Shown: in pieces, positions 1-64,000 of the stretch
Position numbering within the stretch: position 1 is the stretch's first letter
How the letters are laid out: each line of letters opens with the position of its first letter
DNA from: Brevirhabdus sp.
Lineage (GTDB): Bacteria > Pseudomonadota > Alphaproteobacteria > Rhodobacterales > Rhodobacteraceae
Direction: 5' to 3'
DNA length: 64,000 bases
NCBI GenBank assembly: GCA_024637315.1
Contig: JAGXFH010000038.1
Coordinates: 40,122-104,121, forward strand
Notes under the pieces: model-generated
Database searches by the model: none
Told to the model about the DNA's origin: nothing
What the model saw: the letters and a program-made list of their open reading frames with translations, nothing else
Program-made: the position numbers and the translations under genes

Positions 1-1
1 T

Positions 2-115
2 CAGGACTATCTCTGCCGGCTTGAGGAGGCGCTGCTGCTTCCTGCCGACATCACCGCACTGTCAGCGCCACAATCCGCTCAGGACGTGATACAACCCAAT
101 ACCCAGACGTCATAG
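2..115 (+). CDS. aat: Leucyl/phenylalanyl-tRNA--protein transferase, C-terminal end (partial)
   Basis: A frame open from the first bases of the window ends at a TAG at 113-115 and encodes about 37 residues beginning QDYLCRLEEALLLP. The Aat family ends with a conserved LGA-EIPRxDYLxxL segment, and this fragment fits the part just after EIPR. Aat adds Leu or Phe to the N-terminus of Arg/Lys-starting proteins for ClpS/ClpAP degradation. The frame overlaps the convergent DUF2155 gene by 37 bases. It was missed by the ORF track because its start lies outside the window. The call rests on one short motif and on my memory that aat often sits here in Rhodobacteraceae. Confidence 0.6.
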   Translation, partial: QDYLCRLEEALLLPADITALSAPQSAQDVIQPNTQTS

Positions 116-447
116 CGCGGATGATCGAGCGCATTCAACGCCGGGCTCGCTGCAATCATCCAACCGGTGAAACTGGGCTCTTCGACACCGGCATTGCGGA
201 TCACCAGATAGGCGAAAGCGTTGCCGGTGGGGTTTTCAACCGGATAGCGGCACTCTCCCAACGTGACCTGGATCCGACCCAATTGCTTGGTCTGGCCGGG
301 CGTCAGATCGAAATCGACGACATCGCCCGAGATTTTGTCCATCGCCCGCAACATCGCACCTTGGGGCGCGGTCAACGCCTCTTGCGCAAGCACCGGCGAC
401 AGGCCCGACAGCAGGCAAAAGGCGGAAAGGGCACAGACAAGCCTCAT
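79..447 (-). CDS. DUF2155 domain-containing secreted protein
   Basis: This 122-residue protein begins with a clear Sec signal peptide (hydrophobic stretch, cleavage near VLA-QEA), so it is probably periplasmic. The body fits DUF2155, a short alphaproteobacterial domain with two conserved Cys (LGECRYP and the C-terminal WVLGCIT) that could form a disulfide. Function is unknown. Its ATG overlaps the stop of the upstream mlaD-like gene by 4 bases (ATGA), so the two are translationally coupled and both serve the cell envelope. The 3' end runs convergently into the aat tail. Confidence 0.85.
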   Translation of the reverse strand: MRLVCALSAFCLLSGLSPVLAQEALTAPQGAMLRAMDKISGDVVDFDLTPGQTKQLGRIQVTLGECRYPVENPTGNAFAYLVIRNAGVEEPSFTGWMIAASPALNALDHPRYDVWVLGCITS

Positions 448-896
448 TCGGCACTCTGCTCGCCGGTCACGAATTTCAGCAACAGCGAGACCAGGCTGAC
501 CGCGCCTTGAGTATCCTCGATCTCTGCGCCGGGTTCGAGGTTGAACGGCGATCCGCCCGGCAGGATTTCAACGAAATTGCCGCCCAGCAAACCTTCCGAG
601 GACACGATGACAGCCGAATCGTCGGGCAGAGCGATCCTGTCAGCGACCGTGAACCGCGCATCGGCGCGGAAGGTTTCCGGATTAAGGTCCAGCGCCGTCA
701 CCGCGCCCACCTTGACGCCCGCCATCCTCACATCCGTGCCGACGGACACACCTTCTATCGACCGGAACGAGGCAGTGAATTCCTGCGCCGCCGTCCTGCC
801 CGAAAACCCGGTCATCTGCCCAGCATAGACGACAAACCCTACCGCCACAGCCAGAACCGCGCCGCCAACCAGAACCTCTGTGGTGCTTTCCGCCAT
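444..896 (-). CDS. mlaD: MlaD family protein (single MCE domain)
   Basis: A 150-residue protein with one N-terminal transmembrane helix (about residues 7-25) followed by a single MCE domain (about 40-120; 'GVSVGTDVRMAGVKVG', 'EGLLGGNFVEILPGG'). MlaD forms a hexameric ring in the inner membrane that carries phospholipids for the MlaFEDB ABC transporter. The length matches MlaD, but no mlaE or mlaF is adjacent; here the gene is coupled to DUF2155 and follows the NDUFA12 gene by 6 bases. The other Mla subunits are presumably encoded elsewhere, or this is an orphan MCE protein. Confidence 0.85.
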   Translation of the reverse strand: MAESTTEVLVGGAVLAVAVGFVVYAGQMTGFSGRTAAQEFTASFRSIEGVSVGTDVRMAGVKVGAVTALDLNPETFRADARFTVADRIALPDDSAVIVSSEGLLGGNFVEILPGGSPFNLEPGAEIEDTQGAVSLVSLLLKFVTGEQSAE

Positions 897-902
897 CAGG
901 AT

Positions 903-1286
903 CTATTCCGGCCGCCAGGCCTCGTAATCGCTCCGCTCGGCGGGTTGCAGCCGGCGGATCGAACCCGGTGGCGCATAGGCCATCGCCGTACCTGTCAGGT
1001 TCTCGACATGCGGCTTTTCCCACGACTTGTGCGGCAGCGGGGTCTTGCTCGGCGGTTTCTGAAACGTGTGATGCAGCCAGCCGTGCCAGTCCGGCGATAC
1101 CCGGCTTGCCTCGGCCTCGCCATTGTAGATCACCCAGCGACGAGTACCGTCCTTGTTGGTGTAAAAGATGTTGCCCTGCATATCTTCGCCGACCTTCACG
1201 CCCTTGCGCCAGGTGAACAGTTGGGTGTTCAGCGTCTGGCCGTCCCACCAGGTGAAAACGCGCAGAATGTTTCTGAGAATGCCCAT
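903..1286 (-). CDS. NADH:ubiquinone oxidoreductase subunit NDUFA12 (17.2 kDa type)
   Basis: This 127-residue protein matches the NDUFA12/B17.2 family, an accessory subunit of respiratory complex I shared by alphaproteobacteria and mitochondria. Diagnostic stretches are '[15 protein letters not shown]', '[14 protein letters not shown]' and '[10 protein letters not shown]'. It binds the peripheral arm at the inner membrane near the hydrophilic core subunits. It is the first gene of a compact minus-strand group with mlaD and DUF2155, away from the nuo operon, as is usual. Its presence supports assignment to Alphaproteobacteria. Confidence 0.95.
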
Positions 1287-1449
1287 CGGGTGCCTCCGGT
1301 ATTGGTCGGATCAGATATGGACCAAGCGCCGCGCAAGGTCCAGTGCCAAGCAACCCCGTATCGCGGGATGGCGTCGGCAGCGCCTCTGGCGGGGATGCTT
1401 GAAAAGCCATGAAAACTGATTGCTGGACAGGCAAGGCCGGATTTCGGTG

Positions 1450-1833
1450 TCAGCCGGGCATCCGCACCGTTACCTCGATCTCGATCTTCATTTCAGGCTC
1501 CATTAGCCGCGCCTCGATCATCGTGGCGGCAGGCCGGGCAGTGGCGAAAGCCGCGTTCAGGATCGGCCAGCATCTGGGAAACAAGCCACCATCTGGCAGG
1601 ATGTAGCGCACCCGAACGACATCGTTCAAGCCGGCCCCGGCCTCAGCCAGCGCCTTGGCGATGGTGGCCAGCGTGTTGCGACACTGATCCTCGATGCTGT
1701 CGGGCATCTCCATCGTGGCATAATCATAACCCGTCGTGCCCGAGACGAAAATCCATCCGTCCGCAACGACCGCGCGCGAATACCCGATCTCGGCTTCGAA
1801 GGGCGACCCGGAAGAGATGTGGCGAACGGGCAT
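1450..1833 (-). CDS. RidA (YjgF/YER057c/UK114) family protein lacking the usual arginine
   Basis: A 127-residue protein of the Rid fold ('SRAVVADGWIFVSGTTGYD', 'ALAEAGAGLNDVVRVRYIL'). RidA proper hydrolyses reactive 2-aminoacrylate and other enamines or imines, using an Arg in a PARS-V/C motif. Here the equivalent stretch reads RPAATMIEARL, so that Arg position is occupied by Ala and imine deaminase activity cannot be assumed. The gene starts only 5 bases after the clpX stop and is likely co-transcribed with clpX. It probably belongs to one of the Rid subgroups of unknown activity. Confidence 0.88.
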   Translation of the reverse strand: MPVRHISSGSPFEAEIGYSRAVVADGWIFVSGTTGYDYATMEMPDSIEDQCRNTLATIAKALAEAGAGLNDVVRVRYILPDGGLFPRCWPILNAAFATARPAATMIEARLMEPEMKIEIEVTVRMPG

Positions 1834-1838
1834 CGCGC

Positions 1839-3101
1839 CTAGCCTGCGGTGGCCGATTCCTTTTTCGGATCTGCATGGATCATCAGCGGCGGCGAGCCGG
1901 CATTCACAGCCTCTTCGTTGACCACGACCTCTTCGACGCTGTCCATTCCGGGCAGATCGAACATCGTGTCCAGCAGGATGTCTTCCATGATCGACCGCAG
2001 CCCACGGGCGCCGGTCTTGCGTGCTATGGCGCGCTTGGCGATTGCGGTCAGCGCATCCTCGGTAAAGCTGAGTTCGGTGCTCTCCAGCTCGAACAGGCGC
2101 TGATACTGTTTGACCAGCGCGTTCTTGGGCTTGGTCAGGATCGTGACCAGCGCATCCTCGTCCAGATCCTCGAGCGTCGCGATGACCGGCAAACGGCCGA
2201 CGAATTCGGGGATCAGGCCGAATTTCAGCAGATCCTCGGGTTCCAGCTCGGTGAACAGCTCGCCCACGCCACGGCTGTCATTGTCCTTCACATCGGCGCC
2301 GAAGCCGATCGAAGATCCCTTGCCGCGCTGCGCTATGATCTTTTCAAGCCCCGAAAAGGCGCCGCCGCAAATGAACAGGATATTCGTTGTGTCCACTTGC
2401 AGGAATTCCTGCTGCGGATGCTTGCGTCCGCCCTGTGGCGGCACCGATGCCACGGTGCCCTCCATGATCTTCAAAAGCGCCTGCTGGACGCCCTCGCCCG
2501 ACACATCGCGGGTGATCGAGGGGTTGTCAGACTTGCGGGTGATCTTGTCGACCTCGTCGATATAGACGATGCCGCGTTGCGCGCGTTCGACATTGTATTC
2601 GCTGGCCTGCAACAGCTTCAGGATGATGTTCTCGACGTCCTCGCCCACATAACCGGCCTCGGTCAATGTGGTCGCATCGGCCATGGTGAACGGCACATCT
2701 AGAATCCGCGCCAGCGTTTGCGCCAGCAGCGTCTTGCCGCAGCCGGTGGGGCCGATCAGCAGGATATTGGATTTCGCCAGTTCGATATCGCTGGTCTTGG
2801 CGACGTGGTTCAAACGCTTGTAGTGATTGTGGACCGCAACCGAGAGCACCTTCTTGGCATGGCTCTGTCCGATCACGTAATCGTCCAGCACGTCACAGAT
2901 ATCTTTCGGCGTCGGCACCCCGTCAGAGGATTTCAGCCCTGCCGACTTGGTTTCTTCGCGAATGATGTCCATGCAAAGCTCGACGCATTCATCACAGATG
3001 AACACCGTAGGGCCGGCGATCAGTTTGCGGACTTCATGCTGACTCTTGCCGCAGAACGAGCAGTAAAGAGTGTTCTTGCTGTCGCCGGAGTTCGTTGCCA
3101 T
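1839..3101 (-). CDS. clpX: ATP-dependent Clp protease ATP-binding subunit ClpX
   Basis: At 420 residues this is full length. It has the N-terminal C4 zinc-binding domain ([11 protein letters not shown] then [10 protein letters not shown]), the AAA+ Walker A GPTGCGKT, the pore-loop GYVGEDVE, Walker [11 protein letters not shown], and the C-terminal small AAA domain. ClpX is the hexameric unfoldase that recognises tagged or damaged cytosolic proteins and threads them into ClpP. The clpP gene lies 143 bases upstream on the same strand, the usual arrangement. An ATG at 3099-3101 gives the conserved N-terminus. A RidA-like gene follows closely. Confidence 0.98.
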
Positions 3102-3244
3102 CGCATTCCCCTAAGGTCGTTCGCCTGGTCAAAGGCCTAGCGGCCAGGTTGGTCCACCCCCGACACCAAGTCTAGGGCAGCCGATTCATGTTCACAACGC
3201 CAAAATGCCCTGTGGTTGCGCGATCACCCAGGAGATCCTTCGCG

Positions 3245-3877
3245 TCACTTCTCGTCTGGTTTCACCTTGTCGCGGCTGTCCACGATCTCGTCGATCAGTC
3301 CCCACTCCTTGGCCGCGGCGGGATCCATGAAGTTGTCCCGCTCCAAAGCCGTTTCCACCGTCTTGAGTTTCTGCCCGGTGTGGCTGACATAGATCTGGTT
3401 CAGCCGGTCCTTCAGTTTCTGGGTCTCCTGCGCATGAATCATGATATCCGTCGCCTGACCCTGATAGCCGCCCGAGGGCTGGTGAACCATGATCCGGCTG
3501 TTGGGCAGCGAATAGCGCATCCCCGGCTCGCCCGCCGCCAGCAACAGCGACCCCATTGACGCCGCCTGGCCGATGCAAACGGTGGAAATCTTCGGCTTGA
3601 TGTACTGCATCGTGTCGTAGATCGACAAGCCGCTGGTGACGACGCCACCGGGGCTGTTGATATACATCGCGATCTCCTTGTTCGGATTTTCCGCCTCAAG
3701 GAACAGCAACTGCGCCACGATCACCGTGGCCATCTCGTCATGTACCGGGCCGGAGACGAAGACGATCCGCTCCTTCAGCAGGCGTGAGAAAATATCGTAT
3801 CGAATCGATCCGCGAGACGTCGTCTCTTCGACGGTCGGGATTATGAAGCCCTGAAGGGCTGCTACTGGGTCTCTCAT
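3245..3877 (-). CDS. clpP: ATP-dependent Clp protease proteolytic subunit ClpP
   Basis: A 210-residue serine peptidase (family S14) that forms the double heptameric barrel used by ClpX and ClpA. The catalytic triad is visible: Ser107 in [10 protein letters not shown], His132 in MVHQPSGG and Asp181 in ERDNFMDP. The oligomerisation and substrate-channel sequence [15 protein letters not shown] is intact. It is the first gene of the clpP-clpX pair on the minus strand, and the 143-base spacer before clpX may hold a separate clpX promoter. The short N-terminal extension before FIIPTVEET may be processed. Confidence 0.98.
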
Positions 3878-4177
3878 GTCCGTGCCTCGCGCTGCTGGAG
3901 ATCGGTTTGCGGCAAAATGCTTTCAGGAGTCTTAGTGTCGCGTTCCGGGGGCTGCAAGGGCGGGAAAACAATACCGGGACCGACCTGGCGTTCCGCAGGG
4001 GTCTACATGACGTCAATCACAACCCTTGATACCGACCCAACCGCCCCTGGTCGCGAAATCATCAGCGATACCCCGGAGGAACCTGCACCGCCCATAGCGC
4101 ACCGGACGACAGCGGTCAGGCTCGCGCCGTTGTCCGGAACTGATGGCAGCCCAGGGACGTAATCGCCGGAAAAGCCT
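3878..4177. other. Intergenic region between clpP and the RraA-like gene
   Basis: Roughly 300 bases with no convincing gene. It must hold the clpP promoter (minus direction). A plus-strand frame at 3917-4162 has no good ribosome binding site and no family resemblance, so it was not called. The far end passes into the repeat at 4178. Confidence 0.5.
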
Positions 4178-4212
4178 CATCATTTGTCCAGAAATATCCC
4201 CGCCGGAGGCAT
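4178..4212 (+). repeat. Dispersed intergenic repeat, copy 1 (CATCATTTGTCC-type)
   Basis: The stretch CATCATTTGTCCAGAAATAT runs on into CCCCGCCGGAGGC. Near-identical copies lie at 10953-10987 (same orientation) and 10819-10843 (inverted), with a diverged copy at 18489-18521. This copy lies just beyond the 3' end of the RraA-like gene. All good copies sit directly after stop codons or between genes. The role is unknown; a terminator or mRNA 3'-end element is possible. Confidence 0.7.
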
Positions 4213-4235
4213 AGAAAACATTTTTTTGCAGTACG

Positions 4236-4946
4236 TTACCGATCGTTCTTCAACCGCCATTTCGAGAACGCGTCAAGGCTCGCTTCGTCGGTCGCCGGAT
4301 AGAGCCCGGTGATCGCGGCCCCTGCCTTCACCCGCTCGACGACGAAATCCTCATAGGCGGTCATCTCGACGGCTTCCCTGGCCACCGCATCGGCAATCGC
4401 GGCCGGAATCACGATCACGCTATCCGCATCGCCAACCACCACATCCCCCGGAAACACCGCGACATCGCCGCAGCCGATCGGCCCGTTGATCTCGATCGCT
4501 TCATGCAGCGTCAGATTGGTCGGGCTGGACGGGCGCGCGTGATAGGCCGGGATGTCCAGCGCTCCGATCACCGCGGCATCGCGAAACCCGCCATCGGTCA
4601 GGACGCCGGCGCCGCCGTGCACCATCAGCCGGGTGATCAGGATATCGCCGGCACTCGCCGCCCGCGGATCCTTGCGGCTGTCGATCACCAGCACATGGCC
4701 TTTCGGGCAGGTCTCGATGGCCTTGCGTTGAGGATGTTCCGGATCGCGAAACACCTCGATCCCGTTGCGGTCCTCTCTTGCGGGAATGTAGCGCAGGGTA
4801 AAGGCCGGTCCGACCATGTTGCGCCCCTTCACCGCCACCGGCAGTACGCCCTGAATGACCTGATTGCGCAAGCCGCGCTTGAACAGGGCCGTGGCCAAGG
4901 TTGCCACTGAAACACCCATCAGCCGGTCTCTTGTCTCGTCCTTCAT
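4236..4946 (-). CDS. RraA family protein (HMG/2-keto-3-deoxy acid aldolase-like)
   Basis: The 236-residue protein belongs to the RraA-like family, which includes 4-hydroxy-4-methyl-2-oxoglutarate aldolases and RNase E inhibitors. Family hallmarks are 'GRNMVGPAFTLRY', 'ITRLMVHGGAGVLTDGGFRD' (with the metal-site R-D pair) and 'VFPGDVVVGDADSVIVIP'. The ORF track joins it to an out-of-context N-terminal extension overlapping the upstream gene; I start it at the ATG at 4944-4946, preceded by GAGGG. It lies 8 bases after the dehydratase, so it likely cleaves or processes the 2-keto-3-deoxy acid that enzyme makes. The substrate cannot be read from sequence. Confidence 0.85.
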   Translation of the reverse strand: MKDETRDRLMGVSVATLATALFKRGLRNQVIQGVLPVAVKGRNMVGPAFTLRYIPAREDRNGIEVFRDPEHPQRKAIETCPKGHVLVIDSRKDPRAASAGDILITRLMVHGGAGVLTDGGFRDAAVIGALDIPAYHARPSSPTNLTLHEAIEINGPIGCGDVAVFPGDVVVGDADSVIVIPAAIADAVAREAVEMTAYEDFVVERVKAGAAITGLYPATDEASLDAFSKWRLKNDR

Positions 4947-4954
4947 GTTCACCC

Positions 4955-6709
4955 TCAATGGATATCCGGCTCCGGCACGGGCGCGCCGAAATCGGTTCGC
5001 AGAAAATCGAAATCGCAGCCCTTGTCGGCCTGTTCGATATGTTTCGAGAACATCTGGCCGTAGCCGCGCTGATAAACCGACACCGGCGCCACCCAGGCAA
5101 AGCGGCGCTTTTCCAGTTCCGCCTCCGACACCTTCATGTTCAGCGCCCGGTTCGGAATATCCAGTTCCACGATATCGCCGGTCCGCAGCAGTGCCAGCGG
5201 CCCGCCGACGAAGCTTTCCGGCGCGACATGCAGCACGCAAGCGCCGAAGGACGTGCCCGACATCCGCGCATCGCTGAGCCGCACCATGTCGCGGTGGCCG
5301 TGTTTCAACAGCGCCTTCGGCATCGGGATCATGCCCCATTCCGGCATCCCCGGCCCGCCCTGCGGACCGGCATTGCGCAGCACCAGCACGGTATCGGGCG
5401 TCATCGGATGGTCCGGATCGTCGATGATCGACTTCAGTTCGGGATAGCTGTCTGCGACCAGCGCCGGACCGGAATGCCGATGAAACCTCGGATCGCAGGC
5501 CGCCGGTTTGATCACCGCGCCATCGGGCGCTAGATTGCCCTTCAGAACCGCCAGAGAGCCCTCGTGATAGACCGGGTTCGAGAGCGGCCGGATAACATCG
5601 TCGTTGTAGACTTCCACCCGCTCCAGCCCGGCGCCGATCCCTTCGCCGGTAACCGTAACGGCCGATCGATCCAGCTTGTCGCCCAATTGCTTCATCAGCG
5701 CCCGCAAGCCGCCGGCGTAATAGAAGTCCTCCATCAGGTAGTCTTTCCCCGAGGGCCGCACATTCGCCAGAACCGGCGTCGCCCGACCGACCCGGTCGAG
5801 ATCGTCGAGGTTCAGCGGAATGCCGGCCCGCCGCGCCATCGCGATCAGGTGGATGATCGCATTCGTCGAACAGCCTGTCGCCATCGCTACCGTGACGGCG
5901 TTTTCAACGGCCGCCGGGGTTATGATCCGATCCGGCGTCAGATCTTCCCAGACCATATCCACCACCCGCCGCCCGCAGGCCGCCGCCATCCGCTGATGCC
6001 CGGTATCGGCCGCCGGGATCGAGGACGCGCCGGGCAGACACAGCCCCATCGCCTCGGCAATCGCGGTCATCGTGCTGGCGGTTCCCATCGTCATGCAGTG
6101 GCCGTAAGAGCGCGCGATTCCCGCTTCGATCCCGAACCACTCCTCGGCGTCGATCGTGCCAGCACGCCGTTCGTCCCAGTATTTGAACGCATCCGTGCCG
6201 GATCCCAGCACCCGTCCAGCGTAGTTGCCGCGCAGCATCGGACCGGCCGGCAGATAGATAAACGGCAACCCCATGCTGATCGCCCCCATCACCAGCGCCG
6301 GGGTGGTCTTGTCGCAGCCGCCCATCAACACCGCGCCATCGACGGGATGCGAGCGCAGAAGTTCCTCGACTTCCATCGCCAGCATGTTGCGATAGAGCAT
6401 CGTCGTCGGCTTCACGAACTGCTCGGCCAGCGACATTGCGGGCAGTTCCAGCGGCAAGCCGCCGGCCTGCAATACGCCGCGTTTCACCCATTCGGCGCGC
6501 TCGCGCAGATGCACATGGCAGGGATTGATCTCGGACCAGGTATTGATGATCGCAATCGCCGGTTTGCCCTGCCAGTCCTGGTTCTCGTAACCCATTTGCA
6601 GAAACCGCGAGCGGTGGCCGAACGACCGCAGATCATCCGGCGCAAACCACCGCGCCGACCGCAGGTCGGCATAGTCCTTGCGCCGCTTCGCCGATCTTTC
6701 TTCGGTCAT
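4955..6709 (-). CDS. IlvD/Edd family sugar-acid dehydratase
   Basis: A 584-residue Fe-S dehydratase of the dihydroxyacid/6-phosphogluconate dehydratase family, closest in length and motifs to L-arabinonate/D-xylonate dehydratases. Cysteines expected to hold the [2Fe-2S] cluster appear in INPCHVH, MGGCDKTTPA and YGHCMTMGTAS; the C-terminal half has LSDARMSGTSFG with the catalytic Ser region. Such enzymes convert aldonic acids to 2-keto-3-deoxy acids in the cytoplasm. Coupling to the RraA-like gene 8 bases downstream suggests a short sugar-acid route. The exact sugar is unknown. Confidence 0.9.
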   Translation of the reverse strand: MTEERSAKRRKDYADLRSARWFAPDDLRSFGHRSRFLQMGYENQDWQGKPAIAIINTWSEINPCHVHLRERAEWVKRGVLQAGGLPLELPAMSLAEQFVKPTTMLYRNMLAMEVEELLRSHPVDGAVLMGGCDKTTPALVMGAISMGLPFIYLPAGPMLRGNYAGRVLGSGTDAFKYWDERRAGTIDAEEWFGIEAGIARSYGHCMTMGTASTMTAIAEAMGLCLPGASSIPAADTGHQRMAAACGRRVVDMVWEDLTPDRIITPAAVENAVTVAMATGCSTNAIIHLIAMARRAGIPLNLDDLDRVGRATPVLANVRPSGKDYLMEDFYYAGGLRALMKQLGDKLDRSAVTVTGEGIGAGLERVEVYNDDVIRPLSNPVYHEGSLAVLKGNLAPDGAVIKPAACDPRFHRHSGPALVADSYPELKSIIDDPDHPMTPDTVLVLRNAGPQGGPGMPEWGMIPMPKALLKHGHRDMVRLSDARMSGTSFGACVLHVAPESFVGGPLALLRTGDIVELDIPNRALNMKVSEAELEKRRFAWVAPVSVYQRGYGQMFSKHIEQADKGCDFDFLRTDFGAPVPEPDIH

Positions 6710-6728
6710 GCTTCCCGTCCCCGCTCGC

Positions 6729-7790
6729 CTACTCCGCAGCCTCGATCTCGTCCCGATCCGCCGCTCTGTTGTACCGGATCGAGGACCATAGCGCGATCCC
6801 GATCAGCGCTGCCCCGATCAGTCCGGTAATCATTTCATGAATGTGCACCAGAGTCTGGGCGAACATGATCACCGACAGCGCCAGGATCGAATAGAACGCG
6901 CCATGTTCGAGATAGCGGAATTGCGCCAGCGTCTGTTTTTCGACCAGCATCACGGTCATCGAGCGAACATACATCGCGCCAATCCCAAGACCGATGGCGA
7001 TCAAGAACAGGTTCTGTGTCAGTGCGAATGCCCCGATCACCCCGTCGAACGAGAAGCTTGCATCGAGCACTTCAAGATAGAGAAACGCGCCCAGCCCGCC
7101 CGCCGCGACAACCGTGCGTGTTTCCGCGTTCCGGTCCAGCAGATGCCCGAGGATCTCCACGAGGGTGAAGACGACAAGCCCGAAAAGAGCGGCGAAAACA
7201 AACCGCCCGCTTTCATGGTCTGGCACCGCCATCGCGAAGATCAGAACCACGATCAGTACCAGCGTGATCTGCAAACCGCGAATGTTGGCCAACCGGCGCA
7301 ACCGGTCTTCGAGCATGCGGATCCAGTCGATCTCCTTGGCCTCGTCGATGAAATAGCTCAGCGCCACCATCATCAGGAACGCGCCGCCGAAGGCCGCGAT
7401 GCTGATATGCGCGTCATCCATGATGCGGGCATATTCCTGCGGTTGGACAACCGCCAGTTTCAGCGTCGCCCAGGGGCCGATATGGGCCGCAAATGCCACG
7501 ACGGCCAGCGGAAAAATGATCCTCATGCCGAACACGGCGATCAGGATGCCCCAGGTCAGGAACCGCCTCTGCCAGACCGGCGTCATCGACTTGAGCTTGT
7601 TGGCGTTCACGATCGCGTTGTCGAACGACAGCGAGATTTCCAGCACCGCCAGCACGCTGCCGATCAGCAGGAACGACAGCGCACCACTGAACCTGCCAGT
7701 ATACTGCCAACCCAGCAGGAAGCTCAACACCAAGCCAAATGCAGTCACGATGATCGGCCATTTGAGGTAGCGAAAGGTCGTGTCCAGCAT
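6729..7790 (-). CDS. DUF475 (TerC-like) integral membrane protein
   Basis: 353 residues with about nine hydrophobic helices, matching DUF475, a branch of the TerC superfamily. Acidic membrane motifs 'EISLSFDNAIVNANKL' and 'VLDASFSFDGVIGAFA' are the duplicated (S/D)FDNA/G sites typical of TerC proteins, which are linked to metal ion export or tellurite resistance. The ORF track extends the frame upstream to 8162, but the real start is the ATG at 7788-7790, preceded by AGGAC; upstream residues have no membrane character. Function beyond the TerC relation is not established. Confidence 0.88.
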   Translation of the reverse strand: MLDTTFRYLKWPIIVTAFGLVLSFLLGWQYTGRFSGALSFLLIGSVLAVLEISLSFDNAIVNANKLKSMTPVWQRRFLTWGILIAVFGMRIIFPLAVVAFAAHIGPWATLKLAVVQPQEYARIMDDAHISIAAFGGAFLMMVALSYFIDEAKEIDWIRMLEDRLRRLANIRGLQITLVLIVVLIFAMAVPDHESGRFVFAALFGLVVFTLVEILGHLLDRNAETRTVVAAGGLGAFLYLEVLDASFSFDGVIGAFALTQNLFLIAIGLGIGAMYVRSMTVMLVEKQTLAQFRYLEHGAFYSILALSVIMFAQTLVHIHEMITGLIGAALIGIALWSSIRYNRAADRDEIEAAE

Positions 7791-8065
7791 GAGGTCCTGC
7801 CTGCAACGTCGTTTCACCTGATCTAGAGGTTCGAACCGAAGGTCACAAGTTGGGCGGCGACTGATCTTTTGTCGGCCCGCACAAGCGGCGTGCCGCCACA
7901 CGCGCCATCCGGTTGTTCCATTGGCCTGCGCGGTGTTGGTCTGATAGCCTTGCAGCATGTTCAGGACCGCAGTCGCCCCGGATTTCCCGCGACTGCTGGT
8001 GCGGCCCTTCCGGCGGCATCGAATTCGTCCTGGAATGCGCGCGCGCGCCCGGAAAGGCCCAAACG

Positions 8066-8499
8066 GCAGATCGGCTTCCGACGGTGGACCTCGAGCCGCT
8101 GATCGCCGAGTTAATTGCATGGATCGGCATCGCCACCGTCTAAGACACCGGGATCGCGCCACCCCGGATCACTTTTTGCCAGTCCGGCGGTTCCATCCCT
8201 ATGGCCACGGAACCGTCATCGTCGGCAGGCTGACAACCGGCGCGTATTGCCAAAAGAACCAGCGCATCAAATTGGTTCAGCCATGGGATCCCGCTCGGCC
8301 TCGCGACGTGGCGGTTCTGCTGCACGATCCGGTCCACCATGTACAATTTGGGAACCGGGATTTCGATTGCCTCGCCGCGACCGAATGGGAAGCCTGTCAA
8401 TTGTAGGATCGGTGTCTGATCGAGCATGGCGTCACCGTGGGTTTTGACTGGGAGACAATCCGCCAGCTCTCAACCTGCCGAGCAGAGATTCGTCCCTGA
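8066..8499 (+). pseudogene. Decayed DUF6647-like metallopeptidase-type gene
   Basis: Pieces of one protein appear in more than one frame. First comes 'LPTVDLEPLIAELIAWIG' ended by a TAA. After a frame change come 'YGHGTVIVGRLTTGAY', 'HDPVHHVQFGNRDFDCLAAT' and 'EWEACQL' followed by an in-frame TAG, then 'IEHGVTVGFDWETIRQLSTC'. The HExxH-like site of the family reads HDPVHH here. DUF6647-type proteins are short putative zinc peptidases of unknown role. At least one frameshift and two in-frame stops make a functional product impossible. The 275 bases upstream (7791-8065) hold nothing I recognise. Confidence 0.6.
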
Positions 8500-8610
8500 T
8501 GCCGGGCCGGGGCGGGCCTCATCGCCGTTCACGCATCCTCACGCCCGGCGCATCGCCGAATACCGCAGGCACGGTCCGAACCGCCGTTTCCGTCACAACA
8601 ATTCTGTCAC

Positions 8611-8757
8611 TCAGCTCCGGCCCTTCCACGGCACCAGCCAGCTTTCGGCCAATCGCATCAGGATATCGATGCCGTAGCCGATGATCCCGATCAGGATGAT
8701 CCCCTTGATCACGATTTCGGTCAGTTAAAACTTCGAGGCGACCATGATCATCATCCC
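8611..8757 (-). pseudogene. Taurine ABC transporter permease TauC, C-terminal remnant
   Basis: On the minus strand the frame reads MMIMVASKF, a stop, then LTEIVIKGIILIGIIGYGID and ends LVPWKGRS. This is the C-terminus of TauC/SsuC-type permeases (last transmembrane helix plus the terminal PWKG motif). An in-frame stop and the absence of the rest of tauC and of tauB show it is dead. It abuts the truncated tauA remnant at 8751-8757, so one deletion must have removed the 3' part of tauA, all of tauB and most of tauC. Confidence 0.75.
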
Positions 8758-9122
8758 CGCCCCCTTTTCGGCCGCGAGGCCAGGTCGACGCCGAAATGCT
8801 CCATCTGGCGCAAGAACCCGTAATGCGCGGCAGTGCCCAGCGGCACGGCGAAGGGCGGCACACCTTCACTGACGGCGATCTGCACATCGCCCAGGGCCAT
8901 CGCGGCCGACATCGCCGTTCCGGCGTCGAAACTGACCCAGTTGACCTTGACGCCCATCTCTTCGTCATAGGTGCCGTTGACCTTGGCGTACTGGAACGGC
9001 ATCGGCCATTCCAGGAAGTAGGCCACGGTGATTTCTTCCAGGTGGCCCGCCGCGTTCGCCGAACCCGCCCCCAGAGCCGCAATCCCGGCAACCGCGCCAA
9101 TCAGTTTGGTCGTGAGTTTCAA
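8751..9122 (-). pseudogene. Taurine-binding periplasmic protein TauA, internally deleted and truncated
   Basis: From a TTG at 9120-9122 (preceded by AGGAG) the frame gives a signal peptide ending SANAAG, then 'EEITVAYFLEWPMPFQYAKV' and 'VQIAVSEGVPPFAV', typical of taurine-binding TauA. It then jumps directly to 'PLGTAAHYGFLRQMEHFGVDLAS', which in intact proteins lies some tens of residues further on, and ends out of frame. Intact TauA is about 330 residues; fewer than 125 remain. The remnant is divergent from tpa across the TauR-site region. Taurine import must use another transporter. Confidence 0.8.
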
Positions 9123-9289
9123 GTTTTTCTCCTGTGTTGGTTGGTCAATCGTCAGCGGTTTCCCCGGATGCAACCTGTTCGTCGATGTGGTCTCGTGCGA
9201 CACTGCCGCACGGCAACGTTCAGGATCGTTGCCGAAATCCGCCGAAGCTTGGGGGTCGCGGGACCGCGCTTACAACGAAGCCGAGCGAC

Positions 9290-9322
9290 TGGACCTATCG
9301 TAAGGCGCTTACTGGCCCTATA
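9290..9322 (+). promoter_or_regulatory. Paired TauR operator upstream of tpa
   Basis: Direct repeats CTGGACCTAT (9290-9299) and CTGGCCCTAT (9313-9322) lie 23 bases apart start to start, 101 bases before the tpa ATG. The same pair with the same spacing precedes xsc. The repeats resemble the CTGGACYTAA-type sites reported for R. capsulatus TauR, as I remember them. The site also faces the dead tauA gene. Confidence 0.75.
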
Positions 9323-9422
9323 TGTGGCCTTACGACTACGGCAGATTTCACACCTAGGTACATGTCGGGCCATCATGCCCTCTGTCACGCTGCCCGACGA
9401 CCCTGAACATAAGGATCCGCCC

Positions 9423-10802
9423 ATGAATATCGGTGTTCAAACCAACGACCTGACCGAGGTCATCGAATCGGACCGCGCCCATCTCTGGCACCACCTGATG
9501 CAGCACAAGCCACTCGAAACCACCGACCCGCGCGTGATCGTCCAAGGCAAGGGCATGCGCGTCTGGGACGCAACCGGCAAGGAACATCTCGACGCCGTCT
9601 CGGGTGCGGTCTGGACCGTCAATGTCGGCTACGGCCGCGAAAGCATTGCCAGGGCGGTCTATGACCAACTGGTTCAGATGAACTATTTCGCGCAATCGGC
9701 GGGCTCGATCCCCGGCTCCAACTTCGCCAGGAAACTGATCTCGAAAATGCCGGGCCTGTCGCGCGTCTACTACGCCAATTCGGGCTCCGAGGCGAACGAG
9801 AAGGTGTTCAAGATGGTCCGGCAGATCGGCCATCGCCACCACGGCGGCAAGAAGACCAGGATCCTCTACCGCGAGCGCGACTACCACGGCACCACGATCA
9901 CCTGCCTCTCGGCGGGCGGTCAGCCGGAGCGCAACGCGATGTATGGCCCCTTCACGCCAGGCTTCATCGAGGTGCCGCATTGCCTCGAATACCGCAAGCA
10001 ATGGGATGTCGAGGATTACGGCCGCCGCGCCGCGGATGCGATCGAAGAGGTGATCCTGCGCGAAGGCCCGGACGAAATCGGCCTTCTGTGCCTCGAACCC
10101 GTCACCGCCGGCGGCGGCGTCATCACCCCGCCCGAAGGCTACTGGGACCGGGTACAGGAAATCTGCAAGAAATACGAGATCCTGCTGCATATCGACGAGG
10201 TTGTCTGCGGCGTCGGACGCACCGGCACGTGGTTCGGCTATCAGAACTACGGCGTCCAGCCCGACTTCGTGACCATGGCCAAGGGCGTCGCCTCGGGCTA
10301 CGCGGCGATTTCCTGCATGGTCACGACCGAAGCGGTGTTCGAGCAGTTCAAGGACGCACCCGAAGACAAGCTGTCGTACTTCCGCGATATCTCGACCTTC
10401 GGCGGCTGCGCCTCGGGTCCGGCGGCGGCGCTGGAAAACATGCGCATCATCGAGGATGAGGATCTGCTGACCAACACGCTGAAGATGGGCGACAGGATGA
10501 TGACCAACCTGCATGCCCTGATGGACAGGCACCGGGTCATCGGCGACGTGCGCGGCAAGGGCCTCTTTTGTGGCGCCGAACTTGTGGCGGACCGCACCAG
10601 CAAGGAACCGGCGGAAGAAAAGAAGGTGCAGGCGGTGGTCGCCGACTGCATGGCGCAAGGTGTCATCATCGGCGCGACCAACCGCTCGCTGCCGGGCCTG
10701 AACAACACGCTGTGCTTCTCGCCGGCGCTGATCGCCACGCCCGACGACATCGACCAGATCACCGATGCCGTCGACAAGGCGCTGACCCGGGTTTTCAGCT
10801 GA
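9423..10802 (+). CDS. tpa: Taurine--pyruvate aminotransferase
   Basis: A 459-residue class III PLP aminotransferase with Asp258 (HIDEV) and the Schiff-base Lys287 (TMAKGVASGY). It has the length and signature runs of Tpa (GAVWTVNVGYGRESIA, NYFAQSAGSIPGSNFA). The enzyme transfers the amino group of taurine to pyruvate, giving sulfoacetaldehyde and alanine, the first cytoplasmic step of taurine dissimilation. The ORF track merges it with upstream sequence; the ATG at 9423 follows AAGGA at good spacing. It is followed by tauR and xsc, and a TauR operator pair lies upstream, so taurine induction is expected. Confidence 0.95.
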   Translation: MNIGVQTNDLTEVIESDRAHLWHHLMQHKPLETTDPRVIVQGKGMRVWDATGKEHLDAVSGAVWTVNVGYGRESIARAVYDQLVQMNYFAQSAGSIPGSNFARKLISKMPGLSRVYYANSGSEANEKVFKMVRQIGHRHHGGKKTRILYRERDYHGTTITCLSAGGQPERNAMYGPFTPGFIEVPHCLEYRKQWDVEDYGRRAADAIEEVILREGPDEIGLLCLEPVTAGGGVITPPEGYWDRVQEICKKYEILLHIDEVVCGVGRTGTWFGYQNYGVQPDFVTMAKGVASGYAAISCMVTTEAVFEQFKDAPEDKLSYFRDISTFGGCASGPAAALENMRIIEDEDLLTNTLKMGDRMMTNLHALMDRHRVIGDVRGKGLFCGAELVADRTSKEPAEEKKVQAVVADCMAQGVIIGATNRSLPGLNNTLCFSPALIATPDDIDQITDAVDKALTRVFS

Positions 10803-10818
10803 AGAGGTTTCGCGCCGC

Positions 10819-10843
10819 GCGGGGATATTTGCAGACAAATGAT
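10819..10843 (-). repeat. Dispersed intergenic repeat, copy 2 (inverted)
   Basis: Read on the minus strand this is CATCATTTGTCTGCAAATAT followed by CCCCGCG, a close match to the copies at 4178 and 10953. It begins 17 bases after the tpa stop codon. With the copy at 10953 it forms a long inverted pair around about 110 bases of otherwise empty sequence. Confidence 0.7.
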
Positions 10844-10952
10844 GCAACGATCCGTTAGCCCGGATCCGTTCAATTCATCGGCACCGTGCAGGCGGGGACG
10901 TCAAAGACCGTAGCATGCGAAGACACCCCGTCGGATGCCGGCGGAGTGTATC

Positions 10953-10987
10953 CATCATTTGTCCCGAAATATCCCCGCCGGAGGCAG
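10953..10987 (+). repeat. Dispersed intergenic repeat, copy 3
   Basis: CATCATTTGTCCCGAAATAT followed by CCCCGCCGGAGGC, differing from copy 1 (4178) by one base over 33. It lies in the 267-base tpa-tauR spacer, 83 bases before tauR. The spacer also holds copy 2 in the opposite orientation and a possible TauR half-site. Confidence 0.7.
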
Positions 10988-11034
10988 GTCCGGCGAGACA
11001 AAGGACGTGACGCCGCAGGCGTCTCCAGATAGCT

Positions 11035-11066
11035 GTAGGTCCAGTTGAATGACCGGGTAAGGCCAA
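11035..11066 (-). promoter_or_regulatory. Possible TauR site at the tauR promoter (autoregulation)
   Basis: GTAGGTCCAG at 11035-11044 is the exact reverse complement of the CTGGACCTAC half-site found before xsc. A weaker partner, GTAAGGCCAA, lies at 11057-11066 (7 of 10 matches, 22-base spacing). The site ends just before the tauR ATG at 11070, where binding could repress its own transcription. Confidence 0.45.
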
Positions 11067-11069
11067 TTC

Positions 11070-12542
11070 ATGCAGATCGCCGAGACGAATTTCATCCTCG
11101 ATCCTGCTTTCGACGGCACATTGCAGCAGCAGATTCAGCGAATGGTCAGTGAGGGCATACTCTCGGGCCGGTTCCGCCCCGGCCAGCGCCTGCCCTCCAG
11201 CCGCGGCCTCGCGCGCCACCTCGCAATCAGCCGGATCACCGTGACGCTGGCCTATACCGAGCTTCTGTCCGGTGACTATCTGACGGCCAAGGGTCGCTCC
11301 GGCTACTACGTCTCGGAGACCGCGCCGCGGCCCTCCGACTTCCCCGTGACCCGAATCCCCCGCAGCGATACCGTCGACTGGGCGCGCGTGGTGGGCCAAC
11401 GCTATTCCGGCCAGCCCTCGATCAGCAAGCCGTCGGACTGGCGGCGTTACCCGTATCCGTTCATCTACGGCCAGGTCGATGCCACGCTGTTCGACCACCA
11501 GAACTGGCGCCAATGCGCATTGCAGGCGCTGGGACAACGGGACTTCGAAGCGCTTACCACCGACTATTTCGAACGCGACGATCCGCAACTCGTTGAATTC
11601 ATCGCCCGCCATATCCTGCCCCGCCGCGGGATCGACGCCCGACCCGAAGAGATACTGCTGACCCTGGGCGCCCAGAATGCGCTCTGGTTGTCGGCCCAGA
11701 TCCTGCTGACCCAGCGGCGGACTGCGGCGATGGAAAATCCCTGCTATCCGGGGCTGCGCGATATCCTGTCACAGACCCGCTGCAACCTGATCTCGGTCGA
11801 TGTCGATGACGATGGCCTGCCGACCGACCAGCTGCCGCCCGGTCTCGATGTCGTCTTCACCACGCCCAGCCACCACTGTCCGACCAATGCAACCATGCCT
11901 GTCGACCGCCGTCGCCGCCTGCTGGATCTGGCTGCCACGCAGGGTTTCCTGCTGGTCGAGGATGACTACGAATTCGAGATGTCGTTCCTGTCGCCGCCCT
12001 CTCCGGCGCTGAAATCGCTCGATAGGGACGGCCGGGTGATCTATATCGGCTCGTTCTCCAAATCGCTGTTCCCCGGTCTGCGGCTGGGCTACCTCGTCGG
12101 CTCAGAGCCGTTCATCCGCGAAGCCCGAGCGCTCCGCGCCACGGTCCTGCGCCACCCGCCCGGCCATATCCAGCGTACCGCTTCCTATTTCCTGTCTCTT
12201 GGGCATTACGACGCCCAGATCAACCGGATCGGACAGGCCTACAAGACACGGCGCGCGGTGATGGATCAGGCGTTCCGCGATCACGGACTGACCGCAGCCG
12301 GGCGCGACAGTTTCGGCGGCTCGAGTTTCTGGATGCGTGCGCCTACGGACGTGAACACGTCGCTGCTGGCGCTCGAACTGCGCGACAAGGGTGTTCTGAT
12401 CGAACCGGGGCGGATCTTTTTCGACCAACGCGACCCGCCCACGAACTTCTACCGTCTTGCCTATTCCTCGATCCCGGCGGCGAAAATTCCCGCCGGCATC
12501 GCGCTGATCGCCAGGGCGTTGGACCAAACTGGACCTACCTAG
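11070..12542 (+). CDS. tauR: TauR, MocR-type (GntR/aminotransferase-like) taurine regulator
   Basis: 490 residues: an N-terminal GntR winged helix-turn-helix (about 15-85, 'GRFRPGQRLPSSRGLARHL') joined by a linker to a fold-type I aminotransferase-like domain (about 130-485). The PLP-binding Lys lies in GSFSKSLFPGLRLGY. TauR binds PLP and probably taurine or a derived aldimine, and activates tpa and xsc. It sits between those two target genes, in the same direction, as in Rhodobacter. Paired operator sites precede tpa and overlap the end of tauR itself (xsc promoter), and a weaker site may allow autoregulation. Confidence 0.92.
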   Translation: MQIAETNFILDPAFDGTLQQQIQRMVSEGILSGRFRPGQRLPSSRGLARHLAISRITVTLAYTELLSGDYLTAKGRSGYYVSETAPRPSDFPVTRIPRSDTVDWARVVGQRYSGQPSISKPSDWRRYPYPFIYGQVDATLFDHQNWRQCALQALGQRDFEALTTDYFERDDPQLVEFIARHILPRRGIDARPEEILLTLGAQNALWLSAQILLTQRRTAAMENPCYPGLRDILSQTRCNLISVDVDDDGLPTDQLPPGLDVVFTTPSHHCPTNATMPVDRRRRLLDLAATQGFLLVEDDYEFEMSFLSPPSPALKSLDRDGRVIYIGSFSKSLFPGLRLGYLVGSEPFIREARALRATVLRHPPGHIQRTASYFLSLGHYDAQINRIGQAYKTRRAVMDQAFRDHGLTAAGRDSFGGSSFWMRAPTDVNTSLLALELRDKGVLIEPGRIFFDQRDPPTNFYRLAYSSIPAAKIPAGIALIARALDQTGPT

Positions 12543-12561
12543 TCAGCCGATCTGGCCCTAA
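12529..12561 (+). promoter_or_regulatory. Paired TauR operator upstream of xsc
   Basis: CTGGACCTAC (12529-12538) and CTGGCCCTAA (12552-12561) are direct repeats 23 bases apart, identical in spacing to the pair before tpa. They overlap the 3' end of tauR and lie 88 bases before the xsc ATG. The repeat order (GGACC first, GGCCC second) is conserved at both promoters. Confidence 0.75.
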
Positions 12562-12648
12562 CCCCTGCCCACCGCTAGAGCGTAGCTTGGCCGCGACACC
12601 ATTCTGACCGCCCATGCGGCGGCTGCGCCAATCACCGGGGAAACCGCC

Positions 12649-14427
12649 ATGAAGATGACCACCGAAGAAGCCTTCGTCAAAACCCTACAGATGCACGGGA
12701 TCGAACATGCGTTCGGGATCATCGGTTCTGCCTTCATGCCGATCTCGGATATTTTTCCCGATGCCGGCATCACCTTCTGGGACTGCGCCCATGAAGGCTC
12801 GGGCGGGATGATGGCCGACGGCTTCACCCGCGCCACAGGCAAGATGTGCATGATGATCGCCCAGAACGGCCCCGGCATCGCCAACTTCGTGACCGCCGTC
12901 AAGACCGCTTACTGGAACCACACGCCGCTTCTGCTGGTGACCCCTCAGGCGGCCAACAAGACCATCGGCCAAGGCGGCTTTCAGGAGGTCGAGCAGATGG
13001 CGATGTTCGAGGAAATGGTCGCCTACCAGGAAGAGGTCCGCGATCCCTCGCGCATTGCCGAGGTGCTGAACCGGGTGATCATGAACGCCCACCGCCTGTC
13101 TGCGCCGGCGCAGATCAACGTGCCGCGCGATTACTGGACGCAAGTCATCGACGTCGCCCTGCCCAAAGTCGTCGCCTTCGAACGCCCTGCCGGCGGCGAA
13201 GAGGCGATCGCTCGGGCCGCCAAGCTGCTGTCCGATGCTCGGTTCCCGGTGATCCTGAACGGCGCCGGCGTGGTCCTGGGGAGCGCGATTCCGGCTTCGA
13301 TGAAGCTGGCCGAACGGCTCGACGCGCCGGTCTGCTGCGGCTACCAGCACAACGACGCCTTCCCCGGCTCGCACCCGCTATTCGCCGGCCCACTCGGCTA
13401 TAACGGCTCGAAAGCGGGGATGGAGCTGATCTCGCAGGCCGATGTCGTCCTGTGCCTCGGCACCCGTCTCAATCCGTTTTCGACCCTGCCCGGATATGGT
13501 ATTGACTACTGGCCGAAGGACGCCGAGATCATCCAGGTCGATATCAACCCCGACCGGATCGGCCTGACCAAGACCGCGAGTGTCGCCATTGTCGGCGATG
13601 CGGGGAAGGTTGCGACCTCGATCCTCGACAAGCTTTCGGACAGCGCTGGCGATGCCGACCGCAAGGCCCGAAAGGACAAGATCGCGCAGACCAAATCGGC
13701 CTGGGCGCAGCAGCTCTCCTCGATGGATCACGAGGATGACGACCCCGGCACGACATGGAACGAGCGCGCCCGCAAGGACAAACCCGACTGGATGAGTCCC
13801 CGCATGGCTTGGCGTGCGATCCAGGCGGCGCTGCCGAAAGAGGCGATCATCAGCTCCGACATCGGCAACAACTGCGCCATCGGCAATGCCTACCCGACCT
13901 TCGAGGCGGGGCGTAAATACCTCGCTCCTGGACTCTTCGGCCCTTGCGGCTACGGCCTGCCCGCGGTGATCGGTGCAAAGATCGGCTGCCCCGACACGCC
14001 GGTCGTCGGCTTCTCCGGTGACGGCGCGTTCGGCATCGCGGTGACGGAACTGACCGCCATCGGCCGCGCCGATTGGCCCGCGATCACGCAAGTGGTGTTC
14101 CGCAATTACCAGTGGGGCGCGGAAAAGCGCAACTCGACCCTTTGGTACGATGACAACTTCATCGGTACCGAGCTTGATGAACAGGTCAGCTATGCCGGCA
14201 TCGCCAAGGCCTGCGGTCTGCAGGGCGTCGTTGCCCGCACGATGGAAGAACTGACCGAGGCCTTGCGCAAGGCCATCGATGACCAGATGACCCACGACAA
14301 GACGACACTGATCGAGGCGATGATCAACCAGGAACTGGGCGAGCCGTTCCGCCGCGACGCGATGAAGAAGCCGGTCGCCGTGGCGGGCATCGACAAGGCC
14401 GACATGCGCCCGCAGAAGGGCGCCTGA
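12649..14427 (+). CDS. xsc: Sulfoacetaldehyde acetyltransferase
   Basis: A 592-residue thiamine diphosphate enzyme of the acetolactate synthase superfamily. The catalytic Glu region is CAHEGSGGMMADGF and the ThDP/Mg motif begins GDGAFG and ends with the Asn in FRNYQWG. Length and the 'NGPGIANFVTAVKTAYWNHTP' run match Xsc rather than IlvB. It converts sulfoacetaldehyde plus phosphate to acetyl phosphate and sulfite in the cytoplasm. It is preceded by a TauR operator and followed within 3 bases by a TauE/SafE-type carrier and then ackA, so carbon and sulfite disposal are encoded in the same transcript. Confidence 0.96.
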   Translation: MKMTTEEAFVKTLQMHGIEHAFGIIGSAFMPISDIFPDAGITFWDCAHEGSGGMMADGFTRATGKMCMMIAQNGPGIANFVTAVKTAYWNHTPLLLVTPQAANKTIGQGGFQEVEQMAMFEEMVAYQEEVRDPSRIAEVLNRVIMNAHRLSAPAQINVPRDYWTQVIDVALPKVVAFERPAGGEEAIARAAKLLSDARFPVILNGAGVVLGSAIPASMKLAERLDAPVCCGYQHNDAFPGSHPLFAGPLGYNGSKAGMELISQADVVLCLGTRLNPFSTLPGYGIDYWPKDAEIIQVDINPDRIGLTKTASVAIVGDAGKVATSILDKLSDSAGDADRKARKDKIAQTKSAWAQQLSSMDHEDDDPGTTWNERARKDKPDWMSPRMAWRAIQAALPKEAIISSDIGNNCAIGNAYPTFEAGRKYLAPGLFGPCGYGLPAVIGAKIGCPDTPVVGFSGDGAFGIAVTELTAIGRADWPAITQVVFRNYQWGAEKRNSTLWYDDNFIGTELDEQVSYAGIAKACGLQGVVARTMEELTEALRKAIDDQMTHDKTTLIEAMINQELGEPFRRDAMKKPVAVAGIDKADMRPQKGA

Positions 14428-14430
14428 TGC

Positions 14431-15183
14431 ATGGCGCTGCCGTTCAGCCTTCCGGTCGGACTGGCAGCCATCATGGCGCTGGCGCTCTTCGCCGCCGCCT
14501 TCGTGCGCGGCTATACCGGCTTCGGCTTCTCGGCGATCTTCATCGCCTTCGCGGCCCTTTTCGTCAATCCGGTGCCGCTTATCCCGGTGGTCTTCATGTG
14601 TGAGATCGCGATGACCGCCTTCCAGGGCCGGGGCATCTGGCCGAATATAGACTGGCGCCGCGCGCTGACCCTACTGCTGGGCGCGGCGCTTGCCACGATC
14701 CCGTCGATCTACGTGATGGCGAACCTGTCGGAAAGCGCCGCCCGCCTCACGATCTCGGCGCTGATCCTGGCGCTCAGCCTGCTCTTGCTTTCGGGCTGGC
14801 AACTGAAACGCGCGATCGGCACGCGCGGCCATGTCGGAATCGGCATATTCTCGGGCATGGTCAACAGTGCTGGCGTCGGCGGCCTGCCGATTGCCGCCTT
14901 CATGGCCGCCCAGCCGATCCCGGCCGCCACCTTCCGCGCAACGCTGATCATCTACCTGACCGGCCTCGACCTGATGGCGATGCCGGTACTTTGGGCCAAC
15001 GGCCTGCTGACCGATGACACTTTTCTGGCCGCGGCTCTCGCTTTCCCGATCCTCGGCCTCGGCGTCTTGCTTGGCGGTCGCCGGTTTCTCGCCGCCTCGC
15101 CGCAACAATTCCGCCGCGTCGCAGTGACACTGCTGCTCGCCCTGTCGCTGATCGGCATTGCCCGGGCGGTGGTGGTCAGATGA
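14431..15183 (+). CDS. TauE/SafE (TSUP) family transporter, probable sulfite or sulfonate exporter
   Basis: A 250-residue, highly hydrophobic protein with about eight transmembrane helices in two repeats. Each half begins with a family-type Gly motif ('VRGYTGFGFSAIFIAF', then 'FSGMVNSAGVGGLPIAAF'). TSUP proteins move sulfite, sulfoacetate and related anions across the inner membrane. Position between xsc (3-base gap) and ackA (4-base ATGA overlap) argues for export of the sulfite freed by Xsc, as proposed for TauE-type proteins. The substrate is inferred from context only. Confidence 0.82.
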   Translation: MALPFSLPVGLAAIMALALFAAAFVRGYTGFGFSAIFIAFAALFVNPVPLIPVVFMCEIAMTAFQGRGIWPNIDWRRALTLLLGAALATIPSIYVMANLSESAARLTISALILALSLLLLSGWQLKRAIGTRGHVGIGIFSGMVNSAGVGGLPIAAFMAAQPIPAATFRATLIIYLTGLDLMAMPVLWANGLLTDDTFLAAALAFPILGLGVLLGGRRFLAASPQQFRRVAVTLLLALSLIGIARAVVVR

Positions 15184-16334
15184 CCGACGCGGGCGACATG
15201 CTGATCCTGAATGCGGGCTCCTCCTCGATCAAGTTCGCGGTGTTTGACCGGAACCTCGACCAGAGACTCATCGGCAGCGCCACCGAGATCGGCGGGGCCT
15301 CTCAACTGGACATTGACGGTGCGGTCACGTCCGAGCATTTCGCCACCCAAAGGGCCGCGCTTTCGGCAATCCTGAACGCCGTGGCAGGTCGCGGCATCAC
15401 CACTGCCAGCCTTGCCGCCGCCGCCCACCGTGTCGTTCATGGCGGCCAGAACCTGACAAAACCTGTCCGTATCACCCCCGAAGTGATCAAGGAAATCGCC
15501 AACTGCTCGCCGCTGGCCCCCTTGCACAACCCGCATAACCTCTCGGCGATCGAGGCGCTGGCAGCCATCGCCCCGGATCTGCCGCAATTCGCCAGCTTCG
15601 ACACCTCGTTCCACGCAACCAATCCCCGTGTTGCCACTCGCTATGCAATCCCGAAACTGATGGAGACCCGCGGCATCCGCCGATACGGCTTTCACGGACT
15701 CTCCTATGCCAGTCTCGTCGAACACCTTCCCGTTGTGTCCGGCGCGAAACTCCCCTCGCGTCTCTTGGCCTTCCACCTCGGCAACGGCGCCTCGATCTGC
15801 GCGATCCGGAACGGCGAGTCGATCGCCACCACAATGGGCTACTCGCCGCTCGACGGGTTGACGATGGGCACGCGCTCGGGCGGCATCGACGCCAACGCTG
15901 TGCTCCGGCTGGTCGAGGATCACGGCGTCGCGCGCACCAAGGCGATCCTGAACAACGAAAGCGGCCTTCTGGGGCTATCCGGCGGCACCTCGGACATGCG
16001 CAAGCTGATGCTGGACCACACCGCCGACAGCGATTTCGCGGTCGAGCATTTCGTCTACTGGACGATCCGCCACGCCGGTGGCCTTATCGCGGTGATGGAG
16101 GGGCTCGATGCCATCGCCTTCACCGGCGGCATCGGCGAAAACGCCCTTGGCGTGCGCGCCCGCATCCTGCGCGCCCTTGGATGGCTCGGTGTCGCGATGG
16201 ATCCGGACGCCAATCACCGCGGATCGGCGCGGCTGCATGCCGACAGCTCGCGGGTCGCGATCTGGGTGGTTCCGGCGCAGGAGGAACACATGATCGCCGC
16301 CGACGCGCTTCGACTGATCGAGGCCGAGAAATGA
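15180..16334 (+). CDS. ackA: Acetate kinase
   Basis: A 384-residue member of the acetokinase family: N-terminal ILNAGSSSIKFAVF, HRVVHGGQ, catalytic-region 'FDTSFHATNP', 'RRYGFHGLSY' and the nucleotide-binding 'FTGGIGENA'. It interconverts acetyl phosphate and acetate with ATP formation. Its ATG overlaps the TSUP gene stop, so it lies in the xsc operon and would harvest ATP from the acetyl phosphate released by Xsc. An internal ATG at residue 7 (MLILNAGSSS) is an alternative start giving the usual N-terminus. It converges with pta, the stops being one base apart. Confidence 0.95.
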   Translation: MTDAGDMLILNAGSSSIKFAVFDRNLDQRLIGSATEIGGASQLDIDGAVTSEHFATQRAALSAILNAVAGRGITTASLAAAAHRVVHGGQNLTKPVRITPEVIKEIANCSPLAPLHNPHNLSAIEALAAIAPDLPQFASFDTSFHATNPRVATRYAIPKLMETRGIRRYGFHGLSYASLVEHLPVVSGAKLPSRLLAFHLGNGASICAIRNGESIATTMGYSPLDGLTMGTRSGGIDANAVLRLVEDHGVARTKAILNNESGLLGLSGGTSDMRKLMLDHTADSDFAVEHFVYWTIRHAGGLIAVMEGLDAIAFTGGIGENALGVRARILRALGWLGVAMDPDANHRGSARLHADSSRVAIWVVPAQEEHMIAADALRLIEAEK

Positions 16335-16335
16335 T

Positions 16336-17184
16336 CTACCCCATCGCCAGCGTCACGGCCGTCGCCGCCACGATATCCTCGACGGTGGCCCCGCGGCTCA
16401 GATCGCAGACCGGTCGCCGGAAGCCTTGCAGAAACGGCCCCACCGCCTGCGCCCGGCCCAGTTCCTGCGCCAGCTTGTACGCGATGTTGCCGGCATCAAG
16501 CGAGGGAAAGACCAGCACGTTCGCCTGGCCGCCCGCGACCCCCTTTGCCGCCGCGATCGCCGCGTTCAGCGCGGCGTCCGCCTGCACCGGCCCGGCGAAT
16601 CCCGTCGCCTCCGCTGCCGCGCGGACCATCTCGACCGACGGCCCGGCGCCCGAAGCGCCAGTGGAGAACGACAACAGCGCCACTTCTGCCCGTCCCAGAA
16701 GCGCCGCGCCCGACCGCGCCGAGGCCCGCGCGATATCCGCCAGCCCGCCCGCATCCGGCGCCACGTTCAAGGCACAGTCGGCGAAGATCAGCTCGCGCCC
16801 GTCCGGGAACAGCATCAAAAAGAACGACGACGGCAGCGCGACCCCCTCGGCCAGTCCGATGCCGATCGACGCTGCCTCGATCACCCGCCGCGTTGGCGTG
16901 GCGACGCCCGCCACCATCGCATCGGCCAGCCCAGCCGTCACCATCGCCGCCGCCCGGTACAATGGCTTTTCCAGCATCCGCCGCGCCAGCGCCTCGCTGA
17001 CCGGCCGCACCGAGATCAGCGCCTCCACCAGCGCCTCAGAGACCTCGGCCAAAGGCACGACCTCGGCCAACCTCTCAGACCGCAACCGCGCCGCCGCCGC
17101 CGCAATCCGGGCGTCCTGCTCGGGCAGAACCACCCGGGCCCGGCGCGCCCGCGCCTCTTCATATGCTCTCAACACTGCCGACAT
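16336..17184 (-). CDS. pta: Phosphate acetyltransferase (short form)
   Basis: 282 residues of the phosphate acetyl/butyryltransferase family ('ARVVLPEQDARI', 'MVAGVATPTRRVIEAA', 'DCALNVAPDAGGLADIA', 'NVLVFPSLDAGNIAYKL'). It makes acetyl-CoA from acetyl phosphate, so carbon from taurine can enter the TCA cycle rather than leave as acetate. The ORF track extends it far upstream on the wrong context; I use the ATG at 17182-17184, preceded by GGGAGG. It is somewhat shorter than typical 316-330-residue forms. It is convergent with ackA and divergent from the citrate synthase-like gene. Confidence 0.9.
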   Translation of the reverse strand: MSAVLRAYEEARARRARVVLPEQDARIAAAAARLRSERLAEVVPLAEVSEALVEALISVRPVSEALARRMLEKPLYRAAAMVTAGLADAMVAGVATPTRRVIEAASIGIGLAEGVALPSSFFLMLFPDGRELIFADCALNVAPDAGGLADIARASARSGAALLGRAEVALLSFSTGASGAGPSVEMVRAAAEATGFAGPVQADAALNAAIAAAKGVAGGQANVLVFPSLDAGNIAYKLAQELGRAQAVGPFLQGFRRPVCDLSRGATVEDIVAATAVTLAMG

Positions 17185-17352
17185 TCCCGCCCTCCCGCTT
17201 TCCAGCAAAAGGCCGCGAGCCGCAGACCCAGTCAACCCCGCCTGCATCATTCGCACCGAAATGTCCGAAGGCCTCAATTGGCGCGCCCTGGGTTCAAGCA
17301 TCAATGGCGCGGGGCAGCGCCCCATTCGGACCAAAGCCGGAAGGACGCGCCG

Positions 17353-18486
17353 ATGACCGACCCCGTCAAGATCAATCGCGGCCTCAAGGGCGTCTATTTC
17401 GAACGCTCCGCCGTTTCGCATATCGACGGTGCGGCGGGCGATTTGTCCTATCGCGGCTACTCGATCCACGACCTCGCCGAGCATTCGACCTTCGAGGAAA
17501 CCGCCTACCTGCTGCTCACCGGCGACCTTCCTGCCGCCTCCGACCTCGCCGCCTTCGACGCCGCGCTGAAGGCCGCACGCTTCCTGCCGCCGGAAATTCT
17601 CACCATCATAATAGCCACCAGATCCGGCCACCCGATGGATGTGCTGCGCACCTGCGTCTCGGCGCTGGCAGCGCTCGAACCCGCAAGCCAGGAGATCGGA
17701 GAAGAAGCCTTTCTTGCCAACGGCATCCGCCTGACCAGCCAGATCCCGATGATCGTCGCCTCGCATCACGCAATTCGCAACGGCCGCGAACCGACCGCCC
17801 CCGATCCGTCGCTGTCGCATGCCGCCAACTGGCTCTGGATGCTGAAGGGTGAACCCCCTTCGCCCGAGGCCGCCGCGCTGGCCGACAAGGATTTCATCCT
17901 GCATGCTGAACACGGCTCGAACGCCTCCAGCTTCGCCGCCCGCGTGACGGTAGGAACCGAGGCGAACCTGCATGGCGCAATCGTCACCGCACTCTCGACG
18001 CTTGCCGGCCCCGCGCATGGCGGCGCCGCCGAAGACGTGATGAAGATGGTTCGCGAGATCGGCAGCCCTGAAAACGCAGCCGCCTATGTCAGGGCCAAAC
18101 GCGCCAACCGCGATCCCGTCACCGGCTTCGGTCACCGCGTCTACCGGGCCGAGGACCCCCGCGCTCGCCACATGCGCGACGGTGTCGCGGCTCTGAGCCG
18201 CGAAATCGGCCAGCCCGAATGGTATGAAATCCTGCAAGCCGTCGTTCGGGCGATGCAACCCTATGCCCGCCACGGCCTCAACGTGAATGTCGATTTCTAC
18301 TCCGGCGTCATCTACCAGCTGCACGGCATCCCCGAAGATCTCTACGTGCCGATATTCGCCATCGGCCGCACCCCCGGCTGGGTCATCCAGTGCATCGAAC
18401 AGCAGCGCCAGAACATCCTGATCCGCCCGCTGACCGACTACAATGGCCCCGCGCCGCGCACCTATGTTGCAATCGAGGACCGCTGA
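17353..18486 (+). CDS. Citrate synthase family protein (citrate/2-methylcitrate synthase-like)
   Basis: 377 residues of the citrate synthase fold. Visible active-site segments are LAGPAHGGAAEDV, VTGFGHRVYRAEDPRA and NVDFYSG, giving the expected two His and one Asp; HAEHGSNASSFAAR is also diagnostic. The start is the ATG at 17353 after AAGGA; the ORF track begins far upstream. The length (about 375) fits the short citrate/methylcitrate synthase subgroup rather than the long hexameric GltA. Lying between pta and soeABC it may draw off acetyl-CoA from sulfonate breakdown, but propionyl-CoA cannot be excluded as substrate. Confidence 0.88.
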   Translation: MTDPVKINRGLKGVYFERSAVSHIDGAAGDLSYRGYSIHDLAEHSTFEETAYLLLTGDLPAASDLAAFDAALKAARFLPPEILTIIIATRSGHPMDVLRTCVSALAALEPASQEIGEEAFLANGIRLTSQIPMIVASHHAIRNGREPTAPDPSLSHAANWLWMLKGEPPSPEAAALADKDFILHAEHGSNASSFAARVTVGTEANLHGAIVTALSTLAGPAHGGAAEDVMKMVREIGSPENAAAYVRAKRANRDPVTGFGHRVYRAEDPRARHMRDGVAALSREIGQPEWYEILQAVVRAMQPYARHGLNVNVDFYSGVIYQLHGIPEDLYVPIFAIGRTPGWVIQCIEQQRQNILIRPLTDYNGPAPRTYVAIEDR

Positions 18487-18488
18487 TG

Positions 18489-18521
18489 CTTCTTTTCAGT
18501 CCAAGTATCCTCGCCGAAGGC
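18489..18521 (+). repeat. Dispersed intergenic repeat, copy 4 (diverged)
   Basis: CTTCTTTTCAGTCCAAGTAT followed by CCTCGCCGAAGGC aligns along its whole length with the CATCATTTGTCCCGAAATAT-CCCCGCCGGAGGC copies, starting 3 bases after the stop of the citrate synthase-like gene. A further loose match (CATCATTCGCACCGAAATGT at 17245) lies between pta and that gene. Confidence 0.55.
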
Positions 18522-18556
18522 CGGATTTCCGCAGGAAATCCGACAGAAGGACCGCA

Positions 18557-21388
18557 ATGACCCAGCCCGCCCTAGACCTCTCGCCGCTCGTCTCCGATGA
18601 GATCCGCAGGACCACCTGCTACATGTGCGCCTGCCGTTGCGGCATCGACGTGCATCTCAAGGACGGTAAGGTCCGCTATGTCGAGGGCAACCGCGACCAC
18701 CCGGTGAACCGGGGTGTGCTCTGCGCCAAGGGCTCTGCGGGGATCATGCAGCACCTCGCCCCGTCACGCCTGCGCGCGCCGCTCAGGCGCACCGGCCCGC
18801 GCGGCTCGGGTGAGTTTCAGGAAATCAGCTGGGACGAGGCGCTGACCCTCGCCACGTCCTGGCTGAAACCGCTGCGCGACACCGCGCCCGAAAAACTCGC
18901 CTTCTTCACCGGCCGCGACCAATCGCAAAGCTTCACCGGCTACTGGGCGCAGGCCTACGGCACCCCGAACTACGCAGCGCATGGCGGCTTCTGCTCGGTC
19001 AACATGGCTGCGGCCGGCATCTACACGATGGGCGGCGCGTTCTGGGAATTCGGCCAGCCCGATTGGGACCGCACCAAGCTTTTCATGATCTTCGGCGTCG
19101 CCGAGGATCATGACAGCAACCCGATCAAGATGGGCCTCGGCAAGCTGAAGAAACGCGGCGCGCGCGTGATCGGCGTCAACCCGGTCCGCTCGGGCTACAA
19201 CGCCATCGCCGACGACTGGGTCGCCATCACCCCGGGCACTGACGGGCTTTTCATCCTCGCCCTCGTCCATGAATTGATGAAGGCCGGCAAGATCGACCTC
19301 GACTACCTCGCCCGCTGGACCAACGCGCCGGTGCTGATCGACTGCGATCCGAAATCGCCGCGCCACGGCCTTCTCTTGCGCGACGAGGCCGGCAAGGATC
19401 TGGTGATCGACACCCGGACCGGCAAGCCCACCGCCTTCGACCGGAAGGGTGTGCGCCCGGATCTGGGCGGCAAGCTGCGCGCCAGGGGCATTACCCATGT
19501 CACCGTGTTCCAGCGCATGGCCGAGCGCTACCTGTCGCCCGACTATTCCCCCGAGGCAATCGCCGAGCGCACCGGCATCCCCGCCGAAAAGACCAGACGC
19601 ATTGCCGCCGAACTGGCCGATGTCGCTTTCAACCGGGCCATCGAGATTGAGCGCGAGTGGACCGATTTTCGCGGCGAGACTCACAAGACCATGACCGGCC
19701 GCCCGGTCTCTTTCCACGCGATGCGGGGCATCTCTGCCCATTCCAACGGCTTTCAGACCGCCCGAGCGTTGCACATGCTGCAGATCCTGCTCGGTGCCGT
19801 GGAAACACCCGGCGGCTTCCGCTTCAAACCGCCCTACCCCAAACCCGCCACCGCGCATCCCAGGCCGCACAGCAATGTCACACCGGGCAAACCTCTCGAC
19901 GGCCCGCATCTTGGCTACCCGCAAGGCCCCGACGACCTGTGCCTGACGCCAGACGGCCAGCCCGCCCGGATCGACAAGGCCTTCACCTGGGAAAACCCGA
20001 TGTCGGCGCACGGGCTGATGCACATGGTGATCTCGAATGCCCATGCCGGCGATCCCTACAGGATCGACACGTTGCTGCTCTACATGGCGAATATGTCGTG
20101 GAACTCCTCGATGAACACCGGCGGCGTCATCGACATGCTGACCGACACCGACGAGAGCGGAGATTACCTGATCCCCCGGATCATCTATTCCGACGCCTAT
20201 TCCTCGGAAATGGTGGCCTATGCCGACCTGATCCTGCCCGACACCACCTATCTTGAACGCCATGACTGCATCAGCCTGCTCGACCGTCCGATCTGCGAGG
20301 CCGATGCCGCCGCCGATGCTATTCGTTGGCCGGTGGTGGACCCCGACCGCCCTGGCCATCCAGGTGTGCGCGGCTTCCAGTCGGTGCTCTGCGACCTTGG
20401 CCACCGGCTTGGCCTGCCCGGCTTCGTCGCCGACGATGGCAGCCCGAAATTCAAGGACTATGCCGATTACATCGTCAACCATCAGCGCCGCCCCGGTATC
20501 GGCCCGCTGATGGGCTGGCGGGGAGAGAACGCCGACAGTCACGGGCGCGGCGCGCCAAATCCCGACCAGCTTGACCGCTATATCGAAAACGGCGGCTTCG
20601 CGATCGCGCATATCCCCGAGGACGCGCAGTTCATGAAGCCGTGGAACAAGGCCTATCAGGACTGGGCGGTCGGCATCGGCCTCTACGACGCACCGCAACC
20701 TTATATCTTCCAGCTCTATGTCGAACCGCTCCGCCGGTTCCAGCTTGCCGCCGAAGGCCACGGCCACCGCCAACCGCCAGAGCATTTGCGCGAACGCATC
20801 AAGGTCACGCTCGACCCTCTGCCGATCTGGTATCCCGCGCTGGAAGACGGCCATGCCGACCCGGTCGAGTTTCCCGTCCACGCCCTCACCCAGCGACCAA
20901 TGGCGATGTATCACTCTTGGGGCGGCCAGAACGCCTGGCTGCGCCAGATCCATGGCCACAACCCGCTCTATGTCCCGACCGACATCTGGAAGGCCAACCA
21001 GTTCAGCGACGGCGACTGGGCGAAGGTGACGTCGCCCCACGGCACGATCACCGTCCCCGTCGCGTATATGGCCGCGCTCAACCCCAACACGGTCTGGACA
21101 TGGAACGCCATTGGCAAGCGCAAAGGCACCTGGGCGCTGGACCAGGACGCGCCCGAGGCCACCCGCGGCTTTCTTCTCAATCACCTGATCCACGAACTGC
21201 TGCCCGCCAGGGGTGATGGCCTGCGCTGGTCGAATTCCGACCCCGTCACCGGACAGGCTGCCTGGTTCGACCTGCGGGTGAAGATCGAGAAGGTGCCCGC
21301 TCCCACCCAGTCGCACCCCGTCCTGCCGCCGATCGCCTCTCCGGTCGGCCAAGGCGGCGCGCGGGTCATACCGAAAGCCACGCCCTGA
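18557..21388 (+). CDS. soeA: Sulfite dehydrogenase molybdopterin subunit SoeA
   Basis: A 943-residue DMSO-reductase-family catalytic subunit. It has an N-terminal [4Fe-4S] site (Cys21, Cys24, Cys28 in CYMCACRC, then Cys56 in GVLCAKG), and a likely Mo-ligand Cys146 in HGGFCSVNM. There is no twin-arginine signal, so it works in the cytoplasm, as known for SoeABC of Allochromatium and roseobacters. It oxidises sulfite to sulfate. The start is the ATG at 18557 after GAAGGA; the ORF track starts 38 codons earlier, inside the citrate synthase-like gene. Following soeB and soeC, and the upstream xsc, support sulfite over polysulfide or thiosulfate as substrate. Confidence 0.88.
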   Translation: MTQPALDLSPLVSDEIRRTTCYMCACRCGIDVHLKDGKVRYVEGNRDHPVNRGVLCAKGSAGIMQHLAPSRLRAPLRRTGPRGSGEFQEISWDEALTLATSWLKPLRDTAPEKLAFFTGRDQSQSFTGYWAQAYGTPNYAAHGGFCSVNMAAAGIYTMGGAFWEFGQPDWDRTKLFMIFGVAEDHDSNPIKMGLGKLKKRGARVIGVNPVRSGYNAIADDWVAITPGTDGLFILALVHELMKAGKIDLDYLARWTNAPVLIDCDPKSPRHGLLLRDEAGKDLVIDTRTGKPTAFDRKGVRPDLGGKLRARGITHVTVFQRMAERYLSPDYSPEAIAERTGIPAEKTRRIAAELADVAFNRAIEIEREWTDFRGETHKTMTGRPVSFHAMRGISAHSNGFQTARALHMLQILLGAVETPGGFRFKPPYPKPATAHPRPHSNVTPGKPLDGPHLGYPQGPDDLCLTPDGQPARIDKAFTWENPMSAHGLMHMVISNAHAGDPYRIDTLLLYMANMSWNSSMNTGGVIDMLTDTDESGDYLIPRIIYSDAYSSEMVAYADLILPDTTYLERHDCISLLDRPICEADAAADAIRWPVVDPDRPGHPGVRGFQSVLCDLGHRLGLPGFVADDGSPKFKDYADYIVNHQRRPGIGPLMGWRGENADSHGRGAPNPDQLDRYIENGGFAIAHIPEDAQFMKPWNKAYQDWAVGIGLYDAPQPYIFQLYVEPLRRFQLAAEGHGHRQPPEHLRERIKVTLDPLPIWYPALEDGHADPVEFPVHALTQRPMAMYHSWGGQNAWLRQIHGHNPLYVPTDIWKANQFSDGDWAKVTSPHGTITVPVAYMAALNPNTVWTWNAIGKRKGTWALDQDAPEATRGFLLNHLIHELLPARGDGLRWSNSDPVTGQAAWFDLRVKIEKVPAPTQSHPVLPPIASPVGQGGARVIPKATP

Positions 21389-21469
21389 CCGAACGCCAAG
21401 GTCAGAATTTGCGCAAACGAGTGCAAACCAGATCGCAGGTTTCAACGCACAGATGAAAGAACGCGCCCC

Positions 21470-22213
21470 TTGACCCAGCTGCCGACCCATACCGACAAGA
21501 AGCTCGGCCTCGTGATCGACCTCGATATCTGCGTCGGCTGTCATGCCTGCGTCGTCGCCTGCAAGGGCTGGAACGATCAAGGCTACGGCGCACCCCTGTC
21601 CGATCAGGATCCGTATGGAAGCAACCCCGCAGGCACCTTCCTGAACCGCGTCCACAGCTATGAAATAACTCAGGAAAATGGCCCTGCACAGGTGGTGCAT
21701 TTTCCCAAATCCTGCCTGCATTGCGACGACGCGCCCTGCGTCACGGTCTGTCCCACCGGCGCCAGCTACAAGCGGTCCGAGGATGGTATCGTGCTGGTCA
21801 ACGAAGACGCCTGCATTGGTTGCGGCCTTTGCGCCTGGGCCTGTCCCTATGGTGCCCGCGAAATGGACCAAGCCGCTGGCATCATGAAGAAATGCACGCT
21901 CTGCGTGGATCGCATCTACAACGAGAATCTGCCCGAGATCGACCGCGAACCCGCCTGCGTCCGCACCTGCCCGACCGGCGCCCGCGCCTTCGGCGACCTC
22001 TCGGATCCTGACAGCGCGGTCAGTCGCTCGGTCGCCGAACGCGGCGGTTTCGACCTGATGCCAGAGCTTGGAACCAAACCCATCAATCAATATTTGCCGC
22101 CACGTGCCAAAGGTTTGGGCCAAGACATTGATGTTCTTGCCCCGCTTCTCGACATCCAGCCCGAACCCACCGGCATCGTCGGCTGGCTCGACAAACTGCT
22201 TGGAAAGCCCTGA
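21470..22213 (+). CDS. soeB: Sulfite dehydrogenase iron-sulfur subunit SoeB
   Basis: 247 residues of the DmsB/PsrB-type ferredoxin family. Four Cys clusters are visible (CVGCHACVVAC; CLHCDDAPCVTVCP; CIGCGLCAWACP; CTLCVDRI with CVRTCP), holding four [4Fe-4S] centres that carry electrons from SoeA to SoeC. The start appears to be TTG at 21470, which restores the N-terminus MTQLPTHTDKKLGLVIDLD. A seven-codon frame starting ATG at 21453 ends in TGA overlapping that TTG, so start choice may involve coupling. An 81-base gap separates it from soeA; soeC overlaps by one base. Confidence 0.88.
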   Translation: MTQLPTHTDKKLGLVIDLDICVGCHACVVACKGWNDQGYGAPLSDQDPYGSNPAGTFLNRVHSYEITQENGPAQVVHFPKSCLHCDDAPCVTVCPTGASYKRSEDGIVLVNEDACIGCGLCAWACPYGAREMDQAAGIMKKCTLCVDRIYNENLPEIDREPACVRTCPTGARAFGDLSDPDSAVSRSVAERGGFDLMPELGTKPINQYLPPRAKGLGQDIDVLAPLLDIQPEPTGIVGWLDKLLGKP

Positions 22214-23088
22214 TGCATCCGGCACCCTCCGTCATCATCTTCACCGTCCTGTCCGGACTGGGCTTCGGCCTTCTGACCTATCTGGGCCTCGGCGCGATCA
22301 ACCCCACCGGGCTTGCGGCTTTCGGGTTTTTCACCCTCGCCTACGGATTAGCCGTCGGCGGGCTTCTGGCCTCTACCCTGCATCTGGGAAATCCGAAGAA
22401 AGCACTGCTTGCCTTCACCCAATGGCGGACAAGCTGGCTATCGCGTGAAGCCTGGCTATCCGTTCTGGCGCTTGTTTTAATGGGCTTCTACGCCCTCGGC
22501 GCGATCTTCTTCGGCACCCACATGCGCCTTCTCGGCGCACTCGGCGCCGCGCTTTCGATCGCCACGGTGCTCTCCACCTCGATGATCTACGCCCAGCTCA
22601 AGACCGTCCCGCGCTGGAACCAATGGCCGACGCCTTTGCTTTTCCTTGTCTTTGCTCTTTCCGGCGGCGCGATCCTTGCAGCGCAGCCGTACATCGCCTT
22701 CATCCTCCTGCTCATCACGGGCATCGTTCTGCTGCTTCACTGGCTGAACGGCGACGGCCGGTTTGCCGCGACCGGCAGCACGATGGAAACCGCGACCGGC
22801 CTTGGGCATATTGGCAAGGTCAGGCTTCTGGAACCGCCTCACACCGGAACGAATTATCTCATGAAGGAAATGGTTTACGTCGTCGGGCGCAAACACGCCC
22901 TGCGTCTGCGCTTGATCGCGCTGAGCCTTGCCGTCGTCTTACCGGCCCTGATCCTTCTGGCCTTCCCCTCGAGCCATTTTGCGATCGTCGTAGCGATCCT
23001 GTCACATCTTGTTGGGGCTTTCGCGGCACGCTGGCTGTTTTTCGCGGAGGCCGAGCATGTGGTTGGCCTCTATTACGGCAAACGTTAG
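22213..23088 (+). CDS. soeC: Sulfite dehydrogenase membrane anchor SoeC (DmsC family)
   Basis: A 291-residue integral membrane protein with about eight helices, matching the DmsC-type anchor family. 'SGLGFGLLTYLGLG', 'STLHLGNPKKALLAFTQWRTSWLSREA' and 'EAEHVVGLYYG' are typical. It anchors the SoeAB pair to the cytoplasmic face of the inner membrane and passes electrons to quinone. The ATG overlaps the soeB stop by one base (TGATG), so translation is coupled. It is the last intact gene before the decayed dehalogenase region. Confidence 0.88.
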   Translation: MHPAPSVIIFTVLSGLGFGLLTYLGLGAINPTGLAAFGFFTLAYGLAVGGLLASTLHLGNPKKALLAFTQWRTSWLSREAWLSVLALVLMGFYALGAIFFGTHMRLLGALGAALSIATVLSTSMIYAQLKTVPRWNQWPTPLLFLVFALSGGAILAAQPYIAFILLLITGIVLLLHWLNGDGRFAATGSTMETATGLGHIGKVRLLEPPHTGTNYLMKEMVYVVGRKHALRLRLIALSLAVVLPALILLAFPSSHFAIVVAILSHLVGAFAARWLFFAEAEHVVGLYYGKR

Positions 23089-23094
23089 GTCTCA

Positions 23095-24334
23095 CATGTC
23101 GATCTCGACCACGGCGTCATCGTGCAAGGCCCGACTCTGGCACAGGATGCTGGCCTCTCGCCGCTGCCGTTTCGACAGCATGAAGTCCCGATCGCGCCGG
23201 CCGGAGGATCAACGGATGATCCACCCAGTCCGGCAGTTCGGGGAGCGAGAAGTATTCCAGAGGCCGGGCTTCATCCGGAAACCCCTGTTTTTCCGTGGCT
23301 TACATCACGGAATTCATCTCGCGATCCGGTCCGCATGCAGACACATGCCAGCCATCCCGATAGCCTGAAAGGCTCCGGCCCGGATCCGCCCGCGAGCCGT
23401 CGGATGTAAAATGCAGATGCACCCTGTCGCGCCAGTCGAAACCGCTCGGGTCTTCAAGAAAACCCGCGCATTCAGGGTTTTGGCCTAAAAATGCAACTCG
23501 AATTCCGCCCCGGTCGCATGCGGCCGATGCCCGATGGCGATCTTCGGCGTGATGCCGATCCCACCGCCCATCAGGAAGGTCCGGGTTGCGGTTTCGCCCA
23601 GCGGAAAATGATTTATCGGTTTGGAAACAAATACCTTTCTGCCTTCGGTGAAAATCCGGTGCAACAGCTTCGACCCGCCCGCCCGCACGTCGCCCCGCCC
23701 GGCGTGGTGATCCGGTAGGTCGGGCATTTCTGGCTGTCGGATTTCCAGATCTCGTAGACGTTGAACATCAGCTTCGGCCCGGCCGTGATGGCACCCGATG
23801 GGCATTCACGGGCGCATTTGTTGCAGGTCATCGCCGCCGGACCCTTCCAGCGTCTCGTAGCCCTGATCGATGATCATGCGGCGGCTCTATCGGCTCTCCG
23901 GTCGCGTCATGCGAATACCATATCCAGTCGGGGCAGCGCGAAATGCCGACCGCGTCGACCCCAAGGAAATATGCGGTGGCCTTGACCAGAGCGCTCGCTT
24001 CGGCCTGGTCGAGCCTGGGTTCCTGGGCGGCGGGTTCGCCGGGATCCGGGTCTCGATGATACCCGTAGAGGGAAACGATCGGGTGATCCTGACCGGCGCC
24101 TGTCGTCGACGGAGCCTCCATCGACTCCTTCAGATCGGCCATGATCATGTCAATTCCAGAGGCCAGCGTCTTTGTCTGCCTTGTCCGGAGGTCCTGGGCC
24201 AACCTGTCGATCCGTGGATGGGAGATTGGATCGCCAAGCATCGCCAGTTCCGGCAGCCTGCAACAGCCGACCATTGACGCGTCCGGGAAGTATCCAAGGG
24301 CCTTCAGATGGTTGGATGTTGTCGGGAGAAGCAA
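23095..24334 (-). pseudogene. Reductive dehalogenase fused to ferredoxin-reductase domain, decayed (3' part)
   Basis: Read on the minus strand, fragments in all three frames line up with one protein. First come 'NHLKALGYFPDASMVGCCRL', 'DLRTRQTKTLASGIDMIMAD' and 'AYFLGVDAVGISRCPDW'. Then, after a frameshift (GYETLEGSGGDD) and a jump, comes the ferredoxin motif CNKCARECPSGAITAGPKLM. After another jump come 'GGSKLLHRIFTEGRKVFVSK' and FLMGGGIGIT of a reductase domain, then 'DEARPLEYFSLPELPDWV' and RDFMLSKRQREAS. This is the respiratory-independent type of reductive dehalogenase with a C-terminal NAD(P)H reductase. Most of the corrinoid-binding core is deleted. The 5' end lies 3.2 kb away at 27558-27818. 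Confidence 0.75.
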
Positions 24335-24481
24335 GGGCTTTCTCGGGCTGTCGAGTAGCGATCATCCATAGGAGGGGCCCCGCAGTCCGCGCCGCGCGGA
24401 TCAAGGCGCTGTCGGGACGGACGGCGAGGAGGTGCCTGTGGTCGATCGCGAATGTTTCGGGCAAGCTATAGGTAGTCTGGC

Positions 24482-24847
24482 GTGATTCCGCGCCAGGCAG
24501 ATGGATCTGGACGCGGATTCGGTTTGATTCGAATTCGGTGTCTTGATCGCCGAACAGCCGCGATCGACGACACCAGTGCGCGAGCCGTGGTGACGGACAG
24601 GGGCCTGACCGCGTCGATGATCGCCCATTTCGATGGGGCGGGTCGCATGACCCATATGGTGGCCGAGGAAGACGGCGACCCGAGCACCCCCTACCACGGG
24701 TCAGGCGAGCATGTTGCGCGCAGCGATTACCGACCCGTCGGCAATCAGATGATCCCACATGCCTTTGCCATCTCCCGTGCGGCGAGTGGCGAGCCTTTCC
24801 CATTCTGGTACGGGCGGGTCACCTCGATCCGGTTCGAGCCCGGGTGA
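24482..24847 (+). pseudogene. DUF6544-like protein, C-terminal remnant
   Basis: The frame reads 'VVTDRGLTASMIAHFDGAGR', 'VARSDYRPVGNQMIPHAFAI' and FPFWYGRVTSIRF, which resembles the C-terminal half of DUF6544 proteins (domain of unknown function). The first 35 or so codons do not fit the family and earlier fragments upstream to about 24380 are broken by stops, so the N-terminal half is missing. It ends at the start of the DUF1772 gene. It lies inside the segment that splits the dehalogenase pseudogene. Confidence 0.5.
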
Positions 24848-25388
24848 AATCGAGGATGCAAGCGATCAAGTTTCCCCTCATCCTGATCTGCCTGCTGATC
24901 CTGGTGGTCGGCGTCGGTTTCATGCGGGCTTCGGGTGAAAATGCGCGGCTGAACGCAGCCCATATCACCGGGCCAGTGCCGGTCGCCACCGTCGATCTGC
25001 GCCCCGAGATTGCGATCAAAGCGATGCAGGCGGTGAACGCCGCCGTGCGCAACCCGGTCTTTACTATAGCATTCTTCGGCACGCCGCCGCTGTTGGTCTT
25101 GACCACGATCCTTCTTTTCTGGTCGAGCAAGCGCCCTGCGGCTTTGCTTTTGACACTCGCCTGCCTGATCTACATCAGCGGCGTGCTGATCGTCACCGTC
25201 ATCGTGAACGTGCCGATGAACCAGGCCCTTTCCGGCCTTGTTCCCGGACAAGACGGTCCGCCGCTGGCCAGTGGCAGGTCCATTCCGCATCTTGGCAACA
25301 TGCCAACCTGATCCGCACCGGCGCATCCGGTGCCGGGCTTTTTCTGGCGGCGATGGCGCTGCGCCTTTTGCATCATGAGGGACTCTGA
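24844..25388 (+). pseudogene. DUF1772 (anthrone oxygenase-like) membrane protein, frameshifted
   Basis: The first frame encodes four hydrophobic segments with the family feature NVPMNQALSG, then goes out of frame near 25265. The correct continuation is found in another frame: 'WQVHSASWQHANLIRTGASG' and 'AGLFLAAMALRLLHHEGL', ending at TGA 25386-25388, as expected for the last DUF1772 helices. A single small indel has therefore destroyed the gene. DUF1772 proteins are small membrane proteins, some called anthrone oxygenases. The start is either GTG 24844 or ATG 24857. Its stop overlaps the LysE ATG (TGATG). Confidence 0.65.
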
Positions 25389-25665
25389 TGGACCTGACGC
25401 GTCCTGCTTTCGCAACCCTCTTGCTGATTGCCGTCGCCACGCCGGGGCCGACCGTGCTTTTGGCGCTGCCCAACGGGTCGCGACATGGTGTGCGGGTTGC
25501 CAGTTGCGGGATCGCGGGTGCGGCGCTTTCCGACCTCGTCCTGATCGGCGCAGTATCACTTGGGCTGGGTGCGCTGCTTGCAACCTCGCAGGTCTTGTTC
25601 GAGGTGCTGAAATGGCTGGGTGTGGCCAATCTCTGCTATCCAGGTAACCGCACACTACGTCAATC
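25388..25665 (+). pseudogene. LysE family exporter, truncated after about 90 residues
   Basis: The frame starts like a normal LysE/RhtB amino-acid exporter (MDLTRPAFATLLLIAVATPG, a Pro-Gly-Pro motif, two to three helices, VLFEVLKWLGVANLCY). LysE similarity stops near 25665, where a typical protein would continue for about 110 more residues. The ORF runs on to 25894 in unrelated sequence overlapping the recombinase tail on the other strand. The break probably marks the end of the integrated recombinase segment. Confidence 0.7.
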
Positions 25666-25737
25666 AGGAACCCCGGCAACAGGTCTGTCAGTGGATGCTC
25701 CTGCTGTTCAGCTTGACGCCGCCGCTATGAGGAGACG

Positions 25738-27171
25738 TTACCCTTCAACCGGTTCATCCAAATCCGCCAGTAGCTTTTCAATTCGCGCGGCAATGCCGGG
25801 ATGCCGCTCGACCTCGCGCGGCCACTCGCGATCGCGGGCGTCATTCACAAGGGCGAGTTCGATCTTGCGTCTGTCACGCAGGCCACCTGCATAGGTTTTC
25901 GTCGTCGCAAATTTGGCGCAGTTGAGGTAGAGATCGCATTCGCAAGGACCCTCTGACGGCAATCGCAGGCAATGGCCGATTGCCAGTTCCGTCTTGATAA
26001 AGTTCGTTTTCAGCCAGTCGATTGCAGAGCAAGAGAGTTTTCCAGGGCGGACCGCTTCTGCCCCCGGACCCGCAATCAGTTGTCCCGGTTCCAGCACGCT
26101 TTTATAATCTCGAAGGACTTCGGCATCACTGATCCTGGCATAGAACAGCGACAATTGCGGAGATTGGTGCCCCAAGACGCTCATTATGGTGCGCTGTTTG
26201 GCACCACGTTCCGCGAGTTGGGTCCCGACACTTTGCCGAAACCGATGGGCAGAAATCGTCGGTTTGCCGGTCTGGTCCCCTAAACCGGCCGCGGCACAGG
26301 TCACCTTGAGCGATTCCTGGAACAGGTAATCCGTTGAAATTCCAACACTTCGGTGATAAAGTATGTGTCGGACATGTACCTTCGTTCTTTCGTCGGGAAT
26401 GCGCGTATGGATTCTGGTGGATTCGGGTGACGCATGGCCAAGACGGCGCTGCAGCGTCAATTTTCGCATGCCGGCCTCCCGCATTCGTGTCGTATGGGTG
26501 TGGCGAAGGGAATGCGGCGTCATCCATGTCTCGCGGATCCCAACCCGTTTGCAGGCGCGTGCGAAGGGACGTGCCAATGCTGAATACGACAAGGGTCCGG
26601 TGCGGTTCTTGCCGCTCCCGCCGACCAGAAATATGAAGGGGGAGGCCGCTTCTGGAGGGCGTTCGCCCAAGACATAGACGCTTAAAGAGTCCAGCGTGAC
26701 GCCGTCGTGCAGGTCTACCACGCGCTCCACTCTGGATCTTGATCTTGCGCCCTTGGGGTGGTCGTCGCGACAGCGAACGAAAACCCGTCTTCGGCCATAC
26801 CCGATATCCGCCAGCTGCAAACCAAGCGTCTCGCCGGGGCGAAGTCCCGCATTGGGCACCAGGAGCACAAGCCTGCGATCGCGAAGATTGCGCAAGGCTA
26901 CTGGCAGCTTGTCGACCTGCTCATGAGACATTGGGCGCGGCAAGCGTTGTACTGGCTTGAGGCTCAACTCTCGAACCTTCGGTTGCCGACGAGAAATACC
27001 TGCCAGGAAGGGGCGATGGCGGTCGGTTACACGCCAGGTCGATCGGTCTGCCGTTTTGGCGATCGGATTAGGGCCGTCGAATGCATCTGTGAATCCTGCC
27101 CATGCGTAGAACGCGCTCACAGCAGCAAGAGCCCGATTGATCGTTGGGTCAGACAAACCGGGTTTGACCAC
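25738..27171 (-). CDS. Chimeric tyrosine recombinase (two joined catalytic regions), probable mobile-element remnant
   Basis: A 477-residue frame joins parts of two phage-integrase-type recombinases. Residues 1-260 carry Arg111 (NAGLRPGET), HSLRH (220-224) and LGHASPE (244-250), but His255 stands where the nucleophilic Tyr should be. Residues about 270-360 carry a second H-x-x-R (HRFR, 309-312), LGHQSP and a Tyr344 (SLFYARI), without their own first Arg. The Cys-containing tail (PCECDLYLNCAKF) is typical of the second recombinase of Tn554/RIT-type sets. The N-terminus is also short: an upstream in-phase TAA separates 'FLTHLRSVPSGLKRRDPAIG'. An internal deletion fusing two neighbouring recombinase genes is the simplest reading. 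Confidence 0.75.
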   Translation of the reverse strand: MVKPGLSDPTINRALAAVSAFYAWAGFTDAFDGPNPIAKTADRSTWRVTDRHRPFLAGISRRQPKVRELSLKPVQRLPRPMSHEQVDKLPVALRNLRDRRLVLLVPNAGLRPGETLGLQLADIGYGRRRVFVRCRDDHPKGARSRSRVERVVDLHDGVTLDSLSVYVLGERPPEAASPFIFLVGGSGKNRTGPLSYSALARPFARACKRVGIRETWMTPHSLRHTHTTRMREAGMRKLTLQRRLGHASPESTRIHTRIPDERTKVHVRHILYHRSVGISTDYLFQESLKVTCAAAGLGDQTGKPTISAHRFRQSVGTQLAERGAKQRTIMSVLGHQSPQLSLFYARISDAEVLRDYKSVLEPGQLIAGPGAEAVRPGKLSCSAIDWLKTNFIKTELAIGHCLRLPSEGPCECDLYLNCAKFATTKTYAGGLRDRRKIELALVNDARDREWPREVERHPGIAARIEKLLADLDEPVEG

Positions 27172-27318
27172 CGCGCCATCTTAGGCGGCAAGCCCGATTG
27201 CCGGATCCCGTCGCTTGAGACCCGAGGGCACAGATCGGAGGTGGGTCAGGAAACCGATTGAGAGTTCGGGGGTGAGGTTTGTCCAGTGAATGTTCTGGAT
27301 TGAGAGAAAGGTCCAAAT

Positions 27319-27579
27319 ATGAACGAGATCGTGTGCTTACGCCGAGGCAGTGTTCGGGGAAAACCCTTTGGCATCCCTTTAGTTGAGGAAACGGCCGAGA
27401 GGGTCGATCAGAACGCCGTCACTATCGGTGACGATGGCAGCTCGATCGCCTGTGGCGGCTTTGACTTTGAACATCCGCGCCTCGACGAATTATTTCATTC
27501 AATAGCTCACCCTACGGCATTTACCCGCCACTCGGATATTGTCCACATGATGGCGCGTTCCATGGGATCGTCGGGGTAG
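27319..27579 (+). CDS. Hypothetical protein, small, inside the recombinase segment
   Basis: An 86-residue frame starting at ATG 27319 after GAGAAAGG (8-base spacing). The first 68 codons look coding, but the last part (from about 27558) reads backwards through the dehalogenase 5' remnant, so the original C-terminus has probably been replaced. I do not recognise the family. It may be part of the same mobile segment as the recombinase. Confidence 0.35.
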   Translation: MNEIVCLRRGSVRGKPFGIPLVEETAERVDQNAVTIGDDGSSIACGGFDFEHPRLDELFHSIAHPTAFTRHSDIVHMMARSMGSSG

Positions 27580-27818
27580 TCGGATATGACCTTCGCCACC
27601 AGCCCGTCGCGGATCGCATCCATCATCGCCTGATATTCCGCCATCGCGTTCACAATCGATTGCGGCGCCTGCCGGCGAAAAAAGCTGATCGGTCGCATCG
27701 TCGGACAGGCGCCAAGGTCGGCAACCGCATCGCTGCGGGCCAGCCGCTCAAGCGGATATGATCCAAGATGGACCCGCCGGTTGCGATCCCAGAACAGTCG
27801 AATTGTCATGCAGGCCAC
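27558..27818 (-). pseudogene. Reductive dehalogenase, detached 5' part
   Basis: The minus-strand frame includes YPLERLARSDAV, 'NAMAEYQAMMDAIRDGLVAK' and VISDYPDDPMERA, which is how I remember the N-terminus of this dehalogenase family, where it continues ERA-NHLK-GYF. That continuation is found at 24334 on the same strand, 3.2 kb away. After ERA the frame enters unrelated sequence. With 23095-24334 this defines one gene split by an inserted segment. Confidence 0.65.
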
Positions 27819-28079
27819 GCCATCTCACCTACTGGAGCGGGCCGTCGCGGCATGCGTCAAATGGTATTGTCGTGTGCTGCCAGGGATCTGCGCGGCGCAA
27901 CCAGCACCACCGCTGCAGCCGACAGGCAGGTTTCCGCGTCCTATCGTAAGAGTTTGTCTTGACCGAAAGCAGGCGCGGTTGGCGGTTCCCAATTCGTGCT
28001 TATTTGGCTATGGCATGCAAGAATTGAATTCCGGGACGAACTCGCCTTGGGCGGTTGACCGGATCTGTAAGGTTTGGGG

Positions 28080-29885
28080 ATGGCAAAGAACCTAAAGAGG
28101 CCCAAGAAGGATGAGACCGGATCATATGCCACAGCGGTCCGGCTGATCCGGGAAGCGCTGCCATCGAGGTGGAAACTTTATGTGCTGTCGCTGCTGTGCA
28201 TGATCAGTGTCGCCGTTTTCACGGCGCTTCTGGCCTATTCCACCAAACTGATCGTGAATGACGTGTTCAGCGACGGGCAGACCTCCATGGCCTACCTCGT
28301 TGCACTGCTCGTCGTCGGCGTATCGATCGGCAAGGGTGTTGCCGGTTACGCCAACAGCATTGTCGCCATGATGTTCAGCCGGTCCATCACCACCGAGTAT
28401 CTGGGCCGGGTCTTTGCGAAATACATGCAGAACGAGGTTCCGTTCTTCGCCGGACGCCACGCCGCCCAGCATATGGCCAAGGTCCAGATCTACGGTCGCG
28501 CAGCCGGCGGCGTGGTCACCGACATCACCAACCGCATCCTGACAGACGCGCTGACGCTCATCGCGCTGGTGGCCGTGATGATCTTTCAGGACCCGTTCAT
28601 GTCGTTGATCGGGGCAGTCCTGTTTCCGCTGGTCCTGCTTCTGGTCAGCAAGCTGACGCAGCGGGTGCGCAAGATTGTAGCGGCCGAGGCGGATATCCAG
28701 GGCGCGATGCAAGGCGTCGGCACTGAAGCCATCGATGGGATCAAGACGGTCAAATCCTATGGACTCGAGGACAAGTCGGTCACCAAATTCGCGGAGGCGG
28801 TAAAGGCGCTTGAGCACCGGGTGCTGAAGATCACTCGGACATCGTCGCTGATGATGCCGCTGATGGAGATCATCGGTGGCTTCACGATCGGACTGTTTGT
28901 CATCTATGCCAGTTGGCAAACCGTCGAACATGGCAGATCACCAGGCGAGTTCACCGCTTTCATAACGGCATTTCTGCTGGCCTACCAACCGGGCGAGAGG
29001 ATATCCAAGAGCATCGTTTCCATGCAGCGCCAGCTTTTTCATGTCGAGGCCATGTACGAGGTTCTGGATGCGCCCGAACCCTCGCACGAGGGCGACCTCG
29101 AGGTCCTTGATGGCGCGTCGTCCGAACTTGAATTCGACAATGTCTCGTTCAAGTACAAGAAATCGAGCCCGGTGCTGATCGACATCACGTTCCGAACGAC
29201 ACCCGGCGAACGGATTGCCATCGTCGGACCTTCGGGGGCGGGCAAGACGACATTGATAGATCTTGTGCAGGGATTCTATCCGCCCACTTCGGGCCGGATT
29301 CTGATCGGAGGAAAAGGCGTTTCGTCAATTGCCAAGGAACAGCTTCGCGCCAACATCGCCCTGATCTCCCAGGACGTGTTCCTGTTCAACGGCTCGATCC
29401 GAGAGAACATCGCCGACGGCAATCCCCTTGCCACGCCCGAGCAGGTCGAGGCAGCCGCCGCGCGTGCTGCCGTGACCGGATTCGCGGCGGCGATGGAAAA
29501 CGGTCTGGATAGCTCTGTCGGCCCGAACGGCGCCGCGCTGTCTGGCGGTCAGAAACAGCGTGTCGGCATCGCGCGGGCGCTGGTCAAGGATGCGCTGATC
29601 TACATCTACGACGAGGCGACAAGCGCGCTGGATGGCGATAACGAGAGAAAGATCATGGGCTCGGCCATCGACTATGCCAAGGACAGCACGGTGCTTTTCG
29701 TTACCCACCGCCCCTCGACCTTGAAATGGGTGGATCGGGTGCTTTACCTCGACAGCGGCAAGCTGGTGGCCTTCGATACCCACGAAAATCTGGTTGAAAC
29801 CAACGAGGACTACCGGTCGCTCTTCAACATGCACTCTGACGAAGACCTCGAGCGCCTGGGCGAGAGGGAAACCGAAGCCACCTGA
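28080..29885 (+). CDS. ABC transporter ATP-binding/permease protein (half-exporter, MsbA-like)
   Basis: 601 residues: six transmembrane helices (about 25-310) followed by a nucleotide-binding domain with Walker A GPSGAGKTT, signature LSGGQKQR, Walker B ALIYIYDEAT and the H-loop THRPS. As a homodimer such exporters move lipids, peptides or drugs out of the cytoplasm; the substrate cannot be told. I start at ATG 28080 (after TAAGG) rather than the TTG two codons earlier. It stands alone, tail to tail with the SDR gene, just outside the decayed region. Confidence 0.88.
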   Translation: MAKNLKRPKKDETGSYATAVRLIREALPSRWKLYVLSLLCMISVAVFTALLAYSTKLIVNDVFSDGQTSMAYLVALLVVGVSIGKGVAGYANSIVAMMFSRSITTEYLGRVFAKYMQNEVPFFAGRHAAQHMAKVQIYGRAAGGVVTDITNRILTDALTLIALVAVMIFQDPFMSLIGAVLFPLVLLLVSKLTQRVRKIVAAEADIQGAMQGVGTEAIDGIKTVKSYGLEDKSVTKFAEAVKALEHRVLKITRTSSLMMPLMEIIGGFTIGLFVIYASWQTVEHGRSPGEFTAFITAFLLAYQPGERISKSIVSMQRQLFHVEAMYEVLDAPEPSHEGDLEVLDGASSELEFDNVSFKYKKSSPVLIDITFRTTPGERIAIVGPSGAGKTTLIDLVQGFYPPTSGRILIGGKGVSSIAKEQLRANIALISQDVFLFNGSIRENIADGNPLATPEQVEAAAARAAVTGFAAAMENGLDSSVGPNGAALSGGQKQRVGIARALVKDALIYIYDEATSALDGDNERKIMGSAIDYAKDSTVLFVTHRPSTLKWVDRVLYLDSGKLVAFDTHENLVETNEDYRSLFNMHSDEDLERLGERETEAT

Positions 29886-29903
29886 CGCGCCAGGCCAACG
29901 CCC

Positions 29904-30698
29904 TCATTCGTTGGTATCGGGATAAGCGCCCACCACCTGCTGATCGAAATCGATGATCGACCCGGTCACGACGCCGGAAGCCGGCCCAAGCAGGAAACTT
30001 GCAAGTCCGGCGACATGGTCGGGCTTCACTAGCATGCCGAACGGCATCCGCGCCTCGGCACGTTCAAGCCAGTCGTCGCCGGCGCCGTGCCATTTGCGCT
30101 GAATCGCGTCTTCGCCCGGCGTGTCCATCCAGCCGACATTGATGCCATTGACCCGGATTTGATGGTGCGCCAACGCTTGCGCGGCGTTCTTGGTGATGTT
30201 CATGAGGGCGGCCTTCGATGCAGCGTAGGGCGCAAGAAATGGCAGTCCGCAATGCACGACGACCGACAGGATGTTGACCGCGCAAGCCGGATGGCCGCCC
30301 TTGATCGCCAGTTGCGCGACGCGCTGCAGCGCGAAGAAGGCGCCTTTGGCGTTCACATCCATGATCGCATCCCACATTTGCGGTGTGGTATCCAGAATCG
30401 AGCCCCGATCGGTGTTTGCGGCGCCGTTCACAAAGGCCGTGATCTGCCCCATGGACTCGTGGGCTTCGTCGACCATGGCCCTGACCGCCACGACATCCCC
30501 CATGTCAACGCCGATGAACTGCGCTTCAACCCCGTCCCGCGACAAGGCGGATGCAGCCTCGGCACCAATGGCTTGGTCACGGCTGGACAGCACGATCCGG
30601 CGGCATCCGTCGCGGATCAGCTGTCTTGCGATCGCCAGACCAAGGCCCTGGCTGCCACCTGTCACCAGCGCGCGGGTCTCTGAGTGAACGCCTGTCAT
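29904..30698 (-). CDS. SDR family NAD(P)-dependent oxidoreductase
   Basis: A 264-residue classical short-chain dehydrogenase with cofactor motif TGGSQGLG, NGAAN in place of the usual NNAG, and catalytic YAASK preceded by ILSVV. The C-terminal 'SGVVTGSIIDFDQQVVGAYP' resembles SDRs with a glucose-dehydrogenase-like tail. The substrate is unknown. The ORF track starts 31 codons upstream; the ATG at 30696-30698 directly precedes the nucleotide-binding strand at normal distance. It is divergent from the pqi operon and convergent with the ABC exporter. Confidence 0.85.
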   Translation of the reverse strand: MTGVHSETRALVTGGSQGLGLAIARQLIRDGCRRIVLSSRDQAIGAEAASALSRDGVEAQFIGVDMGDVVAVRAMVDEAHESMGQITAFVNGAANTDRGSILDTTPQMWDAIMDVNAKGAFFALQRVAQLAIKGGHPACAVNILSVVVHCGLPFLAPYAASKAALMNITKNAAQALAHHQIRVNGINVGWMDTPGEDAIQRKWHGAGDDWLERAEARMPFGMLVKPDHVAGLASFLLGPASGVVTGSIIDFDQQVVGAYPDTNE

Positions 30699-30883
30699 GG
30701 ACCCCGTTCCCCTTTTTCGAATTGCTGCGACATGGTTGCCACCAACAAGTGATTTTTTCAATCCGAAGCGGTCCGCAAAGATCGCGGCCAAGGCTTGCGA
30801 CTCTGCGGCCGGTCATTGATAATGGCCAACGGTCCAAGGAAATGCCGCTGGGTGTTTCGGGCAATTCAAGGGGACCTGGGCAA

Positions 30884-31507
30884 GTGACCGAATCGACGAC
30901 AGCCTACAAGGATCTGATCGCCTGCCCGAAATGCGACGCTCTTTATCATGCCGTCATACCCGACAACAATCATCGCGCCATTTGCGATCGGTGCGGCACC
31001 ACCCTCTTTGCCCCCCGCGAGGGATCATTCCTGATCGTATTCGCCTATGCCCTGACCGTGCTGGTTCTAATCTTCGCCGCCACCTGGTTCCCGTTCATCT
31101 CGATCAGCAAGGCGGGGTTGAGCAATACGTCGTCGGTATTCGACGTGGCGCTGTCATTCAGCGACTCGGCGATGATCCCGCTGACATTGGCGGTCGCCGG
31201 GATGATCATCTTGATCCCGGCGCTGCGCGTGCTTCTGATCCTCTATACGCTGGCGCCGCTGATCCTGGAGCGAAAGCCATTGCCCCACGCGGCCTTGGCG
31301 TTCCGTTACTCAGAGCAGATGCGGCCCTGGGCGATGGCCGAGATCTTCGTGTTGGGCGTCGCCGTCGCGCTGGTGAAGATCGCCGGTCTGGCCAATGTAG
31401 ATCCAGGCCCGGCATTCTGGATGTTCGTCGCGCTGGCGCTGATCGCTACGATTCAGGATCGCGCGGCCTGCAGCCTGACGATCTGGAAGGCTCTGGAAGC
31501 GAAATGA
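30884..31507 (+). CDS. pqiA: Paraquat-inducible protein A-like membrane protein (first copy)
   Basis: 207 residues from a GTG at 30884: an N-terminal zinc ribbon (CPKCDALYH...CDRCG) then four transmembrane helices. This is half of E. coli PqiA, which carries two such units; here the units are separate genes, this and the next one. PqiA is the inner-membrane partner of the PqiB MCE tunnel for lipid traffic between membranes. An in-frame ATG at 30842 is an alternative start; its AAGGA lies too close. The stop overlaps the next start (ATGA). Confidence 0.88.
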   Translation: MTESTTAYKDLIACPKCDALYHAVIPDNNHRAICDRCGTTLFAPREGSFLIVFAYALTVLVLIFAATWFPFISISKAGLSNTSSVFDVALSFSDSAMIPLTLAVAGMIILIPALRVLLILYTLAPLILERKPLPHAALAFRYSEQMRPWAMAEIFVLGVAVALVKIAGLANVDPGPAFWMFVALALIATIQDRAACSLTIWKALEAK

Positions 31508-32109
31508 CCGAAACCGCCAAGACCAGCGGGCTGATCTCTTGCACCACCTGCGCCCGGGTCTGGCCCGGGGGCCAGTCGCATTGCGAGCGTTGTGGCAGCG
31601 CGTTGATCGACCGCGATGTTCGCGGCTTGCAGCCGGTCTGGGCATGGTGGGTGGCTGGCTTGATCTGCTACATCCCGGCCAATATCTATCCGATGCTCAG
31701 AACCCATACCCTGTTCACCGACGAGGAAAGCACGATCGTCGGCGGTGCTGCAGAACTGATCGCGCATGGCTCTGTCGGGGTCGCCGCGATCATCCTCATC
31801 GCCAGTGTATTGATTCCCGTCGGAAAGTTCATTGCGATTGCGTTTCTGGCCGTTACCCTGCGCGACCGCAAACGCATGTCGCAACACCGGCGCCAGCAAC
31901 TTTACGAGGTTGTCGAGTTCATCGGAAGATGGTCCATGGTAGACGTGTTCGTCGTTGCGATTCTCTCATCCCTGATCCAGTTACAGGACGTAGCCAGCAT
32001 CAATCCGGGCCCGGCTGCGATGACATTCGCGCTGTCGGTCATCTTCACCATGCTGGCGGCGCAAAGTTTTGATTCGCGGCTGATCTGGGACAAAGAGGAC
32101 CAAGCTTGA
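31504..32109 (+). CDS. pqiA: Paraquat-inducible protein A-like membrane protein (second copy)
   Basis: 201 residues with a zinc ribbon (CTTCARVWP...CERCG) and four helices, including 'VWAWWVAGLICYIPANIYPM' and the conserved 'GRWSMVDVFVVAILSSLIQL'. It represents the other half of a classical two-unit PqiA. It overlaps the first copy by 4 bases and the pqiB TTG by 4 bases, so all three are co-translated. Splitting of pqiA into two genes is common in this group. Confidence 0.88.
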   Translation: MTETAKTSGLISCTTCARVWPGGQSHCERCGSALIDRDVRGLQPVWAWWVAGLICYIPANIYPMLRTHTLFTDEESTIVGGAAELIAHGSVGVAAIILIASVLIPVGKFIAIAFLAVTLRDRKRMSQHRRQQLYEVVEFIGRWSMVDVFVVAILSSLIQLQDVASINPGPAAMTFALSVIFTMLAAQSFDSRLIWDKEDQA

Positions 32110-34196
32110 GCATACCGGAACCCAAGATCGTCGGCCCACAGGACAAGGGGCGTTTCACCTATTCCCTGATCTGGCTGGTGCCGCTCGCGGCGCTGGCAAT
32201 CTCGCTTGGCGTGGTGTGGAAAACCTATGCCGACCGCGGTCCATTGATCGAGGTTGCCTTTCTACAGGCCACCGGCATCCGCGTCGATGAAACCGAATTG
32301 CGCTACCGCGATGTAACCATCGGATTGGTCGAGGATCTGAAGTTTTCCAACGACCTTGAAACCGTGGTCGCCTATGTCCGGGTCGAAAAATCGGTGGCCC
32401 CGTTCATTGATGCCGACAGCGAGTTCTGGTTGGTCCGGCCCGAGGTGACGACGCGCGGGGTCAGCGGGCTCGATACGGTCCTCTCGGGTGTCTATATCGA
32501 GGGGACGTGGGATGCGGAGATTTCCGCACCGGCCGAGCGTTTCACTGCGCTGGCGCGCCCGCCCTTGGCGCGGGCCGGGGAAAGCGGTCTGCAGTTCATG
32601 CTCTATTCCAACGACGGCGAGGGCATGGCCGAGAACACTCCGATTCTGTATCATGGAATTGAAGTGGGGCGGATCGGCAACCTGAGGCTGTCAGGGGACG
32701 GACGATCAATTATTGCAGATGCTTTCGTGCCATTTCCGAATGACCGGCTGGTCAATTCCTCGACAAAGTTCTGGGACACGTCGGGATTTGATCTGAGCTT
32801 CGGGCCGGCCGGTGCCAAGCTGAACGTGTCCAGTCTTGCTGCGCTTGTCGCGGGCGGCATCAGCTTTGACACGATCGTCTCCGGCGGCGGCCCGGTGGGA
32901 TCGGGGGCAGCGTTTCAACTCTATCCGGACGAGAACGAGGCGCGCGGCAGCGTCTTTGCCGGACCATCCCGCGAAGGCGAGCAACTCTCGATCATATTCG
33001 AGGGCAATGTCAGCGGTCTGGCCGAGGGGGCTGCGGTCGAGCTTCGCGGCGTGACCGTCGGCGAGGTCACCGCACTGACCGGCATTGTCGATGAGCAGCG
33101 CTTTGGCGACCAGCGCGTGCGCCTTCTGACGACGATCACCGTGAACCCGAGCCGGCTCGGGATCGTTTCCGACGAAGCGGTGCTTGATTTCCTGTCCGAG
33201 CAGGTTCAGCAGGGTCTGCGCGCGCAGCTGACCAATGCCAGCCTGCTGACCGGTGGCCTGAAGATCGTGCTGGTCGAGGCTCCCGACGCGCCGCCGGCAG
33301 AGTTGCGGCGCAATGCCGACCCCTACCCGCTTCTGCCCAGTATCGAGGCCGATATCGCCGACGTTTCGGCCACCGCCGAAGGGGTGTTCGAGCGGATCAA
33401 CAAGCTGCCCATCGAGGATGTCCTGAACTCGACGATCTCGATGATGGACAGCGCGACCAGGCTTCTGAATTCCGACGGTGTCAAGGAAGCCCCCGACGAG
33501 GCGCTGGCACTGATTGGCGACGCGCGCAAATTCGTTGGCTCCGACGAGATTCAGGGCCTGCCCGGCCAGTTTTCCGAAACCATGGCAAACCTGAACACTG
33601 CCCTCGAGGATCTGCGCGGCATCGTGACCGCCGTGTCCGAGCAAGAGGTCATCGCCACGCTCAGCAGCTCGGTCACAGCCGTACAGCAGGCCGCAGAGGA
33701 TGCCAGCGCAGCGGTTGCCGGCCTGCCTGAGCTTCTTGACACCGCCAATGCCTTCGTCAAGAAGACCGCTGACCTTCCGCTGGCGGAATTGACCAGGGAC
33801 GCAGACGCGCTGATGCAATCGCTCGAGGCCTTGACCAGCCAGGAGTCGACGCGCGAGATACCGGAGAATCTGAACTCCGCGCTCAGCCAGCTTGGCGACA
33901 CCCTGGAACAGCTTCGCGATGGCGGGCTGATCGAGAATGCCAACAGCACACTCGATGCCACCAGCCGCGCTGCCGACAGTGTCGCGGACGCCACAGATCG
34001 CCTGCCCGATGTTGTCGCCAGGATCGAACAGTTGCTTGCGCAGGCCGAGGGGACTTTGGCCGGATTTGACCGCAATGCACCGCTCTCGACCGAAGCGCGG
34101 GCGACTCTTCGCGAAATCAGAAATGCCGCAAGCTCGGTCAATTCGCTGGCCCGCGCGGTCGAGCGGCGCCCCAATTCACTCTTGATCGGACGATAG
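32106..34196 (+). CDS. pqiB: Intermembrane transport protein PqiB (three MCE domains)
   Basis: A 696-residue protein with one N-terminal transmembrane helix (about 18-38) and three MCE domains, starting at about residues 45, 160 and 285 ('VAFLQATGIRVDETELRYRD', 'GMAENTPILYHGIEVGRIG', 'GNVSGLAEGAAVELRGVTVG'). A long coiled-coil helical region follows, which in E. coli PqiB forms the needle spanning the periplasm. It moves phospholipid between inner and outer membranes. Translation begins at a TTG overlapping the pqiA stop (TTGA). pqiC follows after one base. Confidence 0.93.
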   Translation: MSIPEPKIVGPQDKGRFTYSLIWLVPLAALAISLGVVWKTYADRGPLIEVAFLQATGIRVDETELRYRDVTIGLVEDLKFSNDLETVVAYVRVEKSVAPFIDADSEFWLVRPEVTTRGVSGLDTVLSGVYIEGTWDAEISAPAERFTALARPPLARAGESGLQFMLYSNDGEGMAENTPILYHGIEVGRIGNLRLSGDGRSIIADAFVPFPNDRLVNSSTKFWDTSGFDLSFGPAGAKLNVSSLAALVAGGISFDTIVSGGGPVGSGAAFQLYPDENEARGSVFAGPSREGEQLSIIFEGNVSGLAEGAAVELRGVTVGEVTALTGIVDEQRFGDQRVRLLTTITVNPSRLGIVSDEAVLDFLSEQVQQGLRAQLTNASLLTGGLKIVLVEAPDAPPAELRRNADPYPLLPSIEADIADVSATAEGVFERINKLPIEDVLNSTISMMDSATRLLNSDGVKEAPDEALALIGDARKFVGSDEIQGLPGQFSETMANLNTALEDLRGIVTAVSEQEVIATLSSSVTAVQQAAEDASAAVAGLPELLDTANAFVKKTADLPLAELTRDADALMQSLEALTSQESTREIPENLNSALSQLGDTLEQLRDGGLIENANSTLDATSRAADSVADATDRLPDVVARIEQLLAQAEGTLAGFDRNAPLSTEARATLREIRNAASSVNSLARAVERRPNSLLIGR

Positions 34197-34197
34197 A

Positions 34198-34755
34198 ATG
34201 ACACGATCTGCCCTGACCTTCGCCCTTGTCCTTCTTGTCGCCAGTTGCGGTGCTGATCCATCGCGCATCACGCTGCCCCCCGTAGAGACGGCGCAATCGG
34301 TCAGGGTCAACGTGGGTTCGATCGAAGTGACGCAGGTTTCCCTGCCGCTCTATGCTGAATCCGAAGAGATCGCCATCGAGGCAGAGAGCGGGGCGCTGGT
34401 GACCCAAGATGGTCTGCTGTGGGCCGACGATCCGAGGCGCGCCGCGACACAGGCGCTCGTGGCGAATCTGTCCAGTCTGACCACCGCCAAAGTTGCCGCC
34501 GAGCCCTGGCCCTTTGACCAGTTTCCCGATGTCCGTCTTGTGGTGCGATTCGACCGGTTCCTGCCGAAAGCCAGCGGACAGTTCGAGATCGCCGGCCAGT
34601 ACTACGTCGCCCGCGTGAACGGCAACATTCGCGAAACGGCGGAAAGCTTTGTGCTTTCCGCGCCATATGCCTTGGGCGATGCGGTATCGATTTCCGCGGC
34701 GCAGGCGAATGTTCTGCGGGATCTGGCCACGCTCATCGCCTCGTCCTCGCTTTGA
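34198..34755 (+). CDS. pqiC: PqiC-type lipoprotein (membrane integrity-associated transporter subunit)
   Basis: 185 residues with a lipoprotein signal (LVLLVASC, lipobox VASC at residue 17) and the DUF330/ABC_trans_aux fold ('RITLPPVETAQSVRVNVGSI', 'LLWADDPRRAATQALVANL'). PqiC sits in the outer membrane and docks the PqiB needle. It is the last gene of the operon, one base after pqiB, and is followed by a strong hairpin shared with gabT on the other strand. Confidence 0.9.
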   Translation: MTRSALTFALVLLVASCGADPSRITLPPVETAQSVRVNVGSIEVTQVSLPLYAESEEIAIEAESGALVTQDGLLWADDPRRAATQALVANLSSLTTAKVAAEPWPFDQFPDVRLVVRFDRFLPKASGQFEIAGQYYVARVNGNIRETAESFVLSAPYALGDAVSISAAQANVLRDLATLIASSSL

Positions 34756-34762
34756 CAGGAAA

Positions 34763-34791
34763 AGGCCGGGTGCGGTTTCCCGCCCCGGCCC
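34763..34791. terminator. Bidirectional terminator between pqiC and gabT
   Basis: GGCCGGG (34764-34770) pairs with CCCGGCC (34784-34790), and after a one-base bulge GCGG pairs with CCGC around a TTTC loop. On the minus strand it is followed by TTTTCC (end of gabT); on the plus strand by a short CTCGTTTC. It serves the convergent ends of both operons. Confidence 0.7.
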
Positions 34792-34812
34792 TCGTTTCAG
34801 CGCTTGGCCGGG

Positions 34813-36087
34813 TCAGGCAACCAGCGCCGTTTCCAGCATGTCCAGCCCTTCTTCCAGGTGCTTGTCCTCGATCGTCAGCGGGGCCAGCAGCCGGATGGTG
34901 TTGGCGTAGTATCCGCACGACAGAAGGATCAGCCCCGCATCAAGCGCCTTCGAGGTGACATGCTTGATCGCATCGGCATCCGGTTCGTTGGTGCCGCGTT
35001 CCTTGACAAGCTCGAACGCCACCATCGCGCCCAGTCCGCGGACATCACCAATGGGTCGCAATGTGTTGGACTGCTTGAACTTGTTCAGACGGTCCACCAT
35101 GACCTTCCCGATCCGGTTCGAGCGTTCGCACAGCTTCTCTTCCTCGATGATGTCAAGCACCGCCAACGCCGCCGCAACCGAAACCGGGTTGCCGCCATAG
35201 GTGCCGCCAAGCCCGCCCGGCTCTGCCGCGTCCATGATCTCGGCCTTGCCGATGACGCCGGAAATCGGGAAGCCGCCGCCAAGAGCCTTGGCAATGGGAA
35301 TGAGGTCCGGCTCGATATCATAATGCTCGATGGCAAAGACCTTGCCGGTCCGGGCAAAACCGGTCTGAACCTCGTCAGCCACCAGACAAATACCGTGTTC
35401 GTCGCAGATCTCGCGCAGGCGCTTCATGAACGGCTTCGGCGTCTGGTAGAAGCCGCCTTCGCCCTGCACCGGTTCGATCACGATCGCCGCGACGTCCGAG
35501 GGGCCGATATCGGCTTTGAAGACGTGATAGAGCGCCTTCAGCGCATCTTCCTCGGTGACGCCGTGATGCGGGATCGGGAACGGCACGTGGAACACGCCAA
35601 TCGCGGGCGGCGTCCCTTTGGTGCGATAGGGGACCGCTTTGCCGGTCATCGCCATCGTCAGCTGGGTGCGGCCGTGGAATGCCCCGGTAAACGTGATGAC
35701 ACCCTGCCGCCCAGTATGGGCGCGGGCGATCTTTACCGCGTTTTCAGTGGCTTCTGCGCCGGTTGTAAAGAAGATCGACTTGGCGTTGTTGATCGGAGCC
35801 AGCGCGTTCAGCCGCTCTGCCAGTTCAATGTAATTCTCGTATCCCGTTACCTGAAACGCAACATGGGCGAATTTCTCGCACTGCTGCGCGACCGCCGCCA
35901 TCACCTTGGAGTGCCGGTGGCCGGTATTGGTTACCGCGATGCCCGAGCCGAAGTCGATGTAGCGGTTGCCCTCAACATCCCAAAGCTGGCCGTTCTCGGC
36001 CTTTTCCAGAAAGATCGGCGCCGCCGTAGCAATGCCGCGCGGCACGGATTTTTGACGCCGCGCAAGAATAGAGGAGTTCGAAGTCAT
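34813..36087 (-). CDS. gabT: 4-aminobutyrate--2-oxoglutarate aminotransferase
   Basis: A 424-residue class III PLP aminotransferase with FTTGAEATENAVKIAR, 'VIEPVQGEGGFY', the Asp in LVADEVQTGFARTG and the Schiff-base Lys in LIPIAKALGGGFP. This set is characteristic of GabT/PuuE. It converts GABA and 2-oxoglutarate to succinate semialdehyde and glutamate. It is divergent from an XRE-cupin regulator of the PuuR type. GABA could come from putrescine via the patD cluster 23 kb away. No succinate-semialdehyde dehydrogenase is adjacent. Confidence 0.93.
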   Translation of the reverse strand: MTSNSSILARRQKSVPRGIATAAPIFLEKAENGQLWDVEGNRYIDFGSGIAVTNTGHRHSKVMAAVAQQCEKFAHVAFQVTGYENYIELAERLNALAPINNAKSIFFTTGAEATENAVKIARAHTGRQGVITFTGAFHGRTQLTMAMTGKAVPYRTKGTPPAIGVFHVPFPIPHHGVTEEDALKALYHVFKADIGPSDVAAIVIEPVQGEGGFYQTPKPFMKRLREICDEHGICLVADEVQTGFARTGKVFAIEHYDIEPDLIPIAKALGGGFPISGVIGKAEIMDAAEPGGLGGTYGGNPVSVAAALAVLDIIEEEKLCERSNRIGKVMVDRLNKFKQSNTLRPIGDVRGLGAMVAFELVKERGTNEPDADAIKHVTSKALDAGLILLSCGYYANTIRLLAPLTIEDKHLEEGLDMLETALVA

Positions 36088-36161
36088 GATTTTTCCTTAG
36101 CAGGGAACCGCCTGCGATTGACGATTTCGGTCATCTGTTCTACCCGGCCTATGCGGGCGAA

Positions 36162-36234
36162 CGATTAAAATGACGATACTACCGTTTAAAATTCTTAGCA
36201 ATCGCCGGTTCATGTTAGCATGGTTCCGTTAGCA
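36162..36234 (+). promoter_or_regulatory. Candidate operator region between gabT and the XRE-cupin regulator
   Basis: Two direct repeats, CGATTAAAAT (36162-36171) and CGTTTAAAAT (36183-36192), are 21 bases apart, two helical turns. Next to them TTAGCA occurs three times (36195, 36215, 36229). The AT-rich block stands out in a GC-rich background. The adjacent PuuR-like repressor is the likely binder. Confidence 0.5.
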
Positions 36235-36304
36235 AGACTGGAGGGGCTTCACAACGGGGCATCTGGCGAGATCCGGCGATCGGCAACAAATGGGGACGGA
36301 CGGA

Positions 36305-36883
36305 ATGGAATTCGATATCGGCTCGCGCCTGAAGGCGGTGCGAACCGGCAAGAACCTGTCGCAGCGCGAACTGGCCCGAAAATCTGGCGTCACGAATGGT
36401 CTGATCTCGCAGATAGAGCAGAATCACTCCAGCCCGTCGGTGGCCTCGCTCAAGCGCATTCTGGATGCGATACCAATGACGTTGTCCGAGTTCTTCAGCC
36501 TCGCTGGTCCGACCGAAAAGAAGATATTCTATGCAGCAGACGAATTGCGTGAACTGAACCCCGAGCGGGTTTTTCGGCAGGCCGCAGGCGCCAGTACGGC
36601 TGTCTCGCTGAAACAGGTCGGTGCGGCGGGCGCTCATACGCTTCAGATGTTGCACGAACGCTACGCCCCCGGCGCCGATACCGGCGAGGAACTCTATACT
36701 CACGAAGCGGAAGAGGCCGGGATCGTTGTGTCGGGCGAAATCGAGCTTACGGTGGCCAATCAGACACGCACGCTGGGTCCGGGGGATGCCTACATATTCG
36801 ACAGCACCACCCCGCACCGGTTTCGCAACACCGGCAAGGTTGAATGCGTCATCGTCAGCGCCTGTACACCGCCTTCCTTCTAG
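36305..36883 (+). CDS. XRE family regulator with C-terminal cupin domain (PuuR-like)
   Basis: 192 residues: an N-terminal helix-turn-helix (about 5-62; 'LSQRELARKSGVTNGLISQI') and a C-terminal cupin (about 110-190; 'EEAGIVVSGEIELTVANQTR', 'GDAYIFDSTTPHRFRN'). PuuR of this layout represses polyamine and GABA catabolism and is released by putrescine. Divergent placement from gabT across a set of direct repeats suggests control of gabT. An earlier in-frame ATG at 36290 is possible; the chosen one gives the usual short N-terminus. Confidence 0.88.
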   Translation: MEFDIGSRLKAVRTGKNLSQRELARKSGVTNGLISQIEQNHSSPSVASLKRILDAIPMTLSEFFSLAGPTEKKIFYAADELRELNPERVFRQAAGASTAVSLKQVGAAGAHTLQMLHERYAPGADTGEELYTHEAEEAGIVVSGEIELTVANQTRTLGPGDAYIFDSTTPHRFRNTGKVECVIVSACTPPSF

Positions 36884-37004
36884 CTTGTCGCGGCACGTTC
36901 GGCCATCCCGGCATGTTGACATCTGCCGGGCGCGCGCAGGACACTCGTGTCGGAGGCGTGTGCCGACTGAAGCCGGACCTTAACCTTGTGTCGGGAATCC
37001 CGTG

Positions 37005-38015
37005 ATGCCACCAGCCAGAACATCGACGAGCATGCCGGTCCGGTCCGGCAAGCCTCGGCTTGCGGTCGGCTGCATCACACGCGGCCGGCCAGCGATGTTC
37101 GCCGAGGCCCTGATGTCTCTGACCAAGCTGGATTTTCCAGTCGCGGTCGACGTGGTTTTCTGTTTCGCCGAAAATGCGGACACGCTCTCGGTCGGCAACG
37201 AAATCGAGGCCTTTCAAGCCGAATTGCCCACAGCAGAGGTCCATGCCGCACATGAGGCCCGGCTTGGCATACCGTTCGCGCGCAACAAGGTCTTGGACAT
37301 GGCGCTAGAGGCGGATTGCGATTTCCTTGCATTCATCGATGATGACGAGGTCGTTGACCCGCTCTGGCTGAGAAACCTCTATGCTGCGATTGAGGACAGG
37401 GGGCTCGATCTTGTCGGCGGCCCGGTCCGCACCTTGGCCCCGACGGCGGAGCTTTCGATGGTCAAGCGAAAGATACTGGGCGGATTGACGTCGAGGGCGA
37501 CCCGCATCGAACGAGTGGCGGCGATGCGGACGGCCAGCAAGATGGATCATACCGTCAGCATTGTCACCAACAACTGGCTGGTAAGGCTGGATTTTCTTCG
37601 AAGAACCCGGATTCGCTTCGATGAGGGGCTGGGGCTTTCAGGGGGATCCGATATTGCGATTTACCGGGAGATTCGGGCAGCAGGCGGTCGCACCGGCTGG
37701 GCGCCCGACGCGCTGGTTTACGAAGAAATCCCCGAAGACCGCCTGTCGCTGGCCTATCAGTTCGCGCGCGGGCGCGACCAGCAGTTGGCAACCTACAATA
37801 TCAAGCGCAGCCAGAGCGGCCGGAGACGTCTTGGAACCTCGGTGCTGTTCATCCTCGTCAAGTCGCTTCTGGGCGGTATTCGCGTCCTGTTTTCCCCCTT
37901 CTTCGGCGGCACGACGCTGGTGCTGGGATTGCGGTCTTTCGGGGCAGCCGTTGGCCGGACGAAGGGCCTGATCGGCAGCGAAAGCACCCATTATCGTCGC
38001 GTCGCGGGTCACTGA
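37005..38015 (+). CDS. Glycosyltransferase family 2 protein
   Basis: 336 residues with a GT-A fold: 'LAVGCITRGRPAMFAEALMS' at the N-terminus, the metal-binding FIDDDEVVDPLWL and GGPVRTL, then LSGGSDIAIYREIRAAGG with the acceptor-side acidic residues. A C-terminal hydrophobic stretch (LFILVKSLLGGIRVLFSPFF) may associate with the inner membrane. It likely adds a sugar to a surface polysaccharide or lipid. Adjacent start codons (GTG 37002, ATG 37005, ATG 37032) are all possible. The next gene is also glycosyltransferase-like. Confidence 0.82.
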   Translation: MPPARTSTSMPVRSGKPRLAVGCITRGRPAMFAEALMSLTKLDFPVAVDVVFCFAENADTLSVGNEIEAFQAELPTAEVHAAHEARLGIPFARNKVLDMALEADCDFLAFIDDDEVVDPLWLRNLYAAIEDRGLDLVGGPVRTLAPTAELSMVKRKILGGLTSRATRIERVAAMRTASKMDHTVSIVTNNWLVRLDFLRRTRIRFDEGLGLSGGSDIAIYREIRAAGGRTGWAPDALVYEEIPEDRLSLAYQFARGRDQQLATYNIKRSQSGRRRLGTSVLFILVKSLLGGIRVLFSPFFGGTTLVLGLRSFGAAVGRTKGLIGSESTHYRRVAGH

Positions 38016-38159
38016 TGCAAACGCACCGCTGACGGCCGGCAGCAGATACCGGTACCTGCAAACAACCCGTCGTCGGATCAAAGAAATGCGCCGCAAAGGC
38101 CGCGTTTTACACCGGCCGATTTCCCCCTATAGTGCAGGCAAAGAGGCAGGCAAAGCGGT

Positions 38160-39167
38160 ATGGCGAAGGCTCCCGAAAAATCCCGTTATTTCAACATCAT
38201 GATAATCGGCCAACACGGCCGGCTGATGTATGAGGCGGTCCTGTTCGCCGCCTCCTTGCGCCATTCGGATCCGAACTTCAAAGGCAGGCTGTTCATCGCC
38301 GAGCCGCAACCCGGAGAGTGCTGGAAAAACGATCCGCGCATCCGCAACGATGCCGTGCGCGAGTTATTGACCGATACGCTGAACGCCGAAATCCTGCCGT
38401 TTGCCACCCGGCATTTCGGTGATGACTATCCCTACGGGAACAAGATCGAGGCCCTGCTGGCTCTGCCGAAGGACGAACCGTTCATCTTTTTCGATACCGA
38501 CACGCTGATCACCGGTCCGCTGTCATCGGTGCCGTTCGACTTCGACCGGCCATCCGCCTCCCTGCAGGTCGAAGGCACCTGGCCGTTGCCCGATCTTTAC
38601 GGGCCGGGGTATGCCGGAATCTGGAAATCTTTGTACGATCGTTTCGATCTGGACTTCGAAACCTCGTTGGACACCAAACAACCCTATGAGTACTGGCGCC
38701 GGTACTTGTATTTCAATGCCGGCTGGTTCTTTCACCGCTGCCCGCACCAGTTCGGACAACGATTTCTGGACTATGCACTGGCAATCCGGTCGGACCCCGG
38801 CGAGGCGCTGGCGGCGCAGACGCTCGACCCCTGGCTCGATCAGATCGCCCTGCCGCTCGTGGTTCACTCCTTCGGCGGCGGGCGTCAGACGATTCCCTCT
38901 GGCCTTCTGGATGGCAAGGTGAGCTGCCACTATCGCACATTCCCCTTGCTTTATGCGCGCGAAACCGACGCGGTGCTGCAGGTTCTGGAAGACATCTCGG
39001 CGCCCAACAAGATCAAGAAGGTTCTCAAGCAGTACGATCCGATCAAGCGAATGGTCTACCAGAACCGAGGCACCAAGGTTCGGACGCTGTTTGACCGCGA
39101 TGACCTTCCGCGCCGCGAGCAGGTGATCCGCAATCGGATCAAGAAGGCAGGGTTCTGGATGCGCTGA
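38160..39167 (+). CDS. Putative glycosyltransferase-like protein (GT-A DxD motif)
   Basis: A 335-residue soluble protein I do not assign to a named family. Features seen are an N-terminal NIMIIGQHGRLMYEAVLFAAS, a DxD-type motif in FIFFDTDTLITGP, an Asn/Gly-rich YLYFNAGWFFHRCPHQFG, and a basic C-terminus. FFDTD followed by a NAGWF segment is reminiscent of GT8/GT32-type enzymes that move nucleotide sugars. It lies 144 bases downstream of the GT2 gene in the same direction, so the two may act on the same glycan. No signal peptide or membrane helix. Confidence 0.6.
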   Translation: MAKAPEKSRYFNIMIIGQHGRLMYEAVLFAASLRHSDPNFKGRLFIAEPQPGECWKNDPRIRNDAVRELLTDTLNAEILPFATRHFGDDYPYGNKIEALLALPKDEPFIFFDTDTLITGPLSSVPFDFDRPSASLQVEGTWPLPDLYGPGYAGIWKSLYDRFDLDFETSLDTKQPYEYWRRYLYFNAGWFFHRCPHQFGQRFLDYALAIRSDPGEALAAQTLDPWLDQIALPLVVHSFGGGRQTIPSGLLDGKVSCHYRTFPLLYARETDAVLQVLEDISAPNKIKKVLKQYDPIKRMVYQNRGTKVRTLFDRDDLPRREQVIRNRIKKAGFWMR

Positions 39168-39273
39168 CCGGCATCGATGCTGAGGCATCCGATGACGCTA
39201 TATCACATGCGCAGTTGCACACCGGCCCTGCGCTGCCCTAAACCAGAGTCGAACTCATCACAGGGAGACCAAA

Positions 39274-40569
39274 ATGTCCGACGATGCGCCGACCTACGGC
39301 TTTGATACCTTGCAAGTCCATGCCGGATCCCGGCCCGATCCGGCGACCGGCGCGCGGCAGACACCGATCTACCAGTCGACCGCCTATGTGTTTCGTGACG
39401 CCGAGCATGCGGCGGCCCTGTTCAACCTTCAGGAAGTCGGATTCATCTATTCGCGCTTGACCAACCCGACCGTCGCCGTTCTGCAAGAGCGTATCGCGAC
39501 GTTGGAGGGCGGCGTCGGCGCCGTGTGCTGTTCTTCTGGTCATGCGGCGCAGATCATGGCGCTGTTTCCGTTGATGGGTCCGGGACGCAATGTGGTTGCC
39601 TCGACCCGGCTCTACGGCGGCACGGTTACGCAATTCGGCCAGACCATCAAGCGCTTCGGCTGGTCGGCGACGTTCGTCGATACCGATGATCTGGACGCGG
39701 TCAGGGCCGCCATCGACGACGACACCCGCGCGCTGTTTTGCGAGTCGATCGCCAATCCCGGCGGCTACATCACCGACATCGACGCGATGGCGAAGATCGC
39801 CCAAGAGGCCGGCATACCGCTGATCGTCGACAACACCTCGGCCACGCCCTATCTCTGCCGACCCTTCGAACACGGCGCGTCGCTGATCGTGCATTCGACC
39901 ACCAAGTACCTGACCGGCAATGGAACCGTCACCGGCGGCTGCGTCGTGGATAGCGGCACGTTCGACTGGTCGGCGAGTGACAAGTTTCCCTCGCTCTCGG
40001 CCCCCGAGCCAGCCTATCACGGGCTGAAATTCCACGAGACCTTCGGCCCGCTCGCCTACACGTTCCACGGCATCGCCATCGGTTTGCGCGATCTTGGTAT
40101 GACGATGAACCCCCAGGCGGCGCATTACACGCTGCTCGGGATCGAGACGCTGTCGTTGCGGATGGAGCGCCATGTCGCCAATGCCCGCAAGGTAGCGAAA
40201 TGGCTGGAGGATGATCCTCGCGTCGAATCCGTGACATATGCCGGGCTGCCCTCTTCGCCCTATTACAGCCGGATCGAAAAGATCTGCCCGCGTGGCGCGG
40301 GGGCGCTGTTCACCTTCGCGATAAAGGGCGGCTACGAGGCCTGCGTCAAGCTGGTCGATGCGGTCGAGATCTTCAGCCATGTCGCCAATCTGGGAGATAC
40401 GCGGTCGCTGATCATCCATTCCGCCTCGACCACGCACCGGCAACTGACCGAAGACCAGCAGAAGGCCGCCGGGGCCGCGCCGAACATGGTGCGCCTGTCG
40501 ATCGGGATCGAGGATGCGGACGATTTGATCGCGGATCTCGATCAGGCCCTGTCCAAGGCCACCGCCTGA
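39274..40569 (+). CDS. metY: O-acetylhomoserine aminocarboxypropyltransferase/sulfhydrylase
   Basis: 431 residues of the Cys/Met-metabolism PLP family. The PLP Lys is Lys211 in HSTTKYLTGNG, with 'YSRLTNPTVAVLQERIATLE' near the start and the C-terminal SIGIEDADDLIADL. The length (about 430) indicates MetY rather than the 390-400-residue MetZ/MetB group. It makes homocysteine from O-acetylhomoserine and sulfide in the cytoplasm. It begins after AGGGAG and ends at a strong terminator. A short hairpin lies at 39209-39233 before it, but I could not fit a known SAM riboswitch. Confidence 0.93.
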   Translation: MSDDAPTYGFDTLQVHAGSRPDPATGARQTPIYQSTAYVFRDAEHAAALFNLQEVGFIYSRLTNPTVAVLQERIATLEGGVGAVCCSSGHAAQIMALFPLMGPGRNVVASTRLYGGTVTQFGQTIKRFGWSATFVDTDDLDAVRAAIDDDTRALFCESIANPGGYITDIDAMAKIAQEAGIPLIVDNTSATPYLCRPFEHGASLIVHSTTKYLTGNGTVTGGCVVDSGTFDWSASDKFPSLSAPEPAYHGLKFHETFGPLAYTFHGIAIGLRDLGMTMNPQAAHYTLLGIETLSLRMERHVANARKVAKWLEDDPRVESVTYAGLPSSPYYSRIEKICPRGAGALFTFAIKGGYEACVKLVDAVEIFSHVANLGDTRSLIIHSASTTHRQLTEDQQKAAGAAPNMVRLSIGIEDADDLIADLDQALSKATA

Positions 40570-40580
40570 TTGCGGTTCTG

Positions 40581-40602
40581 GGGGCGGCGCAACCGCCGCC
40601 CC
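40581..40602 (+). terminator. Terminator after metY
   Basis: GGGGCGGCG (40581-40589), loop CAAC, then CGCCGCCCC (40594-40602): a perfect 9-base stem starting 11 bases after the metY stop and just before the convergent SIMPL gene. The following TTCCCTATT is only mildly T-rich. Confidence 0.75.
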
Positions 40603-40606
40603 TTCC

Positions 40607-41290
40607 CTATTCGACGATCTCGAACTCGACCCTGACCTGCGCGGCGATGGCGACCTCGCCCTCGGCGATTGGCACCGCCGCCTCCATCGTGGCTCCTCGG
40701 GCAAACATCGGCTGCGGCATTTGGCCGGTTTGTTCAGAAAGTTCGGCAATCGGCCCCAGAGTGACCCCGGCCGCTTCGGCATAAAGCCTGGCCTTGCGCA
40801 ACGCCTCGGTCACAGCCGCTCTTCGCGCCTCGTCCATCACCGGGTCGGGATCCTGCAGACCAAAGGTCAGGCCGTTGAAGGTGTTGGCACCGTTGCGCAC
40901 GACGTCATCCAGAATTCCCCCCAACGCCTTCAGATCGCGCACGCGCACCGTCACCTGGTTGCTGGCGACGAAACCGACGATGCTGTTCGTCCCGGTGCTT
41001 TGATTGTTCGCCCAGTTGGGCGACAGCGACAGCCCACTGGTCTGGACATCGCGCGCCTCGACACCAGCCGCATCGAGCCGGTCCAGAACCGACGCTGTGG
41101 CTTCGGTGTTGGCGGCCAGCGCATCGGCCGCGTCCGCGGCCTCTGTCGTGACCCCCAGACTGATCATGGCCATATCCGGCGCAGTTTCGACGCTGGCTTC
41201 GCCAGTGACAATGATACGCCCCTCGGCCTGAACGGAAAGCGCTAGCGGGATCAGGAAGATAGCAAAAAAATGGTGTCGGCATATCGGCAT
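40607..41290 (-). CDS. SIMPL domain-containing (DUF541) periplasmic protein
   Basis: A 227-residue protein with a signal peptide (cleavage near VQA-EGR) and a DUF541/SIMPL domain ('RIIVTGEASVETAPDMAMIS', 'LRKARLYAEAAGVTLGPIAE'). SIMPL proteins such as BP26/OMP28 of Brucella form periplasmic rings and are linked to oxidative stress, but the activity is unknown. The ATG follows AGGGGAAAAACC. It is divergent from the PilM-like gene (162 bases between starts) and convergent with metY. Confidence 0.88.
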   Translation of the reverse strand: MPICRHHFFAIFLIPLALSVQAEGRIIVTGEASVETAPDMAMISLGVTTEAADAADALAANTEATASVLDRLDAAGVEARDVQTSGLSLSPNWANNQSTGTNSIVGFVASNQVTVRVRDLKALGGILDDVVRNGANTFNGLTFGLQDPDPVMDEARRAAVTEALRKARLYAEAAGVTLGPIAELSEQTGQMPQPMFARGATMEAAVPIAEGEVAIAAQVRVEFEIVE

Positions 41291-41452
41291 GGTTTTTCCC
41301 CTGAAAGGTCCCTGTCAAATGTCGCTTTTTTCTTGCTTGCCGACAAGGATTCAAACATCGCCCTGACTTTCACTCGGCGAAAACCTGCTATAGGTTGGGC
41401 GCAGTGGCGGGATCGCTCCTGTTTGCATCCAAACATGTGTTAGATCTGGGGA

Positions 41453-43912
41453 ATGAAACCTAATTTTGCGCTGAACCTCAGTTATGAAGGGATGAGCCTG
41501 TTGCACCGCGCAACCGGTGGATGGCGCATGGTAGGCGAGATTTCGCTCGATGATCCCGAAATGGCAGAAAAGATCAGATTTCTGCGACGAACGGCCACGG
41601 AATTGTCAGGTGGGCAGTTCGCCACCAAGCTGGTGATACCGAACTCCCAGATCCTGTTCCGTGATGTCGTCGCGCCCGGCGACACGCCCGGCGCACGGCG
41701 GGTCGAAATTCGGCGGGCGCTTGATGGGACGACGCCCTATGCGCTGGACGATCTGGTTTTCGATTGGAGCGACGCTGGCGACGATCTGGCCAAGGTCGCC
41801 GTCGTTGCATCGGTCACGCTGGAAGAAGCAGAGACCTTCGCCGCCAATCATCGTCTCAACCCGGTGTCGTTTGTGGCCAGCCCCGAGCCCGGAGACTTTA
41901 TCGGAGAGCCGTGGTTCGGAACGACTCGGCTTGCAAACGGGCTGCTGGCGAACGGCGAGACTGTCGAACGTGACGACAGCGCGATCGTGATCGTCGGCCC
42001 ACCCAAGAGTGCCGACACAACCGAAGGTGACAAGCAGAAATCGCACTTCATCTCCGTGCCGGAACAGACGACAGCCGTTTCGGAAAGTATCAAAAATCCA
42101 AGCGCTTCGGTCCGCGAGCCGCTGGCGATCGGTGGCATCGAGACGACGCTGGATCCTGACAGAAAACCCGCCGGGAAAAGCGCAGCAGCGCTCGAACAGG
42201 AACAGGAACTGCACGTCCTTGACGAAACCGGGACAAGCGATGATCCGGCGAAGCCGGGTCTTGAAACCCCGGTCTCGGAGTTGGCCTTCGCGACACGACG
42301 CGCAATGGCGGGCACCGCCGGGGCGATTGGTGCCGAGCCAAGCGAAATCGTGCCGTTGAGACTTGAGAACGTGTCGCCGCGCATCGCCCTTGTGGCGGAC
42401 AAAACTGCGCCCGCAAACTTTGTCGAATTGCCCAGGCTTGGTATCGACAATCGGCCGGCGGAGGTCACACACCTGTCGGTCACGGCCCCCGAGACAGCCG
42501 ACGACGACCGTGACACGCCTTTGTCGGATCCGGACAAGGCGACATCCAGGGCCAAGAAGCCAAACCTTTCGCTGCTGTCCGCCACTGTCGGGCAGCCACC
42601 GGCGGCGCGAGCCGCGTCAGTCGCCGGCAGCGATCTGGCCAAGACACCGACGGAACTCACCGTCTTCGGAGCGCGCAAAACCGCGCCAGTCGGCGGCAAA
42701 CCGCGTTATCTGGGCCTAGTTCTGGTGCTGGCCCTGATCTTGGCGCTGGCGGCGGCGGCGTTGCTGTCCAACTACATTCTGGGCAACGGATCAATTGTAT
42801 CTCGGGTTTTCCGGCCCGCCGATCCTGTCGCCACGCTGACGCCGGCACCAACTACACTGGACCAAGACAAGGCTCCGTTGCCCAGTGATGGTGGTCGCGT
42901 GGCTGGCCTGATGCCGCCGGAAAGTTCCGATACCACGGCAGAACCTCAAGAGCCGATGACGCGGGAAGGGCCCGAAGCGACCTATCAGGTTAGCGGCGTC
43001 TGGTCGCTAGACCCGACCGCGCCCATCGACAGCGACACGGACCGGATTGACGATCTCTATATCGCTTCGATCGACCCAGTCGTGGTTGGTCATGATGCTG
43101 TGGCTTTACCTGATGTCGAAGCCACGCTGCTTGACGTTCCGCCGGCCGCAGTTCAGTCGCCAGCGCCAGTCGGAACAGACTTTGAGCTGGACGATCGGGG
43201 CCTTGTTCGCGCCACGCCTGATGGCGCGCTGTCGCCGGATGGGGTCGTGGTATTCGCCGGGAAGCCACCGCAGACACCCGCTCCACGCCCGTCGCTGACG
43301 ACGGATCAGGTGATAAGCCAGCCTGACGAGTTGGCCGGGTTTCGCCCCCGCGCGAGACCCGGAAATCTGATCGAGGCGAATGAAAGATCCAGACTGGGTG
43401 GGCGCACGCTGTCACAATTGGCGTCACTTCGCCCACAGCCCCGACCGGCCTCAGCGCAAGAAGACCAGGCTGGCACAGAGACGCCTGCCACGAAGTTGGC
43501 GGTGCTGAAGTCGCCGTCTCCTGCCTCGCGACCATCGGATTTTTCGCGAATTGTCGAGAAGGCGATTGCCGAGGCCCAATCCTCCGCGCCCGACACATCC
43601 GAAGGCGCCACGGTGGTGACGACCGCTTCAGCCACCGTCGCCGCGCCGAAACTGCCAGCGGTGCCAACCCGTGCGAGTGTGGCGAAAGAAGCGACCGTCG
43701 CGAATGCGATCAACCTTGGAAACATCAATCTGATCGGCGTCTACGGCTCTTCCGCCAATCGCCGCGCGCTTATCCGGCTGTCGACCGGAAAATACGTCAA
43801 GGTCCAAGTCGGCGATCGCGTCGATGGCGGCCAGGTTGCCGCGATCAGCGCATCGGAAGTGCTTTACATCAAGCGAGGTCGGAAAGTGACCTTGGCCATG
43901 CCCAAGGGGTGA
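41453..43912 (+). CDS. Bitopic protein with PilM/GspL-like N-terminus and PilP/GspC-like C-terminus
   Basis: 819 residues. Residues 1-180 ('KPNFALNLSYEGMSLLHRAT', 'GARRVEIRRALDGTTPYALD') resemble the actin-like cytoplasmic domain of PilM/GspL-type proteins. Residues 180-415 are low-complexity and Ala/Pro/Thr/Glu-rich. A single transmembrane helix lies at about 418-442. A disordered, Pro-rich periplasmic part follows. The last 70 residues ('NLIGVYGSSANRRALIRLST', GDRVDGGQVAAIS, VLYIKRGRKVTLAMP) look like the HR/PilP domain of GspC and PilP. No secretion or pilus genes are adjacent. Such proteins appear in Rhodobacteraceae, often left hypothetical. The domain calls are my reading. Confidence 0.6.
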   Translation: MKPNFALNLSYEGMSLLHRATGGWRMVGEISLDDPEMAEKIRFLRRTATELSGGQFATKLVIPNSQILFRDVVAPGDTPGARRVEIRRALDGTTPYALDDLVFDWSDAGDDLAKVAVVASVTLEEAETFAANHRLNPVSFVASPEPGDFIGEPWFGTTRLANGLLANGETVERDDSAIVIVGPPKSADTTEGDKQKSHFISVPEQTTAVSESIKNPSASVREPLAIGGIETTLDPDRKPAGKSAAALEQEQELHVLDETGTSDDPAKPGLETPVSELAFATRRAMAGTAGAIGAEPSEIVPLRLENVSPRIALVADKTAPANFVELPRLGIDNRPAEVTHLSVTAPETADDDRDTPLSDPDKATSRAKKPNLSLLSATVGQPPAARAASVAGSDLAKTPTELTVFGARKTAPVGGKPRYLGLVLVLALILALAAAALLSNYILGNGSIVSRVFRPADPVATLTPAPTTLDQDKAPLPSDGGRVAGLMPPESSDTTAEPQEPMTREGPEATYQVSGVWSLDPTAPIDSDTDRIDDLYIASIDPVVVGHDAVALPDVEATLLDVPPAAVQSPAPVGTDFELDDRGLVRATPDGALSPDGVVVFAGKPPQTPAPRPSLTTDQVISQPDELAGFRPRARPGNLIEANERSRLGGRTLSQLASLRPQPRPASAQEDQAGTETPATKLAVLKSPSPASRPSDFSRIVEKAIAEAQSSAPDTSEGATVVTTASATVAAPKLPAVPTRASVAKEATVANAINLGNINLIGVYGSSANRRALIRLSTGKYVKVQVGDRVDGGQVAAISASEVLYIKRGRKVTLAMPKG

Positions 43913-43997
43913 CTGCCGCAGGTCGAGCCGGGACCAGCGCTGGCCAGAGGCTGGACTCCTGGGAAATCCCACCGCCGACCGCTTCCCCGTTGGATGA

Positions 43998-45092
43998 CTA
44001 GTCGGAGGTCAGAACGCCGCGGTCGATCTGGTCCTGTTCGATGGACTCGAAGAGCGCACGAAAGTTGCCCTCGCCGAACCCGTCATCACCCTTGCGCTGG
44101 ATGAATTCGAAGAAGATCGGCCCGATCACGGTTTTCGAGAATATCTGCAAGAGGATCCGGGTTTCACCACCATCGACCACGCCTTCGCCGTCGATCAGTA
44201 TGCCATGCTTCTTCATCTTCTCGATCGGCTCTTCATGGTCAACGACGCGATCGCGGCTCAGCTCATAATAGGCGTCGGGTGGGGCGGGCATGAACTTCAC
44301 CCCGCGCTCGGCAATGGCATTCGTGGCGCTGTATATGTCCTTGGCCCCGACCGCGATATGCTGGATGCCTTCACCATTGTAGCGTTTGAGGTATTCGACG
44401 ATCTGGCCCTTGTCGCCGCGATCCTCGTTGATCGGAATGCGGATCCGGCCGCAGGGCGAGGTCAGGGCGCGCGACAGCAGGCCGGTGAACTTGCCCTCGA
44501 TGTCGAAGAAACGGATTTCCTTGAAGTTGAAGATGTCGCAGTAAAACCGGAACCAGACATCCATGTTGCCCTTGTGGACGTTATGGGTCAGGTGATCGAG
44601 GTAATAAAAGCCGACGCCTGCGGGATGCGCCTTCGACACCCAGTCGAATTCCTCGTTATAGGGATTGGCCTCGTAATACCTGTCTATGAAATAGATCAGG
44701 CTGCCGCCGATGCCGACAACCGCGGGCACATCCATGGTCTTGTCATCGCCCTCGTAGGGCGTGGCGCCCTTCGAAACGGCATGCTTGAATGCATGGTCCG
44801 CATCCACGACGCGCCAGGCCATCGCCGGGGCGCAAGGGCCGTGTTCTTCCACGAACCGGGCGGCGAAGCTGCCCGGTTCGGCATTCAGGACATAGGTGAT
44901 ATCGCCCTGCTGCCACAGCTCGACGGCCTTCGATTTGTGGGTCGCGGTATGGACATAGCCCATTCGGCCAAAGAGATCGCGCAGCACCTGCGGATCCTCA
45001 TGCGCGAACTCGACGAATTCGAAGCCGTCGGTGCCTGCCGGATTGTTGTCTGAAATCGTCGCCTTGGGGGCGTTGTGGGGGAACGGACCCAT
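43998..45092 (-). CDS. hppD: 4-hydroxyphenylpyruvate dioxygenase
   Basis: A 364-residue non-haem Fe(II) enzyme of the vicinal-oxygen-chelate fold. The three metal ligands are visible: His in YYLDHLTHNV, His in GEGIQHIAVG and Glu in GPIFFEFIQRKG. It turns 4-hydroxyphenylpyruvate into homogentisate in tyrosine catabolism. I start at ATG 45090-45092, preceded by AGGAG; the ORF track adds 14 residues. It is divergent from an AsnC-type regulator 119 bases away, which probably controls it. Genes for later homogentisate steps are not in the window. Confidence 0.95.
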   Translation of the reverse strand: MGPFPHNAPKATISDNNPAGTDGFEFVEFAHEDPQVLRDLFGRMGYVHTATHKSKAVELWQQGDITYVLNAEPGSFAARFVEEHGPCAPAMAWRVVDADHAFKHAVSKGATPYEGDDKTMDVPAVVGIGGSLIYFIDRYYEANPYNEEFDWVSKAHPAGVGFYYLDHLTHNVHKGNMDVWFRFYCDIFNFKEIRFFDIEGKFTGLLSRALTSPCGRIRIPINEDRGDKGQIVEYLKRYNGEGIQHIAVGAKDIYSATNAIAERGVKFMPAPPDAYYELSRDRVVDHEEPIEKMKKHGILIDGEGVVDGGETRILLQIFSKTVIGPIFFEFIQRKGDDGFGEGNFRALFESIEQDQIDRGVLTSD

Positions 45093-45211
45093 GATAAATC
45101 TCCTGTTTGCGCGCTTAGGCCGATCGTACCGCACTTTTCATGGAAAAGTTGCGCATTATGGATACCGTTGTGGGTTCTGTTTGCGGTGCATCTGCGCTAT
45201 TGTTATATTTC

Positions 45212-45685
45212 ATGCAGGATATCCGCACCAAACTTGACGAAACCGACAGCCGGCTTTTGGCCGCGCTGCAGCAGAACGCGCATCTGACAAGCCAGGAACT
45301 GGGCGAGCTTCTGCGCCTATCGCCAAGTCAGGCCGGACGGCGGCGGCAGCGGCTGGAAACCGAAGGGTTCATCGAAGGCTATGCGGCGCGCCTCTGTGCC
45401 CGCAAACTCGGCCTTGCAGTCCAGGCCTTCGTGCAGGTGCAGATGGCGACCCATGCGCCCGAACAGGTCAAGACCTTCAGCCGGATCGTCGAATTGCGGC
45501 CCGAGATCATCAGCGCGTGGACATTGACCGGCGAGGCGGATTATTTGTTGCGAGTATATTGTGAAGATCTTGCCGCGCTCAATACGTTGATCCATGACGT
45601 CCTGTTGCCGCATGCCGCCGTGGCACGGGTGCACAGCCAGATTGTCATGGACCAGTTCAAACCGGACGCGCCGCTGCCGACCTAG
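45212..45685 (+). CDS. Lrp/AsnC family transcriptional regulator
   Basis: 157 residues: an N-terminal helix-turn-helix ('LTSQELGELLRLSPSQAGRR') and a C-terminal RAM ligand-binding domain ('PEIISAWTLTGEADYLLRVY'). Family members bind amino acids and form octamers. Divergent orientation from hppD suggests it senses an aromatic amino acid or related compound and controls tyrosine breakdown. Start ATG 45212 has no clear ribosome binding site (TTATATTTC precedes it), so a leaderless transcript is possible; the ORF track start adds 24 unlikely residues. Confidence 0.88.
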   Translation: MQDIRTKLDETDSRLLAALQQNAHLTSQELGELLRLSPSQAGRRRQRLETEGFIEGYAARLCARKLGLAVQAFVQVQMATHAPEQVKTFSRIVELRPEIISAWTLTGEADYLLRVYCEDLAALNTLIHDVLLPHAAVARVHSQIVMDQFKPDAPLPT

Positions 45686-45694
45686 GAGAAACCA

Positions 45695-47614
45695 TTGGAA
45701 GGCTTCCTGTTCCAGTCGACGATCTACCTGGCTGCCGCTGTCATTGCGGTGCCGATAGCTGCACGGCTGGGGCTGGGTTCGGTGCTGGGCTACCTGACGG
45801 CCGGCATCGTGATCGGCCCGATCCTGGGCCTCGTGGGCGCGGAAAGCGAAGATCTGCGTCATTTCGCCGAATTCGGCGTCGTGATGATGCTGTTCCTGAT
45901 CGGACTGGAACTGGAACCGCGCGCACTTTGGGACATGCGACATCGGCTTTTGGGGCTGGGCGGCGCGCAGATCGTATTGACCATGCTGGCGGTCATGGGC
46001 GGCGCCATGGCGTTGGGATTGCCCTGGAATGAGGGACTGGCGATCGGGATGATCTTTGCGCTCTCCTCGACCGCGATCGTCTTGCAGACGCTTTCGGAAA
46101 AGGGGTTGATGCGCACCTCTGGGGGGCGGTCGGCGTTTTCGGTGCTTCTGACGCAGGACATCGCGGTGATCCCGATGCTGATCAGCCTGCCGCTGCTGGC
46201 GATTGGCCGCACCGTGCATCAACCGGAAGCCGAGGCGCACGAGTCAGTGGGAGATTCCGTCGGACCGACGGCCGAGGGCATGCACAATGTCGCCGTGACC
46301 TTCATCGCCGAACTGCCGGGCTGGGGCGCCGCCCTGGTCACACTCGGTGCGGTGGGGCTGGTCATCGTGATGGGGCTTTACGCCTTCCCGCCGGTCTTTC
46401 GCTTCATCAACGCCGCGCGGCTGCGCGAGCTGCACACCGCCTTCGCCCTGCTCATCGTTGTTTCGATTGCCTTTCTGATGAGCATCGTCGGATTGTCTGC
46501 CGCATTGGGTACGTTTCTGGCCGGAGTCGTGCTGGCCAACTCTGAGTTCCGGCACGAACTGGAAAGCGACCTTGAACCGTTCAAGGGCCTGCTGCTGGGT
46601 CTTTTCTTCATCACCGTGGGGGCCGGAATCAATTTCACGGTGATCTTCGACCGCCCGATGACGGTTCTGGGTATGGCGCTTGCGGTCATGCTGCTGAAAG
46701 GCGTGATCCTGTTCGGGCTTGCGCTGATCTTCCGGTTGCGGCAGCGAAACCTGTGGCTGTTCACCCTGGGTCTGGCTCAGGCCGGAGAATTCGGCTTCGT
46801 TCTGGTATCGTTCTCGGTCCAACAGGACGTGCTGCCGTTTCGGATGGGCGAAATGCTGCTGGTGGTCGTCGCGCTTTCGATGCTGCTGACACCGCTGTTC
46901 TTCATCCTCTATGAATACCTGTCCAAGCGGATGACCGAAGCCAGCGAAATCACGCCGGATGACGAGATCAAAGAGACCGGCCCGGTCATCATCGCCGGGA
47001 TCGGACGCTTCGGGCAAGTGGTCAACCGCCTGGTGCAATTGTCCGGCTTTCAGACGACCGTGGTCGATCACGACCTCAAAACCATTCAGCTGATGCGCAA
47101 ATTCGGCTTCAAGGGCTATTTTGGCGACCCGACCCGCCCAGAACTGCTGCATGCTGCCGGACTGAACGATGCGAAGGTGCTGGTAGTGGCGCTTGATGAT
47201 CGAGAGGCAGCAATCAAACTGGTGACCTTTGCCCGCAAATCCCGGCCCGATCTGCACATCGTGGCACGCGCCTTCGACCGGCTGCACGTCTTCCAGCTTT
47301 ATGCTGCAGGGGCCGATGACATCGTGCGCGAAATGTTCGACAGCTCGCTTAGGGCAGGCCGCTATGTACTGGAAAACGTGGGCCTTTCCGAATACGAGGC
47401 CGCCAATGCCGAAGAGACTTTCTTTCAAATGGATCGCGTCGCGCTTCGGGAACTGGCCCGGCTTTGGGACCCGGAAATGCCGATCTCGGAAAATCAGGCC
47501 TATGTCGCCAAGGCACGCGAACTGGACAAGGATCTGGAGACCGAACTGCTGGCGCAACTGGAGGAAATGAAAAGGACCGGGACCGCGGGCCGGCCAGAGC
47601 GTAAACGCCGGTAA
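45695..47614 (+). CDS. CPA2 family cation:proton antiporter with RCK/TrkA-N domain (KefB/C-like)
   Basis: 639 residues. Residues 1-400 contain about 12 transmembrane helices of the Na+/H+ exchanger fold ('GSVLGYLTAGIVIGPILGLV', 'GMIFALSSTAIVLQTLSEKG', LLTQDIAVIP). Residues about 430-550 form a Rossmann TrkA-N regulatory domain (IIAGIGRFGQVVNRL). This is the layout of glutathione-gated K+ efflux systems KefB/KefC and of YbaL/RosB. The start is a TTG at 45695 preceded by TAGGAG. It follows the AsnC-type gene by 9 bases and may be co-transcribed. No KefF/KefG partner is seen. Confidence 0.9.
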   Translation: MEGFLFQSTIYLAAAVIAVPIAARLGLGSVLGYLTAGIVIGPILGLVGAESEDLRHFAEFGVVMMLFLIGLELEPRALWDMRHRLLGLGGAQIVLTMLAVMGGAMALGLPWNEGLAIGMIFALSSTAIVLQTLSEKGLMRTSGGRSAFSVLLTQDIAVIPMLISLPLLAIGRTVHQPEAEAHESVGDSVGPTAEGMHNVAVTFIAELPGWGAALVTLGAVGLVIVMGLYAFPPVFRFINAARLRELHTAFALLIVVSIAFLMSIVGLSAALGTFLAGVVLANSEFRHELESDLEPFKGLLLGLFFITVGAGINFTVIFDRPMTVLGMALAVMLLKGVILFGLALIFRLRQRNLWLFTLGLAQAGEFGFVLVSFSVQQDVLPFRMGEMLLVVVALSMLLTPLFFILYEYLSKRMTEASEITPDDEIKETGPVIIAGIGRFGQVVNRLVQLSGFQTTVVDHDLKTIQLMRKFGFKGYFGDPTRPELLHAAGLNDAKVLVVALDDREAAIKLVTFARKSRPDLHIVARAFDRLHVFQLYAAGADDIVREMFDSSLRAGRYVLENVGLSEYEAANAEETFFQMDRVALRELARLWDPEMPISENQAYVAKARELDKDLETELLAQLEEMKRTGTAGRPERKRR

Positions 47615-47615
47615 A

Positions 47616-47790
47616 GTGGTTTGCGCGGGTGCCCGCTTCGGCCACGAGCGCACGCTGACCACCATCGCCGATCTGCGTGTTGAGGAACTGACCGCGGCCG
47701 GGATGTCGGATGGGCCAGTGAACCGAGCCGGCTTCGAGACCTACATCGAAACACAGCTCGCGCCGACGCTGCTGCCCGGCGATGTGATGA
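47616..47790 (+). mobile_element. IS630-family transposase fragment
   Basis: About 58 codons reading FGHERTLTTIADLRVEELTA, SDGPVNRAGFETYIETQ and LAPTLLPGDVMI match the central part of IS630-type DDE transposases, just before the catalytic DN of the DNLGSHK motif. The frame leaves the family at about 47790, directly at the edge of another gene fragment. No inverted repeats or other transposase parts were found, so this is a scrap one base after the antiporter stop. Confidence 0.55.
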
Positions 47791-47800
47791 TCGGCCGCTC

Positions 47801-48033
47801 TCAGAAAGCTTTTGACGGCATCTTGCACCGCAAGTAGGCCCCACGATCATCCTGATCGCAGCCCAGACAGGCCTCGGCCTGCTTGTTTTGCTGCAGACAG
47901 TACGGCGCACACTCGGCCTCGCTGAGCTCTGGCGTCAGATGGCGCGGGGCCACATAGGTTGGACAGGTGATCTCCTGGCGCCCGCCAGAAACCGCTCGCG
48001 CAGGGTCGTATTGCAGTCCAGCGCCTTGGCGTC
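47801..48033 (-). other. Unidentified Cys-rich C-terminal fragment
   Basis: A minus-strand frame without a start codon, open from about 48033 to TGA 47801, reads RQEITCPTYVAPRHLTPELS, EAECAPYCLQQNKQAEACLG and CDQDDRGAYLRCKMPSKAF. Seven Cys in about 55 residues suggest the tail of a small periplasmic or metal-binding protein. It starts exactly where the IS630 scrap ends. I do not recognise the family. Coding status is uncertain. Confidence 0.25.
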
Positions 48034-48169
48034 AGGGTTGCAGCTTGGCCGAACCGCCTCGCTGCTGGCCGAGCCTAAGCAACGCTCTTTCGTCGCGAAA
48101 ACAGGCGGCCGGCAGAGACTGACGCATGTTCCCGATCCTCTGGATCATCAGACACAAAGCGGTCGCCTA

Positions 48170-48268
48170 AAGCGTTTCGGCAAAAGAGTGAATCGGAATT
48201 GCGCTGCCTCTCGCTGCGCTCGAACGAGAATTCCGATGCCTTCTATCTCAACGATTTCCCGAAGCGCT
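48170..48268. repeat. Palindromic MITE-like element with nested inverted repeats
   Basis: Outer arms AGCGTTTCGG (48171-48180) and CCGAAGCGCT (48258-48267) are inverted with one mismatch. Inner arms ATCGGAATT (48192-48200) and AATTCCGAT (48229-48237) are perfect. The roughly 100-base unit has no coding potential and sits between the IS630 scrap and the acpP terminator. Confidence 0.5.
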
Positions 48269-48348
48269 GCAGTTTGCGGGCCGCACCACGACGAGGCCGC
48301 CAACATTGCAGTACCGGGGCTTTCCAGACACCTTTGGCAAACGCAAAA

Positions 48349-48371
48349 CGGCGCCCCCAGAGGGGGCGCCG
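48349..48371 (-). terminator. Terminator after acpP
   Basis: Perfect 10-base inverted repeat CGGCGCCCCC (48349-48358) and GGGGGCGCCG (48362-48371) with a three-base loop. In the minus direction it is followed by TTTTGCGTTTG. It lies 24 bases beyond the acpP stop. Confidence 0.85.
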
Positions 48372-48394
48372 CATTCAATTCTCTGTCCGAGGAC

Positions 48395-48628
48395 TCAGGA
48401 GGCTTTGGTGATGAAGCCGACCGCATCGCCGAAGGTCTGGATCGTCTCGGCAGCGTCATCAGGGATCTCGATCCCGAACTCCTCCTCGAACGCCATGACC
48501 AGCTCGACAGTGTCAAGGCTGTCGGCGCCCAGGTCGTCGATGAACGAAGCGGATTCGGTGACCTTGTCCTCTTCCACGCCCAGATGCTCGACGACGATCT
48601 TCTTTACGCGATCTGCGATGTCGCTCAT
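48395..48628 (-). CDS. acpP: Acyl carrier protein
   Basis: A 77-residue acidic protein. Ser37 in [19 protein letters not shown] carries the 4'-phosphopantetheine arm that holds growing fatty acids for the FAS II enzymes. The start is ATG 48626-48628, preceded by AGAGGACAAG; the track frame begins 30 codons upstream without support. It follows fabG on the same strand with 186 bases between, and ends at a strong terminator. It likely also has its own promoter in that gap. Confidence 0.97.
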
Positions 48629-48814
48629 GTCTTGTCCTCTTTCCGTTCTTCGGGGCCAGTCCCCAGGTATCACTTCAGCCCCCCGGGGGCCACTTTTCAT
48701 CCGCCACGCGGCGGACAATGTCGGGTCGGATCAACCATATCCGATGCCATCCGAGCCGCCTATAGCATATCGCCTGTCCAAGGCAAACGCTTTCGCGAAC
48801 GCGTCGGTACGCGT

Positions 48815-49552
48815 CTAGAGCATGGCCATACCGCCGTTCACATGCAAGGTCGCGCCGGTGACATAGGCGGCTTCGGGGCTGGCCAGATAAGCCACTGCCG
48901 ACGCGATTTCCGCAGCCTCACCCATCCGTCCTGCAGGAACCTGGACAAGAATGCCGGCCTTCTGGTCGTCGGTCAGCTTGTCGGTCATCGCGGTGGTGAT
49001 GAACCCCGGGGCGACACAGTTCACCGTAATGCCGCGACTGGCAACCTCATAGGCCAGCGATTTCGACAGGCCGACCATTCCGGCCTTCGAGGCGGCATAA
49101 TTCGCCTGCCCCGGATTGCCCGTCGCCCCCACGACCGAGGAGATATTCACGATCCGCCCCCAGCGCGCCTTCATCATGCCGCGCACGACACCCCGGCAGA
49201 GCCGCATCACCGACGTCAGGTTGACGTTGAGCACGCTCTCCCAATCCTCGTCCGACATCCGCATGAACAGGTTGTCTCGGGTGATCCCGGCGTTGTTGAC
49301 AAGGATATCGACCGACCTCATCGCCTCGACCGCCTGTTTCGGCAAGGCCTCGACGGCGTCTCGATCCGACAGGTCGCAGGGCAGGACATGCACCCGCCCC
49401 CCAAGCTCGGCGGCCAGCGCCTCCAGCGGATCGACCCGCGTTCCCGACAGCGCCACCACCGCGCCCTGCATGTGCAGGCCGCGCGCGATCGCCGCACCGA
49501 TCCCCCCCGATGCGCCCGTCACCAGCGCGTTCTTGCCCGTCAGATCGAACAT
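48815..49552 (-). CDS. fabG: 3-oxoacyl-[acyl-carrier-protein] reductase
   Basis: A 245-residue SDR with TGASGGIG, NNAG, catalytic Ser139 (ISSVVGATGNPGQ), Tyr152 and Lys156 (YAASK), and the C-terminal 'YVTGATLHVNGGMAML' typical of FabG. It reduces 3-oxoacyl-ACP with NADPH in fatty acid elongation. It stands between acpP and fabD as in the normal fab cluster, but nearly 1 kb with a DUF2726 gene on the opposite strand separates it from fabD. Confidence 0.96.
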   Translation of the reverse strand: MFDLTGKNALVTGASGGIGAAIARGLHMQGAVVALSGTRVDPLEALAAELGGRVHVLPCDLSDRDAVEALPKQAVEAMRSVDILVNNAGITRDNLFMRMSDEDWESVLNVNLTSVMRLCRGVVRGMMKARWGRIVNISSVVGATGNPGQANYAASKAGMVGLSKSLAYEVASRGITVNCVAPGFITTAMTDKLTDDQKAGILVQVPAGRMGEAAEIASAVAYLASPEAAYVTGATLHVNGGMAML

Positions 49553-49690
49553 CCTCAGATCCCCTGTTCCGTTGCCTGACCCGAAATAGCAGCCTCACCC
49601 CTGCCGCGCCACCCGCAGTTCGGCCAGATTGCCAAATACAGGCCGCTATTGCACCGCGTACTGCCAAGCGCCGCTGTCCGGATTTGCGTG

Positions 49691-50440
49691 ATGCTGCAAA
49701 AGAACCAATGTTACGCCCCTGCCGCCCTGTCGGATCCAGTTCCGCAACTGATCAATCTCGTGTTCTTGGTGCTTGCCATCGACTGGTTCGGCTATCCGTC
49801 AGGGATCTTCGGCAGGTCCCAACATACCGGGATGCCGCGGATCCTGGAATCAAAGCTCTGGACAAGCCCCGAACAAGGGGCGACGTGTGCCGGTTCCCGC
49901 GCTTCGAGCTACGGTCTCGTCACCTCGCGCCCGCCGCAAGAGAACGGCTCTTTCATCCCCGGCGCACCCCGAACTTCCGATCTCACCGACCCCAAGATGC
50001 AGATCGAGGCTATTGCCCGCGTCGCATTCGAAGTCCAGCTGCTGCTGAGCCGCGAGGTGGCTCGCCTGCTTGCCATCCTCGAAGCGGCGGTGCAGGACTT
50101 CGGCTCTGACCACCGCCTGATGGCGCAGACGAGCCTTGACGAGGCGATCCGGCCGATACCGACATCGCCAGTTAGCGGGGTCGCGCAGGCAGCCCGTGCC
50201 TCGATCAATTCCAAGCGGCTGGATTTCGCCGTGATCGACCGTCGCGGCCACCTTGGCGCCGCGACCGACTACCAGGGGTCTGGCCACCACCAGCACAAGG
50301 CGTTCCTGCGCGACGCGGAAAAACGAGAGGCCGTGCGAAAGGCCGGCATGCCCTTTATCGGAGTTGAACGGGATTTCGATACCGACGAGATCCGCAGCCG
50401 CCTGCGGCGCATCCTGCAACCGGTGTCGCGGTACATCTGA
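49691..50440 (+). CDS. DUF2726 domain-containing protein
   Basis: A 249-residue frame from ATG 49691. An N-terminal hydrophobic helix ('PQLINLVFLVLAIDWFGY') is followed by about 90 residues of low-quality sequence. A C-terminal DUF2726 domain (about 120-245; 'REVARLLAILEAAVQDFGSD', 'SINSKRLDFAVIDRRGHLGA', 'HHQHKAFLRDAEKREAVRKA') follows. DUF2726 is a restriction-endonuclease-like fold of unknown role. The helix plus domain layout fits the family, but the middle looks eroded and a frameshift there cannot be excluded. It is antisense to, and splits, the fabD-fabG cluster. Confidence 0.55.
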   Translation: MLQKNQCYAPAALSDPVPQLINLVFLVLAIDWFGYPSGIFGRSQHTGMPRILESKLWTSPEQGATCAGSRASSYGLVTSRPPQENGSFIPGAPRTSDLTDPKMQIEAIARVAFEVQLLLSREVARLLAILEAAVQDFGSDHRLMAQTSLDEAIRPIPTSPVSGVAQAARASINSKRLDFAVIDRRGHLGAATDYQGSGHHQHKAFLRDAEKREAVRKAGMPFIGVERDFDTDEIRSRLRRILQPVSRYI

Positions 50441-50513
50441 CCCGAAAGCCGCTGCTTTCTCTTCGTTGAAATTCTCCGGGGGGCACCGGGGGGTCGGAAA
50501 GCCCCCTCGTGCT

Positions 50514-51443
50514 TCAGTCCAGGGCCGCGGCGATATCCTCGGGCGTGCCGACGGCCCGGGTCGTCACGCCTTCCGCGCAGCGCTTGATCATGCCCGATAG
50601 CGCCTTGCCGGCGCCGATCTCCCAGAACTCGGTCACGCCCTGCCCGGCCATGAAGACCACGCTTTCGCGCCAGCGCACCGCCCCGGTCACCTGTCGCACC
50701 AGCAGCGCACGGATCTCGGCAGGATCGCTCACGGCGTCGGCCAGCACATTGGCGACCAGCGGCACACGCGGAGCGGCGATCTCGACACTCTCCAACGCGT
50801 CGGCCATGACCTGTGCCGCCGGTTCCATCAGCGCACAATGGAACGGTGCGGAAACCGGCAGCATCAGCGCCCGTTTCGCGCCGATCTCCTTGGCAATGGC
50901 ACAGGCCCGTTCGACCGCCTCGCGGTGGCCCGAAACCACGACCTGCCCCGGATCATTGTCATTCGCCGCCTGACAGACCTGACCCTGCGCGGCCCGTTCG
51001 GCTGCCTCGGTCGCCTGCTCGAAACTCAGGCCCAGTAGCGCCGCCATCGCGCCGACACCGACAGGCACCGCCTGCTGCATCGCGCGTCCGCGCACCCGCA
51101 ACAGCCGCGCGGTATCGGCGATACTCAACGAGCCCGCCGAAGCCAGCGCGGCATATTCCCCCAGCGAATGGCCCGCGACAAAGGCGACCTTATCCAGCCC
51201 GATCGCTTCGGCCTGCAGTGCGCGGATTGCCGCCAACGAGGTTGCCATCAACGCGGGCTGGGCGTTCTCGGTCAGGGTCAGCGCGTCCTGCTCGCCCTCC
51301 CAGATCAGTGCCGACAGCTTCTCGCCCAGGGCCTCGTCAACTTCGTCGAAGACGGCGCGCGCCGCCGGGTAGGCATCCGACAGCGCTTTGCCCATGCCAA
51401 TGGTCTGGGCGCCTTGCCCCGGAAATACGAATGCTCGGCTCAT
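50514..51443 (-). CDS. fabD: Malonyl-CoA:ACP transacylase
   Basis: 309 residues with FVFPGQGAQTIGMG, the nucleophile Ser93 in AGHSLGEYAAL, the catalytic His in VSAPFHCALM and the oxyanion-side Gln in ENAQPALMA. It loads malonyl groups onto AcpP for fatty acid synthesis. The ATG follows GAGGGGGAGTC. Downstream on the same strand come fabG and acpP after the DUF2726 interruption, and upstream a hypothetical membrane protein. Confidence 0.96.
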   Translation of the reverse strand: MSRAFVFPGQGAQTIGMGKALSDAYPAARAVFDEVDEALGEKLSALIWEGEQDALTLTENAQPALMATSLAAIRALQAEAIGLDKVAFVAGHSLGEYAALASAGSLSIADTARLLRVRGRAMQQAVPVGVGAMAALLGLSFEQATEAAERAAQGQVCQAANDNDPGQVVVSGHREAVERACAIAKEIGAKRALMLPVSAPFHCALMEPAAQVMADALESVEIAAPRVPLVANVLADAVSDPAEIRALLVRQVTGAVRWRESVVFMAGQGVTEFWEIGAGKALSGMIKRCAEGVTTRAVGTPEDIAAALD

Positions 51444-51522
51444 GACTCCCCCTCGCTGCTATTCTGGCCGCCGGTGTAGCGGCTCGACCGCCACCCGGCA
51501 AGCGGCGGGGAACAAGGTGGGG

Positions 51523-52143
51523 TCAGCGCGCTGCGAAGGCCGACGGAACCCGTGGCTTGGCAGTTGCGGCGGGCAGCCGGGGCTGCTTCACCTCGGCGAC
51601 CTCTTTGCGCAGATCCAGAGTCAGCCGCTGCAGCAACGGCGCCAGTTCCGCCTCGGTGCCTTCGGTGATCGCGGTCACGCCGCGCTCGCCCGTGATCCGC
51701 ACGCACAGCCGGTTGCGCATGAACGCCGACTTCGCCCGCTGCAGGAACACGCTTTCGACCTCGGCAATCGGCACCGCGCTGACTGGTGTCGCCCGACCGT
51801 GGCGGTTGCGCCTGGCGGTGCGCAGCACCCGTCGATGCAGGTCGATATGCACCTCGTAGCAGAGCCCGCGCCGTGCGATCAGGTACAGCATCCCGGCCAT
51901 TACGAAGAAAATCACCGTGCCGGCAATCTTGAATGGCACAAGATCGGCGGTGGCGTTTGAGCCGGGGATCAGCCAGAATCCGTAGGCTGCCATTCCCAGC
52001 AAAACGGCGGCAAAGCTCGCCGCCATCTCTCCATACGCGGCGCGCACCAGAGTTCCTTGCCCTGGCCGGATGATGTAACCCCAACTGGTGCCGGTCACGC
52101 CGGCCCCATTGCCGCGGCCTGTATCGAGTATCGACTGATCCAT
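51523..52143 (-). CDS. Hypothetical membrane protein with two helices
   Basis: 206 residues: two transmembrane helices (about 40-62 and 70-92, 'GTVIFFVMAGMLYLIARRGL') then a soluble part 'YEVHIDLHRRVLRTARRNRH' and 'PIAEVESVFLQRAK' that looks like a bacterial PH-type or DUF-type beta domain, and a basic Ala/Pro-rich tail. No named family is recognised. It lies 79 bases upstream of fabD on the same strand and may share its transcript. Start ATG 52141-52143. Confidence 0.65.
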   Translation of the reverse strand: MDQSILDTGRGNGAGVTGTSWGYIIRPGQGTLVRAAYGEMAASFAAVLLGMAAYGFWLIPGSNATADLVPFKIAGTVIFFVMAGMLYLIARRGLCYEVHIDLHRRVLRTARRNRHGRATPVSAVPIAEVESVFLQRAKSAFMRNRLCVRITGERGVTAITEGTEAELAPLLQRLTLDLRKEVAEVKQPRLPAATAKPRVPSAFAAR

Positions 52144-52432
52144 TTCGCCCGTCCTGCTCCGAACCTGTCCGTATTTGGTTAATCACCTGGAAACATCCTA
52201 TGGTTGCGAAACACGGCAATATTTCGACCACTCCGGTTCGAATTCAGGGCTTCGGGCACCGGCGGTGGCCATTTGGTGCGGAATGCCGCAAAACCCTTGA
52301 ACCTCTGAGCCATCCCTGTATAAGGCCCCGTCCTTCCGCATCGTACCGGAACCAGCGCAGCCTCTCGTGGGCGGGTCGCGGAAGGTGTCAGACCCGACGC
52401 CCTATGAAGTGCGCTATAAAAGTGGAGTGAAC

Positions 52433-52801
52433 ATGCCCCTTTACGAGCATGTCTTTATTGCGCGTCAGGACCTGTCCAACACGCAAGCCGAAGGCCTTAT
52501 CGAACATTTCGGCACCGTCCTTTCGGATAACGGCGGCAAGGTCGTCGAAAACGAGTACTGGGGCGTCAAGACGATGGCCTACAAGATCAACAAGAACCGC
52601 AAGGGCCATTATGCCTTCATGCGCTCCGATGCCCCGGCCCCGGCCGTGCAGGAAATGGAACGCCTGATGCGCTTGCATGACGACGTGATGCGCGTCCTGA
52701 CCATCAAGGTCGACGCCCACGAAGAAGGCCCCTCGGCGCAGATGCAGAAGCGTGATGATCGCGGCGACCGTGGCGACCGCCGCCCCCGTCGTGATAACTA
52801 G
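52433..52801 (+). CDS. rpsF: 30S ribosomal protein S6
   Basis: 122 residues. '[20 protein letters not shown]' and '[20 protein letters not shown]' are characteristic of S6; the tail is charged ([17 protein letters not shown]), as common in alphaproteobacteria. S6 pairs with S18 in the 30S platform. The ORF track starts 22 codons upstream; ATG 52433 has GGAGTGA in front. First gene of the rpsF-rpsR-rplI operon. Confidence 0.97.
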
Positions 52802-52812
52802 GAGCAGACACC

Positions 52813-53040
52813 ATGGCAACAAAACCCTTTTTCCGTCGCCGCAAGGTCTGCCCGTTCTCGGGCGACAATGCTCCCGCAATCGACTACAAGGACACGCGCC
52901 TGCTACAACGCTACATTTCCGAGCGTGGCAAGATCGTGCCGTCCCGTATCACCGCCGTCTCGCAGAAGAAGCAGCGTGAACTCGCCCGTGCCATCAAGCG
53001 CGCGCGGTTCCTCGCCCTGCTTCCCTATGCCGTGAAGTAA
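52813..53040 (+). CDS. rpsR: 30S ribosomal protein S18
   Basis: 75 residues, with [21 protein letters not shown] and the conserved '[20 protein letters not shown]' RNA-binding helix. It binds 16S rRNA beside S6. It lies 11 bases after rpsF with TAGGAG before the ATG. Confidence 0.98.
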
Positions 53041-53051
53041 GGAGAAAGCAC

Positions 53052-53708
53052 ATGCAAGTCATCCTTCTCGAACGCGTGGCCAAGCTTGGCCAGATGGGCG
53101 ATGTCGTCGACGTCAAGCAAGGCTATGCCCGCAACTTCCTGCTTCCGCAGGGCAAGGCACTGCGCGCCTCGGAGGACAATATCAAATCCTTCGAGTCGCA
53201 AAAGGCACAGCTTCAGGCACAGAACCTCGAAACCAAGAAAGAGGCCGACGCACTGTCCGCGAAACTCGATGGCCAAACCTTCATCGTGATTCGCTCCGCC
53301 TCTGATTCCGGTGCGCTCTACGGTTCCGTCACCACCCGCGACGCCGCCGATGCAGCCACCGAAAACGGCTTTACCATCGATCGCAAGCAGATCACGCTGC
53401 AGCGTCCGATCAAGGATCTTGGTCTGCACTCGCTGACCGTGATCCTGCACCCCGAGGTCGAGGCCGAGATCATCCTCAACGTCGCCCGTTCGACCGAAGA
53501 GGCCGAACTTCAGGCAGCCGGGAAATCGATCCAGGAACTCGCCGCCGAAGAAGAAGCCGCCGCGGAATTCGAGATCGCCGAACTCTTCGACGATCTCGGC
53601 GCCGCCGGGATGGAGGATTTCGGCGACGACGACAACGCGCCCGCCCGCCAGTCGACCGATGGCGACAGGGTTTCGGACACCAATGAAGAGACCGACAAGG
53701 ACGCATAA
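53052..53708 (+). CDS. rplI: 50S ribosomal protein L9
   Basis: 218 residues: the N-terminal L9 domain ([32 protein letters not shown]), the long connecting helix and the C-terminal rRNA-binding domain ('[15 protein letters not shown]'). The acidic C-terminal extension (about 60 residues beyond E. coli L9) is usual in Rhodobacteraceae. It follows rpsR by 11 bases with AAGGAG and is closed by a strong terminator. Confidence 0.97.
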
Positions 53709-53730
53709 TCCTCGTTTGCCCCACCAATCG

Positions 53731-53763
53731 AAGGCCGCGCCCCGCAAAGGCGCGGCCTTTTTT
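53731..53763 (+). terminator. Terminator of the rpsF-rpsR-rplI operon
   Basis: AAGGCCGCGCC (53731-53741), loop CCGCAAA, then GGCGCGGCCTT (53749-53759) running into a T tract. The 11-base stem with trailing T residues is a canonical intrinsic terminator, 22 bases after rplI. The 285 bases from here to the LysR gene hold no gene I can support. Confidence 0.9.
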
Positions 53764-54048
53764 CATCGACCCCGACCTCAATGGTCTGGTTTGAAGATGA
53801 CAAGATGGTTTCGTGTTCCAACCCTGCGAATGACTGGATTGCAGACAGTTCGCTGAACACCCTGCTTGTTTGGCCGCTTGTTCGAAGTGTCAGATTCACG
53901 CCCCGTCGATTTCAGAATGTCCCCCGTTCCCGCTGTCCTTTTTGCATCCGCAATCGCGCGGTCGTTTTTTCGGCAGACGCGCCGTCTGGTAAAGGCCTGC
54001 GTTTAGAGCATTAATGGGGACACTCAATTCGGGGGACGTGTTGCGGAC

Positions 54049-54954
54049 ATGGCTTTTACCCTTAGACAACTTCAGTTCTTTGTGGCCGCCGCCGAACACG
54101 GCAGCGTGTCTGGCGCGGCGAAGGTGCTGTCGATCTCGCAATCGTCGGTCACCGAGGCGATCAAGGCGCTCGAGGCCGACCTTGGCATCACGCTGTGCGA
54201 AAGAAAGGCGCGCGGAATCGAGATCACCAATGCGGGTCAACAGTTTCTGCGGCACGCGCGGAAAATCCGCGATGACGTGTCGGATGCGCGCCGATCGTTC
54301 CTGGTCGGCTCGGAACAGCGTGAAGGTGAAATCCGGCTTGGCGTGACGTCGCTGGTGGCGGGATACGGGCTCGCCGAGGCGCTGTCGCGATACCGGCGGA
54401 CGTTTCCGGCGGTCAAGGTCTCGGCCCTTGAGGATACCGGCGAGTATCTGGAACATCTGCTGATCGGCGGCGAGATCGACGTGGCGTTTCTGGTTGTCTC
54501 GAACCTGCGTAACCGCGGTGCCTTCCAGGTTGAAAGCATCGCCGCCTCTGCCATGCGGCTGTGGTTACCCTTGGGGCATCCCCTGGCCGCCAAAGAGGCG
54601 ATCGGGCTCGAGGAGGTGGCGCAGGAGCCGATGATCATGTTGTCGGTCGAAGAGATCGAGGAAAACACCTCGCGCCTGCTGGCCTCGCTTGGGACACGTC
54701 CCGATGTGGCGTTTCGCACCCGATCTGTCGAAGCGGTACGCAGCCTGGTCGCCACCGGAATGGGGGTCGCGATCCTGCCCGATCTGATCTATCGGCCGTG
54801 GTCGCTGGAAGGCGACCGGATCGAAATTCGCGATGTCTCCGGCGATCTGCCCACGGTGCAGGTCGGCATGGCTTGGCGGCGCGGCGCGCCACTGCCCGAC
54901 CTGGCGCGGGATTTTGTGCGCCTGGCGCAGACCTCGTTTCAGTCGCATCCATAA
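54049..54954 (+). CDS. LysR family transcriptional regulator
   Basis: 301 residues: an N-terminal winged helix ('SVSGAAKVLSISQSSVTEAI') and a C-terminal periplasmic-binding-type effector domain ('GEIRLGVTSLVAGYGLAEAL', 'SVEAVRSLVATGMGVAILPD'). It lies directly upstream of, and in the same direction as, the polyamine-type ABC transporter and patD, with 138 bases between, so it probably activates that operon in response to a polyamine or its product. Upstream TTAGAGCATTAATGGGG may hold promoter elements. Confidence 0.9.
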   Translation: MAFTLRQLQFFVAAAEHGSVSGAAKVLSISQSSVTEAIKALEADLGITLCERKARGIEITNAGQQFLRHARKIRDDVSDARRSFLVGSEQREGEIRLGVTSLVAGYGLAEALSRYRRTFPAVKVSALEDTGEYLEHLLIGGEIDVAFLVVSNLRNRGAFQVESIAASAMRLWLPLGHPLAAKEAIGLEEVAQEPMIMLSVEEIEENTSRLLASLGTRPDVAFRTRSVEAVRSLVATGMGVAILPDLIYRPWSLEGDRIEIRDVSGDLPTVQVGMAWRRGAPLPDLARDFVRLAQTSFQSHP

Positions 54955-55092
54955 GATATCGGAATATCCGATAATGCTATTCTGATTTTTGTATTTGCGA
55001 ATTTTCAGATTAACGGCAGAGTTGTCGGTGACATTGGCGCGGGCGCAAGAACCGCCCAGATCGTGTGTTTCACACTTCAGGGAGACTTCCAA

Positions 55093-56250
55093 ATGACTGC
55101 ACGCTTTCTTCTCTCAACAGCAGTGACAGTGCTGGTCGCTGCGCAGCCGGTCCTTGCACAAATGATGACAGAGGTCGGACCAGGCGAAGGCCAGGTCGAT
55201 ATCGTGGCGTGGCCCGGCTATATCGAACGCGGCGATACAATGGCCGAGTTCGACTGGGTCACCAAGTTCGAAGAGGCCACTGGCTGCAAGGTCAACGTGA
55301 AATCCGCGAACACCTCGGACGAGATGGTGGCGCTGATGAACGAGGGCGGCTTCGACCTGGTGACTGCCTCGGGCGACGCCTCGCTGCGATTGATCGCCGG
55401 CCAGCGGGTGCAGGAAGTGAACGTGGACCTGATCCCCTCATGGTCGGCGGTCGACGACCGGCTGAAAGACGCGCCGTGGCATACCGTCGACGGCAAGCAC
55501 TACGGCACGCCCTACATGTGGGGGCCAAACGTGCTGATGTACAACACCGACGCCTTCGGTGACAGTCCGCCGACATCATGGAACGTGGTCTTCGAAGAGA
55601 TGACCCTGCCGGACGGTCAGCCGAATTCGGGCCGGGTCCAAGCCTATGACGGTCCAATCCACATCGCCGACGCAGCCAACTATCTGATGTATCACCAGCC
55701 CGATCTGGGCATCACGTCGCCCTACGAGCTGAATGCGGATCAATACGCCGCCGCTCTGGATCTGCTGCGCACCCAGCGTACGCTGGTCAACCGCTACTGG
55801 CATGATGCCTTCATCCAGATGGACGATTTCAAGAACGAGGGCGTGGTCGCCTCCGGCTCTTGGCCGTTCCAGGTAAACATTCTGCAAAGCGAAGACCAGC
55901 CGATTGCTTCCGTCATTCCGATCGAGGGCGCGACGGGCTGGGCCGATACCACGATGATGCATGTCGATTCCGCGCATCCCAACTGCGCCTATATGTGGAT
56001 GGAGCATTCGCTGGCCTCGAACCTGCAATCCGATCTCTCGGTCTGGTTCGGTGCCAATCCGGCGGTTCTGGCGGCATGCACCGACGGGCGCGGGATGCAG
56101 ACGGCAGAAGGCTGTACCAAGAACGGGCTCGACGACTTCGAGAAGATCAAGTTCTGGACCACCCCGGTCAGCTCATGCGAAAGCCAGGGCGAATGCGTAC
56201 CCTATTATCGCTGGGTGTCGGACTATATCGGCGTCATCGGCGGTCGCTAG
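55093..56250 (+). CDS. ABC transporter substrate-binding protein, spermidine/putrescine type
   Basis: 385 residues with a signal peptide (MTARFLLSTAVTVLVAAQPV, cleavage after LAQ or VLA) and the PotD/YdcS-like fold ('VDIVAWPGYIERGDTMAEFD', 'MWGPNVLMYNTDAFGDSPPT'). It captures substrate in the periplasm for the following ATPase and two permeases. The gene content (binding protein, ATPase, two permeases, patD) parallels ydcSTUV-patD of E. coli, so putrescine or a related amine is likely. Start ATG 55093 follows AGGGAG; the track begins 10 codons earlier. Confidence 0.88.
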   Translation: MTARFLLSTAVTVLVAAQPVLAQMMTEVGPGEGQVDIVAWPGYIERGDTMAEFDWVTKFEEATGCKVNVKSANTSDEMVALMNEGGFDLVTASGDASLRLIAGQRVQEVNVDLIPSWSAVDDRLKDAPWHTVDGKHYGTPYMWGPNVLMYNTDAFGDSPPTSWNVVFEEMTLPDGQPNSGRVQAYDGPIHIADAANYLMYHQPDLGITSPYELNADQYAAALDLLRTQRTLVNRYWHDAFIQMDDFKNEGVVASGSWPFQVNILQSEDQPIASVIPIEGATGWADTTMMHVDSAHPNCAYMWMEHSLASNLQSDLSVWFGANPAVLAACTDGRGMQTAEGCTKNGLDDFEKIKFWTTPVSSCESQGECVPYYRWVSDYIGVIGGR

Positions 56251-56315
56251 GATCCCGCAACTCGTTCTGCACATCACCGGCGGCGCCGCCGCCGGATCTT
56301 GAGGCCTATCTGCAT

Positions 56316-57308
56316 ATGACTGTCGCCGTTGAATTCGACCATGTCTCGCGTCATTTCGGGGCGGTCCGAGCCGTTGATGACGTGTCCATCGCGATCGAGG
56401 AAGGGGGGTTCTTCGCGATGCTTGGCCCGTCCGGATCCGGCAAGACCACCTGTCTGCGGCTGATATCGGGATTCGAGAGGCCAACGGCAGGCCATGTTCG
56501 CATATTCGGCGAGAACTCGGAAAATGTGCCGCCAAATCGGCGGCCGGTGAACACGGTCTTTCAGGACTATGCCCTGTTTCCGCATCTCAGCGTGCGCGAC
56601 AACGTCGCCTACGGACTTATGGTCAAGGGCACCGACCGGCGCCGCCGGCAGGCCGCCGCCGAGGACATGCTGGCACTGGTCAAGCTGGACGGCTATGGGG
56701 CCCGCAAGCCGGCAGAACTGTCTGGCGGCCAGCGCCAGCGCGTCGCGCTGGCCAGGGCTCTGGTCAACAAGCCGCGCGTCCTGTTGCTGGACGAGCCCCT
56801 GGGCGCGCTGGATCTCAAGTTGCGCGAAGCAATGCAGGAAGAACTGAAGTCGCTGCAGCGCGCGCTTGGCATCACCTTCATCTTCGTCACGCATGATCAG
56901 GGCGAGGCGCTGTCGATGGCCGACCGGGTCGCGGTATTCAGCCAGGGCGCGATCGTCCAGGTCGGCAGTCCACAGGACATCTACGAACGGCCCCACACCC
57001 GCTTCGTCGCGGATTTCGTCGGCTCTGCCAATGTGCTCTCGCCGGAGCTTGCGGCCCGCGCGGGCGGCCCCCGTCATTGGTCCAGCTTGCGCCCCGAAGC
57101 GATTGCGCTGGCCAAGCCCGAGGCAGCCCGCCTGACCGGCACGGTGACAGGAACACGCTATCTTGGGGCCGTGAACCGGGTCACGGTCGCGGTGGGCGGT
57201 GATATGCTGACTATCGCCTTGCCCGCTGTTCAGACAGTGCCGGCGGATGGCGCCGAAATCGGCCTGACCTGGCCCGACGGCGCGCTGCACACAATGGAGG
57301 CCGAATGA
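56316..57308 (+). CDS. ABC transporter ATP-binding protein (PotA/YdcT-like)
   Basis: 330 residues: Walker A GPSGSGKTT, Q-loop 'NTVFQDYALFPHLSVRDNVA', signature LSGGQRQR, Walker B VLLLDEPLGALD, switch His VTHDQ, and a C-terminal TOBE-type regulatory region from about residue 240. It powers polyamine import at the inner membrane. The ORF track merges it with upstream sequence; ATG 56316 gives the standard start. It overlaps the first permease by 4 bases. Confidence 0.9.
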   Translation: MTVAVEFDHVSRHFGAVRAVDDVSIAIEEGGFFAMLGPSGSGKTTCLRLISGFERPTAGHVRIFGENSENVPPNRRPVNTVFQDYALFPHLSVRDNVAYGLMVKGTDRRRRQAAAEDMLALVKLDGYGARKPAELSGGQRQRVALARALVNKPRVLLLDEPLGALDLKLREAMQEELKSLQRALGITFIFVTHDQGEALSMADRVAVFSQGAIVQVGSPQDIYERPHTRFVADFVGSANVLSPELAARAGGPRHWSSLRPEAIALAKPEAARLTGTVTGTRYLGAVNRVTVAVGGDMLTIALPAVQTVPADGAEIGLTWPDGALHTMEAE

Positions 57309-58228
57309 CCGGCGGCCAGCACCTGACTGCGCGGATATCCGATGCGTTCTGGCGCCATCCGCGCCTGCTTCTGGCGGTACTGCTGACCCCGCCGCTGATC
57401 TGGCTGGGCGTGATCTACATCGGCTCGCTGCTCGCGCTTCTGGTTCAAAGTTTTTTCTCGATCGACGAGTTTTCGGGCCTGATCAACTATCAATTCACGC
57501 TGAAAACCTATGCCGAACTGCTGCGGCCCTCAAATTTCGACATCATCCTGCGCACCACTTTGATGGCCGCGAGCGTCACGATTGTCGCCGCTGTCATCGC
57601 ATTTCCGATTGCCTATTATGCCGCGCGCTATGCCAAGGGTCGGATGAAGGCGTTCTTCTATCTGGGCGTCATGCTGCCCTTGTGGTCCAGCTATCTGGTC
57701 AAGGTCTACGCCTGGAAACTGATCCTCGCCAAGGAAGGCATACTGAACTGGGCCGTCGACGGGGTCGGTGCGTCCGCTGCGCTGAACGCGGTGCTCGCGC
57801 TGCCGGTGATCGGCGGCAGCTCGCTGTCAGTGAGCTATATCGGCACCTTTCTGGTGTTCCTTTATGTCTGGCTGCCATTCATGATCCTGCCGATGCAGGC
57901 AGCACTTGAACGTGTGCCGGTCAATCTGCTTGAAGCGTCCGGCGATCTTGGCGGACGGCCCAGTCAGACCCTGCGCCATGTGATCCTGCCGCTGGCGCTG
58001 CCGGGCATCATAGCCGGGTCTATCTTCACCTTTTCGCTGACTTTGGGCGATTACATCATCCCTCAGATTGTCGGGTCGTCGCGGCGCTTCATCGGGCAGG
58101 CGGTCTATGCGCATCAGGGCACTGCAGGCAACATCCCCCTGGCCGCCGCTTTTGCAGTCGTGCCGATCGTGATCATGGCAATCTATCTTTGGGTGGCCAA
58201 GCGCAAGGGAGCCTTCGATGCACTCTGA
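57305..58228 (+). CDS. ABC transporter permease (PotB/YdcU-like)
   Basis: 307 residues with six transmembrane helices and the ATPase-contact EAA loop '[20 protein letters not shown]', followed by [14 protein letters not shown]. Together with the next gene it forms the membrane channel of the polyamine-type importer. ATGA overlap with the ATPase gene and an 11-base overlap with the second permease show tight coupling. Confidence 0.9.
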
Positions 58229-59024
58229 CCGTGCGCCGCTGGGATTGAAGATCGCCGCCTTTGCCGGGCTGGCGTTTCTGCATGCGCCGATCGTGCTGAT
58301 TTTCATCTATGCCTTCACCACCGAGGATCGAACCTATCAATGGCCGCCGCCCGGCCTGACGCTGCAATGGTTCGGCGTCACCTGGAACCGCCCCGACGTC
58401 TGGCAGGCGCTGGGGCTTTCGGTCCGCGTCGCGACTGTCTCGACCCTGGTCGCCCTGATCCTCGGCACGCTCTGCGCCGCAGCGGTCAGCCGCGCACGGT
58501 TCTTCGGGCGCGAGGCCGTGTCGCTTCTGGTGATCCTGCCCATCGCCCTGCCCGGGATCATCACCGGGATCGCGTTGCGATCAGCCTTTAACCTCGGCGA
58601 CATCTCGTTTTCCACGATCACCATCGTGCTCGGCCACGCAACGTTCTGCATCGTCGTGGTCTACAACAACGCCGTGGCGCGCTTTCGCCGGCTTTCAGGC
58701 TCGATGCTCGAGGCGTCCGCCGACCTGGGCGCGGACGGCTTTCAGACGTTTCGCCATATCGTGGTGCCCAACATCGCCACCGCGCTGCTGGCGGGCGGCA
58801 TGCTGGCTTTCGCGCTGTCCTTCGACGAGGTGATCGTGACCACCTTCACCGCAGGACAACAGCAGACCTTGCCAATCTGGATGCTCGAAGAACTCGTGCG
58901 ACCGCGCCAGCGCCCGGTGACCAACGTGGTGGCCATGGTGGTGGTGATCGTCACCTTCCTGCCGATCCTGGCAGCGTACTATCTGACCCGCGGTGGCTCC
59001 GAGACCGCCGGGGGCGACAAATGA
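58218..59024 (+). CDS. ABC transporter permease (PotC/YdcV-like)
   Basis: 268 residues, six helices, EAA loop '[20 protein letters not shown]' and [21 protein letters not shown], the typical PotC-side sequence. ATG 58218 (after AAGGGAG) lies inside the end of the first permease gene. patD follows, with only 20 bases between the stop and the chosen patD start. Confidence 0.9.
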
Positions 59025-59044
59025 CACCATCAGGGATACATGCT

Positions 59045-60469
59045 ATGCAGACCAAACAGCTTATCAACGGCGAATTCACTGACGGAACCGAGCGCGCCGA
59101 GGCGATTCTGAACCCGCGCACCGGCGAGATGATCCTTGAATTGCCAGAGGCGTCGGCCGAGCAGGTCGAGGCAGCGGTTGCTGGCGCGTCCGAGGCGTTT
59201 GACGCATGGTCGCGCACCACGCCAGCCGACCGCGCTGCCGCGTTGCTGCGCATCGCCGACCGGATCGAGGCCGAGGCCGAGGACTTCGGCAAGCTCGAGG
59301 CGCTCAACTGCGGCAAGCCGGTGAATGCGGCCATTGGAGATGAGGTGCCTGCCATCGTCGACACCTACCGCTATTTCGCCGGCGCTGTGCGCAATATGCA
59401 CGGACCGCTCGCGGGCGAATATCTTGAGGGTCACACCTCGATGATCCGGCGCGACGCCGTTGGCGTCATCGCCTCGGTCGCGCCGTGGAACTATCCTCTG
59501 ATGATGATGGCATGGAAACTGGCACCGGCACTGGCGGGCGGCAATACGGTGGTCTTCAAGCCGTCCGAACAGACACCGCTGACCGCGCTTAAATTCGCCC
59601 GCATCCTGGCTGACGAGTTGCCCAAGGGCGTGGTCAACATCATCACCGGTCGCGGAGAGAGCGTCGGCGACGCGCTGGTCAATCATCCGAGGGTCGACAT
59701 GATCTCGCTGACCGGCGATGTGGCGACCGGCAAGAAAATGTTGCAGGCCGCGTCGAAATCGGTCAAGCGGACGCATTTGGAACTTGGCGGCAAGGCACCT
59801 GTCATTGTCTTTGATGACGCCGACATCTCCGAGGTCGTCGAGGGTCTGCGCGCTTTCGGCTATTACAATGCCGGGCAGGACTGCACTGCCGCCTGCCGCA
59901 TCTATGCGTCGAAAAACATCTACGACACGCTGGTGGCGGACCTGACTTCGGCCGTGAGCGAAATCGCTTTTGCTCGCGAGGACGATGCCGAAAACGAAAT
60001 CGGGCCGCTGATTTCGGCGCGCCAGCGCGACCGAGTGGCAAGCTTTGTCGAACGGGCCCGCGATCTGAGCCATATCGAGATCACCACCGGCGGCATGGCG
60101 CATGGCAAGAACGGATTCTACTATACTCCGACGGTAGTTGCCGGCGCGCGCCAGGACGACGAGATCGTACGGCGCGAGGTGTTCGGTCCGGTCGTGTCGG
60201 TGACGCCGTTCAGCGATGTCGATCAGGCCGTCGCCTGGGCCAATGACAGCGACTACGGTCTTGCCTCGTCGATCTGGACCAAGGATGTCGGCCGGGCGAT
60301 GTCGACAGCGGCGCGGCTGCGCTACGGCTGCACCTGGGTCAACACGCATTTCATGCTGGTCAACGAGATGCCGCATGGTGGGCTGAAAAGCTCCGGCTAC
60401 GGCAAGGATATGTCGATGTATGCGCTGGAGGATTACACCACCGTCCGGCATGTCATGCTGAAGCATTAG
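59045..60469 (+). CDS. patD: Gamma-aminobutyraldehyde dehydrogenase
   Basis: 474 residues, the same length as E. coli PatD as I recall it, and very similar along its length ('[20 protein letters not shown]', [20 protein letters not shown], the catalytic Cys in [18 protein letters not shown], the Glu in HLELGGKAP). It oxidises 4-aminobutanal to GABA in putrescine catabolism. The GABA could be used by GabT at 35 kb. I choose ATG 59045 ([11 protein letters not shown]) over the overlapping ATG 59021 because it matches the family start. Last gene of the transport operon. Confidence 0.92.
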
Positions 60470-60668
60470 GGGCGGTTAGCGCCGCTCTGGCCGATACCCA
60501 TTTTGACCCCGGCGCACACCAACCGTCGCTTCCCCTCCGGGTACCGCGATATACCCCGAACGGTCGTTCCACTGTCTTTTTCGGGAACGGTGCCCCGCCA
60601 TTACGCCGTCAACGCAGCCGTCCTGTGCTAGGGTTCCGCTGACTTGATGACGACCCAAGGAGTCTGGC

Positions 60669-61802
60669 ATGTCCAACGGCCCTCTGAGCGGCATCCGCAT
60701 TCTTGAGGTCGAGGGGATCGGTCCCGGTCCCTTCGCCGCTATGATGCTTGCGGATCTCGGTGCCGACGTGATCGTCGTGCACCGGTCAAGGTCAGATCCA
60801 GTTCCGGGGGTCAGAGACCGTCCGATAACCGATCGGGGCAAACGCTCGATCATACTCGATCTGAAGGCGGCTACCGATCGGGAAACATTTCTGCAGCTCG
60901 TCGCTCGGGTCGATGGTCTGATCGAGGGATTCCGACCCGGTGTCATGGAACGGCTGGGTCTGGGACCAACCGAGTGCCGGACGGTCAACCCGCGCCTCGT
61001 CTACGGCCGGATGACGGGTTGGGGTCAGCATGGTCCGTTGGTGAAGCAGGCCGGGCACGACCTGAACTACGTCTCCCTCGCGGGCGGCCTGTGGTCGGCG
61101 ACCTTGCCCGGTGAACGCCCCTCGGTTCCGCCCACACTCATCGGTGACATCGGGGGCGGGGCGCTTTATCTCGTTGCCGGAATGCTCGCCGGGCTACTTG
61201 CGGCACAGCGCGACGGCAGCGGAACGATTGTGGATGCGGCGATTTATGACGGGGTCGCGCATATGCAAAATTTGCTTTTGTCGATAGACGGCGCGGCGGA
61301 AGGTGGACCGCCGGCGCAGTCAAATCCATTGGTCGGCGCGCATTGGTCGCGGACCTATCTATGCGCTGACGATCGCCATCTCAGCGTGCAGTGTCTTGAG
61401 CCGAAATTCTATCGCGTCTTTCTGGAAAGGATGGGGTTGTCGGACGATGCCGATTTCGCCGCCAACCAATTCGAACGGACGGCATGGCCGCGACTGTCCG
61501 AACGGCTCGCGGGCCTGTTCCTGCAGCGCGCCTCGAACCACTGGGATAGCGTTTTCTCCGGCAGCGATGCCTGTGTCGCACCGGTTCTTTCCCCAGGCGA
61601 GGCCTATCTGCATTGCCATAATCGCACCCGACGGACTTGGCAGATGACCGAGTGCGGCCTGCAGGCCGCTGCCGCACCCCGCTTTTCCGCGTGGCCGGTC
61701 TCCGCTCCGGGGCCGATCCCGGACCGAGGTCAGGACGCAGCAGAGATCCTGTCGGAACTTCAGTCAGCGAAAACTGTTTCACAAGCGCACGATCCGACCT
61801 GA
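60669..61802 (+). CDS. CaiB/BaiF family CoA-transferase (alpha-methylacyl-CoA racemase-like)
   Basis: 377 residues of the class III CoA-transferase fold: 'LSGIRILEVEGIGPGPFAAM' at the N-terminus, 'DLKAATDRETFLQLVARVDG', the catalytic-type Asp in KQAGHDLNYVSLAGGL, and 'LYLVAGMLAGLLAAQRDGSG'. The EVEGIGPGP opening and GHDLNYVSLAG are typical of alpha-methylacyl-CoA racemases. It probably works on branched or steroid-like acyl-CoA. It stands alone; 199 bases separate it from patD. Start ATG 60669, with AAGGAG upstream. Confidence 0.85.
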   Translation: MSNGPLSGIRILEVEGIGPGPFAAMMLADLGADVIVVHRSRSDPVPGVRDRPITDRGKRSIILDLKAATDRETFLQLVARVDGLIEGFRPGVMERLGLGPTECRTVNPRLVYGRMTGWGQHGPLVKQAGHDLNYVSLAGGLWSATLPGERPSVPPTLIGDIGGGALYLVAGMLAGLLAAQRDGSGTIVDAAIYDGVAHMQNLLLSIDGAAEGGPPAQSNPLVGAHWSRTYLCADDRHLSVQCLEPKFYRVFLERMGLSDDADFAANQFERTAWPRLSERLAGLFLQRASNHWDSVFSGSDACVAPVLSPGEAYLHCHNRTRRTWQMTECGLQAAAAPRFSAWPVSAPGPIPDRGQDAAEILSELQSAKTVSQAHDPT

Positions 61803-61908
61803 AGACCGGTGTCGCACCGGACACGGCAAACGCATCGCAAATGGCCCGGCGCCCCTGGTCCGCAAAATCACCTTGTGGCCGGTAAGCCCCTGCCAAGAAT
61901 GCGGTCAG

Positions 61909-62148
61909 CTACCGAGCGGAGAAATTGCGCGACGATCCCTCTACGGAAAATGATTTTTCGGCCGAAAAGAGCGGGCGCTCTGTAAAGAAGGTATAGAAGA
62001 CGTCCGCAACTGCGAGGCTCGCCTTGCTCAGCAACCACAACAAGGCCATTGCCATTGCCGCTTCATATTCCTGCACAGCGGCGAAGCCGCCAGCACAGAC
62101 TGCAAAGAATACAAGCAGGAACCGCTTGATCTTTATATAGTTTCGCAT
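61909..62148 (-). CDS. Small hypothetical membrane protein (79 aa)
   Basis: A 79-residue frame with a basic N-terminus (MRNYIKIKRF) and a hydrophobic helix pair ('LLVFFAVCAGGFAAVQEYEA', 'AMAMALLWLLSKASLAVADV'). The Lys-rich opening and TTT/ATA-rich codons suggest a real small inner-membrane protein, but no family is recognised. It lies downstream of the 55-residue protein and the Gly-rich secreted protein on the same strand. Confidence 0.45.
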   Translation of the reverse strand: MRNYIKIKRFLLVFFAVCAGGFAAVQEYEAAMAMALLWLLSKASLAVADVFYTFFTERPLFSAEKSFSVEGSSRNFSAR

Positions 62149-62211
62149 CTTTCAGTGCCCCCCAGGCAGATCGACGAAGTCAGTTTCGCGCAGTTCGGAT
62201 TGAGCAGATTG

Positions 62212-62379
62212 TCATTGAAACGTTCTGGTGCCGATGATGACCAAAGCACCGACGGCAACCAGAAACCCGCGCGACTTCGCCCAGTCAGGCGCGAAGTTCG
62301 CGCCTAACATGAGCAACGCCACAAAGATCAGAAACAACAGGGCAAGAGACGCACCAATAGTGACACTGATATCGGCCAT
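62212..62379 (-). CDS. Small hypothetical membrane protein (55 aa)
   Basis: Too short for the ORF track. The frame encodes MADISVTIGASLALLFLIFV, a second hydrophobic stretch after a short Asp/Trp/Lys loop (APDWAKSRG), and ends TRTFQ. ATG 62377-62379 is preceded by GGGGAAA at a suitable distance. Two helices with a short loop is a common layout for small membrane proteins. It lies 54 bases after the Gly-rich protein gene and may share its transcript. Confidence 0.5.
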   Translation of the reverse strand: MADISVTIGASLALLFLIFVALLMLGANFAPDWAKSRGFLVAVGALVIIGTRTFQ

Positions 62380-62433
62380 GATTTCGTTTCCCCAGGTGTT
62401 TGCAGTGACAGTTCGACGGTCGACGCCGCCGTT

Positions 62434-63330
62434 TTAGAAGCCAAGCAGCGATCGAACGGCAGCTTCGATCCGGTCATCCACAGGCTTGTTCGCGGCAGCT
62501 TCCAGCAGAGAGCGCTGCGTGGTCTTCTGAGAGCCGAGCAGGGCTTCCAGCGTTTCAACCTCGGTCACGGCCTCGGCATAGTCGGTGGCATAATCCTTTT
62601 CCATGCCAAGACCGTCGATCTCGTCATCCAGCTGACCCAACTGGGTCGACAATTCGACGATTTCCTCGTTGGCGGCAATCTCCTCGGCGGTTGCCCCCGC
62701 AGTGGCCAGTTCATCCGCCAGCGCACCAAGCTGTGACGCTATGTCCTCGCGCTCCGTCGTCTTGCCGGCCAGCTCAGCATCAATCTCCTCGATCGTCCGA
62801 TCCGGCGGAGTCAGCGCGTCGAGTTCAGCCAATAAGTCGAGGAAATCCTGCTCCAGCACCAGACCATCCTCGATCGACTGCCGGTAGGCGGCGATACGGC
62901 CCACCCGCGAATTCGGGGCAGCATTCGCAAATGCGTTCGGCGATGCGTTCAAGGCATTCAATGCACCAAGTTCAGACGGGTGTACGCCCAGCGCGGCCGC
63001 AAGTTTGTTGCCTTTTGTCGGAGGCGTGATTGCCGCAACCGAGGTTTTCGTTACAGAGCTTTTCTTGGCCTGCGACTGGCCATTGAAGCCGCCGCTCTTT
63101 TGGTCGGAGCGATTGGCCGAATTGCCCTTGTTGGATTGGCCCCCTCCGCGGTTATCGGATTTGCCGCCGCCGCCGTTACCACCGCCGCCGCCGTTACCGC
63201 CGCCACCGCCGTTGCCGTTCTTGGCATAGACAGAGGTCGGTGTGGCAAAAGTTGTGACAACGGCCGTTGCGCCTATCGCAGCAACTGACAGACATGCGGC
63301 ACGCAGGAAAACATCGCGGCGTTTGGTCAT
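62434..63330 (-). CDS. Secreted Gly/Asn-rich protein with coiled-coil C-terminus
   Basis: 298 residues from ATG 63328-63330 (after GGAG; the track adds six residues). A signal peptide (cleavage after SVYA) is followed by a low-complexity stretch of NG and GGGGN units (about 38-70), a Ser/Gln/Lys-rich linker, then a helical, acidic part from about residue 135. That part includes 'SIEDGLVLEQDFLDLLAELD' and 'GALADELATAGATAEEIAAN', likely coiled coil. No family is recognised. The divergent gene 194 bases away also encodes a signal peptide and NG/SGG repeats, so the two may act together outside the cell. Confidence 0.65.
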   Translation of the reverse strand: MTKRRDVFLRAACLSVAAIGATAVVTTFATPTSVYAKNGNGGGGGNGGGGGNGGGGKSDNRGGGQSNKGNSANRSDQKSGGFNGQSQAKKSSVTKTSVAAITPPTKGNKLAAALGVHPSELGALNALNASPNAFANAAPNSRVGRIAAYRQSIEDGLVLEQDFLDLLAELDALTPPDRTIEEIDAELAGKTTEREDIASQLGALADELATAGATAEEIAANEEIVELSTQLGQLDDEIDGLGMEKDYATDYAEAVTEVETLEALLGSQKTTQRSLLEAAANKPVDDRIEAAVRSLLGF

Positions 63331-63524
63331 CTTAATTCTCCGGTTCAAGTTGGCGTCTGATTTGAAACTTACCCGAACGAGTTTGCCCCACCGCCTGGCG
63401 GCTGAACTGGCAAACGAATCGGGCAGCTCGGTTCGTTCTTGCCTGAGACAACCACAGTGAAGTTGAACCTGCAGACAACGACCCGTTAATTTTCAGTTCA
63501 CGTCGAATTTGATACAAGGCTGCC

Positions 63525-64000
63525 ATGATCCTCCGACTCATCCTTTCCGGCTTCTTGGCCATTTTCGTTACGCATGACGCGCAAGCCTTCGCGGCGCGAG
63601 AGTTGGGTGCAGACGAATTGCGCGAGAACGTGGAAACCGGTCGAAGCAGAAGCCTTAGCGTAGCCCTCGATATCGTCAGCCGGGCCGTTGAAGGTGAAAC
63701 GGTCGACGTACGCGCATTCGATGCCGACGGAGTTTGTTACCGGATGCTGATCATGACGCCGTCAGGACAACTCGTCAGCGTCATAGTCGATGCGGCTACC
63801 GGAAAGTTCTTGTCCGGCGACTCCCCGCGAGGGCAACAGGTCAGAGAAGCCGCGAAGACGCCTTCGGGCAAGTCCTCGATCAACAAACCCGCACAGGCTT
63901 CGGCCAAGGCCAATAACGGTCGGTCGACCGGCAACGGCAATAGCGGTGGCCCCGGCAATAGTGGTGGCAACGGCAATAGTGGTGGAAATAGCGGCGGCGG
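63525..64000 (+). CDS. Secreted PepSY-like protein with Gly/Asn-rich tail (partial, runs off window)
   Basis: A frame from ATG 63525 stays open to the last base (158 codons), so it was not in the track. It has a signal peptide (MILRLILSGFLAIFVTHDAQ, cleavage near AFA), then 'SVALDIVSRAVEGETVDVRA' and 'VCYRMLIMTPSGQLVSVIVD' followed by AATGKFL. The VVDAATGK-type ending fits the PepSY domain, a small periplasmic protease-inhibitor-like fold. After residue 125 it becomes a repeat of NGNSGG units still continuing at the edge. Divergent from the other Gly-rich gene. Confidence 0.65.
   Translation, partial: MILRLILSGFLAIFVTHDAQAFAARELGADELRENVETGRSRSLSVALDIVSRAVEGETVDVRAFDADGVCYRMLIMTPSGQLVSVIVDAATGKFLSGDSPRGQQVREAAKTPSGKSSINKPAQASAKANNGRSTGNGNSGGPGNSGGNGNSGGNSGG

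Follow-up and report, generated by a model that had tools for sequence, protein, structure and literature searches.

What does a bacterium do with a single protein that resembles one part of a secretion machine at its N-terminus and another at its C-terminus, when no pilus or secretion gene is found among the adjacent genes? The question is raised by a gene within a 64,000-nucleotide stretch of DNA from Brevirhabdus sp. (the whole stretch is hereafter called the window). An earlier note on this DNA had described the product as an orphan chain of 819 residues which looks like a combination of PilM/GspL and PilP/GspC. The reading frame is uninterrupted and starts with ATG, homologues are likewise encoded as one chain, and the string ALIRLSTGKYVKVQVGDRVD quoted in that note lies at the C-terminus of the protein; the 819-residue product is thus secure. 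The features of the locus are listed below.

40607..41290, minus strand: SIMPL-domain (DUF541) gene, divergent neighbour (PF04402, 8.7e-56); often, not always, conserved
41453..43912, plus strand: GspL-GspC-like fusion gene, 819 aa
41453..42022, plus strand: predicted GspL/PilM-like cytoplasmic actin-like domain, short and with no PilN part, aa 1-190 (AlphaFold2, Foldseek, hhalign)
42023..42685, plus strand: variable Pro/Ala-rich cytoplasmic linker, aa 191-411 (dN/dS 0.3-0.4, 28-37% identity)
42710..42766, plus strand: predicted single transmembrane helix, aa 420-438 (hydropathy scan)
42968..43552, plus strand: periplasmic stretch, aa 506-700, conserved, mostly non-globular, with short motifs (alignment, AlphaFold2)
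43343..43360, plus strand: RPRARP motif, aa 631-636
43430..43447, plus strand: RPQPRP motif, aa 660-665
43700..43903, plus strand: predicted GspC/PilP-like HR domain of six strands, aa 750-817 (TIGR03021, AlphaFold2, Foldseek, hhalign)

The other neighbours are genes for an O-acetylhomoserine sulfhydrylase, a 4-hydroxyphenylpyruvate dioxygenase, an Lrp-type regulator and a KefB-type antiporter, their identities, except that of the SIMPL gene, being taken from reading of the sequence.

The N-terminal 190 residues are modelled with a mean pLDDT of 95.4 (AlphaFold2, 79 aligned sequences). The predicted fold finds its best Foldseek matches in the PDB among GspL proteins, namely PulL (5tkw, 1.6e-7), GspL (4pht_X, 1.9e-7) and EpsL (1yf5, 2.3e-7), followed by PilM and then FtsA, with probabilities of about 1.00 in the top group. 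The TM-scores are about 0.5 because the domain comprises no more than a portion of the GspL/PilM fold, and PilM is only partly covered (TMt about 0.3). At about 160-190 aa the domain is not a full-length PilM-type ATP-binding actin fold of about 350 aa, and ATPase activity is not expected of it. Profile comparisons within the Rhodobacteraceae link it to the GspLs of T2SS loci (E 3e-5) and to the unfused GspLs discussed below (E 1.5e-16 over 157 residues, hhalign). Beyond it, a hydropathy scan detects a lone hydrophobic helix spanning aa 420-438 (Kyte-Doolittle mean 3.0, with Lys/Arg just before), matching the one membrane helix anticipated near residue 430. Within the periplasmic stretch aa 506-700, AlphaFold2 predicts helices and a hairpin with local pLDDT of up to 96. 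A PilN/ferredoxin-like periplasmic domain is absent from the fusion: Pfam gives no match, and the model of the C-terminal part shows nothing of this kind.

The sole extended globular part predicted within aa 500-819 is formed by aa 759-815, which fold into six strands with pLDDT of 94-97. By Foldseek this part matches PilP (3jc8_Pa, 1.4e-4) and the HR domain of GspC (3oss_C, 6e-4, TMt 0.80, rmsd 1.6 A) and also reaches GspB (4wfw), and by hhalign it matches the GspC-like proteins of T2SS loci within the Rhodobacteraceae at E 4e-8. Its scores fall under the curated Pfam and NCBIfam cut-offs (PF04351 12.3 bits versus 25.6; TIGR03021 24.6 versus 34.65, E 4e-5). When family profiles were searched against PDB sequences, the N part gave nothing beyond chance matches and the C part no match at all. 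The earlier note had predicted an actin-like domain in the N-terminal 180 residues and a PilP/GspC-like beta domain at the C-terminus, and would have given up its reading had structure prediction found no actin-like or HR fold at these ends; AlphaFold2 and Foldseek, run on both, recovered the two folds. Its pairing of PilM/GspL with PilP/GspC stands as to fold and is amended as to kinship, since the presence of syntenic GspL-GspM-GspC genes in two related genomes (G204 and G018) identifies GspL and GspC, rather than PilM and PilP, as the closest relatives of the two parts.

These genes are also informative about the origin of the fusion. In G018, a four-gene row encoding GspE-like, GspL, GspM and GspC-like proteins lies beside the O-acetylhomoserine sulfhydrylase gene, read across two overlapping contig ends. 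The GspL retains a PilN domain (PF05137, 1.8e-5) and the GspM is recognised by PF10741 (T2SSM_b, 4.6e-8), both above cut-off, while the GspC-like protein consists of one helix and an HR domain. In G204, the GspL-GspM-GspC trio occupies the same chromosomal place without GspE, and the SIMPL-domain gene adjoins it there too. The GspE-like protein of G018 (L062:1017-3896; PF00437 3e-32, MshEN 7e-16) combines an MshEN domain with a long low-complexity linker. Aligned with four GspEs from Rhodobacteraceae T2SS loci, it proves to have kept Walker A, but neither the Asp box nor the His box is left and the Glu of Walker B has gone (GAISG in place of GEIRD), so motor function had probably disappeared before the fusion arose. 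Since the unfused trio is found at the same place in two related genomes, the fusion is most likely a collapsed T2SS inner-membrane platform minus its PilN- and GspM-like parts. Short fusions are seen as well: in G005 (670 aa) and G002 (781 aa) the membrane helix follows soon after the N-domain and the long cytoplasmic linker is missing. From the forms seen, rather than from a rooted tree, we infer an order of trio, short fusion and long fusion; these look like steps in the collapse of a secretion machine into one polypeptide.

The term orphan proves apt for the gene's surroundings and inapt for its family. The N-domain profile matches 239 (about 96%) of 249 Rhodobacteraceae genomes with completeness of 97% or more, although a few of these matches may be GspLs of trios or of true T2SSs. 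Outside the family only weak GspL-like matches were obtained, in seven of 284 other alphaproteobacteria, and a first search had likewise found homologues in most Rhodobacteraceae genomes and in no other alphaproteobacterial family sampled. A scan of GTDB yielded at least 554 confirmed relatives; in all 78 complete loci from it both ends lie in one reading frame, the products ranging from 660 to 1194 aa with a median of about 842. Compared with the relative L109, dN/dS is about 0.25 for the N-domain and about 0.21 for the HR domain, with dS near saturation. Together the single chain, the near-constant presence and the low dN/dS indicate that the fusion is not a chance event. The N-domain went undetected in ten of the 249 genomes. 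Some genomes carry reduced forms: only the C half was found in G016 and G030, and in G015 the two halves are separate, overlapping ORFs. An apparent loss of the HR domain in the closest relative, G001, can be discounted, the truncation being a run of N bases (L031, about 5700-5800).

If the protein descends from a T2SS, is it still the servant of a secretin? In the genome from which the window comes there is no T2SS by the presence of GspD, GspF and a pseudopilin: the sole secretin (PF00263) lies in a Tad locus, GspF-type proteins (PF00482) are confined to two Tad loci, and no match to the pseudopilin GspG (PF08334) was found. Nor was a secretin found there with the N0 domain to which GspC or PilP would bind; the Tad secretin, CpaC, carries at its N-terminus PF13629 and a weak BON match instead of a classical N0, in agreement with PMC10499894. 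Across the family, secretins are present in 226 of the 249 genomes. The N-domain is present and a secretin absent in 19 genomes. Seventeen of these were read from lists; the other two, G293 and G304, are included because they do not appear among the matches listed. Of the 19, 16 were searched for T2SSF (PF00482), which was absent from all but G287. Five secretin-less loci were read, four of them from genomes also without GspF, and each encodes a complete fusion. Their HR domains score 98-145 bits; the range is 94-146 in the 21 genomes examined which have both a secretin and the standard long form. Since the HR domain is intact in these five, binding a secretin cannot be its sole function, and the 15 N-domain genomes without secretin or T2SSF, their HR domains intact where examined, rule a secretin out as obligatory partner and show that the fusion does not depend on co-occurring Tad genes. 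Loss of the N-domain is nonetheless commoner in secretin-less genomes (4/23) than in secretin-bearing ones (6/226; Fisher p 0.008, uncorrected for phylogeny), a co-loss above chance which may reflect some link to secretins.

Other candidate partners were considered and set aside. An MshEN protein might have substituted for GspE, and MshEN is found in 222 of the 249 genomes, yet it is missing from about 23 of the genomes that have the N-domain; the window's genome yielded a single MshEN protein, in which the domain is fused to a family-2 glycosyltransferase (L244:6110-8032, contig C60). The SIMPL neighbour is not adjacent in roughly a third of loci, and synteny with metY is at least as strong. 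A stand-alone N0-like protein (PF13629) is absent from 14 of the 15 genomes which have the N-domain and neither secretin nor T2SSF.

The fusion is best explained, with somewhat better than even confidence, as a repurposed single-chain descendant of the T2SS platform which acts as an envelope tether independent of pilus and secretin. The chain would begin with a GspL cytoplasmic domain, cross the membrane once as a helix and extend along a lengthy periplasmic arm, ending in a GspC HR domain. In a T2SS the actin-like domain of GspL binds GspE; the shortened domain of the fusion may similarly hold a cytoplasmic partner. The HR domain would hold a partner in the periplasm or outer membrane, probably by beta-strand pairing of the kind made with secretin N0, and as a passive trans-envelope tether or adaptor the protein could keep both partners in register across the Pro-rich arm (aa 506-700) while serving neither a pilus nor a secretin. 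The HR domains of GspC, PilP and GspB have all been reported to bind the secretin N0 domain, and a secretin-free role has no precedent among the HR domains studied (PMC9239104). There is a moderate chance that the fusion marks an unrecognised envelope complex. The fuller proposition, that it is a near-universal trans-envelope device, independent of secretin and pilus, whose HR domain has a non-secretin partner within a previously unrecognised envelope-spanning complex, is advanced only tentatively. The earlier note's suggestion that the protein could be at the core of an undescribed envelope-spanning apparatus is also tentative, as the candidates tried yielded no partner.

The evidence can be read in other ways. 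The protein could be a missing alignment protein of the Tad pilus, with the HR domain docking on the periplasmic end of CpaC/RcpA and the actin-like end gathering the TadA ATPase. Tad is reported to lack any homologue of GspC or PilP and perhaps to require a counterpart (PMC10499894), the one secretin of the window's genome is that of Tad, most genomes have both fusion and secretin, and the co-loss noted above fits such a role. This is nevertheless unlikely, given the N-domain kept in 15 genomes without a secretin or a TadB/C-type T2SSF (with the HR domain intact in all four examined), the absence of a classical N0 from CpaC, and the other alphaproteobacteria which have secretins and T2SSF without the fusion. 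An anchor like TonB/TolA or GspB, in which the Pro-rich arm and HR domain would attach to peptidoglycan or to a protein of the outer membrane, with the cytoplasmic domain doing no more than regulate or localise it, would account for the layout, in which a helix is followed by a Pro-rich arm and a small beta domain at the C-terminus, and for the Foldseek match to GspB; OutB/GspB moreover uses a C-terminal extension to anchor itself to the cell wall (PMC9239104). Pfam, however, detects no peptidoglycan-binding domain in the fusion, and its actin-like domain is constrained similarly to the HR domain, which makes a mere anchor rather improbable.

Two further readings give the protein less to do. 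A functionless, decaying relic of a lost T2SS would be consistent with the failure to find partner genes and with the genomes in which the N-domain is undetected or only the C half is kept. It would hardly be expected in about 96% of genomes at dN/dS of about 0.2-0.25, with the HR domain conserved even where secretins are gone, and it is accordingly very improbable. A mere chance similarity of folds between the two ends and GspL and GspC could be argued from the profile matches under curated cut-offs, and is the most remote of these readings: fold, profile and GspL-GspM-GspC synteny each point independently, for both ends, to one and the same machine.

The fusion can be compared with known systems. 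GspL (EpsL/PulL) has in common with the fusion the actin-like cytoplasmic fold, a conserved P-Y...D motif and an orthologue in the syntenic trio, but its domain measures about 230-240 aa compared with about 160-190, it carries a periplasmic PilN-like domain which the fusion lacks, and the fusion's genome has no intact T2SS GspE, GspF or pseudopilin to serve as partner. GspC and PilP have the same six-stranded HR fold in a predicted periplasmic, C-terminal position, whereas in the fusion this domain sits behind a GspL domain and is kept where no secretin exists. In the window's genome no machine other than the Tad/Flp pilus (RcpA/CpaC secretin, RcpC/CpaB) has a secretin, yet the fusion persists in genomes without Tad. 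GspD, E, F and G, the core components of the mitochondrial T2SS (miT2SS), are roughly complementary to the set kept in the fusion. The miT2SS is likewise a reduced T2SS in which part of the machine is retained, and has been reported to keep core T2SS components (PMC8134430). GspB/OutB resembles the fusion in its one membrane helix and periplasmic HR-type domain. Fusions of platform subunits are themselves already known, as PilO-PilP (PMC3169554) and GspA-GspB (cited in PMC9239104). In the latter, EpsAB of Vibrio, a cytoplasmic-to-periplasmic protein is similarly joined to an HR protein in one chain; there, the cytoplasmic part combines an AAA ATPase and a module that binds peptidoglycan, and serves a secretin, in contrast to the GspL-like part and the absence of a secretin requirement here. 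In PilO-PilP fusions, for example in Pseudomonas putida, PilP/HR is joined to another platform subunit, whereas here the platform's two ends are joined directly, with no PilN or PilO/GspM part left between them.

A literature search found no description of this protein, or of a family-wide GspL-GspC fusion without PilN/GspM kept without a secretin, which is weak evidence of novelty. That the HR domain is kept after all secretins have gone suggests that such a module is open to recruitment into a different task at the envelope. Should the protein serve in envelope integrity, adhesion or division, a major family of marine bacteria would have in it a core gene that is still unstudied.

Two minor observations may be recorded. 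The window's genome carries a second Tad-like set (CpaF, TadB and TadC; L245:1951-5298, contig C81) with integrase-like genes nearby and no secretin on the stretch read. Several Rhodobacteraceae also have, in the interval from purF to a gene of the SDR family, a second and stand-alone GspC/PilP-like HR protein (L051:9669-9938, L053:9386-9739, L056:9458-9703, L057:9544-9840 and L058:9319-9621). These proteins measure 82-130 aa, and neither a membrane helix nor a signal peptide is obvious in them. In alignment, some of these copies share SLRPxxRPxGF, which resembles the RP motifs of the window's fusion.
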